Shown in pieces: positions 1 through 64,000 of a stretch of 64,000 nucleotides of DNA. The position numbers were made by a program, and so were the translations under genes. Below the pieces are notes generated by a model, which saw nothing but the letters and a program-made list of their open reading frames with translations, ran no database searches and was not told where the DNA came from. The stretch comes from Chitinophagaceae bacterium. Lineage in GTDB: Bacteria; Bacteroidota; Bacteroidia; Chitinophagales; Chitinophagaceae. The stretch is taken from assembly GCA_019752295.1 (NCBI GenBank), contig JAIEMK010000036.1, forward strand, positions 1 through 64,000. The letters are read 5' to 3'. Within the stretch, counting starts at the first letter, position 1, and each line of letters opens with the position of its first letter.

Positions 1-312
1 ACCATCTACACCCACAATGGCTGCATAATCTTTACCGCCTCTTTTCCAATTAGGTGTTTTGCAGGGTTGAAAAAAAACCTTATCTGGCTGAAAAGCTTCC
101 ATATTTATTTTCCCCCAAATAGCTGCATTGTGCTGTTCTGGAGAACCGGCTAAACGCCCACCAATATTTTTCGTCAACTCCCTTAGCAGGTCATAGGCTT
201 TTCCATTGGTCATAATCTCATCTGCCATTCTTTTTATCATCACACTGTCTTTATTCAACTGGGCCGAAGTCATTAGTGGAAAGCAAAAAATAATGAATAA
301 TAGTATTCGCAT
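1..312 (-). CDS. Secreted M28-type peptidase, N-terminal part (cut by window edge)
   Basis: The frame opens at an ATG ending at 312 and runs off the left edge, so only 104 residues are visible. They start with a signal peptide (hydrophobic LLFIIFCFPLM, then TSAQ) and continue with LLRELTKNIGGRLAGSPE, a typical opening of secreted zinc aminopeptidases of family M28 (carboxypeptidase Q-like) in Bacteroidota. These act on peptides in the periplasm or outside the cell. The metal ligands lie in the missing part, so activity cannot be judged. The gene is divergent from the DinB-like gene, with 232 bp between them that hold both promoters but no further gene. The family call rests on a short stretch. 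Confidence 0.7.
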   Translation of the reverse strand, partial: MRILLFIIFCFPLMTSAQLNKDSVMIKRMADEIMTNGKAYDLLRELTKNIGGRLAGSPEQHNAAIWGKINMEAFQPDKVFFQPCKTPNWKRGGKDYAAIVGVDG

Positions 313-544
313 AAAGTAGGTTTTAGTATTCAGGGGTTTTAAATATAAACAACCTTTATCGGATTTTAGTTGATTATTGAATACCGCCCATCCATTAGAT
401 AAAACAGGTTGTGATAAATAAGAACTAAGAGCGTCAGGGATTAATTTTTTTGGGGGAACAGCAACCTTTTTAGGGGATTAATTGTATAGGAAAGAGAAAC
501 TTTATTAAGATTGCAAACCAGCTTATAAACCAAAACCAAACAAA

Positions 545-1075
545 ATGAAAAAAGCTAATTTATTCTTTGCACTTCTCTTCATGCTCTGTTCTTTTCAGAT
601 GCTGCACGCCCAGACCTCAAAAGAAGATCTGGTAAAAGATTGGGTAAGAGCAAAAGCATATACTAAAGAGTATTTAGACGTGATGCCCGAAAATGGATAT
701 GCATTGAAGCCTACTCCCGAAATGCGTTCGTTTGCAGAGCAGATGCTTCATTTAACAGATGCCAACTACAGTTTTACTTCTACTATCGCCGGAATCAAGA
801 GTCCGATGGCTATGGGAGAGGCAGAAAAAACAGCAGATAAGTCGAAAGAAAATGTAACCAAGATTGTGTTGGCAGGATATGATTATGTGATTGAGAACAT
901 CAACAAAATGAGTGCTGCACAATTAAATGAAACGGTAAAAATATTTGGCCGTTTTGAAATGACAAAAGCTGCCGCTTTCAATAAATGTTTTGAGCACCAA
1001 ACACACCACAGAGGGCAGGGTACCGTGTACATCCGATTAGCAGGAGCGAAACCCCCGCAGGAAAAATTATTTTGA
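545..1075 (+). CDS. Secreted DinB-like protein
   Basis: A 176-residue protein with a clear signal peptide (LFFALLFMLCSFQMLHAQ). The rest matches the DinB/YfiT four-helix fold: His69 in the first helix pair and a late H-x3-H pair (His151, His155) in HQTHHRGQ form the expected three-histidine metal site. DinB-like proteins include thiol-dependent transferases and many members of unknown role; most are cytoplasmic, whereas this one carries an export signal, so it probably works in the periplasm. It stands alone, followed by a strong terminator, and is convergent with the export operon that ends at 1222. Substrate unknown. Confidence 0.85.
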   Translation: MKKANLFFALLFMLCSFQMLHAQTSKEDLVKDWVRAKAYTKEYLDVMPENGYALKPTPEMRSFAEQMLHLTDANYSFTSTIAGIKSPMAMGEAEKTADKSKENVTKIVLAGYDYVIENINKMSAAQLNETVKIFGRFEMTKAAAFNKCFEHQTHHRGQGTVYIRLAGAKPPQEKLF

Positions 1076-1098
1076 TTTCATGAGCAGGCATTATTATG

Positions 1099-1139
1099 GA
1101 AAGGGCTATGGTTTAATACCATGGCCCTTTCTGTTTTTT
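1099..1139 (+). terminator. Rho-independent terminator after the DinB-like gene
   Basis: A 13-bp stem (1099-1111 with 1119-1131, one G-U pair) with a 7-base loop is followed by TGTTTTTT. It starts 23 bp after the DinB-like stop codon and lies between two convergent genes. Confidence 0.9.
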
Positions 1140-1221
1140 ACACTAACAGTTTTAATTTAGTAAATCGTCTTTGAAGTGGTAAAAGCTATTTTTTAAGCAA
1201 AGATTCTTTGCGGGCAGGTGC

Positions 1222-2370
1222 TTAAAAATTCCATTTTAGTCGCAGATTGGCTCTATGCAAAACAGCTTGCATATTTCCAGAAGCTTTATAAAAAAAAGAT
1301 TGCCACACCAAATCTGCATCCAGATTGGATGCAACATTGTATTTGATGGATGGAAACAGAATTATCATATCCATTTTGGGTGAGTAAACAAAAGTAAAAT
1401 TAGCGCTGATCAAAGGAGTAAATTCTTTCGAGAAACCTGTTGCAATATTCCACCTTGCCGGCATTAGGTTTGTTGGCGAAATTTTAAAATCAATTTTTGT
1501 CCAGTCATCTATTGGTTTTGCCATACCGTTTTGATTGTATAAAACTGACCCACTAATAAGCCATCCCTTTTTTAAAACATGTGTAAATTCAATAGTTCCG
1601 GTGAAGTTGCCAGTATCTTTTTTTGCAATAAACAATTGTGTTTCTCCTTTAAATCCAACATTGCCAAGACTTCCAGCCCATCCAAAACCAGTAGTAAAGT
1701 TACCCTGATAAGACCCGGCAATAAGCTGCATATCGTAGCCACCCTTGTTAAAAAAATATCGTGCTGCTGCGATAGTTTTATTATTTAATGCCGAAGCACT
1801 GATAGCAAGTTCCAGATTGTTAAAGTCGTTGAGCAGGTATTGCCATTTTAAAGCATCGCTTCCGGGTTTTTCTTCATAATCAAAATCCAGAAAATTATAA
1901 GTATTGAAAATGTCGTTGGGGTTCCATGTAGTTGTGATGCCCCAATTGATCCGTTGGCGGCCAAGTCGAAGGCTCCATTTGGCTCGATGATAATCAAGCC
2001 AGAATCTTTCGATATTGGTATGTAAAAGTAGGTTGTCTTGAATATTCGACACAGTAGACAAATTCAGCAACTCGTTCTGATTGCGTAACAATTCCGAATA
2101 GCCCGGTTTTTTTGTATCATCTCCCCAAATCAATCGAGCTCTCAATTCTAAAGCTCCATTGAAAAAGTTTGAAGGTTTCCATTTTCCGTTAAATCTACCA
2201 TGTACCAAATCTCCAACTATCATATTCTTGAACTGTCCGTCGACAGTAAAAAACTGAAGGTTTTTTAGATATCCGTTGCCTGTAAAAACTTTATTCACTA
2301 CTGTACTATCCTGTGCCATAGATAACACTGTGGCGATAATAAAAAATAGTACTAGAGATAATTTCTTCAC
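1222..2370 (-). CDS. Outer-membrane beta-barrel protein of the LolA/ABC operon
   Basis: A 382-residue protein with a signal peptide (LVLFFIIATVLSMAQ) and then alternating aromatic/polar strands typical of a porin-like barrel, for example LRLGRQRINWG and ALELRARLIWG, ending in the C-terminal strand ANLRLKWNF with a terminal Phe as in BAM substrates. GRQRINWG resembles motifs in DUF1302-type and alginate-export-type barrels, but I cannot assign it to a family. The start is GTG, overlapping the stop of the ATPase gene by four bases (GTGA), so the two are probably translationally coupled. As the last gene of the export operon it is the likely outer-membrane component. Confidence 0.7.
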   Translation of the reverse strand: MKKLSLVLFFIIATVLSMAQDSTVVNKVFTGNGYLKNLQFFTVDGQFKNMIVGDLVHGRFNGKWKPSNFFNGALELRARLIWGDDTKKPGYSELLRNQNELLNLSTVSNIQDNLLLHTNIERFWLDYHRAKWSLRLGRQRINWGITTTWNPNDIFNTYNFLDFDYEEKPGSDALKWQYLLNDFNNLELAISASALNNKTIAAARYFFNKGGYDMQLIAGSYQGNFTTGFGWAGSLGNVGFKGETQLFIAKKDTGNFTGTIEFTHVLKKGWLISGSVLYNQNGMAKPIDDWTKIDFKISPTNLMPARWNIATGFSKEFTPLISANFTFVYSPKMDMIILFPSIKYNVASNLDADLVWQSFFYKASGNMQAVLHRANLRLKWNF

Positions 2371-3098
2371 TTTACTAAAGTTGCCGATTGAATTTCCATT
2401 GTTGTTTTAGTGGGTGCAGAGTCATTTGTGATTTTCCCATCAACTAGTGTAATCACTCTTCTTGCTCTTTCAATTACGCGCTGATCATGAGTAGAAAAAA
2501 TAAAGGTCATATTTTCTTCTGCATTCAGTTTGGCCATGATATCTAACAAATTAGATGCAGATAAAGAGTCCAGATTTGCCGTTGGTTCGTCGGCCAAAAC
2601 AAATTGTGGTTTTGAAGCTAGGGCTCTCGCAACAGCCACTCTTTGTTGCTGACCACCAGACAGTTGTGAAGGCCTGTTATTCATTTTATCTTCAAGGCCA
2701 ATTTGCTTGAATAACTGCATCACCCTAGTTTGCATTTCGTCTTTCTTTTTATTTTGAAGCTGCATTATAAATTCAACATTTTCTCGAGCAGTTAACACAG
2801 GAACCAGATTAAAGGACTGAAACACAAATCCGATATTATGAAGTCTGAAATCGATCAACTCGTTGGCCGATAATTTGGTGATATCTTGCCCGTTAATTAT
2901 AATGCTTCCCTGATTCGGTTTATCTAATCCTCCTATCAAGTTGAGTAAAGTGGTTTTCCCTGAGCCCGAAGGGCCGACCAACGCAGTGAATTCTCCTCTT
3001 TCCAAATGAAGGTGCACATTGTTCACTGCATAAACTGGGAATGTACCCTGATTATATATTTTGCTGATATTATGTGCATCAATTACTGTGTTATCCAT
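2367..3098 (-). CDS. ABC transporter ATP-binding protein (LolD/MacB type)
   Basis: A 243-residue ATPase with Walker A GPSGSGKTT (42-50), Q-loop near FVFQSFNLVP (91-100), signature LSGGQ (146-150), Walker B VLADE (167-171) and a following D-loop and His switch (STHD). The pattern FQSFNLVPVLTARENVE is typical of the MacB/LolD branch, which powers FtsX-type permeases. These machines pull substrates out of the inner membrane or periplasm rather than importing solutes. The gene starts 10 bp after the second permease gene and overlaps the barrel gene by four bases. Its two permeases are almost certainly the genes just upstream. Confidence 0.95.
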   Translation of the reverse strand: MDNTVIDAHNISKIYNQGTFPVYAVNNVHLHLERGEFTALVGPSGSGKTTLLNLIGGLDKPNQGSIIINGQDITKLSANELIDFRLHNIGFVFQSFNLVPVLTARENVEFIMQLQNKKKDEMQTRVMQLFKQIGLEDKMNNRPSQLSGGQQQRVAVARALASKPQFVLADEPTANLDSLSASNLLDIMAKLNAEENMTFIFSTHDQRVIERARRVITLVDGKITNDSAPTKTTMEIQSATLVK

Positions 3099-3108
3099 AT
3101 ATCAAATT

Positions 3109-4323
3109 TTATCGGCTTAATGCTTCTACTGGCTGCAGTTTCAGTGCTTTTATTGCCGGCAGTAAGCTGGAAAGAACAGAAGTTGTAATTACGATCAGTA
3201 ATATCATCGGTAATTTATCTTGAGGAAACTCAGGGTAAATCATCGTGCTAAAGCCAAAGCTATTCATCATCTCGGATCCCATTCTGGAGAAGTCTAAGCC
3301 GTGGTTGTTGAAATAATTTGATACCAGCCAGCCAATCAAAATACCTATTGGTGTTCCAGCCAATGTTAAAAAAATGGTTTCAAATAAAATAAGGAAAAAT
3401 ATTTTGATGCGGCTGGTGCCCAAAGCAAGCATCATTCCAATTTCTCTGGTTCTTTCCAAAACCGCCATGAGCATGGTATTAATAATTCCGAATGAGAGAG
3501 CCATCATTATAATCACCATAATAATCAGTGTATACTGGTTAACCGTATTGACCATTAAATCTGTCTCTGGTGATATTTCTTGCCATGACTCAACTTTCAA
3601 TTGAGGATATTTTTTTTGTAAAATTTTTTGGACGATTTCCACATCATTGTCGTTTTTTAAGATGACGGCAATTTCATGAAATGCATTTCCAATAACTAGC
3701 AATGTGTTCAAATCCCAAATCGGCACATAAACATTTCTTTCGTCCATTGGTGCATTTTCGGTTTGATAGATTCCGGCAATCCGAAAAGCGCCAGATACAA
3801 TCGTTCCTGATGAATCAGTAAAAGTTAATACTGTCTTTGACCCCGGTTTTAATTTGAATTTGTTTGCAAGTTTTCGTCCTATCAAAATTTCATTATGTTT
3901 AATCGTATCAAAAAGCCTTCCTTCCACCAATTTTTTGCTCAAACTCGATCCCGTATACTCCAAATATGGATGTATTCCGTTTATTTGAACTCCTGCGCTA
4001 CCGGTAACAGACGATAACATGCCGGTTGTAATACTTCTGGGAATCATCGTTTTAACTTGTGATAACTGAGAAATAGTTTTTACTAGTTCATCATGCTCCT
4101 GCAAAATGTATTTAGCCTCGTAATTTTTTTTGAAATCGGTATCATGTAGTTGTATATGCCCTACTTCAGAATTGATCACTAAATGAACACGACTTTTTAT
4201 CATTCCGTGGTATAGAGCTGCTACTGCAATACCTGCAAAGAGTCCAATTGATATAGACAATATGATAATCAAGCTTCGCAATTTATTGCGCCAGATGTTT
4301 CTCCAGGCCATTGACAGTATCAT
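3109..4323 (-). CDS. FtsX/MacB-family ABC permease (second of two)
   Basis: A 404-residue permease that opens with MILSMAWRNIWRNKLRS, the usual amphipathic start of LolC/LolE-type permeases. One membrane helix follows (about 17-38), then a periplasmic MacB-like domain to about 250, then three membrane helices (about 265-290, 305-335, 370-395). ERTREIGMMLALG is the coupling-helix motif that contacts the ATPase. It is related to, but not a recent copy of, the permease just upstream; the two probably form a heterodimer as LolC and LolE do. Gaps to both neighbours are 10 bp. Confidence 0.92.
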   Translation of the reverse strand: MILSMAWRNIWRNKLRSLIIILSISIGLFAGIAVAALYHGMIKSRVHLVINSEVGHIQLHDTDFKKNYEAKYILQEHDELVKTISQLSQVKTMIPRSITTGMLSSVTGSAGVQINGIHPYLEYTGSSLSKKLVEGRLFDTIKHNEILIGRKLANKFKLKPGSKTVLTFTDSSGTIVSGAFRIAGIYQTENAPMDERNVYVPIWDLNTLLVIGNAFHEIAVILKNDNDVEIVQKILQKKYPQLKVESWQEISPETDLMVNTVNQYTLIIMVIIMMALSFGIINTMLMAVLERTREIGMMLALGTSRIKIFFLILFETIFLTLAGTPIGILIGWLVSNYFNNHGLDFSRMGSEMMNSFGFSTMIYPEFPQDKLPMILLIVITTSVLSSLLPAIKALKLQPVEALSR

Positions 4324-4333
4324 TCTTGTATAT

Positions 4334-5551
4334 TTATTGTTTCATTGCTGTTAAAGGATTCATACGAATTACTTTATAGATTGGATATAACGACATTGCT
4401 AAGCCAAAGGCAATCACTATCAATCCCTGATTAAAAAAGTTTCCCGGATCTGTAGATGCAGGGAAAATTGCTTCAAAACCAAAACGTTCATAAGCTCTGG
4501 CTGTTTCGCCACCCATTTTTAATGGATTTTTGTTTAAATAATAAACTAGTGGAATACTTGCCATGATACCCAAAAAACAACCTGCTAGCACGGTTAATAA
4601 AGACTCCATTACCAGTAAAAAAATGAGTTGCAATTTTTTCATACCAATAGCTACAAGCATACCCATTTCATATTTTCGTTCAATCATCATCATCAATAAT
4701 GTGCTTAAAATGCCAAAGCAAACAAGCATATAGAGTATGCCCTGAATAAATTTCATACTATTGGAATCCGATGCTATATGTTGTTTGATGTTGGGAAGTA
4801 AGTCAGCCCATGTCATCACCTCATATTCTCTTCCCAAAGAGGCCCGAATCTCTGAAGCAGTGGATGATAAATCATTAATATTATGCAACAAGATCGTGTA
4901 AGAGGTAATCATATTGTATGCACTAAAAAAATCCTGTGCGGTAGTAAGTGGCATATACAATATTTTATCGTTTAGATCTGGAGAGCCAAACTGTACAATT
5001 CCTTTTACTCTGTATTTTCCCGCAGCGGTTGACCCATGATAACCCTGCCCAATTAAAACTATTGTATCATTTACTTTTAACCTTAATTGATCGGCCAGAC
5101 CTTTCGCCAATAGCACCGACCGGTCTTCGTTCAAAAGATAGCCGCCAGATACAAGTCTGTTTTTTAATGATGTTATCAGATTTTCTTTTTCGGGTTCAAT
5201 TCCCACTACCATAACCCCTTTTGTTAAATCGCCCGAAGAAATCAAACCGAAGGATTCCAATCTGGATGCTATGGATGCAACATTTGAGTGTCCCAAAATC
5301 TGATTGATGCTTTTGGGAGAGGCTTCCATGCAATTATCCAAAACTTGTTCATCCCAGTATCCTTGTTTATGTATTTGTACATAACCTGTATAAAAGCCTA
5401 CAACATTTTTTACCAGATTATTAAATACGCCATCTTTTAGGCTACTGGTAAGAATAGATAAAATAACTGCAAAAAATATTGCTGACATGGTAATGGCTGT
5501 CCGATTTCGGTTGCGCCATATATTTTTCCATGCCATCTTTGCGAGCCACAT
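4334..5551 (-). CDS. FtsX/MacB-family ABC permease (first of two)
   Basis: A 405-residue permease with the same design as its partner: N-terminal MAWKNIWRNRNRT, one helix (about 15-37), a large periplasmic domain, then three C-terminal helices with the coupling motif ERKYEMGMLVAIG. I chose the ATG at 5551, one base after the stop of the LolA-like gene; a TTG three codons upstream is possible but would overlap that gene. With the adjoining permease and ATPase it should form a four-helix-per-subunit exporter in the inner membrane. Cargo is unknown; the LolA-like neighbour suggests a lipid or lipidated protein. Confidence 0.92.
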   Translation of the reverse strand: MWLAKMAWKNIWRNRNRTAITMSAIFFAVILSILTSSLKDGVFNNLVKNVVGFYTGYVQIHKQGYWDEQVLDNCMEASPKSINQILGHSNVASIASRLESFGLISSGDLTKGVMVVGIEPEKENLITSLKNRLVSGGYLLNEDRSVLLAKGLADQLRLKVNDTIVLIGQGYHGSTAAGKYRVKGIVQFGSPDLNDKILYMPLTTAQDFFSAYNMITSYTILLHNINDLSSTASEIRASLGREYEVMTWADLLPNIKQHIASDSNSMKFIQGILYMLVCFGILSTLLMMMIERKYEMGMLVAIGMKKLQLIFLLVMESLLTVLAGCFLGIMASIPLVYYLNKNPLKMGGETARAYERFGFEAIFPASTDPGNFFNQGLIVIAFGLAMSLYPIYKVIRMNPLTAMKQ

Positions 5552-5552
5552 A

Positions 5553-6293
5553 TCATTCAATTTTTTTCATTCTTTCAATTGTAAAAAAATTATCAGCAAT
5601 TGGTTTGTTAAACTGTAGAAATTGATAAATCATTTCTGTTTTTTGTCCTTTCTTATTAATGGGTATCATTTCAAAACGTGTAGGTATCAAACGATCATCC
5701 ATTATTTTGATATCAAATGCGTTCATAATATTCACCAAACTACCTTCCTCGTCATAAAAACGGATATGCAATTCCAGGAAGTCTTTTTTATCAATGCAAG
5801 TAATCAACTTACTCCAAATAATGGCCACACTGGGTTTGGGAATCATTCGGATTATATAACAACTGCGCCCCGCGATAACGGTATCACCTATTATTTGTTG
5901 ATCGTAATCATCTACAACAGATGATTCTTTTACTAGATCATCATTCGTAAAATCAGTACCCATCCATGACTGACTCATCATGGAAGGTGGAAGTTTAATA
6001 TTTCTTTCCAACGCAGGCATCCAATTCCAAACCTCTTTTTGTCTTTTAAGAAAAACAATCCCTTTCTCTTTCGCGGGAGATAGAATTTGAATCATCGTCA
6101 TATCATTGCCCTTTAACCAAGTTTTTACCTGCATTTCTCTACTCCATGTGGGGCGAATTGTTTTTATGATTATTATTGATTGAGAAGTAGTGCCTCTCAT
6201 TTTATCATTGGCCTGTTGAATAATTTGTTTTGCATTCTGGCCTTCAGAAAATATTGCAATAAAGAGTATAAAAAAGAAGATTAAAAAGCGCAT
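5553..6293 (-). CDS. LolA-like outer-membrane lipoprotein-sorting protein (COG2834)
   Basis: A 246-residue periplasmic protein with signal peptide (RFLIFFFILFIAIFSEGQ) and the half-barrel pattern of the COG2834/LolA-like family, including the typical segment PPSMMSQSWMGTDFTNDDL. Family members resemble LolA and LppX and have a hydrophobic cavity able to carry an acyl chain across the periplasm. The start is the ATG at 6293; a TTG at 6323 in the same frame is less likely because it would put charged residues before the signal peptide. It leads the operon with two permeases, ATPase and barrel. This is not the housekeeping LolA: it is larger and sits in a dedicated cluster. Confidence 0.88.
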   Translation of the reverse strand: MRFLIFFFILFIAIFSEGQNAKQIIQQANDKMRGTTSQSIIIIKTIRPTWSREMQVKTWLKGNDMTMIQILSPAKEKGIVFLKRQKEVWNWMPALERNIKLPPSMMSQSWMGTDFTNDDLVKESSVVDDYDQQIIGDTVIAGRSCYIIRMIPKPSVAIIWSKLITCIDKKDFLELHIRFYDEEGSLVNIMNAFDIKIMDDRLIPTRFEMIPINKKGQKTEMIYQFLQFNKPIADNFFTIERMKKIE

Positions 6294-6399
6294 AAGAGAA
6301 GTTTTGATATGGATAATTCTCAAAAAAAGTCGCTATAATCAATAATGCTATTCTTTACAAAGTTATGCCTGAAATCGCTAATATGGTCATAATTTAGCT

Positions 6400-7647
6400 A
6401 TGATGAAAAAGAAAGCAGATCGAAAACACCTCATACTTATTTTAGGTTTGTTAACCGCTATCGGGCCTTTGTCGATCGACATGTATCTGCCTGCATTTCC
6501 AGATATTGCCAAAGGTTTGCATGCATCTGTTTCTTCAGTGATGTTATCCTTGTCATCGTTTTTTATTGGTATCTCCCTTGGGCAATTGGTTTATGGACCA
6601 TTGCTAGAGCGATTTGGCAGAAAAAAACCTCTGTATTTTGGGCTGGTAATTTATGCACTCTCATCTGTAGCTTGTGCTACAACATTAACGGTGCATGGGT
6701 TAATTATATTCAGGCTTTTTCAGGCACTCGGCGGTTGTGTAGGTATGGTTGCCGCAAGGGCGATGGTGAGAGATTTATTTGAAGTAAAAGATAATGCGAA
6801 AGTATTTTCTACTCTGATGCTCGTAGTAGCAGTATCGCCAATTATTGCGCCAACACTAGGTGGATATATCACTGCTTACCTTGGTTGGAGGTATATTTTT
6901 GGAATGCTGATTGCCGTGATATCAATGATTCTTATTGCCGTTTATTTCTTTTTGCCTGAGAGTAAAAAACCGGATCCCGATTTTTCGCTCAAGCCCAATT
7001 CAATTCTCAAGAATTTTGTTGCCATTATAAAAAACCCGCAATTTAGCATGTTTACTTTTACAGGTGCAGTTGCTTATGCCGGGCTCTACGCTTATATCAG
7101 CGGTTCGCCTTATGTATTTATGGTGATCTTTAAAGTAAGTGAAAAATACTATGGTTGGATATTTGCATTTATAGCAGCCGGATTAATTAGTGCAAGCCAG
7201 TACAACAATTTTTTATTAAAAAAATATCGTTCCGAACAAATTATCAGGTGGGCATTGTACCTGCAAAATACAATGGGAATTTTGTTGCTGTCAACATCAT
7301 TACTGGGGATAGCTAATTTATACCTTACCATTATTTTGATCTTTCTTTTTTTATGCTGCCAGGGATGTATATTTCCCAACGCATCTGCACTTTCAATGGC
7401 TCCATTTGCACATAACGCCGGAACTGCCTCTGCGCTGATGGGATTTATACAATTGAGCTTTGGGGCGCTGATGTCGGCAATGGTTAGTTTCCTGCAAAAC
7501 GGCAGCTCCCTGCCAATGACCGGTGTGATGGCCTTTTGTTCCATATCTGCCTCCTTGGTTTTATTGTTTGGAAATAAAAGGATCGCCAATAAAGCCAGCG
7601 CAATTTTGGTTGAAGAAGAAGATGTGGAAATGATCAGTACACTATAA
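6400..7647 (+). CDS. Bcr/CflA-family drug efflux MFS transporter
   Basis: A 415-residue transporter with about 12 membrane helices. The opening LGLLTAIGPLSIDMYLPAFP and the loop 2-3 motif GPLLERFGRKKPL are diagnostic for the Bcr/CflA branch (DHA1 drug:H+ antiporters such as bicyclomycin or chloramphenicol exporters). It is divergent from the LolA-like operon, with about 106 bp between the starts, and ends just before the arsenic island; the first operator of that island begins 24 bp after its stop. No link to arsenic is implied by its family. Two ATG codons are adjacent (6400 and 6403). Confidence 0.92.
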   Translation: MMKKKADRKHLILILGLLTAIGPLSIDMYLPAFPDIAKGLHASVSSVMLSLSSFFIGISLGQLVYGPLLERFGRKKPLYFGLVIYALSSVACATTLTVHGLIIFRLFQALGGCVGMVAARAMVRDLFEVKDNAKVFSTLMLVVAVSPIIAPTLGGYITAYLGWRYIFGMLIAVISMILIAVYFFLPESKKPDPDFSLKPNSILKNFVAIIKNPQFSMFTFTGAVAYAGLYAYISGSPYVFMVIFKVSEKYYGWIFAFIAAGLISASQYNNFLLKKYRSEQIIRWALYLQNTMGILLLSTSLLGIANLYLTIILIFLFLCCQGCIFPNASALSMAPFAHNAGTASALMGFIQLSFGALMSAMVSFLQNGSSLPMTGVMAFCSISASLVLLFGNKRIANKASAILVEEEDVEMISTL

Positions 7648-7671
7648 AATAATTTGGCCTTTTCAAATTGT

Positions 7672-7687
7672 ATCGTAATATTGCGAT
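7672..7687. promoter_or_regulatory. ArsR-type operator before acr3
   Basis: ATCGTAATATTGCGAT is an inverted repeat (ATCGTAA / TTGCGAT, one mismatch, 2-bp spacer). It shares 14 of 16 bases with the perfect copy in front of arsR and lies about 98 bp before the acr3 start codon. It is the only such site I found before the acr3 operon. Confidence 0.75.
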
Positions 7688-7785
7688 GAAATAGCTACGC
7701 TAAGCTTCTACGACCTGGATGCTTTGCATTATTTAAACCTATTCAGCAATAGTACAATTCTATAAAACCAAAATCAGCCAAGAAA

Positions 7786-8868
7786 ATGACTGCAAACAAC
7801 TGCGCTCCGGCACACGAAAGAAAAAAATTAAGTTTCCTGGATCGGTTTTTAACCCTTTGGATTTTTCTTGCAATGGCAGTGGGGGTAGCCATCGGATATT
7901 TTTTTCCATCCTCTTCCGGTTTTATTAATTCTTTTTCTGCCGGTACTACCAATATTCCATTGGCAATAGGTTTGATACTAATGATGTATCCTCCTTTCAC
8001 AAAAGTAAAATACGATAAACTAAAAGAGGTATTCAAGAATACGAAAGTGCTTGGCGCTTCTTTATTATTGAACTGGGTTATCGGACCCATTTTGATGTTC
8101 CTCTTGGCAATTGGTTTTTTGCACAATTATCCGGAATACATGGTAGGATTAATTCTTATCGGGCTCGCCCGTTGTATTGCCATGGTGATTGTGTGGAACG
8201 AGTTAGCAGAAGGTAGTAGAGAATATGCAGCAGGGTTAGTAGCGTTGAATAGTGTATTTCAGGTTTTATTGTATAGTGTATATGCTTATTTTTTTATAAC
8301 GGTTTTGCCGCCCCTATTTGGTTTTAGCGGATCGATTGTCGATATAACGATCAGTCAAATTGCTGAGAGTGTTGCAATTTATCTGGGGGTACCTTTTTTA
8401 GCGGGATTTTTAACCCGATATTTTTTATTGAAACTAAAAGGAGAAGAATGGTATCAAAACAAATTTGTTCCATTTGTGTCTCCGATTACTTTAATCGCAT
8501 TGCTTTTTACCATTGTAGTAATGTTTAGTCTAAAAGGGAAACTGATTGTACAAATACCGTTGGATGTAGTTAGAATTGCGATACCACTGCTTATTTATTT
8601 TGCAATCATGTTTATCATTAGCTTCTTTATTGGAAAAAAATTAGGAGCCGATTATTCTACAAACGCATCAATTGCATTTACTGCAGCGGGGAATAATTTT
8701 GAACTTGCCATAGCCGTAGCAATTGGTGTTTTTGGCATTAATAGTGGCCAAGCTTTTGCGGGAGTAATTGGGCCGCTTGTAGAAGTGCCGGCTTTAATTG
8801 CGCTTGTAAACGTAGCGTTCTGGTTACGCAAAAAATATTATTCGGCACCAACCATAAACAGTAAATAG
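7786..8868 (+). CDS. acr3: Arsenite efflux permease, ACR3 family
   Basis: A 360-residue membrane protein with about ten helices. It carries the ACR3 hallmarks: [17 protein letters not shown] in helix 4, with the conserved Cys130 needed for arsenite handling in this family, and [20 protein letters not shown] near the C-terminus. ACR3 proteins expel As(III) from the cytoplasm using the proton-motive force. It is the first gene of a four-gene plus-strand block (acr3, ArsC-like, CcdA-Trx, phosphoesterase) and is preceded by an ArsR operator. The length and motifs are complete. Confidence 0.96.
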
Positions 8869-8914
8869 TTAGAGGGATACATCTAAAATTATAAGCCATT
8901 CAAAATCATATATC

Positions 8915-9622
8915 ATGAAACAAATCTCAATGCTTCTTTGCTCAGTTATTTTAATATCACTTTGTTCATTTAATGTAAATGATAAAGTGCCAACAAAATT
9001 ATATCCTTCCATTACTACTTACTTAAAAGCGGTTGAAAAGGATTTTGATAAGATTCCGGAAGAAAGAAAAATACAATTAAAAAAAATTGCACTTTATCTG
9101 CAAACAAAATTAGGAGCCGAAAAAAAAGCCGGCCTTGTTTTTATCTGTACACATAATTCCAGAAGAAGTCATATGGCTCAATTATGGGCATACGCTGCTG
9201 CAGAGTATTACGGAGTGACTGGCGTAGAAAACTATTCTGGTGGTTTAGAAACCACTGCTTTCAATGAAAGATCTGTAAGAGCACTTACTAAAGCAGGCTT
9301 TCAGATAGCTAAAAAAACAGAGGGCACAAACCCAATCTATGAAGTGAGTTATGCAAAAGATGCACCTGTTGTTAAAGCATTTTCTAAAAAATATATGGAT
9401 GCTCCAAACCCAACATCCAATTTTGCCGCTATTATGACTTGCTCTCATGCAGATAAGAATTGCCCGATTGTACAGGGTGCTTCTATAAAAATTGCAATCC
9501 CTTATGAAGATCCAAAAGATGCTGATGGCAAGCCCAATGAAACAGAAGTTTATAATGAGCGTTGTAAACAAATTGCCACAGAAGTACTCTATGCATTTTC
9601 TTTAGTCAAAAAAACCAAATAA
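8915..9622 (+). CDS. Exported ArsC-like arsenate reductase (low-MW phosphatase fold)
   Basis: A 235-residue protein. The catalytic part is the low-molecular-weight tyrosine phosphatase/ArsC fold common in Bacteroidota: P-loop CTHNSRR with nucleophile Cys78 (C-x5-R), acid EDP with Asp199, and a later C-x6-C pair (Cys176, Cys183), the same spacing as the resolving pair of thioredoxin-coupled ArsC. Unusually, it begins with a hydrophobic export signal (ISMLLCSVILISLCSFN), while relatives I know start at the KLYPSI region. Cys17 lacks a good lipobox because Leu precedes it. The next gene overlaps by one base (TAATG) and encodes a CcdA-thioredoxin protein, a fitting electron donor. I infer arsenate reduction outside the cytoplasm; a phosphatase role is the alternative. 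Confidence 0.75.
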   Translation: MKQISMLLCSVILISLCSFNVNDKVPTKLYPSITTYLKAVEKDFDKIPEERKIQLKKIALYLQTKLGAEKKAGLVFICTHNSRRSHMAQLWAYAAAEYYGVTGVENYSGGLETTAFNERSVRALTKAGFQIAKKTEGTNPIYEVSYAKDAPVVKAFSKKYMDAPNPTSNFAAIMTCSHADKNCPIVQGASIKIAIPYEDPKDADGKPNETEVYNERCKQIATEVLYAFSLVKKTK

Positions 9623-10992
9623 TGCAGCGCAAACAAATTTTATTCTTCTCAACATGCCTACTGATATTGGTTCCTGTATTTGTTTATGCATCACCAATCG
9701 AAGCAATGAATGGTTGGATGGAACAACACTTAGCTGCTAATAATTCTGGTATCAGTTCTTATTTATTTTTGTTGCTAGGGGGTATTCTAGCCAGTTTATT
9801 GCCATGTACTTATCCACTATATCCCATAACCATTAATATCCTAAAAGCAAGAGCAGGTGGAAAGAACAAATTTTTGCAGCCCATTATTTATTTTATGGGT
9901 ATTGCAACCATGTATTTTGTTTTTGGAATTATCGCTTCACTAACCGGTGGAGCTTTTAATACCATATTACATTTCCCCTTAACCAATCTAGTAATTGCAA
10001 TTATTATCTTCATCTTAGGGCTTTCTTCGATGGATTTATTATATCTGCCAATTTTTTCGGGTACATCTGCCGTGAATAGTAGTAATGGTATTACAGGAAC
10101 TTTTTTAATGGGTATGAGTGCCGGTCTGCTTTCATCTGCCTGCGTGGGTCCGGTGGTAGTTAGCATTTTAATTGGCATTGCTTCCGCAAGCAGTGCATTT
10201 TCGATTGCAATAGCATTTACCGCTGCATCAAAAATGTTGCTCTTTGGCATAGGTGTGGGACTACCATTTTTACTAATTGGTGTATTTGGAGTATCGCTTC
10301 CAAAATCGGGCAAATGGATGAAATACGTGCAAATAGCAATTGGCGGGTTGATCATCTACTTCTCTTATGTTTATTTAGAGAAAGCCCTACTTGGATATGG
10401 ATTTTCTGCAAACGCCATTCAATTAATCGGTGCTGGAATACTTATTATTCTGTACGCAACATATCATTTGCAAGGGGAAGCTATTTTAAATTATCAGAAA
10501 ACAAAAAGGTCTTTGTTGATTGTAATTGGGATTATCGGGTTTCTTTTTTTATATAAGGCATTCGTAGGTGGCTATGAACCCGGTAGCAAAATTACTGACT
10601 CCTCTTTTTCAGCAAGTAATAATGTTGAACCCAAAACTGAACAAAAGGGGCAATTGATCTGGTATTTAGATAAGGACATGGCTTATGCTGCTGCCAAAGA
10701 AAAAAGCAAGCCGGTGTTTATCGACTTTCATGCAGACTGGTGTACTAATTGTAAAGCGTTTCAAAAAACAACGCAAACTAATGCAGCACTAAATGATGCG
10801 CTAAAAAATGCGATACTACTAAAAGTATATGAGGGCTCTTCTACATTTAAAAAATACGCATCCGATCCTCGGTTTCCAGAGTTAAAGGTTGGGTTGCCAT
10901 TCTTCTTAATTACTGATAAAGATGAGAATCTTTTGTACAAAACGAATGACTATTTAAAATCGGATGAGATGATGATGTTCTTATCCAACTAA
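9622..10992 (+). CDS. CcdA/DsbD-type thiol relay with C-terminal thioredoxin domain
   Basis: A 456-residue protein: N-terminal hydrophobic segment, a CcdA-like core of about eight helices with the two transmembrane cysteines (Cys62 in LLPCTYPLYP, Cys174 in SACVGPVVV), then a periplasmic thioredoxin-like domain with ADWCTNCKAF (Cys374, Cys377). It resembles DsbD without the N-terminal immunoglobulin-like domain. Such proteins take electrons from cytoplasmic thioredoxin and pass them to exported thiol proteins. Its start overlaps the stop of the exported ArsC-like gene, which suggests that protein is the client. The CcdA-like ArsG permeases of organoarsenical operons are a possible relative, but they lack the thioredoxin domain. 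Confidence 0.85.
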   Translation: MQRKQILFFSTCLLILVPVFVYASPIEAMNGWMEQHLAANNSGISSYLFLLLGGILASLLPCTYPLYPITINILKARAGGKNKFLQPIIYFMGIATMYFVFGIIASLTGGAFNTILHFPLTNLVIAIIIFILGLSSMDLLYLPIFSGTSAVNSSNGITGTFLMGMSAGLLSSACVGPVVVSILIGIASASSAFSIAIAFTAASKMLLFGIGVGLPFLLIGVFGVSLPKSGKWMKYVQIAIGGLIIYFSYVYLEKALLGYGFSANAIQLIGAGILIILYATYHLQGEAILNYQKTKRSLLIVIGIIGFLFLYKAFVGGYEPGSKITDSSFSASNNVEPKTEQKGQLIWYLDKDMAYAAAKEKSKPVFIDFHADWCTNCKAFQKTTQTNAALNDALKNAILLKVYEGSSTFKKYASDPRFPELKVGLPFFLITDKDENLLYKTNDYLKSDEMMMFLSN

Positions 10993-11007
10993 TTCAAAAA
11001 TAATAAA

Positions 11008-11781
11008 ATGAAAATTGCGCTTTTTTCGGACGTACATTCAAACCTTCCAGCTCTGGAAGCATTTTTTGAAAGTTTAGAAAAACAGAAACCAGACGCCGTT
11101 TATTGTCTGGGCGATTTAGTGGGTTATAATATTTGGCCCAATGAAGTGGTAAACGAAATTAGAAAAAGAAAGATTCCAACTATCGCGGGAAACTATGACT
11201 TTGGTGTAGGCAGGATGAGCGATGATTGTGGTTGCGCTTATAAAACAGAAGAACAAATCGAAAATGGAAAATTGTCAATTGCTTTCACAAATAGCATTAT
11301 ACAAGATGATGAACGGACTTATTTAAGAACACTGCCAGCGCATTTGAGAATTGAATTTCAGTTCAATAAAGATCAGCTCAGCTTATTGTTGGTTCATGGG
11401 AGTCCAAGAAAAATAAATGAATATTTGTTTGAGGATAGGGAAGAAAAGAGCACCATTAGAATGTTAGAACAAGCAAATGCAGACATTCTGTGTTTCGGAC
11501 ATACGCACAAACCTTATCATCGAATTTTAAATTCGGGGAAAGACGGAGAAAATTATTTTAGACATATGATTAATCTTGGGTCGGTTGGAAAACCGAAAGA
11601 CAACGATACCCGGGGTAGTTATGCAATACTCCATATCGATGAAAATAGCACGGTTCTGAATGCGGCTAGTGTGAAGGTTGAGTTTATCAGGTTTGCTTAT
11701 GATATCGAAAAAGCTGCTCAAGCCGTTGAAAACAGTCCGTTACCAAATGTATTTGCTGATGCACTTAGAAATGCTAACTAG
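11008..11781 (+). CDS. Metallophosphoesterase (YfcE/MJ0936-like)
   Basis: A 257-residue calcineurin-like phosphoesterase with the full metal-site motif set: LFSDVHSN (D-x-H), CLGDLVGY (GD-x2-G), GNYD (GN-x-D in place of GNHD), VHGSP and CFGHTHKP. Length and architecture fit the YfcE/MJ0936 group of small cytoplasmic phosphodiesterases. It is the last gene of the acr3 block, 15 bp after the CcdA-Trx gene, and converges on the MFS gene with one base between them. What it does in arsenic resistance is not known to me; clearing aberrant arsenate esters or a phosphate-related signal are guesses. Confidence 0.85.
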   Translation: MKIALFSDVHSNLPALEAFFESLEKQKPDAVYCLGDLVGYNIWPNEVVNEIRKRKIPTIAGNYDFGVGRMSDDCGCAYKTEEQIENGKLSIAFTNSIIQDDERTYLRTLPAHLRIEFQFNKDQLSLLLVHGSPRKINEYLFEDREEKSTIRMLEQANADILCFGHTHKPYHRILNSGKDGENYFRHMINLGSVGKPKDNDTRGSYAILHIDENSTVLNAASVKVEFIRFAYDIEKAAQAVENSPLPNVFADALRNAN

Positions 11782-11782
11782 G

Positions 11783-12961
11783 TTATTTTTTGACAACCTG
11801 CGGTTTAGGGATCCACAAAAAATAAAGGGTTATTATCAGGGTTGCAATCGCAGTAGTTAATAATGCAACGGCTGCACCAAAACGAAACCAAATAAGCCCT
11901 GTCATGGAACTTGCCAGCATGGAACAAATACTTTGCAGACCGGAGAATGTTCCGATGGCTGTTGCAATATCTTTTTTATCGGTGATATTTGAGATCCAAG
12001 CTTTCGATATTCCTTCAGTTGCTGCTGCAAAAATTCCGTATAGGAAAAAAAATAAGAAAAATAAATAGAGATGATTGTTTACAGACATCCCAAAATAAAC
12101 TGTCGAAAACAAAACTAGTCCGATCATAAAAATTGTTTTTAATCCCAGTTTATCAGCGAGTACCCCTATCGGAAAAGAAAATAGTGCATAGATCAAATTG
12201 TAGAAAATATAAATTCCGATTACTGCAGTGTCGTCGATACCGGATTGCTTTGTTTTGAGAATCAGAAATAAATCCGAGCTATTGAAAACTGTAAATAGTA
12301 ATAAGCCAAATACCAGTTTTCGATAGGTAATCGGGCTTGTTTTCCAATAACCTAGAAAAGAAAAAAAGGGGGTACGGATCTTTGCGGGATGTGATGAAGG
12401 AGCCCTTTCCCTTAAATAAAAAGTGGAAGCAACGGCTAGTAATCCCGGAATAAATGCAATAAAAAAAAGGGTCTTATAATCTTTGGGATTAAAATAGAGA
12501 TAGGCAAGCGCCAGCGAGGGTCCGATAACTGCTCCTAATGTATCCATTGAACGATGAAATCCAAAAACTTTCCCCTTGGTTTCGGGACTTGCCTCCTCCG
12601 AAAGAATAGCATCTCTTGCTCCTGTTCGAATGCCTTTCCCAAACCGATCGACGGTTCGGGCAAAGAATATCCAAATCGGATAAATAAATATGGCCATCAT
12701 TGGTTTTGAGATGGCACTAAATGCATAACCAATTTGTACAAACGGAACCCGCTTGCCTGTCATATCTGATATTTTGCCAAAATAGCCCTTGCTTAATCCC
12801 GCAGTAGCTTCGGCAAGGCCTTCCAGTACTCCAATCAATACTACAGAAAAACCAATTGTCTTTAAATAAATCGGCATAATTGGGTACAGCATTTCGCTGG
12901 CCGTGTCGGTAAACAAACTCACCACCGATAAAATCCAAACCGTTTTTGTAATGGATCGCAT
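11783..12961 (-). CDS. MFS transporter of the arsenic island
   Basis: A 392-residue MFS protein with about 12 helices. The segments SLFTDTASEMLYPIMPIYL and DRFGKGIRTGARDAIL, plus GFHRSMDTLGAVIGP, mark the MJ1317-like branch, which appears in several arsenic and metal resistance islands with undefined substrate. I chose the ATG at 12961; a TTG at 12985 in frame is less convincing. It is divergent from arsR, and the perfect ArsR operator lies between the two starts, so both are likely controlled together. It is not ArsJ-like in sequence and no GAPDH gene accompanies it. Confidence 0.85.
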   Translation of the reverse strand: MRSITKTVWILSVVSLFTDTASEMLYPIMPIYLKTIGFSVVLIGVLEGLAEATAGLSKGYFGKISDMTGKRVPFVQIGYAFSAISKPMMAIFIYPIWIFFARTVDRFGKGIRTGARDAILSEEASPETKGKVFGFHRSMDTLGAVIGPSLALAYLYFNPKDYKTLFFIAFIPGLLAVASTFYLRERAPSSHPAKIRTPFFSFLGYWKTSPITYRKLVFGLLLFTVFNSSDLFLILKTKQSGIDDTAVIGIYIFYNLIYALFSFPIGVLADKLGLKTIFMIGLVLFSTVYFGMSVNNHLYLFFLFFFLYGIFAAATEGISKAWISNITDKKDIATAIGTFSGLQSICSMLASSMTGLIWFRFGAAVALLTTAIATLIITLYFLWIPKPQVVKK

Positions 12962-13047
12962 GTAAAGTAAATTTATACTAATCAAAGTGAATATTAACGC
13001 AACATAAAACCCTAATTTTAAAAATTTATTTGTTGGTTTAAAACATT

Positions 13048-13063
13048 ATCGTAATTTTACGAT
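13048..13063. promoter_or_regulatory. ArsR operator in the arsR/MFS divergent region
   Basis: ATCGTAATTTTACGAT is a perfect inverted repeat (7-bp arms, 2-bp spacer) ending four bases before the arsR ATG. It overlaps a possible Bacteroidota promoter: TTG at 13033-13035, 16 bp spacing, then TAATTTTA (close to TAnnTTTG). Binding here would block arsR and possibly the divergent MFS gene. The promoter assignment is weak because it would leave a very short leader. Confidence 0.8.
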
Positions 13064-13067
13064 TAAT

Positions 13068-13400
13068 ATGGGTGCAAGTAAAACATCAGATTATTCTCCG
13101 AAAGAAATTGCTCTGGCAAAATATGCCAAAGCATTATCGCATCCTGCAAGGGTTGCAATTCTGAATTTACTGATTAAAAGGCAAGCCTGTATTTGCGGAG
13201 ACTTGGTAGACGAATTGCCTTTGTCGCAAAGTACGGTTTCGCAACACTTGAAGGAATTGAAAGAAGCGGGTTTGATAAAAGGAGATATTGACGGCGTATC
13301 GGTATGTTATTGCATTGATCAAAAAGAATGGAAAAAAGCGAAATTGCAATTGGGTGAACTCTTTGAAACCTTTATTGAGAATAAGACTAAGTGCTGTTGA
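13068..13400 (+). CDS. arsR: ArsR-family As(III)-responsive repressor
   Basis: A 110-residue winged-helix protein. The recognition helix region [19 protein letters not shown] (51-69) is typical ArsR/SmtB, and Cys41-x-Cys43 (QACICGDL) sits where E. coli ArsR has its As(III)-binding cysteines at the start of the DNA-binding domain. Two more pairs, Cys80/Cys82 and the terminal Cys109-Cys110, could help bind metalloid. The operator just before its ATG implies autorepression. arsM and arsC follow on the same strand. This is the only transcription regulator in the island. Confidence 0.93.
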
Positions 13401-13418
13401 TTTTTTTTGAATTCAATC

Positions 13419-13434
13419 ATCGGTATATTACGAT
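13419..13434. promoter_or_regulatory. ArsR-type operator before arsM
   Basis: ATCGGTATATTACGAT matches the arsR operator at 13 of 16 positions; the right arm is perfect and the left arm degenerate. It lies between arsR and arsM, ending 25 bp before the arsM ATG, and suggests an extra regulated promoter for arsM-arsC. Confidence 0.6.
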
Positions 13435-13459
13435 ATTACAAACAACTAAAATAAATTTT

Positions 13460-14311
13460 ATGCAAACAGACGAACAACTAAAAGACATAGTCAGACAGAA
13501 ATACAGTGAGATTGCACTGCAGGACAAAGGAACCAATATGTCGTCTTGCTGCGGAGCAGGTGGCTGTTCTACAGAAGTATATAACATTATGAGTGATGAT
13601 TATACTAGTCTGAAAGGATATAATGCCGATGCTGATCTGGGTTTGGGTTGCGGCCTACCCACTCAATTTGCTAAAATCAAAAAAGGTGATACCGTAATTG
13701 ATTTAGGCAGTGGTGCCGGAAACGATTGTTTTATAGCCCGACACGAAACTGGTGATGCGGGTAAAGTAATCGGTATAGATTTTACTCCTGCAATGATTGA
13801 AAGAGCAAGAACAAATGCCGAAGCTAGAGGCTTCAACAATGTTGAATTCAGGCAAGGTGATATTGAACATATGCCTATTGGTGCAAATATTGCAGATGTA
13901 GTGGTAAGCAACTGTGTGTTGAATCTGGTTCCCAATAAGGATGGTGTTTTCAAAGAAATATATAGGGTATTGAAACCTGGAGGACATTTTAGCATTAGTG
14001 ATGTAGTACTTTTGGGAGCATTGCCGGAAGACCTGAGAAAAGACGCTGAAATGTATGCGGGTTGTGTTGCAGGCGCCATACAGAAAGAAGTTTATTTGGA
14101 ATTAATTAAGGCGAATGGTTTTGAGAATATTGTGTTGCAAAAAGAAAAACCAATTGTAATTCCTGACGACATTTTAATCAATTATCTAACTAAAGAACAA
14201 ATCCAATCTTTTAAAACAGGAAGCACCGGAATATTCAGCATTACTGTTTTTGCTCAAAAACCTTTAACTGAAAAAAAATCTTGCTGTGAGCCAGGTTCTG
14301 GCTGTTGCTAA
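13460..14311 (+). CDS. arsM: As(III) S-adenosylmethionine methyltransferase ArsM
   Basis: A 283-residue methyltransferase with SAM motif I DLGSGAGND (81-89). All four cysteine positions used by ArsM are present: an N-terminal cluster SSCCGAGGC (Cys30/31/36), GLGCGLP (Cys64), SNCVLNL (Cys152) and AGCVAGAI (Cys202). ArsM converts As(III) to methylated, partly volatile species in the cytoplasm. I start at the ATG at 13460; a longer frame back into arsR has no support. An added tail SCCEPGSGCC ends the protein and may act as an arsenic-binding arm. It sits between arsR and arsC (12 bp gap). Confidence 0.95.
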   Translation: MQTDEQLKDIVRQKYSEIALQDKGTNMSSCCGAGGCSTEVYNIMSDDYTSLKGYNADADLGLGCGLPTQFAKIKKGDTVIDLGSGAGNDCFIARHETGDAGKVIGIDFTPAMIERARTNAEARGFNNVEFRQGDIEHMPIGANIADVVVSNCVLNLVPNKDGVFKEIYRVLKPGGHFSISDVVLLGALPEDLRKDAEMYAGCVAGAIQKEVYLELIKANGFENIVLQKEKPIVIPDDILINYLTKEQIQSFKTGSTGIFSITVFAQKPLTEKKSCCEPGSGCC

Positions 14312-14323
14312 AATTGAAAAAAT

Positions 14324-14737
14324 ATGAAGAAAGTATTAGTATTATGTACAGGCAATAGTTGCAGAAGTCAGATTGCACATGGTTATCTAAAACATTTTGC
14401 GGGCGACAAAGCCGAGATTTACAGTGCGGGGGTAGAAACACATGGCGTTAATCCCAAAGCAATTGCTACGATGAAAGAAGATGGCATTGATATCTCCGGT
14501 CACACTTCAAATAATGTACTAGAATATCAGGGTATTGATTTTGATTATGTGATTACGGTTTGCGACAATGCTAAAGAAAGGTGTCCGTATTTTCCAAGCA
14601 AGGCCGAGAAATTTCATTATAACTTCCCCGACCCGGCAAAAGCTAGCGGTACAGAGGAAGCCATTAAAAGGGAATTTGCACAGGTAAGGGAACTGATCAA
14701 GAAGTATTGTCTTGAATTTGTGAAAGAGCATTTGTAA
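14324..14737 (+). CDS. arsC: Thioredoxin-coupled arsenate reductase ArsC
   Basis: A 137-residue cytoplasmic enzyme of the pI258 type. The P-loop CTGNSCRSQ holds the nucleophile Cys8, TVCDNAKERC holds the resolving pair Cys80 and Cys87 (C-x6-C), and FPDP holds the general acid Asp103. It reduces As(V) to As(III), which ArsM can methylate or ACR3 export. No signal peptide, in contrast to the ArsC-like protein at 8915. Last gene of the arsR-arsM-arsC block. Confidence 0.95.
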   Translation: MKKVLVLCTGNSCRSQIAHGYLKHFAGDKAEIYSAGVETHGVNPKAIATMKEDGIDISGHTSNNVLEYQGIDFDYVITVCDNAKERCPYFPSKAEKFHYNFPDPAKASGTEEAIKREFAQVRELIKKYCLEFVKEHL

Positions 14738-14783
14738 AAAATATACGTTGCTTACTAATAACTCATTTTTGAATTTGAATGGC

Positions 14784-14819
14784 ACGCGGATGACGTGGAT
14801 TAAACAGATTTACGCGGAT
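14784..14819. repeat. Short degenerate ACGCGGAT repeats
   Basis: Three close copies of an octamer, ACGCGGAT (14784), ACGTGGAT (14793) and ACGCGGAT (14812), in the intergenic space after arsC. Similar tandem scraps are seen between genes in other Bacteroidota; no function is evident. Confidence 0.5.
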
Positions 14820-14869
14820 TTTTTATTCTTCTTCAATTTTGACTTTTGAATTTTAATTTTTGACTTAAA

Positions 14870-14896
14870 AAGCCGCCTCATAAAAACGGGCGGCTT
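14870..14896 (-). terminator. Terminator of the lipoprotein gene
   Basis: An 8-bp GC-rich stem, AAGCCGCC (14870-14877) with GGCGGCTT (14889-14896). Read on the minus strand it is followed by a short U-run (TTTTTAAG), placing it 22 bp after the stop of the lipoprotein gene. It may also stop read-through from arsC. Confidence 0.8.
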
Positions 14897-14917
14897 CTTA
14901 TTTCAGTGAAGAAAATA

Positions 14918-15619
14918 TTATTGTCTGAATGATGCTATTAAACTTTTTGCTGTGCGTCGTACAAATTCTTCCATTGTATTAATTTCTACGGTTTCTCTCA
15001 ATTCAATTTTTTGATTTTTTTTGGTCCCTGTAAACTTAAATACACCCAATTCGCATCCGTCGGGGCAGGGCTTATAATTAAATTTATAGGTTCCTGCTAT
15101 CTCATTATTTTTTACAAGAATTACTTTATACTCAGCCGATGCGCCTTTTTCTTTGTAATTAATATTGCCAATTGTTTCAACTTCTTTTTTTGAAGTAACG
15201 GTTGTGATTTTATTTGTTGAGTAAGTAACAGAGGGGTCAATATTTACCACTTCGAGAATAATATCCGTATTGGTTAGCTCTTTAATTTTTGAATAATCAG
15301 AAGTCTGTGATTTGCTCAATAATTCGTTGAAAAGTCCCCTGTCTCTAACACTATAATTTTCTCTTAGCAATTCTTTTTCGATGGTATTGTACAGAACATC
15401 ATTGTTTTTGTTGGTACTTGTATTACTGGTAGCCTTATCGTTATTATTAGGCACTCTTAATACAATGTTGGGGTTTCTATTTTCCCTGAAAAAGCTTTTC
15501 AGATTGGGGTTAGCATAGGTTTCGTCGGGAACGGTTGGGAATTTAATAATTTGCTTTCCGGCAGTACAGCCTGTAAGCAGAATAACAACCAGAAAAACAA
15601 TCGCAGAAGAATGTCTCAT
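14918..15619 (-). CDS. Lipoprotein of unknown function
   Basis: A 233-residue protein with an n-region (RHSS), hydrophobic core and lipobox LTGC, so it should be lipidated at Cys18. The body has a low-complexity Asn/Thr/Ser stretch (about 60-72), then YNTIEKELLRENYSVRDRG and KELTNTDIILEV, a pattern reminiscent of CsgG/TolB-N-like alpha/beta domains, but this is only a resemblance. It is transcribed alone, convergent with arsC, and ends at a clear terminator. No function can be named. Confidence 0.8.
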   Translation of the reverse strand: MRHSSAIVFLVVILLTGCTAGKQIIKFPTVPDETYANPNLKSFFRENRNPNIVLRVPNNNDKATSNTSTNKNNDVLYNTIEKELLRENYSVRDRGLFNELLSKSQTSDYSKIKELTNTDIILEVVNIDPSVTYSTNKITTVTSKKEVETIGNINYKEKGASAEYKVILVKNNEIAGTYKFNYKPCPDGCELGVFKFTGTKKNQKIELRETVEINTMEEFVRRTAKSLIASFRQ

Positions 15620-15906
15620 GTGTTAAAATTTAATATTTATAAAAAGATCTATGACAATTAGGTCCTAACTAAAGTTAACTATAATTTAATCACCAATAAA
15701 ATATAGTATTTTTTCCATTATCAGTTATTTCAAATTCAGAAGTCGGTTATATCCAGCCTCATGGTGGGACTTATTAAATAAAAGGAAGTTGGTTTATATT
15801 ACCGGCTCAGCGGATACTCATAAAATTTTTCTGCTATTAGGTTCCCAGATGATAAATTAATAAGTTGTAAATTTTATATTTAGGCAAAATCAATAAATAT
15901 TAAGAC

Positions 15907-16614
15907 ATGAAAAATCAGTTTTTACCCGCTGCTTCCGTTGGAACATTTTTCATAGCAATTTTAATAGTTTGCTTTACATCCGTTGCATCCAATGCGCAAG
16001 AAAATACAACAAAATGGACTCCTGAGCAGCAAAAAGAGCTCTTTAGTTATTGCGAAAAACCTTTATTGATAAAACAGTTAAAGATATCGGAAGACAATGC
16101 CGAAAAAATCGGGCAGATTAACTATTGGGCAACATTGCAGAAAATAAAAATACAGGAAAACACCAACGACACATTTGCTACTGCTAAAGAAGTTGATGAA
16201 GCGGTAGTTAAAAAATATAAATCATTGTCGCTCTCTGGCGAGCAATTAAAAGTTTTAGTTGATAAAATGGCAGGGATTGGTAGTACCGAGCCATGCCCTT
16301 TGATTACACTAAATTATCATCCGGTTTACGACAGCATGGCAAAACCACAGATAATTCTACTGTATAAAACCCGATACCGGAAGCAGATGATTGAGAAAAT
16401 TCCCATCAACGGGAGGCAGGCAGACCAATTGATTGATGCTGCAGTTTGGAAAGAAAAAGAATCTTTGGCAATCTCTAAGCTGCCTGCTTCGGATTTTAAC
16501 AGGATTCGTAAGACCGTTGAGATGAACAATATGATGGAAAGGAAATTTAAACTAATGGATATTACAGACCAGCAAAAAGAAAGCGCCATTAATTTTCTCA
16601 ACCAATTACAATAA
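15907..16614 (+). CDS. Secreted protein of unknown function with a repeated half
   Basis: A 235-residue protein with signal peptide ending SVASNAQ. Two halves look alike: KKYKSLSLSGEQLKVLVD (about 101-118) resembles ERKFKLMDITDQQKESAIN near the end, and each is preceded by a helix-rich stretch (LLIKQLKISEDNAEKI; QMIEKIPINGRQADQL). The [IL][ST]xxQ pattern recalls Spy/CpxP helical proteins, but no family is assigned. The 287 bp before it, divergent from the lipoprotein gene, hold no gene I can see. The S10 peptidase gene follows after 67 bp. Confidence 0.8.
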   Translation: MKNQFLPAASVGTFFIAILIVCFTSVASNAQENTTKWTPEQQKELFSYCEKPLLIKQLKISEDNAEKIGQINYWATLQKIKIQENTNDTFATAKEVDEAVVKKYKSLSLSGEQLKVLVDKMAGIGSTEPCPLITLNYHPVYDSMAKPQIILLYKTRYRKQMIEKIPINGRQADQLIDAAVWKEKESLAISKLPASDFNRIRKTVEMNNMMERKFKLMDITDQQKESAINFLNQLQ

Positions 16615-16681
16615 TTTAACTAATTATACTTTCCATTTATTAGTTTTATTTGTTATCTTTCTTGCCATTTAAAACTAAACT

Positions 16682-18217
16682 ATGCTTTTCAAAAAAATGA
16701 TTTGCAGTTGCCTTTTAATGGCCTGCATAGGAGTACAAACTACAGTTGCATTTGCACAAACAGATTCAAAAGATACCATACCCGTACCAAAAGAAGAGAA
16801 GTCTGTTACGCATCATTCAGTAACCATTGCAGGAAAAATAATCAATTACACTGCAACAGCCGGAGCATTAATACTTAGAAACGAATTGGACGAACCGATT
16901 GCTTTTTATGGTTATACTGCTTATACAAAAGACGGAGAGACAGATGCTACCAAACGTCCGATTTCATTTTCGTATAACGGAGGCCCTGGTTCATCTTCTA
17001 TGTGGTTGCATATGGGAGCAATGGGACCTAAAAGAGTTGTAGTGAATGATCCAAACGATAATGCCGCAGCGCCCTATAAAGTAGAAGACAATCAATTTTC
17101 AATTCTGGATGTAAGCGATATTGTAATGATTGATCCCGTTGGTACTGGCTTAAGTAAGGCGGTAGGAAAAGCAAAGAATAAAGATTTTTGGAGTGTGGAT
17201 GGAGATATTAAATCGGTAGGCGGATTTATAAAACAATATATCAATGAAAACGACAGATGGAATTCTCCCAAATACCTGATGGGCGAAAGCTATGGAACTA
17301 TGCGCAGTGCCGGCGTAGCCAACTATCTTCAGTCGTCGATGGGGATCGTAGTAAACGGGATTGTACTGATTTCTTCTGTATTGGATCTGCGTACTCTATT
17401 ATTTCTTGAGGGCGATGACATTTCATACTCAATGTATTTGCCTACTTATGCTGCTACCGCATGGTATCATAACAAAGTGTTAAACAAGCCAGCAGATCTA
17501 TCTGTTTTTTTACAAGACTGCCGGAATTTTGCATCGGGAGAATATGCTACTGCATTAATGAAAGGAATCAATATCAGCGATGCAGAAAAAGAAATAGTTG
17601 CCGGAAAACTATCGGCATTTACCGGGCTCAGTAAAGCCTATCTTCTTAAAGCAAATCTGCGCGTAACAGAACCTCAATTTACACAGGAGTTGCTGCGTGA
17701 TGAGCACTTAACTGTGGGCCGTTTAGATTCGCGATACAAAGGAATTAATCAGGATCCTCTCAGCGAGTTTTCTGATTTTGATCCGCAGAGCAGTGCTATC
17801 AGTCCTGCTTATATTGCTGCATTTACAAATTATTATTACACAGAACTTAAGGTAGATAAGAAGCTCACTTACAAAATTTCTGCCCGCAGTGTTCCCGGAT
17901 TTAAATGGGATTGGAAACATAACGATAATGGATTTGGCGAAGTAGCCACACCAAATACAGCGGTAGATCTTGCTTCGGCCATGAGCAAAAATCCGGGGCT
18001 AAAAGTTCTGGTACAAAACGGTTACTACGATTTAGCCACCCCATTCTTCGGATCGGAATATACGGCTGATCATATGGGATTGGAGAAAAAAATTCGCGCT
18101 AATATCGAAATGAAGTATTACGATGCTGGGCATATGATGTACATCAATCCCGTAAGTGGTGCAGCATTTAAAAAAGATATTGCCGCTTTTATAAAATCGA
18201 CTCTAACAACTAAATAA
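16682..18217 (+). CDS. Secreted serine carboxypeptidase-like peptidase (family S10)
   Basis: A 511-residue protein with signal peptide (up to TVAFAQ). S10 motifs are complete: oxyanion segment NGGPGSSS (99-106), nucleophile elbow GESYG with Ser203, Asp450 in NGYYDLATPF and His484 in AGHMMYI. S10 enzymes remove C-terminal amino acids from peptides; bacterial members are usually periplasmic. The gene may be cotranscribed with the unknown gene 10 bp downstream. Confidence 0.93.
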   Translation: MLFKKMICSCLLMACIGVQTTVAFAQTDSKDTIPVPKEEKSVTHHSVTIAGKIINYTATAGALILRNELDEPIAFYGYTAYTKDGETDATKRPISFSYNGGPGSSSMWLHMGAMGPKRVVVNDPNDNAAAPYKVEDNQFSILDVSDIVMIDPVGTGLSKAVGKAKNKDFWSVDGDIKSVGGFIKQYINENDRWNSPKYLMGESYGTMRSAGVANYLQSSMGIVVNGIVLISSVLDLRTLLFLEGDDISYSMYLPTYAATAWYHNKVLNKPADLSVFLQDCRNFASGEYATALMKGINISDAEKEIVAGKLSAFTGLSKAYLLKANLRVTEPQFTQELLRDEHLTVGRLDSRYKGINQDPLSEFSDFDPQSSAISPAYIAAFTNYYYTELKVDKKLTYKISARSVPGFKWDWKHNDNGFGEVATPNTAVDLASAMSKNPGLKVLVQNGYYDLATPFFGSEYTADHMGLEKKIRANIEMKYYDAGHMMYINPVSGAAFKKDIAAFIKSTLTTK

Positions 18218-18227
18218 AAAGTATCAA

Positions 18228-18878
18228 ATGAAAATCTGCCTTTTTTTAACCGGCTTTATGTTATTAAGCCTCATTGGTTTTACTCAGTCAGTGTATGATA
18301 ATGTGAATTTCAAACTACTGTTATTTGAAAAGTTTAAACCCGGTAAAGTATATCTGAAAAACGAGAAGATTGTTAGCATAGATTTAAACTATAATGCCGA
18401 GAAGCATCAAATCGTATTTGTTGAGGATAAACAATATAAAGAATTAACTGGTCTGGAAACTATCGACTCCATAGTGATCGATCATATTAGTTTTGTGCCT
18501 TTACAAGAAAAGATATTTGCCACCAGCACTTACAAGGGGCTTTATATTTTATATGATTACGATGTAATGCCCACCACCACTACAACCGACCATACTGGGT
18601 CGCACAAAGAGGATGCGTCTAAAGTCAATACTTCCATTACGAGCGCAAGTGAACTATCGGTTTATAAAAAAAGCAGCAATATCAATATTATCAAAAAGTA
18701 TTGGGTTAAGACCAATAATGAGTTTGTTGAAGTGAGGCAATTAAAACAGCTTGCCAAAGCATATCAGGTTGATAAAACTGTTCTTACCAAATATATTATC
18801 CAGCACCATCTTAATTTAGATGAAGAGCAAGATGTGATTGTATTGCTTAATTATTTGACTAAGACTCACAAAAAATAG
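18228..18878 (+). CDS. Secreted protein of unknown function
   Basis: A 216-residue protein starting with a signal peptide (FLTGFMLLSLIGFTQS). The first half is beta-rich (GKVYLKNEKIVSIDLNYN), followed by a Thr/Ser linker (PTTTTTDHTGSHK) and a helical C-terminal part. It starts 10 bp after the S10 peptidase gene and is likely in the same transcript. I do not recognise a family. Confidence 0.75.
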   Translation: MKICLFLTGFMLLSLIGFTQSVYDNVNFKLLLFEKFKPGKVYLKNEKIVSIDLNYNAEKHQIVFVEDKQYKELTGLETIDSIVIDHISFVPLQEKIFATSTYKGLYILYDYDVMPTTTTTDHTGSHKEDASKVNTSITSASELSVYKKSSNINIIKKYWVKTNNEFVEVRQLKQLAKAYQVDKTVLTKYIIQHHLNLDEEQDVIVLLNYLTKTHKK

Positions 18879-18916
18879 AATTTATTTGAACGAATTTGTC
18901 CATAAATTCATACACA

Positions 18917-19699
18917 TTACTTAAAGAATTTTTCAATAAATAAATTGATCACTTCAACCAGAATCAAAATAATAATTACCCACTCCAATACAACACTATT
19001 GCGATACTGTAGCATGTCTTTAAAGAGCTCAAAGTTTTCTTTCACAATTTCGAGTCCTTCCTGAATGGTGCGAAATCTCGACTGAAGATCAAATGTTTTT
19101 TTAAGACCGATATCCAATTTGTTTAGGCTTTCGTCATCCCAAGTTGATTCGGGAGAGTCGAAAATATATAAGTTTCCGGCAATTTTATTTTTGAGATTTA
19201 GTGTACGACCGATATATTTTTTAAGTTCTTTACCTCCCAGTTCTATCCTCCCCTTTTTCTCCAACTCCTGTGTATGGTAATTGGTTTCTTCCAATAACAG
19301 ATTGGTTTGTTGATCAAAATAATCCAAAGCTACGCTCTGCGATGCGTTCAACATGATCAACCTGATTACCTCACTACTTGATGTAGGTATTTCGATCTTA
19401 TTATAACCATATACAACTGTGGGTGCGTCTGTTTCAATATCAAATTCATCGCTCAAATGAATGCTGAAATAGTTTTTACTATAAGTGCTGATTAATTTTA
19501 AAAGGGTCGACATCTCTGCTTCGTTATAACCCAGAAAGCAAACTATTCCATATTTAAACACATAGAGGTATTTGTGCGACTCGATATGATAAAAAAGCTC
19601 CTCCTTATCTGCAAAATATACTTTGGCGGCAAAAGCAGCGCTAAACTGTTTAAGATCGATACTATCGGCAATCTGAAAAGATTTAATTTTTAAGTTCAT
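18917..19699 (-). CDS. RMD1/DUF155-family protein with C-terminal membrane anchor
   Basis: A 260-residue protein with the DUF155 (RMD1/YagE) pattern: FKYGIVCFLGYNEAEM in the first third, a helical middle with DDESLNKLDIGLKKTFDLQ, and a C-terminal helix ending in one membrane segment (EWVIIILILVEVINLFI). Bacterial members are little studied; mitochondrial relatives affect translation or respiratory complex assembly. The ATG at 19699 is preferred to a TTG four codons upstream. Convergent with the unknown gene to the left. Confidence 0.85.
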   Translation of the reverse strand: MNLKIKSFQIADSIDLKQFSAAFAAKVYFADKEELFYHIESHKYLYVFKYGIVCFLGYNEAEMSTLLKLISTYSKNYFSIHLSDEFDIETDAPTVVYGYNKIEIPTSSSEVIRLIMLNASQSVALDYFDQQTNLLLEETNYHTQELEKKGRIELGGKELKKYIGRTLNLKNKIAGNLYIFDSPESTWDDESLNKLDIGLKKTFDLQSRFRTIQEGLEIVKENFELFKDMLQYRNSVVLEWVIIILILVEVINLFIEKFFK

Positions 19700-19800
19700 A
19701 CAGTTTTGCAAACAATTGATCCTTGTTCAAAGTTACAGTAAGAAAGTCTTTATTTGGGTTAACTTATTTCCAATTCAGGCCAGTTGTTTTATAGTTGTGT

Positions 19801-20622
19801 TTATCCAATTTGGAAACAGCGCATACTGATTGCCCCATATTCGTAGCCTTCGAAAATCTGATGAATGGGTTCGTTTTTATCGGCCATTCCCAAAACATAT
19901 AACATGGGTAAATAGTGGTCGTTTGTTGGGATCGAAAATCTAGCGGCTGTACCCAGATTTTGATAGTTTACTAAATCTGTAAAATTTCCTTCCTCTAATT
20001 TGTGTTTCACCAGCGAATCAAATTCCAAATTCCATTCGAATGGTTTCGCATTTTTATTAACCCAATCAACCAGTCGAAGGTTATGAACAATATTACCACT
20101 TGCAATAATCAGCACACCCCTTTCTCTTAATTTTTTTAATTCCTTTCCTAATTCAAAATGAAAAGAAGGCCCTTTGGTATAGTCCATACTCATTTCCAAT
20201 ACAGGCGTATCGGCATTGGGGAAAATATGTTTCAATACCGTCCATGCGCCATGATCCAGGCCCATTTGCTGATCTTCCTGAACAGAAACATTTTTAACTG
20301 TTTGCACAATTTCTCTTGCAAGTTTCGGATCGCCTTTGGGTTCGTATTTAACTTGAAAAAGCCTGTCGTCGAATCTGCCAAAATCGTAGATAGTGTGTGG
20401 AGCAGGATTTGTGCTAACAAAAGTTCCTACTGTTTCCCAGTGCGCCGAAATCACCAGAATGGCATTGGGCTTTTCGATATCCTGCCCTAATTGTTTCAGG
20501 CGTCTTGTAAAATCATTATCCAAAATGGCATTCATCGGATGCCCATGCCCTATAAATAATAAGGGCATTTTTTTAGTGGCAGAAAACCCATCGGTAATAT
20601 TCTTTAGCTGATTCAAATCCAT
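19801..20622 (-). CDS. LigB-type aromatic ring-opening dioxygenase, YgiD-like
   Basis: A 273-residue protein of the class III extradiol dioxygenase superfamily. MPLLFIGHGHPMNAI supplies metal-binding His residues, followed by SAHWET, the DHGAWTVLKH segment with the catalytic His, and ASGNIVHNL. This is the 4,5-DOPA-extradiol-dioxygenase-like branch (E. coli YgiD). YgiD cleaves L-DOPA in vitro, but the natural substrate is unknown. Single gene, no catabolic neighbours. Confidence 0.9.
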   Translation of the reverse strand: MDLNQLKNITDGFSATKKMPLLFIGHGHPMNAILDNDFTRRLKQLGQDIEKPNAILVISAHWETVGTFVSTNPAPHTIYDFGRFDDRLFQVKYEPKGDPKLAREIVQTVKNVSVQEDQQMGLDHGAWTVLKHIFPNADTPVLEMSMDYTKGPSFHFELGKELKKLRERGVLIIASGNIVHNLRLVDWVNKNAKPFEWNLEFDSLVKHKLEEGNFTDLVNYQNLGTAARFSIPTNDHYLPMLYVLGMADKNEPIHQIFEGYEYGAISMRCFQIG

Positions 20623-20843
20623 TTGGTTAGAGTGTTTAGCCAGATACTATGATTTTAGGATATTTCGCTTCACAAGTAAAATTACGGTATTATTAATGAC
20701 AGATTTCCGAAACAATCGGGCTTCTAAATTGCCTTATTCGAATTTGAGAAATACCCTCTTTACGGTATGGCGGCAAACGTTTTTAAATATATTTTTATGA
20801 AACCTTGAATTCTAACCCCAGCCAATCAATTTAAAAATATTTT

Positions 20844-21311
20844 ATGCAAAAGCAATTCGGTTTATCCATCTTAGTCTTTGTTGTCATCGTTTTTGTTGGA
20901 CAATTTGCACAGGCGCAAACATTGAAAAAGCAAAAAGTAAAAATCATAAATGATAATATGGCCATTTCAATTTATGATGAATACTGGAAGTGCAACAAAC
21001 CGCAACTTTTAAAATTGCTGCCGGCAAATCAGGTGGAAACAATTATTAAAAACTGTGAGGCAAAATACTGGCCCGCATGTTTTCAGGAATCAACAGAACA
21101 AATGTTGGATTCTGCAAAAGGGGCTGCATTTTCGAAAAAAATTCTTGGTTTAACAGCCTACTCAATAGCGGAATTTAAAAACTGTTTGGGCGGCGTGTCT
21201 ACATTGGTTTTGCTGATTCCGGCAAACGAAAACAAACAATATAATTGCCCTGATTTTAAGAAAGACATTTATTTTCTAATTCCGAAAGTGAATGTGAAAA
21301 TACTGAAATAG
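20844..21311 (+). CDS. Secreted protein of unknown function
   Basis: A 155-residue protein with a signal peptide ending QFAQAQT. The mature part has several cysteines (WKC, NCEAKYWPAC, NCLGG, NCPD) that could form disulfides outside the cytoplasm. I do not recognise a family. The 221 bp upstream, divergent from the dioxygenase gene, should hold both promoters. Confidence 0.7.
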   Translation: MQKQFGLSILVFVVIVFVGQFAQAQTLKKQKVKIINDNMAISIYDEYWKCNKPQLLKLLPANQVETIIKNCEAKYWPACFQESTEQMLDSAKGAAFSKKILGLTAYSIAEFKNCLGGVSTLVLLIPANENKQYNCPDFKKDIYFLIPKVNVKILK

Positions 21312-21317
21312 CAGGTT

Positions 21318-21839
21318 TTAGTTCAGATACCTTTCCCGAATAATATTCAAATGATGTTGGTGATGACCATACAAATGGTTTACCAGTAATCTGGCAGTCA
21401 AGGGATAATTATTAGCAGTACCCGATCTGTTTAGTGCAGCATCATCCAAAGAATCGATAAACAGTAAACTGGCACTGCGGTATGCTTTTAATTCGTTCAG
21501 AATTTGAACAATACTTCTTTCATCGGCCCTGGCTGTTTCAACAAAAAGGTTTTCATCAAAACCAGGAAGGTTGGTATCGTCGGCGCGTGCTATTCTCATG
21601 GCGCGATAAATAATTACTCTTTCACAATCGGCAAGGTGCAGTACAATATCCTTAAGCGACCACTTGCCGGGTGCATAACGAAATAACAATTGAGCCTCAC
21701 TCAAACTCAGTATTAATTTTTCGGTCTCTTCCATTATATTGGAAAGCCCCTCTAACAATTTCCCTTCGTTAGGTACAAGGTCGAGATAGGGTCGATAAAA
21801 TTCAGGAAATCCTTTTTCGGGTTTTTGAATGATTTGCAT
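21318..21839 (-). CDS. DinB-family protein (cytoplasmic)
   Basis: A 173-residue protein without signal peptide. It shows the DinB_2/YfiT layout: YAPGKWSLKDIVLHLADCE with His68 and the late H-x3-H pair (His159, His163) in YGHHQHHLNIIRERY. PGKWS-x-K is the signature of this branch. Members are putative metal-dependent, thiol-linked transferases with unknown substrates. Convergent with the secreted gene (6 bp apart) and divergent from the D-aminoacylase operon. Confidence 0.9.
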   Translation of the reverse strand: MQIIQKPEKGFPEFYRPYLDLVPNEGKLLEGLSNIMEETEKLILSLSEAQLLFRYAPGKWSLKDIVLHLADCERVIIYRAMRIARADDTNLPGFDENLFVETARADERSIVQILNELKAYRSASLLFIDSLDDAALNRSGTANNYPLTARLLVNHLYGHHQHHLNIIRERYLN

Positions 21840-21932
21840 GTTGATGAATTTGGTTATATTGAACTAAGTTTTATTGCGGACTAACGATTATTGAATCACC
21901 AGTAAAATCTAAATTTCGTAATTAAAATTCTT

Positions 21933-23444
21933 ATGCGCAAAATTATCCTGTTTGTTTTATTAGGAATCATTTCAGTTTCTGTTAGGTCGCAAGCAGTTGG
22001 TACTACCCTCATCACCAACATATTGTTGATTGATGGAACAGCCATTCCTGCAAGAAAAGCTGCTGTTAGGTTTTCGGGAAATAAGATCCTTGCTGTAGGA
22101 GAACTTACTGCAGGAAAATCTGAAACTGTGATTGATGGAAACGGATGGGTTTTAGCACCGGGGTTTATTGATAGTCATAGCCATGTAGGCAACTCACTTG
22201 CTAATGAGCCCGAAGCAATTGCCGATTTGAATCAGGGTGTTACTACTATTGTCAGTGGTCAGGACGGCTACGGTAGTTATATCGACAGTATTAAAGCAGG
22301 TATTGCCCGCCAACCAATTGCAATCAATATTGCTACATACACCGGGCACACAGGTCTCAGAGAAATGGTGTTGGGCAAAGACCATTTAAACCGTGCTGCT
22401 ACAGAAAAAGAAATTGCCGCTATGCAGGATATCTTATCGGCAGAATTAAAAAAAGGGTCACTCGGTTTGTCTACGGGATTAGAATATGAAGGCGCTTATT
22501 TTTCAAGTTATCAAGAAGTGTTGCAATTAGCAAAAACCGCAGCACTAGAAAAAGCTCGTTATATCAGTCATATCCGAAGCGAGGATATTGCCTTGTCGCA
22601 GGCACTATCGGAAATTATTAAAATTGGGGAAGAAGCAAAATTGCCGGTTCAGATTTCACATATCAAATTGGCGTTAAAAGATAATTGGGGCTGGTCGCCC
22701 AAGATACTTGCAATGCTACAAACTGCCCGATCAAACGGTGTTGACATTACTGCAGATTGTTATCCTTACGAGTTTTGGTATAGCACTTTAAAAGTATTAT
22801 TTCCAAAAACAGATTATACCAATTCGGCGAGTGCCCAATATGCCGTTGATCACACTTTCGATCCAACACAATCGGTATTGGTGCATTTTGCTGCCAACAC
22901 ATTTTATGCTGGAAAAACAATTTCTGAAATTGCAAAATTGCGTAACGAAAAGCCTGCGCAAACCCTGATGGGATTGATTGCTGAAGCAGATCTTTACGAA
23001 AAGCAACATCCCGATGCAACAGCCATTGAAGGCATTATGGCCAAGTCGATGACCGACGCTGATGTGATTAATTTTTTAAGTTGGGCAAACACAAATATCT
23101 GCTCCGACGGCTCTAATGGCGGCCACCCAAGGGGCTTTGGATCTTTTACACGTGTGTTAGGATATTATGTTCGTGAGAAGAAAATTATGAGTCTGGAACA
23201 AGCCATTCAAAAAATGACCAGTCTTTCTGCAGAACATGTGGGTATCAAAAACAGGGGGCTGATCGCACCTGGATATTTTGCAGATTTAGTATTATTAGAT
23301 CCGAAAACAGTAAAAGACAATGCCACCATAAAAAATTCAAAGGCTCTTTCAACGGGAATTGAAAAGGTTTGGGTAAATGGCATTTGTGTATATGAGAATA
23401 AACATTCAACAAAAAAATTTCCTGGTGTATTTATTTCTCGTTAA
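21933..23444 (+). CDS. Secreted D-aminoacylase-like amidohydrolase
   Basis: A 503-residue amidohydrolase with a signal peptide (up to VRSQA). The metal-binding motif APGFIDSHSHVG, ISHIK in the barrel, and SDGSNGGHPRGFGSFTRVL match N-acyl-D-amino-acid deacylases, which free D-amino acids from N-acyl forms. It is the first gene of a four-gene block (DUF1611, epimerase, permease), so its product probably feeds those enzymes after uptake. An export signal is common for Bacteroidota members. Dihydroorotase-like or other deacylase activity cannot be excluded. Confidence 0.88.
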   Translation: MRKIILFVLLGIISVSVRSQAVGTTLITNILLIDGTAIPARKAAVRFSGNKILAVGELTAGKSETVIDGNGWVLAPGFIDSHSHVGNSLANEPEAIADLNQGVTTIVSGQDGYGSYIDSIKAGIARQPIAINIATYTGHTGLREMVLGKDHLNRAATEKEIAAMQDILSAELKKGSLGLSTGLEYEGAYFSSYQEVLQLAKTAALEKARYISHIRSEDIALSQALSEIIKIGEEAKLPVQISHIKLALKDNWGWSPKILAMLQTARSNGVDITADCYPYEFWYSTLKVLFPKTDYTNSASAQYAVDHTFDPTQSVLVHFAANTFYAGKTISEIAKLRNEKPAQTLMGLIAEADLYEKQHPDATAIEGIMAKSMTDADVINFLSWANTNICSDGSNGGHPRGFGSFTRVLGYYVREKKIMSLEQAIQKMTSLSAEHVGIKNRGLIAPGYFADLVLLDPKTVKDNATIKNSKALSTGIEKVWVNGICVYENKHSTKKFPGVFISR

Positions 23445-23463
23445 CGATAAATTCAAATAATAA

Positions 23464-24537
23464 ATGGCTACAGAAAAAATAAAACCCGGTGCAATTGTAT
23501 TAACCAATGGATATTTATCGCAACCAGATGCAAAAACCGCACATGGATTGATTAGGGGAACTGATCGGTTTAATATATTGGCAGTAGTAGATGCAGAACA
23601 CGCCGGAAGGGATGCCGGTGTAATACTCGATGGAAAGCGCAGAGGCATTCCAGTACTGGCAACTGTTTCGGAAGCCATGGAACAATTTCAGAATATTGCT
23701 TATTGTATTATTGGAGTGGCTACAGTAGGTGGCGTTTTACCCGAAGACTTTTTACCTGTTATAGAACAATGCATCCGTCAAAAGATTTCGATTGTTAATG
23801 GGTTACACGAATTTTTAAACGACATGCCCCAAATAGTTGCTCTTGCAAATGAATATGGAGTAACGCTTACTGATGTTCGTAAACCAAAAGCAAGAAAGGA
23901 TCTGCATTTCTGGACAGGGAAAATTTTTCAACTAAAAACACCTGTAGTTGCAGTAATTGGAATGGATTGTGCAATGGGGAAAAGAACAACCTGCCGTATG
24001 ATTCGTGAGGCAGCGAATAAAGAGAATATCAAAGCAGAAATGATTTATACAGGGCAAACCGGTTGGTTACAGGGTGGCGAATATGGTTTTGTTTTTGATA
24101 CAACTATCAACGATTTTATTTCAGGTGAATTGGAGTACGCCATTTTGAGTTGTGCGGAAGAAAAAAAACCAGACCTGATTTTATTGGAAGGACAATCGGC
24201 ACTAAGAAACCCCAGCGGACCCTGTGGTTCCGAACTCTTGATCTCGGGTAATGCAAAGCATACCGTTTTGGTAGTTGCCCCTAAAAGAAAATATTATGAA
24301 GAGCTTCCTGAATGGGGGCCAATTCCATCTATCGAATCTGAAATTGCATTGATCAAGTTATTGGGTTCTACCGTAATTGCAATTGCGATCAATACAGAAC
24401 ACTGTACAATAGAAGAAGCCTTTCAGTTTCAGAAGGAATTGGAAATCGAATTCAATTTACCGGTATTATTACCACTGCAAGAAGGCGTAGAAAAAATCTT
24501 GCCGGCATTAAAAAATATTATTCAATCGAGCTTATGA
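23464..24537 (+). CDS. dgcN: DUF1611 protein, DgcN-like (possible D-glutamate N-acetyltransferase)
   Basis: A 357-residue cytoplasmic protein of the DUF1611 family: an N-terminal Rossmann-like part (to about 140) and a P-loop domain with GMDCAMGKRTT (166-176). DgcN proteins of this family have been reported to N-acetylate D-glutamate as step one of a D-glutamate catabolic route, with an enolase-superfamily racemase (DgcA) as partner. Here the partner gene follows with an ATGA overlap, the same pairing. The symbol is by family and context; the true acceptor may be another D-amino acid or dipeptide. Confidence 0.8.
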   Translation: MATEKIKPGAIVLTNGYLSQPDAKTAHGLIRGTDRFNILAVVDAEHAGRDAGVILDGKRRGIPVLATVSEAMEQFQNIAYCIIGVATVGGVLPEDFLPVIEQCIRQKISIVNGLHEFLNDMPQIVALANEYGVTLTDVRKPKARKDLHFWTGKIFQLKTPVVAVIGMDCAMGKRTTCRMIREAANKENIKAEMIYTGQTGWLQGGEYGFVFDTTINDFISGELEYAILSCAEEKKPDLILLEGQSALRNPSGPCGSELLISGNAKHTVLVVAPKRKYYEELPEWGPIPSIESEIALIKLLGSTVIAIAINTEHCTIEEAFQFQKELEIEFNLPVLLPLQEGVEKILPALKNIIQSSL

Positions 24538-25610
24538 AAATAAAATCAGTCAGATCCTGGTTAAGTCCATTGCCACTTACCCGATCATATACCATTGCGT
24601 ATAAAACCATTACAAATACAGAAATAGTTTTTCTGGAGATCATGCTAGAGAACGGCCTCACGGGTATTGGTGCTGCAAACCCTTTTGTTGATGTGGTAGG
24701 CGAAACTCCCCAACAAACACTGGCGCATCTTCAGTCGGGGTATCTGGATCAGATCATTGGAAAGGACATTCGTTTTTTTAATGAGTTGATTGATCAGGCC
24801 GCTTTACACTTTCCGAAACTACCTGGCACTATTGCTGCAATCGATATTGCATTGCACGATCTGTTCGGTAAATTCATGAATATGTCGGTACTGGATTTTT
24901 ATGGATCCAAGATCAAAGCACTTCCCACATCCATTACAATCGGTATCAAAGAAAGTCGTGAGATGCTTAAAGACGCTGAAGAGTTTTATAAATTGGGATT
25001 TAAAATATTAAAAATAAAAACGGGCATTGATGTGGATGCGGATATTGAAAGGGTGAGGGTGATCTCTGAAAAATTCGGAAACAATATGTTGATTAGGGTG
25101 GATGCCAATCAGGGTTATGAATTAGAGGATCTCAAAAAATTTCTCCGCGAAACCAGTTCGCTTTCACTTGAGTTGATTGAGCAGCCTGTTAAAACAGGTA
25201 AGGAATCGGTGCTCACGAATTTGCCCGCAGAAGAAAGGAAAATATTGGTTGCAGATGAATCTTTATTAGATGCCAGCTCTGCATGGAGGTTCTCCTTGTT
25301 GCCACAACCCTTTGGAGTATATAATATAAAGCTCATGAAATCGGGTGGTATCAAGGGTGCCAGAGAAATAGCCGTGATTGCAAAAAACGCAGGGATCGAT
25401 CTGTTCTGGGGATGCAACGATGAAAGCATTGTAAGTATCAGCGCTGCCTTGCACGCCGCTTATTCTTGCAGCAATACCAAATACCTTGATCTGGATGGCA
25501 GTTTTGATTTAGCGAAAGATTTGGTAGAAGGGGGGTTTGAACTAAATGACGGATACCTGTATCCGAGTGTATTAGCCGGATTAGGATTTACAAAAATGAT
25601 TACTGTTTAA
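24534..25610 (+). CDS. Enolase-superfamily epimerase (Ala-Glu dipeptide epimerase / DgcA-like)
   Basis: A 358-residue enzyme. The acid-base pair is in LKIKTG (Lys160/Lys162) and KLMKSGG (Lys266/Lys269); metal ligands are Asp190 (DANQG), Glu216 (IEQPV) and Asp241 (ADES). The late DLDG (Asp319-x-Asp321) is the motif that holds the alpha-amino group in L-Ala-D/L-Glu epimerases. That points to a dipeptide substrate such as a murein fragment; the DUF1611 neighbour points instead to N-acetyl-glutamate racemization as in DgcA. Both fit a D-glutamate salvage role. ATGA overlap with the previous gene. Confidence 0.88.
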   Translation: MKIKSVRSWLSPLPLTRSYTIAYKTITNTEIVFLEIMLENGLTGIGAANPFVDVVGETPQQTLAHLQSGYLDQIIGKDIRFFNELIDQAALHFPKLPGTIAAIDIALHDLFGKFMNMSVLDFYGSKIKALPTSITIGIKESREMLKDAEEFYKLGFKILKIKTGIDVDADIERVRVISEKFGNNMLIRVDANQGYELEDLKKFLRETSSLSLELIEQPVKTGKESVLTNLPAEERKILVADESLLDASSAWRFSLLPQPFGVYNIKLMKSGGIKGAREIAVIAKNAGIDLFWGCNDESIVSISAALHAAYSCSNTKYLDLDGSFDLAKDLVEGGFELNDGYLYPSVLAGLGFTKMITV

Positions 25611-25629
25611 AAAATTAAAACAAAGAAAT

Positions 25630-27012
25630 TTGCAAAAACTGCCCGCTTCACTCGGACTCCGTTCTGCCATTTTTATGGTTGTGAGTGTTATTTTAGGATC
25701 CGGCGTTTTTAAAAAAGTGGCAATGATGTCGGCCACCCTGCAGTCGCCATTATTGGTTTTGTTGTGTTGGGTATTGGCCGGCTTTATTAGTTTGGCTGGT
25801 GCGCTTTGCACAGCCGAAATGTGTGGCATGTATCCGAGTTCGGGAGGTGAATATTTTTATTTTCAAAAAGTATATAATCGATTCTTCGCTTACATTTTTG
25901 GTTGGGCCAATCTCGTAGTTTTAAGAACTGCTTCTATTGCTGCGCTGGCTTATATTTTTGCGCAAAGTTTCAACAGCGTAATTCCTTTACCCGAATATTC
26001 AGGTAATATCACAAAATCCGGATCGCTCTTTATTGATAATTTATCGGTGAAAGCTTTAGCCTCTTTGTTGATTATTGTTTTAAGCTATATCAATTACCGG
26101 GGCATTAAACACGCTGAAAAACTGAGCAGGTATATGAGCTATTTGATGATCAGTGCCGCTGCTATTATTGTTATTGCCGGTCTTATGGCACCAATGGGAA
26201 AGTTTTCAAATCTTACTACAGCCAGTACACAAGCTGCAACCCATCTTAGTTTCTGGCAAATCATCAAAGCCATTACCATCGCCAGTTTGGGGGCATTCTG
26301 GGGTTATGAAGGTTGGAATAATATTGGAATGATTGGCGAAGAGATCAAAAATCCAAAACGCAATCTGCCCTTGTCGCTTGGCATTGGCACATTAATCATC
26401 ATGCTTATCTATGTGCTCTTGAATATTGTTTATCTCTATGTTTTACCAATTGATTCATTCATTGAGATGAACAATCATCCTAATCAAATTGCTGCCGTTG
26501 AAGTAATGAAAGTTGTTTGGGGTAAATGGGGTGAGTTATTTGTTGCCATTTTAATTTTGGTTACCACTTTTAACGCAACCAATAGTACCATCCTTACTTC
26601 TGCAAGAGTATTTTATGCAATGGCAAGAGACAATAATTTTTATAAACCCGCAGCAACAGTGCATCCGGTTTATAAAACACCTTCTGTTGCGCTATTCTTA
26701 CAAGGCATCTGGAGTATTATATTGGTTTGGTCCGGCACATTCGATCAACTAACGGATATGCTTATCTTCTCTGCCTTTATATTTTACGGAGCCAGCGCAG
26801 TGGCGGTAATAATCATGCGCAAGAGAGCGCCCAACGAACCCCGCTTTTATAAAGTAATCGGATATCCTTTTACGCCTATTCTGTTTTGTATGTTCTGTAT
26901 ATTGTTAATTGGCGTAACACTTTTTAATCAGCCACGCGAAGCTTTATCTGGTGTGGCATTAATTGCATGTGGTATTCCATTTTATTTTTACTGGACCCGA
27001 AAACAATCATAA
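25630..27012 (+). CDS. APC-family amino acid permease
   Basis: A 460-residue transporter with about 12 helices; LGLRSAIFMVVSVILGSGVF is the first APC helix with the unwound substrate-binding loop, and GYEGWNNIGMIGEEIKNPKRNLP is typical of the LAT/APC branch. No ATG precedes this segment in frame, so I take the TTG at 25630, 19 bp after the epimerase stop. As the last gene of the block it probably imports the amino acid or dipeptide that the other enzymes process. Confidence 0.9.
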   Translation: MQKLPASLGLRSAIFMVVSVILGSGVFKKVAMMSATLQSPLLVLLCWVLAGFISLAGALCTAEMCGMYPSSGGEYFYFQKVYNRFFAYIFGWANLVVLRTASIAALAYIFAQSFNSVIPLPEYSGNITKSGSLFIDNLSVKALASLLIIVLSYINYRGIKHAEKLSRYMSYLMISAAAIIVIAGLMAPMGKFSNLTTASTQAATHLSFWQIIKAITIASLGAFWGYEGWNNIGMIGEEIKNPKRNLPLSLGIGTLIIMLIYVLLNIVYLYVLPIDSFIEMNNHPNQIAAVEVMKVVWGKWGELFVAILILVTTFNATNSTILTSARVFYAMARDNNFYKPAATVHPVYKTPSVALFLQGIWSIILVWSGTFDQLTDMLIFSAFIFYGASAVAVIIMRKRAPNEPRFYKVIGYPFTPILFCMFCILLIGVTLFNQPREALSGVALIACGIPFYFYWTRKQS

Positions 27013-27276
27013 CTACAGTGGCTTTGCATCATAGTCGTCGAGTTCGGAACTTGCTTCCGGCAGATGATCATAATTTCCTTCCAGAGCGTATAGTCCAAAC
27101 AAAATAAAACCAATTGCAATGGGGTAAAAAACTGTAATAAAAACACCCCATTGTATTTGTGTGTCTATGCCGGGTTTCTTAGCGATCTCGCTACTGGCGG
27201 TCTGTAGTAAATAGTGTATACCAAGTGGACCTAAAATAATCCAGATTAATCCAGCGTATCTTTTTATTGCGTTCAT
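27013..27276 (-). CDS. Small two-helix membrane protein paired with MFS transporter
   Basis: An 87-residue protein with two membrane helices (YAGLIWIILGPLGIHYLL and WGVFITVFYPIAIGFILFGLY) and an acidic C-terminal tail. I take the ATG at 27276 rather than a TTG at 27294. It lies 34 bp after the MHS-family transporter gene and is surely cotranscribed. The arrangement recalls yjcH (small membrane protein) next to the acetate permease gene actP, but the sequences are not the same family as far as I can judge. Role unknown, possibly a transporter subunit. Confidence 0.8.
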   Translation of the reverse strand: MNAIKRYAGLIWIILGPLGIHYLLQTASSEIAKKPGIDTQIQWGVFITVFYPIAIGFILFGLYALEGNYDHLPEASSELDDYDAKPL

Positions 27277-27310
27277 TTTTTTTAATTTTTTCAATTATGC
27301 AAATAGTATT

Positions 27311-28849
27311 TTAGCGATCCACATCCGGGTCAATTCTGTTACTGATATAAATTGTTCCAATCACGAGACAAATAGTAGCGATAATGATCGGGTACATCAG
27401 ACCAACTATTTTATTGTCGACATAAATGGTTGTAAGCAGGGTAGCGATGAAAGGTGTTAATCCGCCAAACACACCGTTGCCGATATGGTATGGCAGCGAC
27501 ATAGAAGTATAGCGGATTTTGGTAGGAAATAATTCAACAAGGAATGCTGCTATCGGGCCATACACCAGTGTTACATATAATATGAGTATAAACACAATGC
27601 CCACCATCTTCCAGTAGTCGCTGCTATTGAGTGTTTTTGAAATAACAACCAGTGGCTTCTTTGTTGTTTTACCGGCAGTTGCATAAGCGGTATCTGTTTT
27701 TGTTTGCAGCATACTCATACCATCGGTGTAATAAGTTTTTGTTACCAGTTTACGAATCGAATCCTGTGAGCCGGCAATTGCTTTCATCGTTGTCTCATTT
27801 TTTGTATTTGCCACGATCTCTGTTTTTTGTTTTGCATCAGCAATATTGAATAAACTCGTAAACAAATAATTATAAGAAACAACTGCAAGCAACATACCTG
27901 ATAGCATAATCCATTTTCTTCCAATCTTATCGCTCAGAGAAGCAAACACAACAAAGAAAGGTGTTGCAAATAAAATACCCCAGATTAAGATAGTTCTTGA
28001 TTGATCAAATTCTACTTTACAAACATTCTCAATAAATGATTGCGCATAAAATTGGCCCGTGTACCAAACAACGCCCTGGCCCATTGTGGCACCAAATAAA
28101 GCCAGCAAAACCATTTTAAGATTTGCTTTATGCCCGAAGCTTTCTTTCAAAGGGTTCACAGAAGTTTTTCCTTCGGTCTTTAGTTTGGCATACATAGGAG
28201 ATTCTGCCATGCGCAATCTGATATAAATTGAAACGATAACCAGCAAAATAGAAATCAGAAAAGGAATTCTCCAACCCCAATCATTGAATTTTGCAATTGA
28301 TTTAGCGGGGTCAGCATCCAGCCAATGTCGGGTTAGTAAAATCACTCCCAAAGAAATAAATAATCCAAGTGTAGCTGTGGTTTGAATCCAGGATGTGAAG
28401 TATCCTCTTCGGTGTGCTGGAGAATGCTCGGCCACATAAGTTGCTGCACCTCCGTACTCACCACCCAATGCAAGTCCCTGAATTAATCTTAAAACCAAAA
28501 CAAGGATTGGAGCAAGAAAACCAATGCTATCGTAACCGGGTATGCAACCGATCGCAAAAGTGGATCCTCCCATTAAAACAAGGGTCAGTAAAAAAGTGTA
28601 TTTACGTCCAACCAAATCTCCTAGTCTTCCAAAAACCAATGCGCCAAATGGTCGCACAATAAATCCGGCAGCAAAAGTTGCAAGTGTTGAAAGTAATGCT
28701 GCAGTTGGATTTGTTTTTGGAAAAAACTGGTTGGCAATTACTACAGCCAAACTTCCAAAAATGTAGAAGTCGTACCATTCAATTAAGGTTCCAAGAGAGG
28801 AGGCACCGATTACTTTCCAGATTCCTTTGGTTTGGTTGTTATCACTCAT
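27311..28849 (-). CDS. MFS transporter, MHS (metabolite:H+ symporter) family
   Basis: A 512-residue transporter. GTLIEWYDFYIFGSLA and FGRLGDLVGRKYTF with ALGGEYGGAATYVAEH are MHS-family marks (ProP, KgtP, ShiA relatives). It is longer than usual because of an insertion of about 70 residues (about 345-415, rich in Thr and Lys) in the loop before the last part of the second half. It is divergent from acs, so a monocarboxylate such as acetate or propionate is a reasonable substrate; this is inference from context. A small membrane protein follows in the same operon. Confidence 0.9.
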   Translation of the reverse strand: MSDNNQTKGIWKVIGASSLGTLIEWYDFYIFGSLAVVIANQFFPKTNPTAALLSTLATFAAGFIVRPFGALVFGRLGDLVGRKYTFLLTLVLMGGSTFAIGCIPGYDSIGFLAPILVLVLRLIQGLALGGEYGGAATYVAEHSPAHRRGYFTSWIQTTATLGLFISLGVILLTRHWLDADPAKSIAKFNDWGWRIPFLISILLVIVSIYIRLRMAESPMYAKLKTEGKTSVNPLKESFGHKANLKMVLLALFGATMGQGVVWYTGQFYAQSFIENVCKVEFDQSRTILIWGILFATPFFVVFASLSDKIGRKWIMLSGMLLAVVSYNYLFTSLFNIADAKQKTEIVANTKNETTMKAIAGSQDSIRKLVTKTYYTDGMSMLQTKTDTAYATAGKTTKKPLVVISKTLNSSDYWKMVGIVFILILYVTLVYGPIAAFLVELFPTKIRYTSMSLPYHIGNGVFGGLTPFIATLLTTIYVDNKIVGLMYPIIIATICLVIGTIYISNRIDPDVDR

Positions 28850-29021
28850 ATGGTAATTTTTCGAATTTGAATATTTAAGATAAGTATTTAAAGTGAGTAT
28901 GAAAAAATCAGCGGAGATCCATTATCAGTAAGTATAAAATACGAATCTGAATCTAACTGAATTGATTTCATTGTAGTTGAGAAGAAATATATTTTAGCAA
29001 AATATAGTTTTTTAAAAAATT

Positions 29022-29049
29022 GCCAGTTTTTTTTTCTGCTGTACTTTAG
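29022..29049 (+). promoter_or_regulatory. Possible promoter of acs
   Basis: TTG at 29022-29024, a 17-bp spacer, and TACTTTAG at 29042-29049 resemble the Bacteroidota sigma factor consensus TTG / TAnnTTTG with one mismatch. The start codon follows 19 bp later. Confidence 0.3.
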
Positions 29050-29068
29050 TGCTCTTAAAACGATTGTA

Positions 29069-31006
29069 ATGCATTATCCTTATCAAATCAGCAGCTTTGA
29101 ACAGTACGAGGCTGAGTACAAGCGCAGTATTGATGATCCTGCTGAGTTCTGGTCATCAATAGCTGAAAATTTTGTCTGGCGTAAAAAATGGCATACCACG
29201 CTCAACTGGAATTTCACCGATCCAAAAATTGAATGGTTCAAAGGTGGCAAACTCAATATCACAGAAAATTGTCTCGATAGGCATCTGGAAAAATCAGGCG
29301 ATATGCCTGCACTCATTTGGGAGCCTAATGATCCCGAAGAACATCATCGCATTATTACTTATAAAAAATTACACGAAAAAGTTTGTCAGTTTGCACATGT
29401 GCTTAAAAACAATGGAGTAAAAAAGGGCGATCGTGTTTGTATTTATATGGGTATGATTCCCGAACTGGCAATTGCGGTGTTGGCTTGCGCACGCGTTGGT
29501 GCAATTCATTCCGTAATTTTTGGAGGCTTCTCTGCTCAAAGTATTGCCGATCGACTCTATGATGCACAGGCCGAATATGTTGTTACCTGCGATGGTGCAT
29601 TTCGCGGAGCAAAAGATATTCCGCTCAAATCGGTAATCGACGACTCACTCATCGGCAACAGAACTGTAAAAAAAGTAATCGTTGCAACCAGAACGCGCAC
29701 GCCTGTTTCGATGATCAAGGGTCGCGATGTGTGGTGGGAAGATGAGATCAAAAAAGTAGAGACTTTGGGGTTACACGATTTTCCCGCTGAAGAAATGGAC
29801 GCAGAAGATCCGCTCTTTATTTTATATACATCGGGCTCTACCGGTAAACCAAAAGGAGTTGTACATACTTGTGGCGGTTATATGGTTTACACGAATTACA
29901 CTTTCGTAAACGTATTTCAATACCAAACAGGCTATATACATTTCTGCACTGCAGATATTGGTTGGATTACAGGGCATAGCTATATTGTTTACGGTCCTTT
30001 GAGTGCAGGTGCAACTTCACTGATGTTTGAAGGGGTACCTACTTTTCCGGATGCCAGCAGATTTTGGGATATCGTAGATAAATTCAAAGTAAACATTTTA
30101 TATACCGCACCCACTGCCATTCGTAGTTTGATGGGTTTTGGATTAGGACCACTGCAAGGAAAAAATTTAAGTTCCTTAAAAGTGCTGGGTACTGTTGGTG
30201 AACCAATCAACGAAGAAGCATGGCACTGGTATAGCGAACATGTTGGAAAAAATAATTGTCCCGTTGTTGATACTTGGTGGCAAACAGAAACAGGGGGATG
30301 TTTGATCAGTAATCTTGCAGGAATTACTCCGGCAGTTCCAAGTTGGGCTACCTTACCCATGCCGGGTTTACAAATGGTTTTGGTTGACGAGGCAGGAAAA
30401 GAAATTGTGCAGCAGGGAGATGAAACCATTTCAGGAAATCTATGCATCAAGGGCCCATGGCCAGGAATTCTGCGAACAACATATGGCGATCACGAACGCT
30501 GCAGAACCAATTATTTTGCTACCTATCCCGGAATGTATTTTACAGGCGACGGGGCACTCAAAGACAAAAACGGATTCTTTAGAATTACCGGTCGTGTGGA
30601 TGATGTATTAAATGTTAGTGGACACCGAATAGGTACTGCCGAACTTGAAAATGCAATTAATATGCACGCAGGTGTTGTAGAGAGTGCGGTAGTAGGATAT
30701 CCGCACGATGTAAAGGGTCAGGGTATTTATGCTTATGTAATTTATCAGGGATCGCACGGACAGAATACACACGGTACTGCCGAGCTGGTTCGAAAAGATA
30801 TTATGCAAACGATTACCCGCATCATCGGCGCCATTGCGAAACCTGATAAGATTCAGTTTGTAAGTGGCTTGCCAAAAACCAGAAGCGGAAAAATTATGCG
30901 CAGAATTTTACGAAAAGTGGCTGAGGGTGAAACGGATAATATTGGCGATACTTCTGCATTATTAGATCCTTCGGTAGTAGAAGAGATTATCAAAGGAAAA
31001 CTTTAA
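29069..31006 (+). CDS. acs: Acetyl-CoA synthetase (AMP-forming)
   Basis: A 645-residue ANL-family ligase of the usual Acs length. It begins with the acetyl-CoA synthetase N-domain pattern (FWSSIAENFVWRKKW), has the phosphate loop YTSGSTGKPKGVVHT, the acetate-pocket region DTWWQTETGG, and the C-terminal PKTRSGKIMRR with Lys608, the residue whose acetylation switches Acs off. It turns acetate, ATP and CoA into acetyl-CoA in the cytoplasm. The gene is divergent from the MHS transporter pair, suggesting coordinated uptake and activation. Confidence 0.97.
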   Translation: MHYPYQISSFEQYEAEYKRSIDDPAEFWSSIAENFVWRKKWHTTLNWNFTDPKIEWFKGGKLNITENCLDRHLEKSGDMPALIWEPNDPEEHHRIITYKKLHEKVCQFAHVLKNNGVKKGDRVCIYMGMIPELAIAVLACARVGAIHSVIFGGFSAQSIADRLYDAQAEYVVTCDGAFRGAKDIPLKSVIDDSLIGNRTVKKVIVATRTRTPVSMIKGRDVWWEDEIKKVETLGLHDFPAEEMDAEDPLFILYTSGSTGKPKGVVHTCGGYMVYTNYTFVNVFQYQTGYIHFCTADIGWITGHSYIVYGPLSAGATSLMFEGVPTFPDASRFWDIVDKFKVNILYTAPTAIRSLMGFGLGPLQGKNLSSLKVLGTVGEPINEEAWHWYSEHVGKNNCPVVDTWWQTETGGCLISNLAGITPAVPSWATLPMPGLQMVLVDEAGKEIVQQGDETISGNLCIKGPWPGILRTTYGDHERCRTNYFATYPGMYFTGDGALKDKNGFFRITGRVDDVLNVSGHRIGTAELENAINMHAGVVESAVVGYPHDVKGQGIYAYVIYQGSHGQNTHGTAELVRKDIMQTITRIIGAIAKPDKIQFVSGLPKTRSGKIMRRILRKVAEGETDNIGDTSALLDPSVVEEIIKGKL

Positions 31007-31077
31007 TAACTATTTTGAATCATCAAACGAAATATTTATGGAAAGTTCTCTGGCAAAAGACAAATAAAAATTAGCAG

Positions 31078-31575
31078 ATGAAAAAAAGGGAAGGCTATAT
31101 TTCATGGGACGAATACTTTATGGGCGTAGCATTATTATCTGCCAAAAGAAGTAAAGATCCCAATACACAAGTAGGTGCATGTATTGTAAATAATAAAAAC
31201 AGAATTGTGGGAGCAGGCTACAATGGGCTGCCGGCAGGTTGTGATGATGATGAATTTCCCTGGGCCAAACAAGGCGAATTCTTACAAACAAAATATCCAT
31301 TTGTTTGTCACGCCGAATTAAATGCCATCCTAAATAATATCGGTATGGATCTTGCGGGATGTAGGATCTATACCGCCCTATTTCCTTGCAATGAATGCAC
31401 CAAATCAATTATTCAATCGGGTATTTCAGAAGTAATCTATTTGTCGGACAAATACGAAGGAACGGATTCTGCAAAAGCATCCAGGCTCATGCTCGAAAAA
31501 GCCGGAATCTCCTGCAGAAAAGTAATTACCAATATTGATAGCCTGATTTTATCATTTAAAGAGTCAGACGTTTAA
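31078..31575 (+). CDS. dCMP deaminase
   Basis: A 165-residue zinc deaminase. CHAELNAI supplies His and Glu, and FPCNECTKSI supplies the two Cys ligands. The start WDEYFMGVALLSAKRSKDP and the AGYNGLPAG segment are characteristic of deoxycytidylate deaminase (ComEB/Dcd type), which makes dUMP for thymidylate synthesis. Lies 71 bp after acs; no functional link to it is apparent. Confidence 0.95.
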   Translation: MKKREGYISWDEYFMGVALLSAKRSKDPNTQVGACIVNNKNRIVGAGYNGLPAGCDDDEFPWAKQGEFLQTKYPFVCHAELNAILNNIGMDLAGCRIYTALFPCNECTKSIIQSGISEVIYLSDKYEGTDSAKASRLMLEKAGISCRKVITNIDSLILSFKESDV

Positions 31576-31701
31576 CGATCGAGAATCTGTCATCCTAATG
31601 TGCTCTGCCATCGTATAAATAAAAATCATTGAGCGAAAAACAATTTCGTTTTTAACGCGTTTTAATATTTAGACCATGCTCTAGCAATCAATCCAGAACT
31701 T

Positions 31702-34290
31702 ATGGCGGAAACAAGATTTGATGATAAGCCTATTTTTGAACTTATCAAAGAACAGTCGTTAACACACCCCACTAAAATTGCGATTAAACACAATGGCAAA
31801 ACAATTAGTTATGGGGAATTACTTATTGCAGTTGACCAATTTGCAGGATATATTCAGACGCAACAAATCAAAAAAAATGATATTGTTGTTGTTCCAATGG
31901 ATAGATCGATAGAAATGATGATCGCACTGATCAGCTTTCTAAAAATGGGAGTTACCTATCTTCCAATTTTACCCAATTACCCGAAAGAGCGGCTGAATTA
32001 TATTCTTACAAATAGCTCAACAACAAAAATTCTTAGCTCCAATAAATACAGGAGTCTGTATTCAGACTATCCCGATACTTTATATTTCGAAGATTTTTGG
32101 AACACACGTACAAATTATGCTGATAAGGATTCGGATAAAGGCGATCTGTGGAATTGCACTGCATTTGCACTTTATACATCCGGTTCAACAGGCATGCCAA
32201 AGGGTGTTGAAATTGCGCAAAGAAGTTTCCATAATCATTTAATGAGTATGCAGAAACTACCCGGCATTAGCGAAAGCGATATCATGCTCAATATTACCAC
32301 CATTACTTTTGACATCGCTCAACTAGAACTATTCCTGCCTTTGATCAGCGGCGCCCAATTGTTTATTTCTGATATGGATGAATCCCGTGATGGAAGATTA
32401 TTGCTGGAGACTATTGAATCAGAAAAAATTTCTATCGTTCAGGCTACTCCATTTAACTGGCAGATATTGTTAGAGTCTGGCTGGAACAATCCGCTTCCCA
32501 TCAAAGCACTTTGCGGTGGCGAAGCATTGAGCAAAGACCTCGCTGATAAACTTTGTAAAAGATGCAAGGAGGTTTGGAATATGTATGGCCCCACAGAAGC
32601 TACTATCTGGGCTACTATTAAAAAAATCTCTCTCAACGACCCTGTTATCACTATCGGAAAAGCGATCCACAATTTACAAGTATATATATTAAGCGATGAT
32701 TTAAAAGAAATGCCGGTGAACGAAGTAGGAGAAATATATATTGGGGGTATTGGTGTGGGGAAAGGATATATCAACAGACCTGAGCTAACCGAAAAAGCAT
32801 TCATCGCAGACCCTTTCGTAAAAGCTACTGGCAACAGAATTTATAAAACGGGTGACCTTGGAATTAAGTTAGAGAATGGTGAAATTCAATGTCTGGGAAG
32901 GATTGATCACCAAATAAAAATTCGCGGCAATAGGGTTGAAACAGAAGAAATAGAATTTCAGTTAAAGCAACAAAGCAATGTAAAAAATGCAATTGTTGCA
33001 GGCCATAGAGACAGTGTAGATAATCTTCGACTGGTTGCATATATAGAACCCAAAAAAGCAATCGATGAAGCGCAATTGGATGAACATATTCAACTATGGA
33101 AATTGCAACTCGAAAATTCTTTGCCTGAATATATGATGCCTACCGACTTCATGATCATCGACGAAGTGCCCCTGATGCCGAATGGAAAAGTAAACAGGAA
33201 GGCTTTGCCAGAACCAATTATTAAAGCTTCTTCACAGGAATTGGTTTTGCCCGTTTCGGAATTAGAGGAAGAGCTGATCAAGATTTGGAAAAGAAATATT
33301 GGTATGGACCGAATCTCTACAAACGATAATTTCTTTGACCTAGGAGGGAACTCTTTGATAGCAACAAAGATTATGTTGCAGGTAGAGCAATATACCGGAA
33401 AACGAATTCCAAATGCAACGCTTTTTCAGTATCAAACTATTAAGGAGCTTAGCAAATTCATACAAGAGAATATTACGGACAGCAAATTCAAAGTACTTGT
33501 ACCAATCAAGCCCGAGGGTTCTAAATTGCCAGTATACATTATACACGCAATTGGTCTGAATTTGATGTTCCTCAGAAGCTTTATTTTATTTCTCGACAAA
33601 GAGCAACCGGTATATGGCTTACAGGCCTTGGGATTAAACGGCATTGACAAACCATTAGACAATATGGAAGAGATTGCCCGTTTTTATATCAGTGAAATCG
33701 TTGAACAAAACCCAACTGGGCCTTATCTGATCACCGGCTATTCGTTCGGAGGTTATATTGCTTTTGAAATTGTAAAACAATTAAAAGCAATGGGTAAGGA
33801 TGTAAGAATGCTCGCAATGATCGACACCAATATTCAGGAGCCACTGCATCGTTTACCCATTTACGAAAGGGTTTCAAAAAAACTGATGCGCCAATGGTAT
33901 AAATTATTGTTTCGCACTAAAGTAACATGGGAAAATCCAGTAGATAGTTTTAATTTTCTTAGGATTGTGTACACCCAAATGATCAAGTCGAAATTCATTA
34001 AAGATTATGATTCGGAGAATATGCCTCCTTTTATGATGCATATTGCACAAAAGCTTGAAGTAGCTTATTATAATTATGAAATTAAACCCTATCACGTAAA
34101 GATCAACCTATTCAAATCTGAACATAGGATGTTTTTTGTTGATGATCCGAAATATCTGGGTTGGAAACCATTTGCATTAGATGGCATTGATATTCACCTC
34201 ATACCGGGGGATCACAAAGACATGTTGCTGCCGCCGCACGATCGAGTATTTGCAGAAATCTTCCAGAAAAAATTAAACGAATTCAATTAA
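31702..34290 (+). CDS. Single-module NRPS: adenylation - carrier - thioesterase, predicted glycine-specific
   Basis: An 862-residue enzyme without condensation domain. Adenylation domain about 10-510: core A3 YTSGSTGMPKG, A5 MYGPTEATIW, A7 YKTGDLG, A10 NGKVNRK. Residues at the ten specificity positions are D204 I205 L208 Q247 L270 G272 M294 I302 W303 K496, the known glycine code. Carrier domain with DLGGNSL (Ser551 takes phosphopantetheine), then a type I thioesterase (about 605-862) with GYSFGG (Ser681). Such an enzyme can load glycine and hand it to water or an acceptor, but not form a peptide bond alone. A GT14 gene follows 18 bp later, so the acceptor may be a sugar. No PPTase gene nearby. 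Confidence 0.88.
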   Translation: MAETRFDDKPIFELIKEQSLTHPTKIAIKHNGKTISYGELLIAVDQFAGYIQTQQIKKNDIVVVPMDRSIEMMIALISFLKMGVTYLPILPNYPKERLNYILTNSSTTKILSSNKYRSLYSDYPDTLYFEDFWNTRTNYADKDSDKGDLWNCTAFALYTSGSTGMPKGVEIAQRSFHNHLMSMQKLPGISESDIMLNITTITFDIAQLELFLPLISGAQLFISDMDESRDGRLLLETIESEKISIVQATPFNWQILLESGWNNPLPIKALCGGEALSKDLADKLCKRCKEVWNMYGPTEATIWATIKKISLNDPVITIGKAIHNLQVYILSDDLKEMPVNEVGEIYIGGIGVGKGYINRPELTEKAFIADPFVKATGNRIYKTGDLGIKLENGEIQCLGRIDHQIKIRGNRVETEEIEFQLKQQSNVKNAIVAGHRDSVDNLRLVAYIEPKKAIDEAQLDEHIQLWKLQLENSLPEYMMPTDFMIIDEVPLMPNGKVNRKALPEPIIKASSQELVLPVSELEEELIKIWKRNIGMDRISTNDNFFDLGGNSLIATKIMLQVEQYTGKRIPNATLFQYQTIKELSKFIQENITDSKFKVLVPIKPEGSKLPVYIIHAIGLNLMFLRSFILFLDKEQPVYGLQALGLNGIDKPLDNMEEIARFYISEIVEQNPTGPYLITGYSFGGYIAFEIVKQLKAMGKDVRMLAMIDTNIQEPLHRLPIYERVSKKLMRQWYKLLFRTKVTWENPVDSFNFLRIVYTQMIKSKFIKDYDSENMPPFMMHIAQKLEVAYYNYEIKPYHVKINLFKSEHRMFFVDDPKYLGWKPFALDGIDIHLIPGDHKDMLLPPHDRVFAEIFQKKLNEFN

Positions 34291-34308
34291 ATCCGATCCC
34301 AATAATAA

Positions 34309-35160
34309 ATGCGTTTAGCACATTTAATACTGGCTTACGATAACCCCATTCAATTGGAGCGTCTGATTATGCGGTTAATTACAGACCAGTGCGATGTGTA
34401 TATCCACCTCGATGCAAAAACAGCAATTGCTCCATTCAGCCATCTGGCAGAGTTAAAAAGCGTTTTCTTTATCAAACACAGAACCGATATAGAATGGGGT
34501 TCGTATAGTATGGTGGAAGCTGAGCTGAGAAGTTTTAAACAGATCCTCGAAACGAATATACAGTACACACATATCAACCTGATTAGTGGGCAAGATTATC
34601 CGCTCAGGGATATTCACGAAATACAGGATTTTTTATTTGCCAATACCGGTAAATCGTTTATGCGTTACAAATCCATTTTCGATGAATGGCCGGAGTCGAT
34701 TAGAAGGCTTACCAAATACCATTTAGGTGATTACCATTTCCCATTACACTATAAAGTGCAGGCAATCTTAAATAAGATAATGCCTAATAGGAAGATGCCA
34801 AAGAAAATGATACCCTATGGTTTTTCTCAGTGGATGACCATTACACCCACTGCAGCACAATGGGTTGTTGACTATTTGCAAAAGAATAAAAAAGTTAACC
34901 GGTTTTTTAAAATGACTTTTTGTGCAGACGAATTGGTTTTTCAAACCCTGTTACTCAATTCGCCACTGAAAGATTCAATTGTAAACGACCACTTGAGGTT
35001 GATTAAATTTGAAGCGGGTATTCATCGCCCCCGGATACTTACCATTTCGGAAGCAGGCTTACTAAAAAATTCGGGGAAATTTTTTGCCCGTAAATTCTCT
35101 CTCGAAAAAGACGTTGAAATTTTAGACTATCTCGATACTATCTCTAAACAGAAGCAATAG
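34309..35160 (+). CDS. Core-2/I-branching glycosyltransferase (GT14)
   Basis: A 283-residue cytoplasmic glycosyltransferase. LAHLILAYDNPIQLERL, VYIHLDAK and WGSYSMVEAEL plus INLISGQDYPL are the conserved opening blocks of the beta-1,6-N-acetylglucosaminyltransferase (core-2/I-branching) family, whose bacterial members build surface or capsule glycans. No membrane segment. It is 18 bp after the glycine-type NRPS and likely in the same operon, which suggests an aminoacylated glycan or glycosylated small molecule as product. The donor sugar cannot be read from sequence. Confidence 0.9.
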   Translation: MRLAHLILAYDNPIQLERLIMRLITDQCDVYIHLDAKTAIAPFSHLAELKSVFFIKHRTDIEWGSYSMVEAELRSFKQILETNIQYTHINLISGQDYPLRDIHEIQDFLFANTGKSFMRYKSIFDEWPESIRRLTKYHLGDYHFPLHYKVQAILNKIMPNRKMPKKMIPYGFSQWMTITPTAAQWVVDYLQKNKKVNRFFKMTFCADELVFQTLLLNSPLKDSIVNDHLRLIKFEAGIHRPRILTISEAGLLKNSGKFFARKFSLEKDVEILDYLDTISKQKQ

Positions 35161-35269
35161 TACTGTAATCGCCCTGAAACCATCCAATATTCCAATGCGA
35201 GAATTGGGGTTACTCATTCAGTTTAGGGGGTTAGTTAAACCATATGAATCTAAGAATTTATATTTTTTC

Positions 35270-35581
35270 TTACCGGTATATTAGCATCATCAATCCGGTA
35301 ACCAGCATCATCACAACGGGAATCCAATAAACAGAAGTAAATTTAAATTTCGCCTTATTTAAATGAACCAATAAGTAAACCGGTAAACAACAAAAACACA
35401 TAAGCATGGGCAACCAAAGAATTTGATAGGTTGCCGCAACAGATGGGTATCTGTAACTATTTATAAATAATCCCGATACCCAATACGAGCATATAATAAG
35501 ACTTATCACCAGCAATATCCAAACAGAAGCATTAGAATGTTTTCGTATTCTAGGATGTTTATGAAGATGTTTCTTATTCAT
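35270..35581 (-). CDS. Small membrane protein of unknown function
   Basis: A 103-residue protein with a basic, His/Lys-rich N-terminus (NKKHLHKHPRIRKH) and three hydrophobic segments (about 24-44, 53-75, 83-101). No family recognised. Together with the lipoprotein gene upstream on the same strand (67 bp away) it may form a small operon. Confidence 0.65.
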   Translation of the reverse strand: MNKKHLHKHPRIRKHSNASVWILLVISLIICSYWVSGLFINSYRYPSVAATYQILWLPMLMCFCCLPVYLLVHLNKAKFKFTSVYWIPVVMMLVTGLMMLIYR

Positions 35582-35648
35582 GTGTTGATTTTTATTTATT
35601 TTGACCAGAGAATTCGCTAATCAACATTTCGGTTGGTAACAAATTGTG

Positions 35649-36170
35649 TTATTGTTTTAAAGCGGTCATATCTGCTTTCTGAATATAGATAGTATCTGAT
35701 TTAAATCCTTTTGTGGTATAGCTGCTAAGTGTTGCATTCGAAACAGAGTCTGTTATAATGCCGGGATGAAAAATTTGTACCCTCAGGTTAAACGCTTCTT
35801 CATACACATACCAATTTGCTTTAGTATAAGTATCTGAAAAATAAAAAGTAGTTGAAGTATATGATTCAATCCTTTTCTTTAATGAAATCTTATATCGTTT
35901 CAAACTCAAAGGGATCGTTGTGGAGAGGCTTACTAAAACTGTGTCGTTTAAATAATTGGAAATACTAAAACTGGAAGAGTCATCCACTCCTTTATAATCC
36001 AAGCCATCTAAAACGGCCATTTCCCATTTTAAAGAGCCTTTTTTATAAACACCACTTGCCTCTTCTATTTTAGCCGGAAATGTTGGAACAATGGTTTGAT
36101 CATAAGCTTTAAAGCATGATGGAGCTAATAAACAGCATACAGAAATATAAAATAAGTATCTCTTTTTCAT
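35649..36170 (-). CDS. Lipoprotein of unknown function
   Basis: A 173-residue protein with a lipoprotein signal peptide (YISVCCLLAPSC, lipidation at the last Cys). The mature part is beta-rich (YKISLKKRIESYTSTTFYFSD) without a motif I recognise. It could be a small outer-membrane lipoprotein restricted to this lineage. Confidence 0.7.
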   Translation of the reverse strand: MKKRYLFYISVCCLLAPSCFKAYDQTIVPTFPAKIEEASGVYKKGSLKWEMAVLDGLDYKGVDDSSSFSISNYLNDTVLVSLSTTIPLSLKRYKISLKKRIESYTSTTFYFSDTYTKANWYVYEEAFNLRVQIFHPGIITDSVSNATLSSYTTKGFKSDTIYIQKADMTALKQ

Positions 36171-36488
36171 TTATAATCTACTATGAATGAAGTTCCATTA
36201 AATACAACAGAAATGTTTAGCAGCTCATTGGCGCTTAAGCCAATTGATCATTCTAAACAACGCTTTATTGATCGAAATATTGGGTAAAACTCAAAAAATA
36301 TCCTATTTCAGGCATAAAGCACTGTATCGAAAAGGCTTAATAATATTCAAATATCCGAACTAAGTTCGAGCCCACTCATAATTATTTCACTTATTTGTTT
36401 GTATGGCCGTTCTTTTTTTCAATCGTCTTTTAATATTTTCTTATTGTAAGAGGCATAGAAAGTCCATTGAATATCTTAATTTACCGCC
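36171..36488. other. Intergenic region before the ethanolamine-type operon
   Basis: 318 bp between divergent genes with no coding frame I can support. It holds two small inverted repeats, TTGGC-6-GCCAA (36228-36243) and CGAAC-3-GTTCG (36356-36368), either of which might be a regulator site, and it must contain the promoters of the lipoprotein gene and of the permease operon. No regulator gene is adjacent. Confidence 0.5.
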
Positions 36489-37787
36489 ATGCCGAATAGT
36501 AGCCTAAAACGCAGTTTATCGCCCACTTTACTCTGGGGCCTTGGTGTGGGATATGTAATTTCCGGTATGTATTTTGGCTGGAATCTGGGGCTCGAAAAAG
36601 GAGGCACTTTGGGAATGGCAATGGCTACCATTTTAGTAATTGTACTTTATACCTGTTTTAGTTTTTCTTATACCGAACTTGCATGCGCTATACCCAAGGC
36701 GGGAGGTGCTTACGATTATGCCGAACGGGCTTTTAAAAAAGATATTGGATTTATTACTGGGCTGGCCCAAATTATTGAATTCGTTTTTGCGCCCCCTGCT
36801 ATTGCCATTGCAATTGGTTCTTATTTTAACCTTGCATTCCCTCAAGTGCCTGTTGTTGGCGCGGCTATCACTGTATATATTTTATTTACCGCATTAAATA
36901 TCTATGGTGTTAAAGCTGCGGCTAATTTTGAGCTGATCATCACCATTCTGGCAGTGGGAGAATTAATTCTTTTTGCAAGTCTTACTTTGCCCTCTTTTTC
37001 TATCAACAAATTTTCTACACATGCATTTCCCCATGGTATTGGTGGCGCTTTTGCTGCATTGCCTTTTGCCATTTGGTTTTTTTTAGGTATCGAAGGAGTT
37101 GCAAATGTGGCAGAAGAAACGATGCATCCGCAGAAAGACATTATCAAAGGATTTAGCTGGGCGATGATTACTTTGATTTTATTATGTGTACTGGTTTTTT
37201 TTGCATCTATCGGTGTGAATGGATGGGAATCGATTGTTTATACAACAGACGGTAGCAGTTCCGACTCTCCGCTTCCGCTGGCATTGGGTCATGTATTTGC
37301 TACCAATCATATTTTTTATAAACTACTGATCGGAATAGGTCTGTTTGGATTGATCGCTTCCTTTCACGGTTTACTGCTTGCAAGCGGGCGTGCAAGTTTT
37401 GAGTTCGGAAAAATTGGAAATGCTCCAAAATTTTTGGGTGTCGTACACGATACCTTTCAAACACCCGCAAATGCCCTGATATTTAATGCCGCTTTAGGTA
37501 TTGTAATTGTGTGTACCGGGAAAACAAGTGAAATCATTATCCTGTCTGTATTTGGTGCGCTCACACTTTATATTTTTTCAATGCTCGCGTTATTGAAACT
37601 CAGAAAAACCGCCCCTAATCTCAACAGGCCTTTTCTTACTCCCCTTTATCCTTATACGCCCATCATTGCATTAATTATATCGCTCTTATGTTTATTTGCT
37701 TTGTGTTATTATAACCAACAACTTGCATTGATTTATTTCGGTATCCTGCTTTTCTTTTTTCTGATTTTTAAACTTGTAAAGAAATGA
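36489..37787 (+). CDS. APC-family permease, ethanolamine permease-like
   Basis: A 432-residue transporter with about 12 helices. LLWGLGVGYVISGMYFGWNLGLEKGG and FFLGIEGVANVAEETMHPQKD match the ethanolamine permease branch of the APC superfamily. It heads a five-gene operon and overlaps the next start by four bases (ATGA). The enzymes that follow are those expected for gamma-glutamyl breakdown of an amine, so the substrate is probably ethanolamine or a close relative. Confidence 0.88.
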   Translation: MPNSSLKRSLSPTLLWGLGVGYVISGMYFGWNLGLEKGGTLGMAMATILVIVLYTCFSFSYTELACAIPKAGGAYDYAERAFKKDIGFITGLAQIIEFVFAPPAIAIAIGSYFNLAFPQVPVVGAAITVYILFTALNIYGVKAAANFELIITILAVGELILFASLTLPSFSINKFSTHAFPHGIGGAFAALPFAIWFFLGIEGVANVAEETMHPQKDIIKGFSWAMITLILLCVLVFFASIGVNGWESIVYTTDGSSSDSPLPLALGHVFATNHIFYKLLIGIGLFGLIASFHGLLLASGRASFEFGKIGNAPKFLGVVHDTFQTPANALIFNAALGIVIVCTGKTSEIIILSVFGALTLYIFSMLALLKLRKTAPNLNRPFLTPLYPYTPIIALIISLLCLFALCYYNQQLALIYFGILLFFFLIFKLVKK

Positions 37788-39133
37788 GTAACGAAACTAT
37801 TTTTGAGTATGTAGGAAAACATCCTTCAGGCAGGGTTAAGATTGCCGTAACAGATATCGATGGTGTGTTGCGCGGTAAATATATTTCAACAGAAAAATTT
37901 CTTTCTGTTGCGCAAACTGATCTGGGTTTTTGTGATGTAATATTCGGTTGGGATATGGTTGATCAGGCTTACGACAACTCTACTTATACAGGATGGCATA
38001 GCGGTTATCCCGATGCCAAAGTAAAGATCAGCCTTAATAGTTTTCGCAAAATTCCTTGGGAAAACGGCATCCCCTTTTTTCTGGGTGAATTCATAGATGC
38101 ATCAGGCAATCCACTGGAAATATGTCCGCGGCAGTTGCTGCAAAAAATAATATCAAATGCGGCAGCAGCAGGGTATGAAGCCAAATTTTCGCAAGAGTTT
38201 GAGTGGTTTAACTTTGCCGAAACCTCACATAGTTTCGCAGAAAAAGCCGGTAAAAATTTAACGCCCTTAACACCCGGCATGTTTGGCTATTCGATTTTAA
38301 GAAGCAGCGAAAGAAATGATTTTTTTTCAGCACTATTTGATCTGTTAAAACAATTTCATATCCCGCTTGAAGGATTGCATACCGAAACTGGTCCGGGAGT
38401 TTATGAAGCCGCAATTACTTATAGCGACACACTTACAGCGGCCGACAATGCAACACTTTTTAAAACTTCTGTAAAAGAAATCGCCTATAAGCATGGAATC
38501 ATGGCAAGCTTTATGGCTAAGTTCAGCGAGCATTTACCGGGTTGTAGCGGACACGTACACCAATCGTTATGGCAAAACAATAGCAACCAATTCTATGATG
38601 CAACGCAACCAAATAATATGAGCATCACGATGCAACAGTATCTGGCAGGGCAACTTTATTGCTTACCTCAAATACTTCCCATGGTTGCTCCTACTATCAA
38701 TTCTTATAAACGTTTGGTAGAAGGTGCATGGGCTCCAACAACAGTAACATGGGCCGTTGATAACAGAACGGTTGCATTGCGTGCACTCACTGCCGGTAGC
38801 AAATCCTGCAGACTTGAAACCAGGGTTGTTGGAAGCGATACCAATCCTTATCTTGCCATGTCGGCCTGTTTGGCAGCGGGTTTATACGGCATCAAAAATA
38901 AATTAACACTGCAGGCTGCAACAATTGGTAACGGTTATAAGGATGAAAGCAATGGTCGCTTTCCCAAGAACTTAGACCAGGCCAATGAGGCAATGAAAAA
39001 ATCAACTGTGGCCAAAGAACTTTTTGGTGAAACATTTGTACAACATTTTACAGAAACAAGAGACTGGGAATTAAGGCAGTTTGCAAAGTCGGTTACCGAC
39101 TGGGAAATAAAACGTTATTTCGAGATCATTTAA
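37784..39133 (+). CDS. Glutamine-synthetase-like gamma-glutamyl-amine ligase
   Basis: A 449-residue member of the GlnA superfamily. DIDGVLRGKYI at the start and AKFSEHLPGCSGHVHQSL plus NRTVALRAL and SCRLETRVVGSDTNPYL in the catalytic part are conserved. The DxxGxLRGK opening is typical of PuuA/GlnA4-like enzymes that ligate glutamate to amines (putrescine, ethanolamine, isopropylamine) rather than to ammonia. With the alcohol dehydrogenase downstream, gamma-glutamylethanolamide is the most likely product. Starts in the stop codon of the permease gene. Confidence 0.88.
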   Translation: MSNETIFEYVGKHPSGRVKIAVTDIDGVLRGKYISTEKFLSVAQTDLGFCDVIFGWDMVDQAYDNSTYTGWHSGYPDAKVKISLNSFRKIPWENGIPFFLGEFIDASGNPLEICPRQLLQKIISNAAAAGYEAKFSQEFEWFNFAETSHSFAEKAGKNLTPLTPGMFGYSILRSSERNDFFSALFDLLKQFHIPLEGLHTETGPGVYEAAITYSDTLTAADNATLFKTSVKEIAYKHGIMASFMAKFSEHLPGCSGHVHQSLWQNNSNQFYDATQPNNMSITMQQYLAGQLYCLPQILPMVAPTINSYKRLVEGAWAPTTVTWAVDNRTVALRALTAGSKSCRLETRVVGSDTNPYLAMSACLAAGLYGIKNKLTLQAATIGNGYKDESNGRFPKNLDQANEAMKKSTVAKELFGETFVQHFTETRDWELRQFAKSVTDWEIKRYFEII

Positions 39134-39163
39134 AAAATCAATTATCATATAAAGCTTCTAAAA

Positions 39164-40303
39164 ATGTCTGTCGCTCAATTTAATTTTCCTACCACCATTC
39201 GTTTTGGTGCAGGCGTAGTGTGTGAATTACCCGATTATCTTTCGAAGAATCATTTAAAAAAACCATTTCTTTCAACCGATCCAACCATTGCCTCACTCGA
39301 TTTTTTTAAAACGATTGTGGCAGATCTTTCTTCAAAAGGTTTTGATACAACCATATTTCACGATATACATAAGAATCCTGTTAAAAGTGATGTGTATAAA
39401 GGAACTGATGCGTATGATGCTGCAGGATGCGATTGTATTATCGGTATTGGTGGTGGTGCTGCAATTGATGTGGCCCGTGCAATTCTTTTACGCATCAATC
39501 ACAGAGAGGATTTGTTTAAATATGATGACCTGATTGGTGGCGATATTTATGTTACCAACGATGTTCCGCATTTTATCACTATCCCAACTACTTCTGGAAC
39601 AGGAAGTGAAGTGGGTCGCTCTGCAATTATTGCTGATGACGAAACGCATCAGAAAAAAATTCTCTTCTCACCGAAGCTTCTGGCAAAGATTGTGTTCGCA
39701 GATCCTTTGCTTACATTGAACCTTCCCCCATTTATTACTGCCGCAACCGGTATGGATGCGCTTACCCATAATATGGAAGCATTTCTTGCAAAAAATTTTC
39801 ATCCTTTGTGCGATGGAATTGCTTTAGAAGGTATGCGTTTGATAGCAGGTGCTATTGAAACTGCAGTAAAGAATCCTGATCTTGAATCTCGCTCCAATAT
39901 GTTACTTGGTTCGATGATGGGTGCAATTGCATTTCAAAAAGGGTTAGGTGTAGTGCATAGTATGGCCCATCCACTCTCGAGTTTATTGGATACCCATCAT
40001 GGTTTAGCCAATGCAGTAAACCTTCCCTATGGTATGCAATTTAATATTGCTGGTTTTGAAGAAAAATTTGTACGCATGGCAAAAGCATTGGGTGTGACAA
40101 ACGAAAGTGGAGAAGCTGTTGTGGCTTATTTATTCGATTTGAACGACCGCTTAAATATTCCGAAAACATTGTCGGGCATTGGTGTAAAGCAGGAGCATAT
40201 CGAAACACTTGCAGATCTTGCTTTTGCCGATTTTGCCCACCCAAATAATCCGAAACCGGTTAGCAGGGCCGACTTTAAATTATTATATCAAAACGCATTG
40301 TAA
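39164..40303 (+). CDS. Iron-containing alcohol dehydrogenase
   Basis: A 379-residue group III alcohol dehydrogenase. The nucleotide motif IGIGGGAAID (93-102) and iron ligands Asp198, His202 (GMDALTH), His265 (VVHSMAH) and His279 (DTHHG) align with FucO. In this operon it should oxidize the hydroxyl group of the gamma-glutamylated amine to the aldehyde. Such a step is needed for ethanolamine but not for putrescine, so it favours ethanolamine or another amino alcohol as substrate. Confidence 0.93.
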   Translation: MSVAQFNFPTTIRFGAGVVCELPDYLSKNHLKKPFLSTDPTIASLDFFKTIVADLSSKGFDTTIFHDIHKNPVKSDVYKGTDAYDAAGCDCIIGIGGGAAIDVARAILLRINHREDLFKYDDLIGGDIYVTNDVPHFITIPTTSGTGSEVGRSAIIADDETHQKKILFSPKLLAKIVFADPLLTLNLPPFITAATGMDALTHNMEAFLAKNFHPLCDGIALEGMRLIAGAIETAVKNPDLESRSNMLLGSMMGAIAFQKGLGVVHSMAHPLSSLLDTHHGLANAVNLPYGMQFNIAGFEEKFVRMAKALGVTNESGEAVVAYLFDLNDRLNIPKTLSGIGVKQEHIETLADLAFADFAHPNNPKPVSRADFKLLYQNAL

Positions 40304-40305
40304 TC

Positions 40306-41010
40306 GTGTCAACCAAAATTATTATCGGAGTCAGTTTCTCCGAAACAAAATATCCGAATTATCCGAAATGGATATTGGGCGATCGTCCCGATATCGAATT
40401 GATAGAACTTTCCTGGGAAAAACAAAACCTTGCTGACCTCCATAAATGTCAGGGTTTATTATTAACTGGTGGTATTGATATTGATCCGATATTCTATCAA
40501 TCCATTAAAACCGATTACCCCAATCAACCCTTGAAATGGAACGAAGCGCGAGATCAATTTGAAATTGACTTACTGATTAGTGCGTTTACAATTAAAATGC
40601 CTGTACTGGGCATCTGCAGGGGCTTACAATTAATCAATATAGCATTGGGTGGAACACTTATAGCTGACATAGAAGCTGCAGGGAAACCAAATCATCGCGC
40701 ACAAAATGGGGTAGATCATTATCACAATGTGGCATTAGTTGAGGGTAGTTTAATTGAAAATATCTGCTCTACAAAAACCGGCACCGTTAACAGTGCACAC
40801 CACCAATCCATTGAAACAATTGCTGTTTCATTCATGCTGAACGCGATCTCTAGCGACGGTATTGTAGAAGGTATTGAGTGGAAGGATAAGGTACATAAGT
40901 CGCCCCTAATTGCAGTACAATGGCACCCCGAACGTCTTGAAAAAAATAATCCGCTTTCAACAAATCTCCGCGAATGGTTTTTAACCGAAGCATCAAAATA
41001 TTCTCTATGA
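40306..41010 (+). CDS. Gamma-glutamyl hydrolase, class I amidotransferase type (PuuD-like)
   Basis: A 234-residue hydrolase starting at GTG, two bases after the dehydrogenase stop. GICRGLQLIN holds the nucleophile Cys104; VQWHPERLE holds His207 and Glu209. The LTGGIDIDP segment is typical of the PuuD/peptidase C26 family, which removes the gamma-glutamyl group at the end of the pathway. In this context it should release glutamate and the amino acid formed (glycine, if ethanolamine is the input). Overlaps the next start by four bases (ATGA). Confidence 0.9.
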   Translation: MSTKIIIGVSFSETKYPNYPKWILGDRPDIELIELSWEKQNLADLHKCQGLLLTGGIDIDPIFYQSIKTDYPNQPLKWNEARDQFEIDLLISAFTIKMPVLGICRGLQLINIALGGTLIADIEAAGKPNHRAQNGVDHYHNVALVEGSLIENICSTKTGTVNSAHHQSIETIAVSFMLNAISSDGIVEGIEWKDKVHKSPLIAVQWHPERLEKNNPLSTNLREWFLTEASKYSL

Positions 41011-42371
41011 AAATTATCAATCCTGCCACGTCCGAAATCATCACAAGCATTCAGGAAGACGATCAGTTAAGTATCGATCATAAAATAAACAGTTTGCGTG
41101 CAGGGCAAAAAAGTTGGTCAGCCGTACCGCTTACTGAACGTATTGCCATCATTCAAAAATTTGCTGCTTTACTGGAAAAAAATATCGAGCAATGTGCATC
41201 AATTTTGAGCAGCGAAGTTGGCAAACCACTGCAGCAATCCAGAAACGAAATAAATGGTGCAAGAGCCAGAATTGAATGGTTAACTAATAATGCAGAAAAA
41301 TATTTATCGGAAGAATGGATGACCGAGACCGGCACCACGCTCGAAAAAATTGTTTATGAGCCCTTGGGCATTGTATGTAATATTTCGGCCTGGAATTATC
41401 CTTATCTCGTTGGCACAAATGTGTTTGTGCCTGCCTTACTCGCCGGCAATGCGGTTATTTATAAACCATCGGAGTTGGCAACATTAACAGGATTGCAGAT
41501 CGAAAAATATTTATACGAAGCAGGAGTGCCTCAAAATGTTTTTCAGATAGCTATTGGAGCAAGAGAAGTGGGAGAGCTATTATTAGAAGCAGATTTGGAT
41601 GGTTACTTCTTTACAGGTTCTTATAAAACGGGTAAATCGATCTATGAAAAAGTAAGTAAGAAGATGAAGCCTTGTGGATTGGAGTTAGGTGGCAAAGATC
41701 CCTTGTATGTTACCGACGATATTTCTGATATCAGCACTGTTGCTGCGAATACTGCGGATGGCGCTTTTTATAACAACGGACAAAGCTGCTGTTCGGTTGA
41801 AAGAATTTATGTTCACGAAAAAGTGTATGATGCCTATGTCAGCGCATTTGTAACCGAAGTAAAGTCTTATAAAATCGGAGCCCCGCTTGCAGAAAATGTA
41901 TATATCGCAGCCCTCACCCGCAAAGAACAACCCGCATTTTTAGCAGCTCAAGTAAAAGATGCTATTTCAAAAGGAGCCGAACTACTTTGTGGTGGAAATA
42001 TCATTAGCGGCGCGGGTAATTATTTCGAGCCCACTGTGCTTACAAATGTTAACCACAATATGGATCTTATGAAAGAAGAATCTTTCGGACCCATTATTGG
42101 AATTATGAAAGTAGCTGATGATGCTGAAGCTATTAATTTAATGAATGATACAGTTTATGGATTAACAGCCGCTGTATATTGCAATAGCCAGGAGAGGGCA
42201 GATGCAATACAGGCGAAGCTGAATGCCGGTACGGTTTATATGAATTGTTGCGACCGTGTTAGTGCTGCATTACCCTGGAGCGGCAGAAAGCATAGCGGTT
42301 TTGGAAGCACTTTGTCGCACGCAGGCTTACGTGCATTTACGCAACCAAAGGCTTACCATCTTAGAAAATAA
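41007..42371 (+). CDS. NAD(P)-dependent aldehyde dehydrogenase
   Basis: A 454-residue aldehyde dehydrogenase. ISAWNYPYLVGTN, FTGSYKTGKSI, LELGGKDPLYV (catalytic Glu) and NNGQSCCSVERIYV (catalytic Cys) are the family motifs. I start at the ATG at 41007, which overlaps the hydrolase stop; a longer frame has no support. In the operon it should oxidize the gamma-glutamyl aldehyde to the acid. The gene ends 9 bp from the convergent recQ. Confidence 0.93.
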   Translation: MKIINPATSEIITSIQEDDQLSIDHKINSLRAGQKSWSAVPLTERIAIIQKFAALLEKNIEQCASILSSEVGKPLQQSRNEINGARARIEWLTNNAEKYLSEEWMTETGTTLEKIVYEPLGIVCNISAWNYPYLVGTNVFVPALLAGNAVIYKPSELATLTGLQIEKYLYEAGVPQNVFQIAIGAREVGELLLEADLDGYFFTGSYKTGKSIYEKVSKKMKPCGLELGGKDPLYVTDDISDISTVAANTADGAFYNNGQSCCSVERIYVHEKVYDAYVSAFVTEVKSYKIGAPLAENVYIAALTRKEQPAFLAAQVKDAISKGAELLCGGNIISGAGNYFEPTVLTNVNHNMDLMKEESFGPIIGIMKVADDAEAINLMNDTVYGLTAAVYCNSQERADAIQAKLNAGTVYMNCCDRVSAALPWSGRKHSGFGSTLSHAGLRAFTQPKAYHLRK

Positions 42372-42380
42372 AAAATTACA

Positions 42381-44546
42381 TTAAACTTCTGATCCCAACA
42401 TATCTAACACCATTCTGATTGCGCCATAACTTATTGAAGCCGGAAGGTTTTCTTTTAAACTTTTAAGGCTAAGACTTCCGTATTGCTTTACCGCCTGCCG
42501 GATGAGGTTCTGCTGTTCCGTTGAAACAAATTCATCTAAACGCAGTAACCCCTTTCCAACATAATAGCTAAGATGCGATTCAATGGTGTTAGTGGATAGC
42601 CCGCGCATTTCTGCAATAGACTCAATGCTCATTCCGTTTTGATACTGCTCGTAGCTCAGTTTTTTTGTTTCTGTTTCCCTTTCTTTTACCTGTTTTATTT
42701 TCTTTCCTTTCATCGGATGTTTTAAATCCATCCTCGTTTCCAAATGGTTTGCAATGCAATAGTCCTGCACCATTTCCAGAAAGTCGTCACCATATTTTTC
42801 AATTTTAAATGCACCGAAGCCCGAAATTTTTGGAAGGTCTGATTGTTTCAGCGGTAAGTAAGTTGCAAGATCCAATAAGCTGCTATCGCTAAAAATAAGA
42901 TAAGCCGGCACGTTTTCCTGATGAGCCAGTTTGTTCCGCAATTTTTTTAGGCTCTCAAATAATTCTTTTTCAAAAGAATGCTGTTGAAAGATAACCGGCT
43001 CTTTAATCACAACCTGTTTTATAGGAGACTGCAGAAAAACTTTTTCCCCTTTAAAAAGTACTTCCCTGCTTTTTTCAGTAAGCTTCAGTACAGGATACTC
43101 ACCTCCACTTTGCTGCAGATAACCTTCATACAATAATTCTTTTGAATAGTGATGCCACTCATCTTTACTCATATCTTTTCCAATCCCGAAAACAGAAAGT
43201 TGTTTATGTTCCTGTCTGATTTTCTCTGCCTGACTTCCCCTCAAAATATCAATGATATAACCTGCGCCAAATTGTTCTTTTAATCGGGCAACCGTACTCA
43301 AAAATTTCTGGCTAACTAAGGTTGCATCTTCCAAAGAAATTTTTGTTAAACAGATATCGCAACTACCGCAGTGATCGGCCGCTTTTTCGCCAAAATAATT
43401 TAGTAAATATTTTCTTCTGCACCTTTTGGTTTCGCAGAATTGAACCATCTGATCTAATTTTTTCAAGAGGATCTTTGTCTGTTCTTCATTCCCCTCAACC
43501 TGTGCAAAGCTTTTCAATTTTATCACATCGCCTGCACCATAATACAAGATCGCATCGCTATTCAAACCGTCTCTTCCCGCTCGGCCTGTTTCCTGATAGT
43601 AGCCTTCAATGTTTTTCGGAAGGTCTACATGTATTACAAAACGTACATTGCTTTTATTGATCCCCATCCCAAAAGCAATAGTAGCCACAATGATCTTGAT
43701 ATCGTCTTTCAAAAAAAGGTCTTGACGCTCATCGCGTACCGTCTTTTCTAATCCTGCGTGATAAGCCGCCGCCTGAAATCCATCTTCCATTAGATCGGCA
43801 GCCAGTTTTTCTGTTGCCGCCCTGCTCAGGCAATAGATAATTCCCGAATCATTTTGATGCTCATTCAGATATTCGACTAGGTCTTCATAATAACCACGCT
43901 TGGGCTTAACGGTATAAAATATATTGGGTCTGTTAAAACTGTTTTCAAAAACGCCCGGGTCTTTTAAATGTAGTTGAGCAAGTATATCATCTTTTGTTAA
44001 GCCATCAGCAGTAGCAGTTAGTGCAATGATGGGTGTATTCGGAAAAGCATTTTTCAATTCCCCCAATACCCGATACTCCGGTCTAAAATCGTGACCCCAC
44101 TGACTGATACAATGTGCCTCATCAATAGCAAATAAAGAAACAGAGATACTATGCAAAAAGCGTAAAAAATATTTATCCTGACCAACCAATCTTTCAGGAG
44201 CCACATAAATCAATTTCAGTTCATTATTTTTTAATTGCTCAAATAAATGGGCCTGTTCTGCATTGGTTTGAGTGCTATTTAAGAATGCGGCTTTAACACC
44301 ACTCAATACCAAAGCATCTACTTGGTCTTTCATCAATGCAATCAACGGACTCACCACAACGGTTAGGCCCGGTAAACACATGGCGGGAATTTGATAGCAC
44401 AAACTTTTTCCCCCACCTGTAGGCATTAATACCAGCGCATCTTTACCGTCAATAATTTGCGTAATGATTTCTTCCTGATTATGTCGAAAACTATCGTATC
44501 CAAAAATGCTTTGTAAAATATGTTCGGGCGAGGCGATTGTTTGCAT
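42381..44546 (-). CDS. recQ: ATP-dependent DNA helicase RecQ
   Basis: A 721-residue RecQ. Helicase motifs: Walker [18 protein letters not shown] in [26 protein letters not shown] zinc site follows ([17 protein letters not shown]...HCGSCDIC), then winged helix and an HRDC domain. The C-terminus adds a helix-turn-helix segment ([21 protein letters not shown]), a layout usual for Bacteroidota RecQ. It unwinds 3'-5' during recombination repair. Convergent with the aldehyde dehydrogenase gene. Confidence 0.96.
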
Positions 44547-44643
44547 GAGTGAGCTGCTGCTTTAAGTAATGCAAGATAATAAGCAAATAAAGGAAAATTC
44601 AACCCCATTTTAAAAGGGGTTTCCGGCAGTTACTAAACTTATT

Positions 44644-44883
44644 TTAGCGGTTTAGTTTTTTTAAGGGGTCTAATAAATATCCTAATCCGTTTAATTTTAT
44701 TTCATACATGGTTGCCAATAGCATACCCATCCTTCCTTTTGGAAATCCATTTCTTTCGTGCCATTCCAGATAAAAATCAGGTAGGTCGCAGATCAATCGA
44801 TCCTTATATTTTCCAAAAGGCATACGCGTATTCACCAGATCCATCAATAATTGCGGATCGGGCATCAAAGGGTCTTTTGCCAT
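44644..44883 (-). CDS. DUF3820 family small protein
   Basis: A 79-residue protein with the DUF3820 core MPFGKYKDRLICDLPDFYLEW. The family contains short cytoplasmic proteins of unknown function. It lies 7 bp after the DUF1080 gene and 97 bp before recQ, same strand. Confidence 0.85.
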   Translation of the reverse strand: MAKDPLMPDPQLLMDLVNTRMPFGKYKDRLICDLPDFYLEWHERNGFPKGRMGMLLATMYEIKLNGLGYLLDPLKKLNR

Positions 44884-44890
44884 CTAATTT

Positions 44891-45670
44891 TTATAATTCT
44901 CTGATCCAGATATTGCGATAACTCATCGGATTACCACCATCTAATCCGTGATCCTGTAACAACAACGGTTCCTTATCTTTATGAGCGCTGTATTTGGGTG
45001 TTCCAATCCATTCGGTATGCCCCTTGATCGCTACATGATTTTGAACCAACACACCATTATATAGAACCGTTATATAAGCAGGCGTTTGTAAAGATCCGTC
45101 TGCATAAAATTGTGGAGCAGTAAAAATTACATCATAAGTCTGCCATTCTCCCGGTTTTTTTGAAGCATTCACCAATGGAATATGTTGCTTATAAATGCTT
45201 CCTGCCTGTCCGTTTACATAAGTAGGATTATTATAAGAATCCAGAACCTGCAATTCGTACTGACTCATAAAAAAGATTCCACTATTTCCTCTAGTCTGAC
45301 TAGCGCCTGCAATTGCTGCCGGTTCGCGCCATTCAATATGCAACTGACAGCTTCCAAAGCCCTGTTTGGTTTCAATATTTCCCGATCCTTTTACAACGGT
45401 TACGCTTCCTTCTTTATCCAATTTCCATCCAACCGGTTTTTTATCGGCTTTCTGCCAACTATTCAAATCCTTTCCATTAAATAATACGATGGCATCAGAG
45501 GGTGCATCAGTAAAGGGTTTTCCGGTCGAAACCAGTGCAGGAACAGGTTCCCACAATTCGGTTTTAGCAGATTCTTTCACAAGGCTATCCTGATTCAGTT
45601 TTTTTTGCTGTGCCTGACCAGTTATTACAGTCGAAGTGATGGCAAGAATCGCTAGAAAATATTTTTTCAT
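44891..45670 (-). CDS. DUF1080 (3-keto-disaccharide hydrolase-like) secreted protein
   Basis: A 259-residue protein with signal peptide (FLAILAITSTVITGQAQ) and the DUF1080 concanavalin-like fold: AIVLFNGKDLNSWQKAD, LHIEWREP, GNSGIFFMSQYELQVLDSY. Related proteins act in the 3-keto-glycoside pathway or simply bind sugars. It is divergent from a Tat-type Gfo/Idh/MocA oxidoreductase, a frequent neighbour; together they suggest oxidation and cleavage of a glycoside in the periplasm. Confidence 0.9.
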   Translation of the reverse strand: MKKYFLAILAITSTVITGQAQQKKLNQDSLVKESAKTELWEPVPALVSTGKPFTDAPSDAIVLFNGKDLNSWQKADKKPVGWKLDKEGSVTVVKGSGNIETKQGFGSCQLHIEWREPAAIAGASQTRGNSGIFFMSQYELQVLDSYNNPTYVNGQAGSIYKQHIPLVNASKKPGEWQTYDVIFTAPQFYADGSLQTPAYITVLYNGVLVQNHVAIKGHTEWIGTPKYSAHKDKEPLLLQDHGLDGGNPMSYRNIWIREL

Positions 45671-45815
45671 ATGTTTTTTATTGATTTTGGAAGGGAAAAA
45701 TTAAGAAGTTTTTTTTGAATGATCGAAGAAACATTTTAAACGATTAGCATTCCCGTTGATGGTTTTGCATTTCCTTTATTAAAACAGATTGAATATATTT
45801 ATACAAATCAATTTT

Positions 45816-47183
45816 ATGGATGCTAACAGAAGAAATCTAATCAAGGGTCTTGGGGCTTTTGGTGTGCTGGCCAGTACAAAAGGATTGGCTAGTCCCTTCT
45901 CCATTATAAAAAATTTCGGCGACAGCCCCAACGGAAAAATTCGTTTTGCAACCATTGGAATGGGCATACAGGGGCACTATGATACGCGCGCTGCATTGGC
46001 TAACGATGGTGTGGAATTTGTTGCTGCAGCAGATTTGTACACGGGAAGACTTGAGCGTGTGAAAGAGCTTTATGGAAACAACATTTTTACAACGAGGGAT
46101 TATCGCGAGATCCTGCAACGAAAAGATATTGATGCAGTAATTGTTGCCACACCCGATCACTGGCACGATACCATTACCATTAAATCGCTCGAAGCAGGTA
46201 AACACGTTTATTGCGAAAAGCCCATGGTACACGATATCGAAAAAGGTAAGCCGGTAATTGAAGCCTGGAAAAAATCGGGCAAAACCATGCAAGTGGGTAG
46301 TCAGCGTATTAGTGGTTCTGTTTTTAAAGAAGCAAACAAATTAGTACAGGCAGGCGATATTGGTGAGATCAATTATATCGAATCAAACAGCGATCGCTTT
46401 GATGCCATCGGAGCTTGGAATTATACCATACCTACAGACGCTTCTGATAAAACAGTTGACTGGGATACTTTTTTAAAAGACAGTCCGAAAATTCCTTTTG
46501 ATGCCAAGCGGTTTTTTCGTTGGCGCAATTACAGAAATTATGGAACCGGTGTGGCAGGAGACCTGTTTGTACACCTGATTACGGGGGTGCATTATATTAC
46601 CAATTCAAAAGGACCAACACGCGTTTATGCTTCTGGAAGTTTAAGTTATTGGAAAGACGGAAGGGACGTGCCCGATGTAATGGTGTCGATCATGGACTAT
46701 CCGAAAACAAAAGAGCATTCGGAGTTTCAGATGGTGTTGCGAGTAAATTTTGCAAATGCCGGAACCATCAATAATAATACGCGCATTATTGGTACCGAAG
46801 GGCAGATAGATCTTTCCGGAAGCGGACTGATACTGAGTAAGAAAAAATTACCGAAAGCTCCGGGTATGCGGGGCTACGACAGTTATGATACTTTTTCTTT
46901 GGCTCAACAAAAAGAATTGGATAAACAATACGATGCTTTATACAGCGAAGCTGATAGAAAAACAGAACCCGTTAAAGAAATAAAATTCAATCCACCCGCT
47001 GGTGAAAACGAGCACAAAAACCATTTTAAAAACTTTTTCGACAATATCCGTTCGGGTACTCAAACTACTATCGAAGATCCGCTGTTTGGATTTCGTGCAG
47101 CCGCACCTGTGCTAGCATGCAACGAAAGCTATTTCAGCAAAAAAGCATTTATCTGGGATCCGGAAAATTTAAATAAGGGATAA
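45816..47183 (+). CDS. Tat-exported Gfo/Idh/MocA-family oxidoreductase
   Basis: A 455-residue NAD(P)-dependent oxidoreductase. It begins with a twin-arginine-like signal (NRRNLIKGLGAFGVLA), then the Rossmann part (FATIGMGIQGHYDTRAAL) and the EKP motif HVYCEKPMVHD, with a C-terminal substrate domain containing GVAGDLFVHLITGVHY. The ATG at 45816 is chosen; a TTG 27 bp upstream is less likely. Divergent from the DUF1080 gene (145 bp apart). Substrate unknown, probably a sugar derivative. Confidence 0.92.
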   Translation: MDANRRNLIKGLGAFGVLASTKGLASPFSIIKNFGDSPNGKIRFATIGMGIQGHYDTRAALANDGVEFVAAADLYTGRLERVKELYGNNIFTTRDYREILQRKDIDAVIVATPDHWHDTITIKSLEAGKHVYCEKPMVHDIEKGKPVIEAWKKSGKTMQVGSQRISGSVFKEANKLVQAGDIGEINYIESNSDRFDAIGAWNYTIPTDASDKTVDWDTFLKDSPKIPFDAKRFFRWRNYRNYGTGVAGDLFVHLITGVHYITNSKGPTRVYASGSLSYWKDGRDVPDVMVSIMDYPKTKEHSEFQMVLRVNFANAGTINNNTRIIGTEGQIDLSGSGLILSKKKLPKAPGMRGYDSYDTFSLAQQKELDKQYDALYSEADRKTEPVKEIKFNPPAGENEHKNHFKNFFDNIRSGTQTTIEDPLFGFRAAAPVLACNESYFSKKAFIWDPENLNKG

Positions 47184-47572
47184 AAAAAATCCAATAAAAG
47201 CGTAAAAAAATTATTAACCTAAGCAGTAAAATTGTAATAGTATTTTATAATAATCTTACTACATGCAATACCGAAAGCCCAATGTCATTAAGTTAAGGTT
47301 TAATTAGTTGCGCTATTGAGTTGTAAGTGCATTGTGGGCGTAAGGACTAAAGTCATCTGTTTTAGAGTGTTATTATCCCTATACGAAATGCTTCTTTTGG
47401 ATACATTAACCCTAGGCTTCAGCCTAGGGATGGCCATCTCTGTTTGGATTTTGGGCTTTAGCCCATCACCCATCCGCTTAGATCATCTACATCAGAGTCA
47501 AAAAAGCATGAGGGCTGGAAATAGTGTGGAAATTTAAGCAAGAGTTGTTTGATTTAAAAGAGAATAATTTGA
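47184..47572. other. Intergenic region between oxidoreductase and interrupted gene
   Basis: 389 bp without a supported gene. The right half holds a compact cluster of palindromes (47410-47465, listed separately). A 73-codon frame across it is not believable because it reads through those palindromes. Confidence 0.6.
47410..47465. repeat. REP-like cluster of three palindromes
   Basis: A perfect 9-bp hairpin CCCTAGGCT-TC-AGCCTAGGG (47410-47429), an adjoining 10-bp palindrome GATGGCCATC (47429-47438), and a 6-bp hairpin TGGGCT-TT-AGCCCA (47452-47465). Paired GGCTnnAGCC hairpins of this kind resemble repeated extragenic palindromes dispersed in Bacteroidota genomes. Only one cluster is visible here. 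Confidence 0.7.
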
Positions 47573-48058
47573 TTAGCCTAACGGGTTTTCCTGCATGGTT
47601 TCCTTATAAAAATCAATAGCGTTCTTTCGTTGTGAAACTATGTGAAGAAGTGGTAATAAAAGAAAACAAAGTTGAAAAATGTGCTTGGGATTAGAATGCT
47701 TTAAAATATTTAGAACTAAAAGTAAAACCCAGCAAGAAATTAATAATACAACCATAATTAGCCCCGACTTTGATGCGAAAAAAGATTTCTCGAATATTAT
47801 TTTTTCATTCAATTCCTGAGTTGTATTATATTTTTGAATTTGTTTATGAAAAGATTTAATTATTTCCTTATTATAATGTTCAATTTTCCAAGTACCCATT
47901 TTTTCTATAAAACAGTACTCTTTTTTTTTGCCGTTTTTATATTTTAGTAAAAAACAAGAATACTTATATGACGGGAAATATATTTTATATGACTTGATAT
48001 CAGAATAAAAATATTTTTCATTATATCCTTTTTCAAACTCTTCTTTCATATAATCTAT
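47573..48058 (-). pseudogene. 3' part of a membrane-protein gene split by the IS element
   Basis: About 161 codons including the duplicated IDY. Reading starts inside the gene: ATA GAT TAT (the target duplication), then MKEEFEKGYNEKYFYSDI. The part has a beta-rich stretch (YKIYFPSYKYSCFLLKYKNGKKKEYC) that could be a bacterial PH-like domain, and two late membrane segments (LIMVVLLISCWVLLLVL; FQLCFLLLPLLHIV). An ATG at 48049 directly after the duplication could allow residual translation. Joined to the 5' part at 49456-49683 it gives an intact frame of about 234 residues. Family not recognised. Confidence 0.85.
48050..48058. repeat. Target-site duplication, left copy
   Basis: ATAATCTAT directly abuts the left end of the IS element; the identical 9 bases follow its right end at 49456. 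Confidence 0.88.
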
Positions 48059-48076
48059 CAATGCTGTCCGAGATAA
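48059..48076. repeat. IS terminal inverted repeat, left
   Basis: CAATGCTGTCCGAGATAA matches the reverse complement of the right end (CATTACTGTCCGAGATAA) at 16 of 18 bases; the inner 13 are identical. Confidence 0.88.
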
Positions 48077-48150
48077 TTCTGTAACAGCTTTTTTTAAAAG
48101 GTTTACAATACAATTTACTTAAAAACATTTCTTTTCTGCAAAGCAGGGTG

Positions 48151-49356
48151 TCACCCATCAAACAACTTCAGTTCTTGGGCCATTATTTCTTGATAATGCT
48201 TCAGCGGATTCTTTAAAAAAGAGTTCAGATGGATGTAGTTAAATAGATGCAACCTTATTACACTAGCAAGATTAGAAAAGGCCCAGACTTTCGCTTTAAT
48301 TTGCCTTTGCAACACAGTCAGCAACAGATTCCAGATCAGTGCACACCATATTTGTATAATAATAGCATTTACATTGTCTCCCAAAAAATAGCTTAAGGAT
48401 TGGTTTTGCTTTAACTGTTTGTGCAATGTTTCTATTTGCCACCTAGATTTATAAATTAGTGTAATCTGGTCGGCGGACAGGTCATATATATTACTGATAA
48501 ATTCATAGCAAACTTGATGCTTTTCATCCCAATAAACCACCCTGCGAAGCGGTAGACCTCGATTGATTTTCCCGTTTTCACGCAGGGGCAGAACGATTTG
48601 TTCGTCGAGTAAAATAGATTGATTACTATCAGCGGCTAGTTCAAATTCTTTCTTACGTCTAAAAGCTGCATTGTGTTTTAACCTTGTTACAAAGGGTATT
48701 TGATGGAAATTAAAGTATTCAAAACGCTCATAATCATTATATCCCTTATCAAATACATAGATATGATCACTGGTGAACTCAATATCATTCATAAAGCTGC
48801 TATCATGGGTTGTAGCATCTGTGAACTTCACCAATACCGGTGAATTATAATCGGGCCTGATTTGCATATGCACTTTAATACCGCCTTTACGTTTTCCACT
48901 CTCTGGTTTACGCCCAACGCATTTGAGGATGTCTTTGAAAAGGAAAATAGTAGTGCTATCAATGATGGACAGCTCCTTCCCAAACGCATTCTTAAAGCGG
49001 CTGTCCGATAAAATTGGTTGATACTGAGTTAGCAAATCATAGTATATTTTTTCAAAGACCTGATAGCTTCTTCGTTTGTTAGCATCACTGATGGTGCTTC
49101 TTTTGGGTGGTCTCTTTAGGTTTAAATGCTGCAGTTTCCCTTCCAAACCAAGGAAGCCATTGGTGACATCTCGAAGGGAAGTAGTGTTAGAAGCAGTGGC
49201 AAACAACATAGATACCAGATGTTCCCAGGTTGAAAACCGTTTGGTAAACTTATCGGACTGGTATTTATTAACTGCTTTTTGCACTTGTTGCTTGGGGATT
49301 AAAGAAATCAACTGTCCGAAAACAGAATTACCAGAAAAATTTGTACTATTGTTCAT
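48151..49356 (-). CDS. IS4-family transposase
   Basis: A 401-residue transposase with an N-terminal DUF4372-like domain (SVFGQLISLIPKQQVQKAV, STWEHLVSMLFA) and a DDE domain: first Asp in SIIDSTTIF, second Asp in YVFDKGYNDYERF, and Glu in YKSRWQIETLHKQLKQN, the YREK-type signature of IS4 elements. Length is complete and no frame damage is visible, so it may be active. It cuts and pastes the element recognised by the 18-bp ends. Confidence 0.95.
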   Translation of the reverse strand: MNNSTNFSGNSVFGQLISLIPKQQVQKAVNKYQSDKFTKRFSTWEHLVSMLFATASNTTSLRDVTNGFLGLEGKLQHLNLKRPPKRSTISDANKRRSYQVFEKIYYDLLTQYQPILSDSRFKNAFGKELSIIDSTTIFLFKDILKCVGRKPESGKRKGGIKVHMQIRPDYNSPVLVKFTDATTHDSSFMNDIEFTSDHIYVFDKGYNDYERFEYFNFHQIPFVTRLKHNAAFRRKKEFELAADSNQSILLDEQIVLPLRENGKINRGLPLRRVVYWDEKHQVCYEFISNIYDLSADQITLIYKSRWQIETLHKQLKQNQSLSYFLGDNVNAIIIQIWCALIWNLLLTVLQRQIKAKVWAFSNLASVIRLHLFNYIHLNSFLKNPLKHYQEIMAQELKLFDG

Positions 49357-49392
49357 ATGGTTATGTTGTGGTAAACTAAACCTATATGTTTT

Positions 49393-49426
49393 GGGCCATA
49401 TCTTAAAGTATATGGCTCATTTTTTT
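49393..49426 (+). terminator. Hairpin with T-run at the IS outer end
   Basis: A 9-bp stem (49393-49401 with 49410-49418, one G-U pair), 8-base loop, then A and seven T. On the plus strand it could end transcripts leaving the element. On the minus strand, RNA read in from the host gene would fold the same sequence just before the transposase start and could limit its expression. Confidence 0.55.
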
Positions 49427-49437
49427 ATCTTCCATTT

Positions 49438-49455
49438 TTATCTCGGACAGTAATG
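49438..49455. repeat. IS terminal inverted repeat, right
   Basis: TTATCTCGGACAGTAATG is the inverted partner of the left end, with two mismatches in the outer five bases. Confidence 0.88.
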
Positions 49456-49464
49456 ATAATCTAT
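49456..49464. repeat. Target-site duplication, right copy
   Basis: ATAATCTAT, identical to the nine bases next to the left IS end. It encodes Ile-Asp-Tyr in the interrupted gene. Confidence 0.88.
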
Positions 49465-49683
49465 AGAAAAATAATTATCGCCAAATAAAATAATTATTTC
49501 TCGATAATATAATTTTATAATAAATGCAAAAAAAATAATAAAAGTAAAAAAAATTAGCAGTAAAGGGTAGCCAACTAATTCTTTGTCAGTCTCTGCAAAA
49601 TATATGAGGAGGGCACACTCAAATAGCATAATTCCGCAAAACGTGGTAAATGCAGTGTATTTATTGAAAATAGTTGCTTTCAT
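49456..49683 (-). pseudogene. 5' part of the membrane-protein gene split by the IS element
   Basis: 76 codons from the ATG at 49683. Two membrane helices (FTTFCGIMLFECALLIYF; YPLLLIFFTFIIFFAFII) are followed by REIIILFGDNYFSIDY, where the IS begins; translation then runs six codons into the IS end and stops. The next residues of the original protein are MKEEFEKGY at 48049. The gene probably encoded a membrane-anchored protein of about 234 residues, now inactive or reduced to fragments. Confidence 0.85.
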
Positions 49684-49762
49684 AAATAATTTTAAAAATT
49701 ATCACTGATACCTGACTAAATTAAATTGTTATCCATTTCATTGGCTAGAAGCCCTGTTTTTA

Positions 49763-50665
49763 TTATTTTCCAGAAACATGATAATTTTTTTCCCCTGCAG
49801 TAATTGCAATGGGTAAGATATTTTGTTTGGGTGGCAACGGACAAGTGGCGTATTTAGTAAATGCACATGGCGGATTAAACGCCTTATTAAAATCGATGAT
49901 TGTATTGCCATCTGCATCGGGCTGATTAGCGTATAAAAATCTTCCCGCCGGATAGGTTTCTTTTCCACTGGTGGCATCACCAAATAAAATAAACAGTTGC
50001 TCTTCCTCATTCAAAGCATCGAGCTGATATTCTTTGCCCGCAATTGTAAATATCAATTTGCCCGGTGAACTCTGCGCATTGGTTTGACCCAAAACATTTG
50101 TGATTAGCAATCTTCCAGTAACACTGGCTTCAAACTTTGCTTTTAAACGCCAACTGCTATCATCTTTAAATCTTTCACATCCCTTAAATTTTTTAAGTAT
50201 CGGGGCAGATAAGTCCCTCAGTCGAACCCCGATTTTATCTTCTCGTTGAATAATACTCCATCTTAAATTTCCTAGCCCCATTTGAACTGCAGCATTCCTT
50301 CCGGATTCGAATAATAAAGCTTTCTTGATTAAACTATCTTTTATTTTGGTCTGAACTCCTGCATTCGAAACCCAATTTACCTGTTGATTTTCGAAAACAA
50401 AATAACCGGCCTGCTTAGGCATATCGCGATGCTGGTATACTAACTCGTTTGAGGCATCGTTTCCAAATCTATTTTTCCCTGGATTCAACCAGTATAGCCC
50501 CGTTAGATTCAGCCATCCATTCGGATCGGTTAGTGCAGCAATTCTTTCTTGCTTCCATTCGGCCATATCTTCACGGAAGTTTTTTTGATTTTGCGCTATT
50601 GCAATATTTGAGCTGATGAGCAATATGCTTAAAACACAAACTTGTAGTAGATTCTGATTTTGCAT
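49763..50665 (-). CDS. Secreted DUF1684 protein
   Basis: A 300-residue protein with signal peptide (up to IAIAQN) and the DUF1684 pattern: WKQERIAALTDPNGWLNLTGLYWL at the start and INFNKAFNPPCAFT-type ending, here FNKAFNPPCAFTKYATCPLPP with Asn/Pro/Cys conserved. The family is widespread and uncharacterised. It lies 22 bp after the gluconokinase gene on the same strand, so it may share the transcript. Confidence 0.85.
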   Translation of the reverse strand: MQNQNLLQVCVLSILLISSNIAIAQNQKNFREDMAEWKQERIAALTDPNGWLNLTGLYWLNPGKNRFGNDASNELVYQHRDMPKQAGYFVFENQQVNWVSNAGVQTKIKDSLIKKALLFESGRNAAVQMGLGNLRWSIIQREDKIGVRLRDLSAPILKKFKGCERFKDDSSWRLKAKFEASVTGRLLITNVLGQTNAQSSPGKLIFTIAGKEYQLDALNEEEQLFILFGDATSGKETYPAGRFLYANQPDADGNTIIDFNKAFNPPCAFTKYATCPLPPKQNILPIAITAGEKNYHVSGK

Positions 50666-50687
50666 GGGATTTATTTCGGGGCGAAAA

Positions 50688-52130
50688 TTAATTCATTTCT
50701 GGTACCAATAATTGATTCAATTTTTGAAACTGCTGAAATCCTTTCTGATACACTAAAACATTGGATGGGTTGGGATGGATTGTTACTGTTTTTTCTGAAA
50801 TACTAAACTCATGATTTATGGCAAGTGCTTTCAATGCCACTAAAACCGCCCCCCTTGCAGAAGCATCCGCATCTGGTTTGCAGATAACAGTTAACTGAAA
50901 AACATCTGCCAATATTTGTAGCCATTCACGGCTTTTTGTAAATCCGCCACTTGCCGAAATTTGCTGAATGGGTTCGTCTGTGCGAATGGATTTTGCTATC
51001 GAATAAATATTATACACAATCGCTTCCATCGCAGCCCTTACAAAATGGGCCTGTGTGTGTTGCTGACCAATTCCAAAATAAACCGCCTTGGCTTGCTCGT
51101 TCCAAATAGGTGCGCGCTCGCCCGAAACATAAGGTAGTAATATCAATCCGTTGGAGCCGGCAGCAACTGTACCTGCAGTTGCTAAAAATTCTTCGTAACT
51201 ATTTTTATTTTGAAATAGCTGTTCCTTTATCCACTCAATTAAATTTGCGCCATTATTAGAAGCGCCTCCAATTAAAAATCGATTTTGTTCAATAGGATAA
51301 CAAAACCCTTTCATCTCCTCATGTAATATGCGATTGGTTGAAATAATTCTTGCTGCAGCACTCGTGCCAATTGTAATCGCTAATACAGCAGGATCTGTTG
51401 CATCAGAACCAATATTGGCAAGCACTCCATCGCTTGAACCTACTACCAGCTTACAAGGCGTTTTTATTCCAAACATATTATTCTCAGGAAGATCAATACA
51501 GTGCGTTATAGCAACAGGCTGCGATAATTTTCCCGCATCAATACCAGCAAACAACAAGGCAGGCTCAAACCATTTTAAAGTATGAATATCCAGGAATCCT
51601 GATGCAGCAGCAATAGATATATCAACAACATATTGTGCTGTTAAACGAAATAGTACATATTCTTTGATCCCAATAAATTTTACAGCAGTTCTAAATATAG
51701 TAGGTTCGTTTTCTTTTAACCAGATTAGTTTACAAAAGGGCAACATCGCATGTAGGGGAACGCCCGTATGCTGGTACCAGTTTGTTGCAGTATTTTTTTT
51801 GCGAAGTGTTATTGCAATTTCTGCAGCCCTGATATCGCTCCAGATAATGCTGTTTGTTAAATGCTTACCGGTCGAATCCATTGCAATGATACTATGCATG
51901 GCCGCGCTAAAGCTGATGAATTGAGGTTCGGATCCCAATGCAATTCTCACTGATTGCATGCATTCCATTACAGCATCAAATACAAGTTCGGGATCCTGTT
52001 CTGAACGGCCTTCTGCAGGATGCAATAGGGGATATGTTTGTTGCTTACTTGTCAGCACATTGCCTTCTCTTGAAAAAGCGATCGCCTTTGTAGAAGTAGT
52101 ACCAATATCAATTCCAACAAAATATTGCAT
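50688..52130 (-). CDS. FGGY-family carbohydrate kinase, gluconokinase-type
   Basis: A 480-residue sugar kinase with the FGGY ATPase core: FVGIDIGTTSTKAIAF, VVGSSDGVLANIGS, and ISASGGFTKSREW. SAAMHSIIAMDS and the adjacent 6-phosphogluconate dehydrogenase point to gluconokinase (GntK of the FGGY type) rather than xylulokinase. It phosphorylates gluconate to 6-phosphogluconate in the cytoplasm. The ATG at 52130 lies 5 bp after the dehydrogenase stop; a TTG 9 bp upstream overlaps it. Confidence 0.88.
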   Translation of the reverse strand: MQYFVGIDIGTTSTKAIAFSREGNVLTSKQQTYPLLHPAEGRSEQDPELVFDAVMECMQSVRIALGSEPQFISFSAAMHSIIAMDSTGKHLTNSIIWSDIRAAEIAITLRKKNTATNWYQHTGVPLHAMLPFCKLIWLKENEPTIFRTAVKFIGIKEYVLFRLTAQYVVDISIAAASGFLDIHTLKWFEPALLFAGIDAGKLSQPVAITHCIDLPENNMFGIKTPCKLVVGSSDGVLANIGSDATDPAVLAITIGTSAAARIISTNRILHEEMKGFCYPIEQNRFLIGGASNNGANLIEWIKEQLFQNKNSYEEFLATAGTVAAGSNGLILLPYVSGERAPIWNEQAKAVYFGIGQQHTQAHFVRAAMEAIVYNIYSIAKSIRTDEPIQQISASGGFTKSREWLQILADVFQLTVICKPDADASARGAVLVALKALAINHEFSISEKTVTIHPNPSNVLVYQKGFQQFQKLNQLLVPEMN

Positions 52131-52135
52131 CAGTT

Positions 52136-53041
52136 TCAATTATCTTCTGCTTGTTCTACAGCATGACCCCCAAACTCGTTGCGCAAAGCAGCAACAACTT
52201 TGCCGGAGAATGTGTTTTCCATTTGAGAACGGTAACGCATCATCACCGACATGGCAATTACAGGAGTAGGAACCCCCATTTCGAGCGCGGTATCCAAAGT
52301 CCATTTACCCTCACCCGATGAATGCATTACGCCTTTAATGCCACTCAATTTTGCATCTTTACTAAAAGCATTTTCTGTAAGCTCCATCAACCAGCTTCTT
52401 ATTACTGATCCGTTATTAAAAAGATGCGCGAGTTTTTCGAAATCGAAATCGAAATCGGAACGTTCCAAAACTTCAAAGCCTTCTGCAATAGATTGCATCA
52501 TGCCATACTCGATTCCGTTGTGAATCATTTTTACAAAATGTCCGCTTCCCGATTTCCCAACATACAAAGAACCTCCTTCAACAGAAATATCCTCAAATAC
52601 TTTTTTCAGGGTTTCGTATGCCCGCTGATCTCCGCCAATCATGGTGCAAGCCCCTTTTAGCGCACCACTGGTTCCACCACTGGTTCCGCAGTCAAGGTAA
52701 AATATTCCCTTTGTTTCTAAAAGGGTATGCCTTCTAATAGAGTCCTTGTAAAACGAATTGCCACCATCAATCAGTATCGCGCCCGGTTGAAGTATCGGTA
52801 ACAATTCATCAATTATTTCATCCACAATTTTTCCGGCAGGAACCATCAGCCAGATAATCTGTTGTTCTTTTAATTGAAAACACAAACCGCCCAATGAATC
52901 TGCAGTTTGCATATTTTGTTCTGCAGCTTTTTTTAAGATCTCCGGATTGGTATCTAATGCTACAACACCGTATCCTTTATCAATCAGGTTCAAACCAAGG
53001 TTGAAACCCATCTTGCCTAATCCTATAATTCCTATTTGCAT
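52136..53041 (-). CDS. 6-phosphogluconate dehydrogenase, short (YqeC-like) form
   Basis: A 301-residue enzyme, the short decarboxylating type (about 300 rather than 470 residues). GIIGLGKMGFNLGLNL is the NADP/NAD-binding loop; GNSFYKDS, DCGTSGG and the catalytic Lys in GSGHFVKMIHNGIEYGMMQ follow. It makes ribulose-5-phosphate from the kinase product, so the two genes form a gluconate utilisation unit. ATG at 53041 chosen over an upstream TTG. No gluconate permease is adjacent. Confidence 0.93.
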   Translation of the reverse strand: MQIGIIGLGKMGFNLGLNLIDKGYGVVALDTNPEILKKAAEQNMQTADSLGGLCFQLKEQQIIWLMVPAGKIVDEIIDELLPILQPGAILIDGGNSFYKDSIRRHTLLETKGIFYLDCGTSGGTSGALKGACTMIGGDQRAYETLKKVFEDISVEGGSLYVGKSGSGHFVKMIHNGIEYGMMQSIAEGFEVLERSDFDFDFEKLAHLFNNGSVIRSWLMELTENAFSKDAKLSGIKGVMHSSGEGKWTLDTALEMGVPTPVIAMSVMMRYRSQMENTFSGKVVAALRNEFGGHAVEQAEDN

Positions 53042-53262
53042 GAATAAAAGTATTTCTTTAACAAACAATGATTGCTAATACAGACTAAAACTAACAATAA
53101 ATTTTAAGTGTGCTTAGAGCAACTGCTGGAGGGGTTAAATTAAACGCAAGTATTTTAAAGAAAGTCTTTCCAAAACACCAGATTCGAGTGAATTATAAAT
53201 TCTCTATATAAATTCAATACAGTAATTTTAGAAAAGTAAATCGGGCCGTTGGGGCTAATATC

Positions 53263-54606
53263 ATGATTAAATTGTCGAGTCTTAAGAACAAACATTTTTT
53301 AGCCCTTGCAGGCAATCTGGTAATTTCTGTTTTCAGTGTTCTCATGATGTCGCTACTTTATCGTGCACTCAGTAAAACCGATGTAGGAACCTGGTTCTTT
53401 TTCCTTGGCTTTTCTGGATTAGCAGATGCTTTGAGGCATGGCTTGCTTTCTACTGCAACAGTAAAGTTTTACGCAGGCAAAAGCAAAGAGTCGGGTTTGG
53501 AAGTATTGGGTTCAATTTGGTTTCTGGCCATCTTGTTATGTATTGCGATGATGGTTCTGAACGCAGTGGCATGGGCATTTACGGGTTCTTTCCAAAACCC
53601 ACAAATGGTTTTGGTGATAAAATGGTTTGGGCTTACTTTTCTAAGTTCAATGCCCTATACTTTTACTTTTTGGGTGTTGATGGCAGAAGAAAGATATGAA
53701 TTGATTCTGTGGTTAAGAATGGTCAATAACGGAACAATGCTACTAATCATCGCAGTTTTGATGTTCCTAAATCGAATGACCCTTGAAAATTTATTGATCC
53801 TGAATTTTGCAACAAATTGCTTGAGCAGTTTTTTTTGTTTTTTATGGAGGCTCACGTATTTGCGCAGCATTTTCAAGCGCAAAAAAGCAATCATCATAGA
53901 ACTCTTCAACTTTGGGAAATATAGTCTGGCAACGAATCTTAGCTCTACACTGTTGACCAGCGCCAATACCTTTATTATTACATTTTTTCTCGGACCTGCA
54001 GCTCTTGCCATTTACAATTTGCCACAACGTTTGATGGAGATTGTTGAGTTGCCTCTTCGCAGTTTTGTTGGAACCGGCATGTCGGCAATGGCCAGCGCCA
54101 TGAATAATGACAGAAAAGCTGAAGTATTAGTCATCTTCAAAAAATATGCGGGCTTACTTACATATGCTTTTATTCCGATTGTACTCGGAGGAATTATTTT
54201 TGCCGATCTGGCAATTTCAATTTTAGGAGGTGCAAAATATCATGGAACCGATGCCGCCAATATTTTCAGGATCTATTTGATATTTTCCATCTTATATCCT
54301 CTTGATCGTTTTAATGGTGTTACACTCGATATCATTCATCAGCCAAAAGCAAATTTTCAAAAGGTTTTGGTAATGCTTGCTGTAATCGTTGTGGGAAATA
54401 TTATTGGCGTTACTCTTCTAAAAAATCTATACGGAATTGCTTTAGCGGGTCCTTTCGTGCTTTTCTCTGGCCTGATAGTCGGCTATTATTCACTAAATAA
54501 ATATCTCCCATACAAAAACAGAGATATTTTTGTGGTAGGATGGCAGGAATCTAAAAATGTGCTTCAATCGGTATTCAAAAAAATAGTACCAGGACGCGGG
54601 GTTTAA
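53263..54606 (+). CDS. Polysaccharide flippase (MOP/Wzx-like)
   Basis: A 447-residue membrane protein with about 12-14 helices. LALAGNLVISVFSVLMMSLLYRALSK and GTWFFFLGFSGLADALRHG match the opening of polysaccharide biosynthesis (PST/Wzx) exporters, which flip lipid-linked sugars across the inner membrane. No polymerase or glycosyltransferase genes adjoin. The 221 bp upstream, divergent from the dehydrogenase gene, hold no gene I can see. Confidence 0.85.
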   Translation: MIKLSSLKNKHFLALAGNLVISVFSVLMMSLLYRALSKTDVGTWFFFLGFSGLADALRHGLLSTATVKFYAGKSKESGLEVLGSIWFLAILLCIAMMVLNAVAWAFTGSFQNPQMVLVIKWFGLTFLSSMPYTFTFWVLMAEERYELILWLRMVNNGTMLLIIAVLMFLNRMTLENLLILNFATNCLSSFFCFLWRLTYLRSIFKRKKAIIIELFNFGKYSLATNLSSTLLTSANTFIITFFLGPAALAIYNLPQRLMEIVELPLRSFVGTGMSAMASAMNNDRKAEVLVIFKKYAGLLTYAFIPIVLGGIIFADLAISILGGAKYHGTDAANIFRIYLIFSILYPLDRFNGVTLDIIHQPKANFQKVLVMLAVIVVGNIIGVTLLKNLYGIALAGPFVLFSGLIVGYYSLNKYLPYKNRDIFVVGWQESKNVLQSVFKKIVPGRGV

Positions 54607-54642
54607 AGTTCTAGCTAAACTGATCATTACAAAAGTTGACAA

Positions 54643-55119
54643 TTGAAAACTGCTACTATCCAAGAATTAAAGTTGGAATTGAATGAAACAAGTTCTGCCA
54701 AACTCAGGCAGTTATGTCTACACCTTGCAAAATTTAAAAAAGAAAATAAGGAGTTATTAACCTATTTGCTGTTTGAATCGCAGGATGAAGCTGCTTATAT
54801 CAATCAGGTGCAATCCATCATCGACGAGGGTTTTGCTGAATTGCCAAAAGCAAATAATTATCTCAGTAAAAAAAGTTTAAGAAAAACACTTAGGGTCACC
54901 AATAAACATATCAGGTATATGGGATCTAAGCAGGCAGAAGCTCAAATACTCATCTATTTTTGCAAGCAACTAAAGGGCTCTAAAATTCCATTTCAGAAAA
55001 CTACAGTTTTACTCAATCTCTACTTGCAACAGATTAAAAAAATAAAAGCAGCTTTGGCAACTTTACACGAAGATCTTCAATACGATTTCATGCAAGAGGT
55101 TGAGGAGTTGAGTATTTAA
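54643..55119 (+). CDS. Helical cytoplasmic protein of unknown function
   Basis: A 158-residue, almost all-helical protein (KLRQLCLHLAKFKKENKELL). It has no signal or membrane segment. No ATG lies near the front, so the TTG at 54643 is taken; 36 bp after the flippase stop. Convergent with the NdpA-like gene, sharing no bases. I do not recognise the family. Confidence 0.7.
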   Translation: MKTATIQELKLELNETSSAKLRQLCLHLAKFKKENKELLTYLLFESQDEAAYINQVQSIIDEGFAELPKANNYLSKKSLRKTLRVTNKHIRYMGSKQAEAQILIYFCKQLKGSKIPFQKTTVLLNLYLQQIKKIKAALATLHEDLQYDFMQEVEELSI

Positions 55120-56166
55120 TCAGGACTCTTCATCGAAATACAATTTGTAGTAATGCTTTCCGCTAAATTCGTCGAAGCCCTTTTCTATCAGGTCTTTGCG
55201 GCCATGGATATACACATGAAAGTTTTTATCGAGCTTTAGTATGCTTTTAAAAACACGCTGTTGTTTTTTTACTGCCCCCAGATGAATATCAAAATCGTCA
55301 TCGATACTAACCTGTCGTGCAAGTTCATAAGTTTGTTTATACTGCGTAAAGGTTTCGATCATTTCGGGATGATGCAATACTTCTTCCGCAAATTCATCCA
55401 TTTTGAACGACTCTTTGGTTTTAAAATAATCCATACTTCTGTTCAACAGATCTATCTGGTCCGACTTATTCACTTCAAATTTCTCCTGCAATTCGTTGCT
55501 GATAAACAATTTGCACATCCCCATGGCAGCGTCGGTATGATAATAACTATTGACGGAGGGAGTAACCTGTAAAAAATCTTTTACCCAGTACTGTGCATCC
55601 TGTTGTTTATTAGTATTGTCTACAACGCATACCACAAAACCTTCTGCCCGATTTTGCTTAAATATCAAACAGCCCTTATCCAGTTTATTAATATTTATTC
55701 CGTCCTCTGCAATTACTTCCCAGCTTGGTCCGTGTGGAAATACTTTTAAAAAAGTTTCCTTGGTTTCGCTTTTAAAGATGCCGATGGCCTCAATATACTC
55801 TGTACCGAAGGGAACATTGCTGAAGTGGGCCACATACATTTCGCCCTCTTTTACTTTTGAATGTGTGCTCTTGTTATAAAGAAACTGTGCAAGAAGTGCA
55901 GACTGTTTGGTGAACGACTTGCGATCATCAAACAATTCACAGGCATAATGGTACACTTCGTTCAAACCCAGATCGCTAATATGCGTAAAATGATATTGTT
56001 CTTGCTCATTAAAAGCACCCAGAAAATATTTTGTCAATAGCCCTTTAACGATTTGATCGTTCAGGGTCAGGGGGTTGGCAGATAAGCCCAAAGCCTCTCC
56101 CCTTGTGGGATTGCCAACTTTATGAACGATTACTTGTTCTAACTGAATACTGTCTGTTCCTGTCAT
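55120..56166 (-). CDS. NdpA-like nucleoid-associated protein
   Basis: A 348-residue protein. VIVHKVGNPTRGE at the start and the conserved HISDLGLNEVYHYACELF and LAQFLYNKSTH segments fit the NdpA/YejK 37-kDa nucleoid-associated family, whose function is not defined beyond nucleoid association. I prefer the ATG at 56166; an ATG 75 bp further up (56241) would add a tail with several Cys unlike the family start. Confidence 0.8.
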   Translation of the reverse strand: MTGTDSIQLEQVIVHKVGNPTRGEALGLSANPLTLNDQIVKGLLTKYFLGAFNEQEQYHFTHISDLGLNEVYHYACELFDDRKSFTKQSALLAQFLYNKSTHSKVKEGEMYVAHFSNVPFGTEYIEAIGIFKSETKETFLKVFPHGPSWEVIAEDGININKLDKGCLIFKQNRAEGFVVCVVDNTNKQQDAQYWVKDFLQVTPSVNSYYHTDAAMGMCKLFISNELQEKFEVNKSDQIDLLNRSMDYFKTKESFKMDEFAEEVLHHPEMIETFTQYKQTYELARQVSIDDDFDIHLGAVKKQQRVFKSILKLDKNFHVYIHGRKDLIEKGFDEFSGKHYYKLYFDEES

Positions 56167-56327
56167 AATACAGCGAAGATAATAGACAGATTGCTTGCAC
56201 AAAATAGTTCCTCTCGCAAAGCAAATTCGTTTTTCGAGCATAAAAAGCGCACCTTTGTACTATAAACCGGGAAAATTTATCCACGCAGGATAGTTTTTTG
56301 CCTTAACTTTTAAACCATTTCCTAACC

Positions 56328-56684
56328 ATGTACACCCAGATTTGGAGCAAATACCTGCCGATTATCAAAATTTTATTGAAGCGTTCTGTTAATGGCAATC
56401 AAACATTGGAATTAAACAGAATAGATTTTGAAAGAGCAGGAAGCGGCCGGAAAGCTGGTTACAAGTTTCTTATTGAACTGGTTGCAGGAAGAACAGTGAA
56501 TGTTTTAAGTGGTATCCCCCTTGCAAAAGATCTGGCAGATGTTTTAATTGCTGATGCAGGCATCAAAGAGATACTGAACAAAGGAAATTATGAAATTGCT
56601 TTAAATACCCGTTTTCAGTTGAGCATCAAAAATGTAAGTCCCGCACCTGAACCTAACAGCGAAGCGGTAACCGAAGAAGCATAG
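56328..56684 (+). CDS. Small protein of unknown function
   Basis: A 118-residue soluble protein. The middle is a mix of helices and strands (GYKFLIELVAGRTVNVLSG; GNYEIALNTRFQLSIKNV), and the C-terminus is acidic and Pro-rich (APEPNSEAVTEEA). No motif recognised. Divergent from the NdpA-like gene. Confidence 0.75.
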   Translation: MYTQIWSKYLPIIKILLKRSVNGNQTLELNRIDFERAGSGRKAGYKFLIELVAGRTVNVLSGIPLAKDLADVLIADAGIKEILNKGNYEIALNTRFQLSIKNVSPAPEPNSEAVTEEA

Positions 56685-56763
56685 CCGAACCAGCTCAAGC
56701 AAAGTACAATCAATCTTTTAGAATTTTTATTCCTTTGGTTTATTAGATTTAACTGTTTTGTGA

Positions 56764-57381
56764 ATGCACAGAATAAAAGAAAAAAAGAAAACTAACCCAT
56801 TTTCAATAATTACAGTTTTACTTCTGTTATCAGGTATAGCGGGGTTTATAATTAAAACGGTTTATTTTACTCCAAAAGAAACGATTGTTAAGATCGGGCA
56901 AGAGTTACCTAAAACTACTATTAGTACAACTACTGATCTTGCAGAACTTAAACCTAATTCTACTGAAGAAAAAAATCTGAATTACAGAAAAAACTGGAAA
57001 GAGTTTATTTCAATTGGTACCATTCACAGAGATGTGGAATACACCGTAACTCCAGAGAATACAATTAGCAGTCTCAATGTTCCGATCATTAATAAAACAG
57101 ATTATACTATTGAATCTATTACCATCAAAGTGTTATACATGAACCCCGGTAATAACAATGCAATCGAAGGAAGGGTCTTCGAAGTAAAAAATGTATTACC
57201 CGGAAGCCATTTCAGTTATAAAAGTCCCGACAATAATGTAAAAGGCGTGAATGTAATTTGTGAAATCATAAAAATGCATTCGGGAAACTTTGATTTTTGT
57301 TTCGATGTAGATTTACTTATCGATAGTCAGGCCAGAGGGGGCTTTAGCGGTAATCCCGCCGATCCATGGCACTGCAAATAA
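56764..57381 (+). CDS. Membrane-anchored protein of unknown function
   Basis: A 205-residue protein with a basic N-terminus (HRIKEKKKTN), one membrane helix (about 12-30) and a beta-rich exported domain. VPIINKTDYTIESITIKVLY and a later VNVICEII stretch recall FxLYD-type beta sandwiches, but this is a loose resemblance. Several Cys near the end may pair. Confidence 0.75.
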   Translation: MHRIKEKKKTNPFSIITVLLLLSGIAGFIIKTVYFTPKETIVKIGQELPKTTISTTTDLAELKPNSTEEKNLNYRKNWKEFISIGTIHRDVEYTVTPENTISSLNVPIINKTDYTIESITIKVLYMNPGNNNAIEGRVFEVKNVLPGSHFSYKSPDNNVKGVNVICEIIKMHSGNFDFCFDVDLLIDSQARGGFSGNPADPWHCK

Positions 57382-57400
57382 AATTTAAACGATTATCCCA

Positions 57401-59572
57401 TTGAATAAATTTATTGCATTTTCACTCCTGCTTTGTTTCACCAATATCCTTTTTGCCCAAAAGAAAAACAGTCGTTTTCGTATTCATATCCATAAAACCA
57501 ATGAGCCAATTCTGATCGATGGGAAAATGGAAGAGCCTGCCTGGAAAAATGCTGCAACTGTCAACTCATTTTTCAGTGTACTTCCAATGGACACAGGCAA
57601 AGCGGTTGTGCCTACAGAAGTTCGCATGTGTTTTGATGAGAAAAACATGTACATCATTGCCATTTGTACAAAAATATTCAATGGCCCCGATATTGTTGAA
57701 TCTCTTCGAAGGGATTTTGCATTTCAAAAGAACGACAACTTCATTTTCTTCCTTGATCCATTTGATGATCAGACTAGTGGTTTTACATTTGGTGCAAATG
57801 CAGCAGGGGCGCAATGGGATGGTTCTTTATACGAAGGTGGTAAAGCCGATCTGAACTGGGATAGCAAATGGATATCGATGGTTAAGTCAGATAAAGAAAA
57901 ATATGTTTTTGAAGCAGCCATTCCCTTTAAAACTATTCGCTATAAAAAAGGGCTCAAAGAGTGGGGTATTAATTTTAGTAGAAACGATTTAAAATCAACT
58001 GAAAAATCTAGTTGGGCACCCGTTCCCCGTCAGTTTCCAACTGCTTCTTTGGCTTATACAGGAATTTTGGAATGGGACGAAGCTCCTCCTGCACAAGGCA
58101 CTAATTTTTCTTTGATTCCATATATTTTGGGAAACGTTTCAAAAGATCAAAATACCGGAACAGCATCTGTATTAAAAACCGAAGTTGGACTGGATGCAAA
58201 ATTGGCTATTACTTCTTCCTTAAATCTCGACCTGACTTTTCATCCTGATTTTTCTCAGGTAGAGGTAGACAAACAAGTAGTTAACCTTAGTCGCTTTGAA
58301 CTTTTTTTTCCTGAAAAAAGGCAATTTTTTCTTGAGAATAACGACATCTTCGGAAATTTTGGTTACAGCAATATTCGCCCTTTTTTTTCGAGAAGGATTG
58401 GCCTCGATGCCCCCATTTCTGGAGGCGGAAGACTGAGTGGTAAAATTGATAAATATTGGCGCATTGGTGTGATGGATATGCAAACCGATAAGGTTGCCGA
58501 AACTGGTCATCCCACACAAAATTTTGCAGTAATGGTTTTGCAAAGAAAAGTATTCAGCAGATCCAATATCGGCATCATCTATATCGATAAAACTGCCTCT
58601 AATTATAATCCAGATACGGCGAAAAATAAATTCAGTACTTATAACCGCAATATCGGGCTGGAATATAATCTGGCATCGGCAAATAATTTATGGACCGGTA
58701 AATTATTGTATTTAAAATCCTTTAGTCCGAGTGCAAATAACAACAACGATGTTCTGGCAGCTAACCTTTTATACAGTAGCAAAAAATGGACACTCGCTCT
58801 ACAACAGGAATATGTTGGCAAAAATTTTACTGCAGAAGTGGGATATGTTCCAAGGAGCAATTACTACCGTATCAATCCACAGATTAGCAGAAACTATTTT
58901 CCCAGGTCGGGTAACATATTAAGTTACGGTCCGCAAATAGTTGCTAATATCTATTTCGATCAGAACCTTACAAGGTCCACGGATAACCAATTTGCTTTTT
59001 CCTATATTCTAAACTTTAGAGATAAGACCAGTCTTTCTGTTCTGGCACAACACGACTACGTAGAAATTCTTAAAGCATTCGATCCTACTAATACCGGGAA
59101 AGACTCTTTAGCGGTTGGGTCAAAACATAAGTGGACGACTTTCGGAATAGACCTTGTTTCAAAACCGCAAAAATTATTTACTTATCTCTTTAGTTTGCGC
59201 ACGGGAGGTTACTATGCAAGTGGTACGCTCTTTAATGTTACAAGCGAACTGGGTTATAGATTTCAACCCTATTGCAGCATTGCACTAAGTTCGGCCTATT
59301 ACTTATTGGATCTACCAAAGCCCTGGGGTAATAATGCTTATTTATTGATTGGGCCAAAGATTGATATTACATTTACCAATCGCCTTTTTTATACCACTTA
59401 TTTGCAATACAATCAGCAACAAAATAATCTGAATCTCAATATGCGTCTTCAGTGGCGCTATAAGCCGGCATCAGACCTGTTTCTCGTTTATTCGAACAAT
59501 TATTATACCAGTCCGTTACTCTCAAAAAACAATGCGTTTGTTTTAAAATTCACTTACTGGTGGAATAAATAA
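57401..59572 (+). CDS. CBM9/DUF5916-type outer-membrane protein
   Basis: A 723-residue protein with a signal peptide (up to NILFAQ), a CBM9-like N-terminal domain (INEPILIDGKMEEPAW-like, here EPILIDGKMEEPAWKNAA; PTEVRMCFDEKNMYI) and a long C-terminal beta-barrel part rich in aromatic strands, with FFPEKRQFFLENNDIF. This is the usual DUF5916 layout. The start is TTG at 57401, 20 bp after the previous gene; no ATG is available. Proposed role: outer-membrane protein binding carbohydrate-like ligands; true function unknown. The GH78 gene follows after 165 bp. Confidence 0.88.
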   Translation: MNKFIAFSLLLCFTNILFAQKKNSRFRIHIHKTNEPILIDGKMEEPAWKNAATVNSFFSVLPMDTGKAVVPTEVRMCFDEKNMYIIAICTKIFNGPDIVESLRRDFAFQKNDNFIFFLDPFDDQTSGFTFGANAAGAQWDGSLYEGGKADLNWDSKWISMVKSDKEKYVFEAAIPFKTIRYKKGLKEWGINFSRNDLKSTEKSSWAPVPRQFPTASLAYTGILEWDEAPPAQGTNFSLIPYILGNVSKDQNTGTASVLKTEVGLDAKLAITSSLNLDLTFHPDFSQVEVDKQVVNLSRFELFFPEKRQFFLENNDIFGNFGYSNIRPFFSRRIGLDAPISGGGRLSGKIDKYWRIGVMDMQTDKVAETGHPTQNFAVMVLQRKVFSRSNIGIIYIDKTASNYNPDTAKNKFSTYNRNIGLEYNLASANNLWTGKLLYLKSFSPSANNNNDVLAANLLYSSKKWTLALQQEYVGKNFTAEVGYVPRSNYYRINPQISRNYFPRSGNILSYGPQIVANIYFDQNLTRSTDNQFAFSYILNFRDKTSLSVLAQHDYVEILKAFDPTNTGKDSLAVGSKHKWTTFGIDLVSKPQKLFTYLFSLRTGGYYASGTLFNVTSELGYRFQPYCSIALSSAYYLLDLPKPWGNNAYLLIGPKIDITFTNRLFYTTYLQYNQQQNNLNLNMRLQWRYKPASDLFLVYSNNYYTSPLLSKNNAFVLKFTYWWNK

Positions 59573-59737
59573 TTTGCTTCCACTAAGTATAGGATTATTG
59601 TATCTTTAAAAGAAGAGATTTTATCTCTATATTAAATTAACAAAAGCTGCCATTTATGAAATGAGCATTAACAAAAGTTATTGCCAACAGAAATGGTTTC
59701 TGACAAATTCCCTGACCAAAATCAAAAAAATTAGCAG

Positions 59738-62452
59738 ATGAAAAGGAAATTGTTTTTTCTATCGATTGCATTGCTCTTCATTTCAATTACCCATGCACAA
59801 GTTGTTGTTCAGAACCTCTTAACAGAGAATAAAAACAATCCAATTGCAATCGATGTCAGTATTCCAAGGTTTAGCTGGCAATTGGTGTCGGACAAAAGAA
59901 ATACGGTACAAACAGCCTATGAAATAAAACTCATCGGACCCGGCAAAGCAGATAATTGGAATAGCGGAAAAATTGTTTCGGATCAGTCGGTACAAGTTCC
60001 ATATGCCGGATCATTGCTTCGCTCAAATTTAAAATATCAGTGGCAGGTTAGGGTTTGGGATCAAACAAATATGGTTTCTGCTTGGAGTGCTCCTGCAAGT
60101 TTTCAAATGGGTTTATTAAATCTCGGCGACTGGTCGGCAAAATGGATCGAACCGGGGTTTAAAGAAGACGAGACTATGCGGCCAAGCCCTTTATTTCGCA
60201 AGGCTTTCAGCGCTGCAAAGAAAATTCAATCTGCAACAATCTATATTACTTCACACGGTTTATATGAAGCCCATATCAATGGCAAGAGAGTGGGTGACGC
60301 TTATCTTACACCTGGGTGGACTGCCTATCAAAAAAGATTACAGTATCAAGCATTTGATGTAACCAACCTTTTGCAGAAAGGAAAGAATGCCATTGCGGTT
60401 TCGTTGGGAAGTGGTTGGTATAGAGGCATCATTGGATTTTCAAATAATAAAAATGTGTATGGAAAAGATATTGCACTGCTCCTGCAATTACAGATCACTT
60501 ATGCCGATGGAACGGTAGAAAAAATTGTTACCGATAATACCTGGAAATCAGGCATCGGATCAATTCGTTCTGCTGAAATTTATAACGGAGAAACCATTGA
60601 TGCGAGACAGGAAAAAAATGGATGGAAACTTCCTGATTACAATGATGCAGACTGGGCAGGTGTTACCATGGGTAATCAAATTATGACCAACCTGATTTCA
60701 ACCGAAAATGAACTGGTAAAAAAACATGAACTATTTAAGCCAATAAAAATATTTACAACACCGAAAGGAGAGAAAGTACTTGACTTCGGGCAAAATCTGG
60801 TAGGCTGGATAACCATTAAAGTAAAGGGCAAATCGGGTGATAAGATCATCGTATCGCACGCAGAAGTTTTGGATAAACAAGGTAACTTTTATACCGAAAA
60901 CTTAAGAGCTGCAGCTTGCTTAAACACTTATATTTTAAAGGGGGGAGAAGAAGAAATTTTTGAACCTCATTTTACCTGGCAGGGATTCAGATATGCAAGG
61001 ATAGAAGGTTATCCGGGCGAATTAAATGCGGATGATTTTACTGCTGTTGCTTTGTATTCTGATATGCCACAAACCGGAACCTTTAGTTCTTCGAATGACC
61101 TGATCAATCAATTGCAACACAATATTATTTGGGGACAAAATGGAAATTTTCTGGATGTACCTACCGATTGCCCACAAAGAGATGAGCGGCTTGGTTGGAC
61201 TGGCGATGCACAAGCATTTTCCAGAACAGCCTCATTTAACCGAAACGTAAACAGCTTTTTTGCAAAGTGGCTGAAAGATGTTGCTGCCGATCAATTGACA
61301 AATGGTAGCGTTCCATTTGTTGTTCCAAATATTTTGGGTGCAGGGGCAGCAGGGGCAACAGGTTGGGCCGATGTAGCAACCATCATTCCTTGGAACATGT
61401 ATCTGGCTTATGGCGATAAGCGATTGCTTCTACAACAATATCCCAGCATGAAAGCCTGGCTTGGATACATGCAGGCACAAAGTAAAAACGATCTTTGGAA
61501 TACAGGGTTTCATTTTGGCGACTGGTTATTTTATCGACCCTTCGACGATAACGATGGAAGCTCTGCTGTAACAGATAAATATTTAATTGCACAGTGTTTC
61601 TTTGCTCACACCACGCAATTACTCATTCATGCTGCAAGGGTTTTGGGAAAAGAGGAAGACATTCCTGCATATGAGGCGACTTTGAAAAAAATAAAAGATG
61701 CATTTCTGCACGAATATGTTACCGGATCGGGCCGATTGGTTTCCTCCACACAAACTGCCTATACATTGGCTTTGAATTTCGATATGCTTCCCGAATCAAT
61801 GAGAGCACAGGCTGCAGAAAGATTGGTACAAAATATCAAGACTTATGGAAATCACCTTACCACCGGATTCTTAGGAACTCCCTATTTATGCGAAGTGCTT
61901 TCCAGATTTGGTTATCTGGATATGGCTTATACTTTATTGTTGCAAGAAACTTATCCCTCCTGGTTATACCCCGTTAAAATGGGGGCTACAACCATCTGGG
62001 AAAGATGGAATGGTATTCGTACCGACGGAAGTTTCGAGCCCGCATCAATGAATTCATTTAATCACTACGCTTATGGTGCTATCGGTGATTGGATGTACCG
62101 TACTATGGTAGGACTCGACACTTATACAGATGGTGCAGGATATAAACATATCAGGATACAACCGCATATTGGAGGAAATTTTCAATATGCTTCCGCAAGC
62201 CTAAAAACATATTACGGAACGGTAAGTAGTGGATGGAAAATTAATTCCGATAACATCGAAATCGATGCAACCATTCCTGCAAATACACACGCTACAATTT
62301 TTATACCGGCGGCTCAGGCTGCTGATATTACTGAGAGCGGACAACCCCTTTCGTTGGGGTTTACAGAAATAACTCCTGACCATACACCACACAGCATCGT
62401 AATAGAGCTTGGTTCGGGAACTTACCATTTTGTAGTAAAGAAAAATAAATAG
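59738..62452 (+). CDS. Secreted alpha-L-rhamnosidase (GH78)
   Basis: A 904-residue enzyme with signal peptide (up to ITHAQV) and the full GH78 series: N-terminal beta domain (VSIPRFSWQLVSDKR), Bac_rhamnosid_N sandwich with AEIYNGETIDARQE, then the (alpha/alpha)6 catalytic domain with DCPQRDERLGWTGDAQAF (general acid Glu483) and TTIWERWNGI (Glu755), and a C-terminal beta domain. It releases terminal L-rhamnose from plant or bacterial glycans. A diverged GH78 gene follows 27 bp later. Confidence 0.95.
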   Translation: MKRKLFFLSIALLFISITHAQVVVQNLLTENKNNPIAIDVSIPRFSWQLVSDKRNTVQTAYEIKLIGPGKADNWNSGKIVSDQSVQVPYAGSLLRSNLKYQWQVRVWDQTNMVSAWSAPASFQMGLLNLGDWSAKWIEPGFKEDETMRPSPLFRKAFSAAKKIQSATIYITSHGLYEAHINGKRVGDAYLTPGWTAYQKRLQYQAFDVTNLLQKGKNAIAVSLGSGWYRGIIGFSNNKNVYGKDIALLLQLQITYADGTVEKIVTDNTWKSGIGSIRSAEIYNGETIDARQEKNGWKLPDYNDADWAGVTMGNQIMTNLISTENELVKKHELFKPIKIFTTPKGEKVLDFGQNLVGWITIKVKGKSGDKIIVSHAEVLDKQGNFYTENLRAAACLNTYILKGGEEEIFEPHFTWQGFRYARIEGYPGELNADDFTAVALYSDMPQTGTFSSSNDLINQLQHNIIWGQNGNFLDVPTDCPQRDERLGWTGDAQAFSRTASFNRNVNSFFAKWLKDVAADQLTNGSVPFVVPNILGAGAAGATGWADVATIIPWNMYLAYGDKRLLLQQYPSMKAWLGYMQAQSKNDLWNTGFHFGDWLFYRPFDDNDGSSAVTDKYLIAQCFFAHTTQLLIHAARVLGKEEDIPAYEATLKKIKDAFLHEYVTGSGRLVSSTQTAYTLALNFDMLPESMRAQAAERLVQNIKTYGNHLTTGFLGTPYLCEVLSRFGYLDMAYTLLLQETYPSWLYPVKMGATTIWERWNGIRTDGSFEPASMNSFNHYAYGAIGDWMYRTMVGLDTYTDGAGYKHIRIQPHIGGNFQYASASLKTYYGTVSSGWKINSDNIEIDATIPANTHATIFIPAAQAADITESGQPLSLGFTEITPDHTPHSIVIELGSGTYHFVVKKNK

Positions 62453-62479
62453 CGGGCCATCGCATTCAACAATCTATTT

Positions 62480-64000
62480 ATGAAGAAATTTTTTCTGGCA
62501 GCAGTATTTCTCGTTTGTTTTTGGTCAATAATTGGTGCTCAGGAAACAGATTTACTGCAGCAACCATGGAAGGCTTCTTGGATAACAGTTCCCAATAGTA
62601 GTGCTGATGGATATGGGGTTTATATTTTTAGAAAGACTTTTGCATTTGATTCAAAACCAAAATCTTTTCTAATTCATGTATCGGCCGATAATCGATATAA
62701 ATTATTCGTAAACAGTGTAATGGTTTCGATTGGCCCAGCCCGAGGCGATATTGCGCATTGGAATTATGAAACACTCAACATTGCTCCTTATTTGCAAAGC
62801 GGAAAAAACACTGTGGCCGCCATAGTGTGGAATGAAGGAGATCTGAAACCCGAAGCACAAATCAGCTTTAGAACAGGTTTTTTATTACAGGGACATGAAT
62901 TAAAAGATTCGGCATTTAATACCGACAGTAGTTGGAAGTGCATGCAAGACACAGCTTTCAAGCCCCTTCCTGTAATGATGAGAACTTATTATGTTACCGG
63001 TCCGGGAGAACAGATCAATATGTTTCACTTACTAAAGGGTTGGGAAAAGAATGAATTTAACGACACTAATTGGGCAAAGGCTAAAGAGATTAGCGGTGCT
63101 TTTCCAAAAAATATATTATTGATGGAAATGCCCTTTGGATGGAATCTGATCAGTAGTTCTTTGCCTCAAATGGAATTAAAAAAACAGCGGTTACAAAAAT
63201 TGAGAAGTCAAAAAAGCAACAATGTACCCGATGGGTTTCCTTCTTTAAAAATTTCATTCACAATTCCGGCTAATTCGGTCGATACCATTTTATTAGATCA
63301 AAGTTTCTTAACCAATGCATATCCAACAATTGAATTTGCGAAAGGAAAAAATGCAAGCATTAGTCTGGGTTATGCTGAAGCCTTATTCACAAAATATCCT
63401 TCCAAAGGAAATAGAAATGAAATTGAGGGGAAATATTTTGCCGGAAGAAAAGACATGTTGCTTGCCGATGGTAGTGATGAACAAGTTTTTACATCCCTCA
63501 ACTTCAGAACCTACCGGTATCTGCAAATTTGCATCGCAACAAAAGATGAGCCGTTGATCATCAAAGACCTTTACGGTACTTTTACCGGATATCCTTTTAT
63601 ACGCAAATCAAATTTCGCCGCATCAAATCCTGAATACAATAAGATCCTCGACATCGGCTGGCTCACTGCAAGACTATGTGCTTTTGAAACCTATATGGAT
63701 TGCCCTTATTACGAGCAATTGCAGTATATCGGCGATTCGAGAATTCAGGCGATGGTATCACTTTATAATACTGGCGACGATCGTTTGGTACGCAATGCTT
63801 TAAACCAGATGAACGATTCAAGATTACCTGAAGGCCTTACCCTAAGTAGGCATCCCTCACATACGGCACAACTAATTCCTACATTTTCACTTTGGTATAT
63901 CGATATGTTGCACGACTATTGGATGTATGGAAATGACGCAGCTTTCGTAAAAAATAAATTAGTGGGAACAAGGGCTGTACTTGATTTTTTTAAACAGTTT
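62480..64000 (+). CDS. Diverged GH78 rhamnosidase-like protein (cut by window edge)
   Basis: 507 codons from the ATG at 62480 to the right edge, no stop. Signal peptide ends SIIGAQE. The sandwich part contains VSADNRYKLFVN and a following GPARGDIAHWNYET, as in rhamnosidase N-domains, and the catalytic part starts with TYMDCPYYEQLQYIGDSRIQ: the aligned general acid (Glu412) is kept, but the flanking QRDERLGWTGD is changed to YYEQLQYIGD. This fits the rhamnosidase-related group that may act on other sugars. Likely cotranscribed with the GH78 gene upstream. Confidence 0.85.
   Translation, partial: MKKFFLAAVFLVCFWSIIGAQETDLLQQPWKASWITVPNSSADGYGVYIFRKTFAFDSKPKSFLIHVSADNRYKLFVNSVMVSIGPARGDIAHWNYETLNIAPYLQSGKNTVAAIVWNEGDLKPEAQISFRTGFLLQGHELKDSAFNTDSSWKCMQDTAFKPLPVMMRTYYVTGPGEQINMFHLLKGWEKNEFNDTNWAKAKEISGAFPKNILLMEMPFGWNLISSSLPQMELKKQRLQKLRSQKSNNVPDGFPSLKISFTIPANSVDTILLDQSFLTNAYPTIEFAKGKNASISLGYAEALFTKYPSKGNRNEIEGKYFAGRKDMLLADGSDEQVFTSLNFRTYRYLQICIATKDEPLIIKDLYGTFTGYPFIRKSNFAASNPEYNKILDIGWLTARLCAFETYMDCPYYEQLQYIGDSRIQAMVSLYNTGDDRLVRNALNQMNDSRLPEGLTLSRHPSHTAQLIPTFSLWYIDMLHDYWMYGNDAAFVKNKLVGTRAVLDFFKQF

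Follow-up and report, generated by a model that had tools for sequence, protein, structure and literature searches.

An ArsC-like protein with a predicted N-terminal export signal is encoded in an ars operon of a Chitinophagaceae bacterium, and its gene overlaps that of a fusion protein of CcdA and thioredoxin (CcdA-Trx). Together they probably form an arsenate reductase of the thioredoxin type that works outside the cytoplasm and has a transmembrane supply of electrons of its own. Resistance-type arsenate reduction is generally taught as a cytoplasmic step which is followed by efflux. If the ArsC-like enzyme is indeed exported, reduction would be moved ahead of the phosphate transporters and away from ATP synthesis.

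The ars operons and the ArsC-like enzyme

The window, a stretch of DNA of 64,000 nucleotides, contains two ars operons. The first is composed of acr3, the gene of the ArsC-like protein (ArsCx), CcdA-Trx and a metallophosphoesterase gene, all located on the plus strand. The second (13068-14737) comprises arsR, arsM and a conventional arsC. A gene for a major-facilitator transporter on the minus strand lies between both operons, and for its product no specific NCBIfam model scored above the cut-off.

7786-8868, plus strand: acr3, ACR3-family arsenite efflux transporter, opens the first operon (TIGR00832, 454 bits, cut-off 282.8)
8915-9622, plus strand: ArsCx, ArsC-like reductase with predicted N-terminal export signal (open reading frame; weak TIGR02691 match; ArsC-like fold, Z 16.4)
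9620-9624, plus strand: TAATG stop/start overlap, predicted translational coupling (sequence; kept in L048, L049 and L050)
9622-10992, plus strand: CcdA-Trx, with signal sequence, DsbD-type membrane domain and C-terminal DsbD-gamma-like thioredoxin domain, no alpha domain (Pfam; gamma domain against 4ip1, 1uc7 and 2fwe)
11008-11781, plus strand: metallophosphoesterase, closes the first operon (Metallophos_2; neighbour kept in L048-L051)
11783-12985, minus strand: major-facilitator transporter, between both ars operons
13068-13400, plus strand: arsR regulator of the second operon (NF033788 above cut-off)
13391-14311, plus strand: arsM, arsenite methyltransferase (NF008823 above cut-off)
14324-14737, plus strand: cytoplasmic thioredoxin-type arsC, no signal peptide (best model TIGR02691, 148 bits, strict cut-off 174.3; PF01451 above cut-off)

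The stop codon of the ArsC-like gene (TAA, 9620-9622) and the start codon of CcdA-Trx (ATG, 9622-9624) have one adenine in common. This overlap had been noticed in the window, and it is kept in the relatives L048 and L050 as well as in the relic L049, whereas L059 has a short gap instead. The normal cytoplasmic ArsC, which had been placed about 5 kb away, was also found; it is of the pI258 type and located 4.7 kb downstream (14324-14737). As a separate observation, the metallophosphoesterase is the final gene of the operon in the window, L048, L050, L049 and L051, even where CcdA-Trx is missing.

The open reading frame at 8915-9622 (plus strand) encodes a protein of 235 amino acids with the N-terminus MKQISMLLCSVILISLCSFNVNDK and the following catalytic residues:

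9146-9169, plus strand: P-loop CTHNSRRS with the nucleophile Cys78 (invariant in 108 relatives)
9440-9463, plus strand: Cys176-x6-Cys183, equivalent to Cys82/Cys89 of B. subtilis and pI258 ArsC (invariant; aligns with 1jl3)
9509-9511, plus strand: Asp199 of the DP loop (in 107 of 108 relatives, one fragment being gapped)

The full thioredoxin-type triad of Cys78, Cys176 and Cys183 named in the original prediction is thus present in all of the 108 aligned Bacteroidota relatives, and the CX5R P-loop typical of thioredoxin-type ArsC appears as C78-THNSR-R84. The catalytic residues do not vary, whether a member is exported or cytoplasmic. With 44.6 bits on TIGR02691 the protein stays below the equivalog cut-off of 174.3 bits; it belongs to a divergent sister group of this equivalog, outside of it. 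The Pfam model LMWPc (PF01451) gave no match to it at E 0.001, although the fold is common to both. In the AlphaFold model most blocks of the protein body reach a pLDDT above 95, while the signal (about 55) and residues 1-20 are poorly modelled. The predicted fold is closest to ArsC of B. subtilis (1jl3; Z 16.4, rmsd 2.3 over 135 residues) and of pI258 (Z 16.3). Low-molecular-weight (LMW) phosphatases come next with Z 14-15, so that the fold alone cannot discriminate ArsC from LMW-PTP.

The ArsC-like family is frequent in Bacteroidota (120/395 genomes of the phylum sample, 140/398 of the order sample). A usual member has about 205 amino acids, and its start corresponds roughly to residue 28 of the window copy. 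Furthermore, acr3, arsM or arsR is found at a distance of at most 3 kb in 144 of the 190 members in hand. Because of the ArsC-type residues, the fold and this ars context, arsenate is the likeliest substrate. A plasmid search yielded distant relatives and ordinary DsbD only, and nothing was found in viral contigs.

Predicted export signals in the ArsC-like family

8915-8986, plus strand: predicted export signal, about residues 1-24, made up of a basic n-region and a core of hydrophobic residues (about 4-19), its cleavage site being uncertain (hydrophobicity peak 2.68; constrained in character, not in sequence; pLDDT about 55)

Thioredoxin-type ArsC proteins are cytoplasmic; the window copy departs from them by this predicted N-terminal signal. 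It combines a positive n-region with a hydrophobic core, as expected for Sec export, and the positive n-region would place the body of the protein outside. A clear textbook AxA site was not recognised by inspection. In comparison to L050, 8 of 26 residues are identical in the signal region and 163 of 209 in the mature part, and of neutral simulations run with an equal number of substitutions just 0.4% kept an open, equally hydrophobic segment. The signal region therefore seems to be selected for hydrophobicity rather than for sequence. Signal peptides are known to evolve in this way, the sequence diverging while the hydrophobic character stays. The signal-like segment seen in the window has thus held up against its relatives. 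For the window copy a mis-called start can be dismissed as its source, given that no ATG lies inside the gene close to the canonical start and that the N-terminus appears to be under selection for hydrophobicity.

Most relatives are cytoplasmic, usually with the canonical MYP-type start position. Signals nevertheless occur in several forms: L059 (genome G238) has an exported copy with the lipobox MKRIILLFVLSAFAFSC, L137 a NAQ-type and L237 a QAQ-type cleavage site (AxA-like), and hydrophobic N-terminal cores were found in L064, L073, L126, L148, L149 and L155. The phylum sample, with about 130 proteins, includes four copies with a clear and two with a tentative signal. A tree of 105 members requires at least seven changes of the signal state if the three tentative N-terminal calls (L060, L076 and L147) are left out, and ten with them. 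Export signals hence recur on the tree of the ArsC-like family and were gained or lost repeatedly.

G817 and G758 (with L137 and L140), near-complete genomes of two species congeneric with the window's bacterium, contain an exported copy as the sole arsenate reductase found among three classes. This is unexpected if export merely adds a first line of defence; either export alone suffices, or part of the protein stays inside.

Two loci are worth recording in addition. In L055 (7808-8434), a close relative, an in-frame upstream segment, MKQLFSVGLVNNILRFLSIQKKEKMST, resembles a decayed signal peptide. In L148 (5201-6588) tandem ArsC-like genes, the first with and the second without a signal peptide, are followed by acr3; CcdA-Trx is absent there.

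The proposed CcdA-Trx relay and its linkage to the exported copy

CcdA-Trx consists of 456 amino acids and shows matches to the Pfam domains DsbD_TM (75.4 bits, cut-off 27.1) and Thioredoxin_7. Its N-terminus itself looks like a signal sequence. The redox-active positions are as follows:

9805-9807, plus strand: Cys62, first membrane cysteine (LLPCTYP; invariant in A2)
10141-10143, plus strand: Cys174, second membrane cysteine (SSACVGP; invariant in A2)
10738-10752, plus strand: WCTNC redox motif of the thioredoxin domain (invariant in A2)

Cys62 and Cys174, which we take to correspond to Cys163 and Cys285 of DsbD, respectively, are invariant in four relatives. The C-terminal domain matches DsbD gamma (4ip1, E 2e-10; 1uc7, E 7e-10; 2fwe; range 2e-10 to 8e-10), and the cysteines of the protein are exactly those of DsbD beta plus gamma. 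The alpha domain is absent, just about 25 residues being left between signal and membrane domain, and the score on the model of full DsbD (PRK00293) is 161.7 against a cut-off of 330. The structure model was not used, as its membrane part is of poor quality (mean pLDDT 48.5). The DsbD-like partner of the original prediction can thus be specified as a CcdA-Trx with a DsbD_TM and a thioredoxin domain and a signal-like N-terminus of its own, but without DsbD alpha.

Proteins of the CcdA-Trx subfamily (threshold E <= 1e-60) exist in 2/395 phylum and 2/395 class genomes, the same two both times. Members of the subfamily share 57-68% identity with the window protein, whereas all other DsbD proteins reach at most 31% (20 genomes checked) and at most 30% within the relay genomes. 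All but one of these 20 genomes encode at least one DsbD-type protein, mostly a single housekeeping one.

All four intact CcdA-Trx genes (G000, G1227/L048, G1229/L050 and G238/L059) stand immediately behind a gene for an exported ArsC-like protein. The gene order in L059 is arsR, lipoprotein ArsC-like, CcdA-Trx and signal-less ArsC-like. A signal-less reductase is kept in all four relay genomes: in G238 it is the paralogue directly after the relay, and the pI258-type ArsC of G000, G1227 and G1229 is 100, 81 and 82% identical to the window one, respectively. It follows that the relay accompanies the exported reductase. At L049:3497-3748 most of CcdA-Trx was lost through a deletion of about 1.14 kb inside the gene, of which the start and the last 30 codons remain. 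Upstream of it the gene for the exported ArsC-like protein is intact, and the locus represents a natural relay-minus state, with an assembly error being possible in this MAG. The contig (CALPIT020000049.1) carries Chitinophagaceae-like genes under a Streptomyces griseus title and is probably a mislabelled MAG.

The reverse rule fails: no relay is linked to the majority of exported copies, which must depend on something else, e.g. the housekeeping DsbD. A strict co-occurrence of the signal with the relay was therefore rejected. Moreover, the relay is carried by two lineages of the tree only, with which an independent-pairs test cannot reach significance, and a single clade holding both relay lineages was not rejected by the AU test (p 0.21). 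Thus the association between signal and relay is statistically unproven. The proposed co-occurrence of signal peptide and neighbouring CcdA-Trx stands in one direction, from the four intact relays and the one deletion relic to the exported copy, and fails in the other. The refuting case named in the original prediction, CcdA-Trx beside a homologue that lacks the signal peptide, was checked at these loci, and the outcome did not refute the prediction.

Proposed mechanism, alternatives and known systems

According to the proposed mechanism the ArsC-like enzyme would be exported and fold in the periplasm. Cys78 would attack arsenate and, upon release of As(III), a Cys176-Cys183 disulfide would be left on the enzyme. 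The co-translated CcdA-Trx may draw electrons from cytoplasmic thioredoxin via the membrane pair Cys62/Cys174 to its periplasmic WCTNC domain. The latter would reduce the exported enzyme directly, since neither a DsbD alpha domain nor a separate thioredoxin is present. In this manner reduction could precede the uptake of arsenate by phosphate transporters, and cytoplasmic ArsC, Acr3 and ArsM would handle what enters. As to periplasmic arsenate reduction as originally predicted, the location is well supported by the hydrophobic N-terminus kept in the close clade, the lipobox of L059, the NAQ site of L137 and the repeated signal changes. The linkage of the genes suggests the electron flow, and residues, fold and gene context point to arsenate.

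A cytoplasmic enzyme comparable to other ArsC proteins, with the hydrophobic segment being an artefact of start choice or an anchor facing the cytoplasm, is very improbable. Points in its favour are the canonical MYP-type start in most family members, an internal ATG near that start in several exported copies (L048, L052 and L056), the close relatives L057 and L058 without a signal and L055 with a weak hydrophobic stretch only, and the genomes in which no other arsenate reductase was found. They are opposed by the apparent selection on hydrophobicity, the window copy without such an ATG, the lipobox in L059, the positive n-region placing the body outside and the linked relay, which would export electrons. 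An exported enzyme may also apply the same chemistry to another substrate, e.g. pentavalent methylarsenicals (ArsM products oxidised outside the cytoplasm), or be a phosphatase of the envelope with the LMW-PTP fold. The proximity of arsM to many family members, the fold common to LMW phosphatases (Z 14-15 versus 16) and the exported members L060, L149 and L237, around which no ars genes lie within 3 kb, speak for this possibility. However, phosphatases have no need of the fully conserved Cys-x6-Cys pair, the LMWPc model is unmatched and ars genes are close by in the large majority of family members counted above, so we regard another substrate as unlikely, albeit as an option with some weight.

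A further alternative concerns the electron donor. CcdA-Trx could serve a general periplasmic thiol repair induced by arsenic, while the exported reductase is fed by the housekeeping DsbD pathway. Exported copies lacking a relay are in the majority, housekeeping DsbD is present in nearly all of these genomes, and L049 lost CcdA-Trx by deletion with the exported enzyme intact. On the other hand, the TAATG coupling is conserved, the subfamily is otherwise absent from the sampled genomes and always stands after an exported copy, and in G238 the relay sits between the exported and the signal-less copy. We therefore hold a donor other than CcdA-Trx to be rather improbable and prefer the reading of an exported arsenate reductase supplied by its own relay. 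Whether exported thioredoxin-type arsenate reductases in general are a recurring detoxification strategy of Bacteroidota is evenly balanced in our view. They would have arisen by several gains, some of them with a dedicated alpha-less CcdA-Trx relay for periplasmic reduction with electrons from cytoplasmic thioredoxin, and in some species they would be the sole arsenate reductase.

Compared with the thioredoxin-type ArsC of S. aureus pI258 and B. subtilis (TIGR02691), the window protein has the CX5R P-loop cysteine, the Cys-x6-Cys pair, the DP aspartate and the fold in common, but adds the predicted export signal, an N-terminal helical segment (residues about 28-69) and about 26 residues between nucleophile and resolving cysteines. 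The top Foldseek match is ArsC2 of Deinococcus indicus (8p5n, 8p6m), which possesses the same core fold and is about 22% identical to the window protein; we know of neither an export signal nor a CcdA partner for it. CcdA-Trx resembles DsbD/CcdA in the DsbD_TM domain with two membrane cysteines and in the C-terminal gamma-like thioredoxin domain. It differs by the missing N-terminal alpha domain and by its operon linkage to an arsenate-reductase-like protein. Arsenate reduction outside the cytoplasm, as proposed for the window enzyme, is carried out by the respiratory arsenate reductase Arr. However, Arr is a quinol-fed molybdopterin enzyme of unrelated fold and purpose.

The arrangement had been considered as not described before, which is correct in part. 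Already in 2010 CcdA and thioredoxin were reported in ars operons together with arsC and proposed to be part of an arsenate reductase system (PMC2963123), the only report of CcdA paired with ars operons found in the open-access literature. A transmembrane electron flow was judged unlikely there because ArsC is cytoplasmic (PMC2963123). In that system CcdA has no thioredoxin domain and ArsC is cytoplasmic, whereas here CcdA is fused to a thioredoxin domain and ArsC carries a predicted export signal; this combination would remove the objection. An exported ArsC was not found in the open-access literature, which leaves most subscription papers outside the scope of this search. If the ArsC-like enzyme is exported, the question from 2010 why ars operons carry an electron exporter of the DsbD family would be answered. 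The pair of ArsC-like protein and CcdA-Trx is small and self-contained and therefore directly testable, and the family provides natural controls in L059, with an exported and a signal-less copy, and in L049, from which the relay has been deleted.
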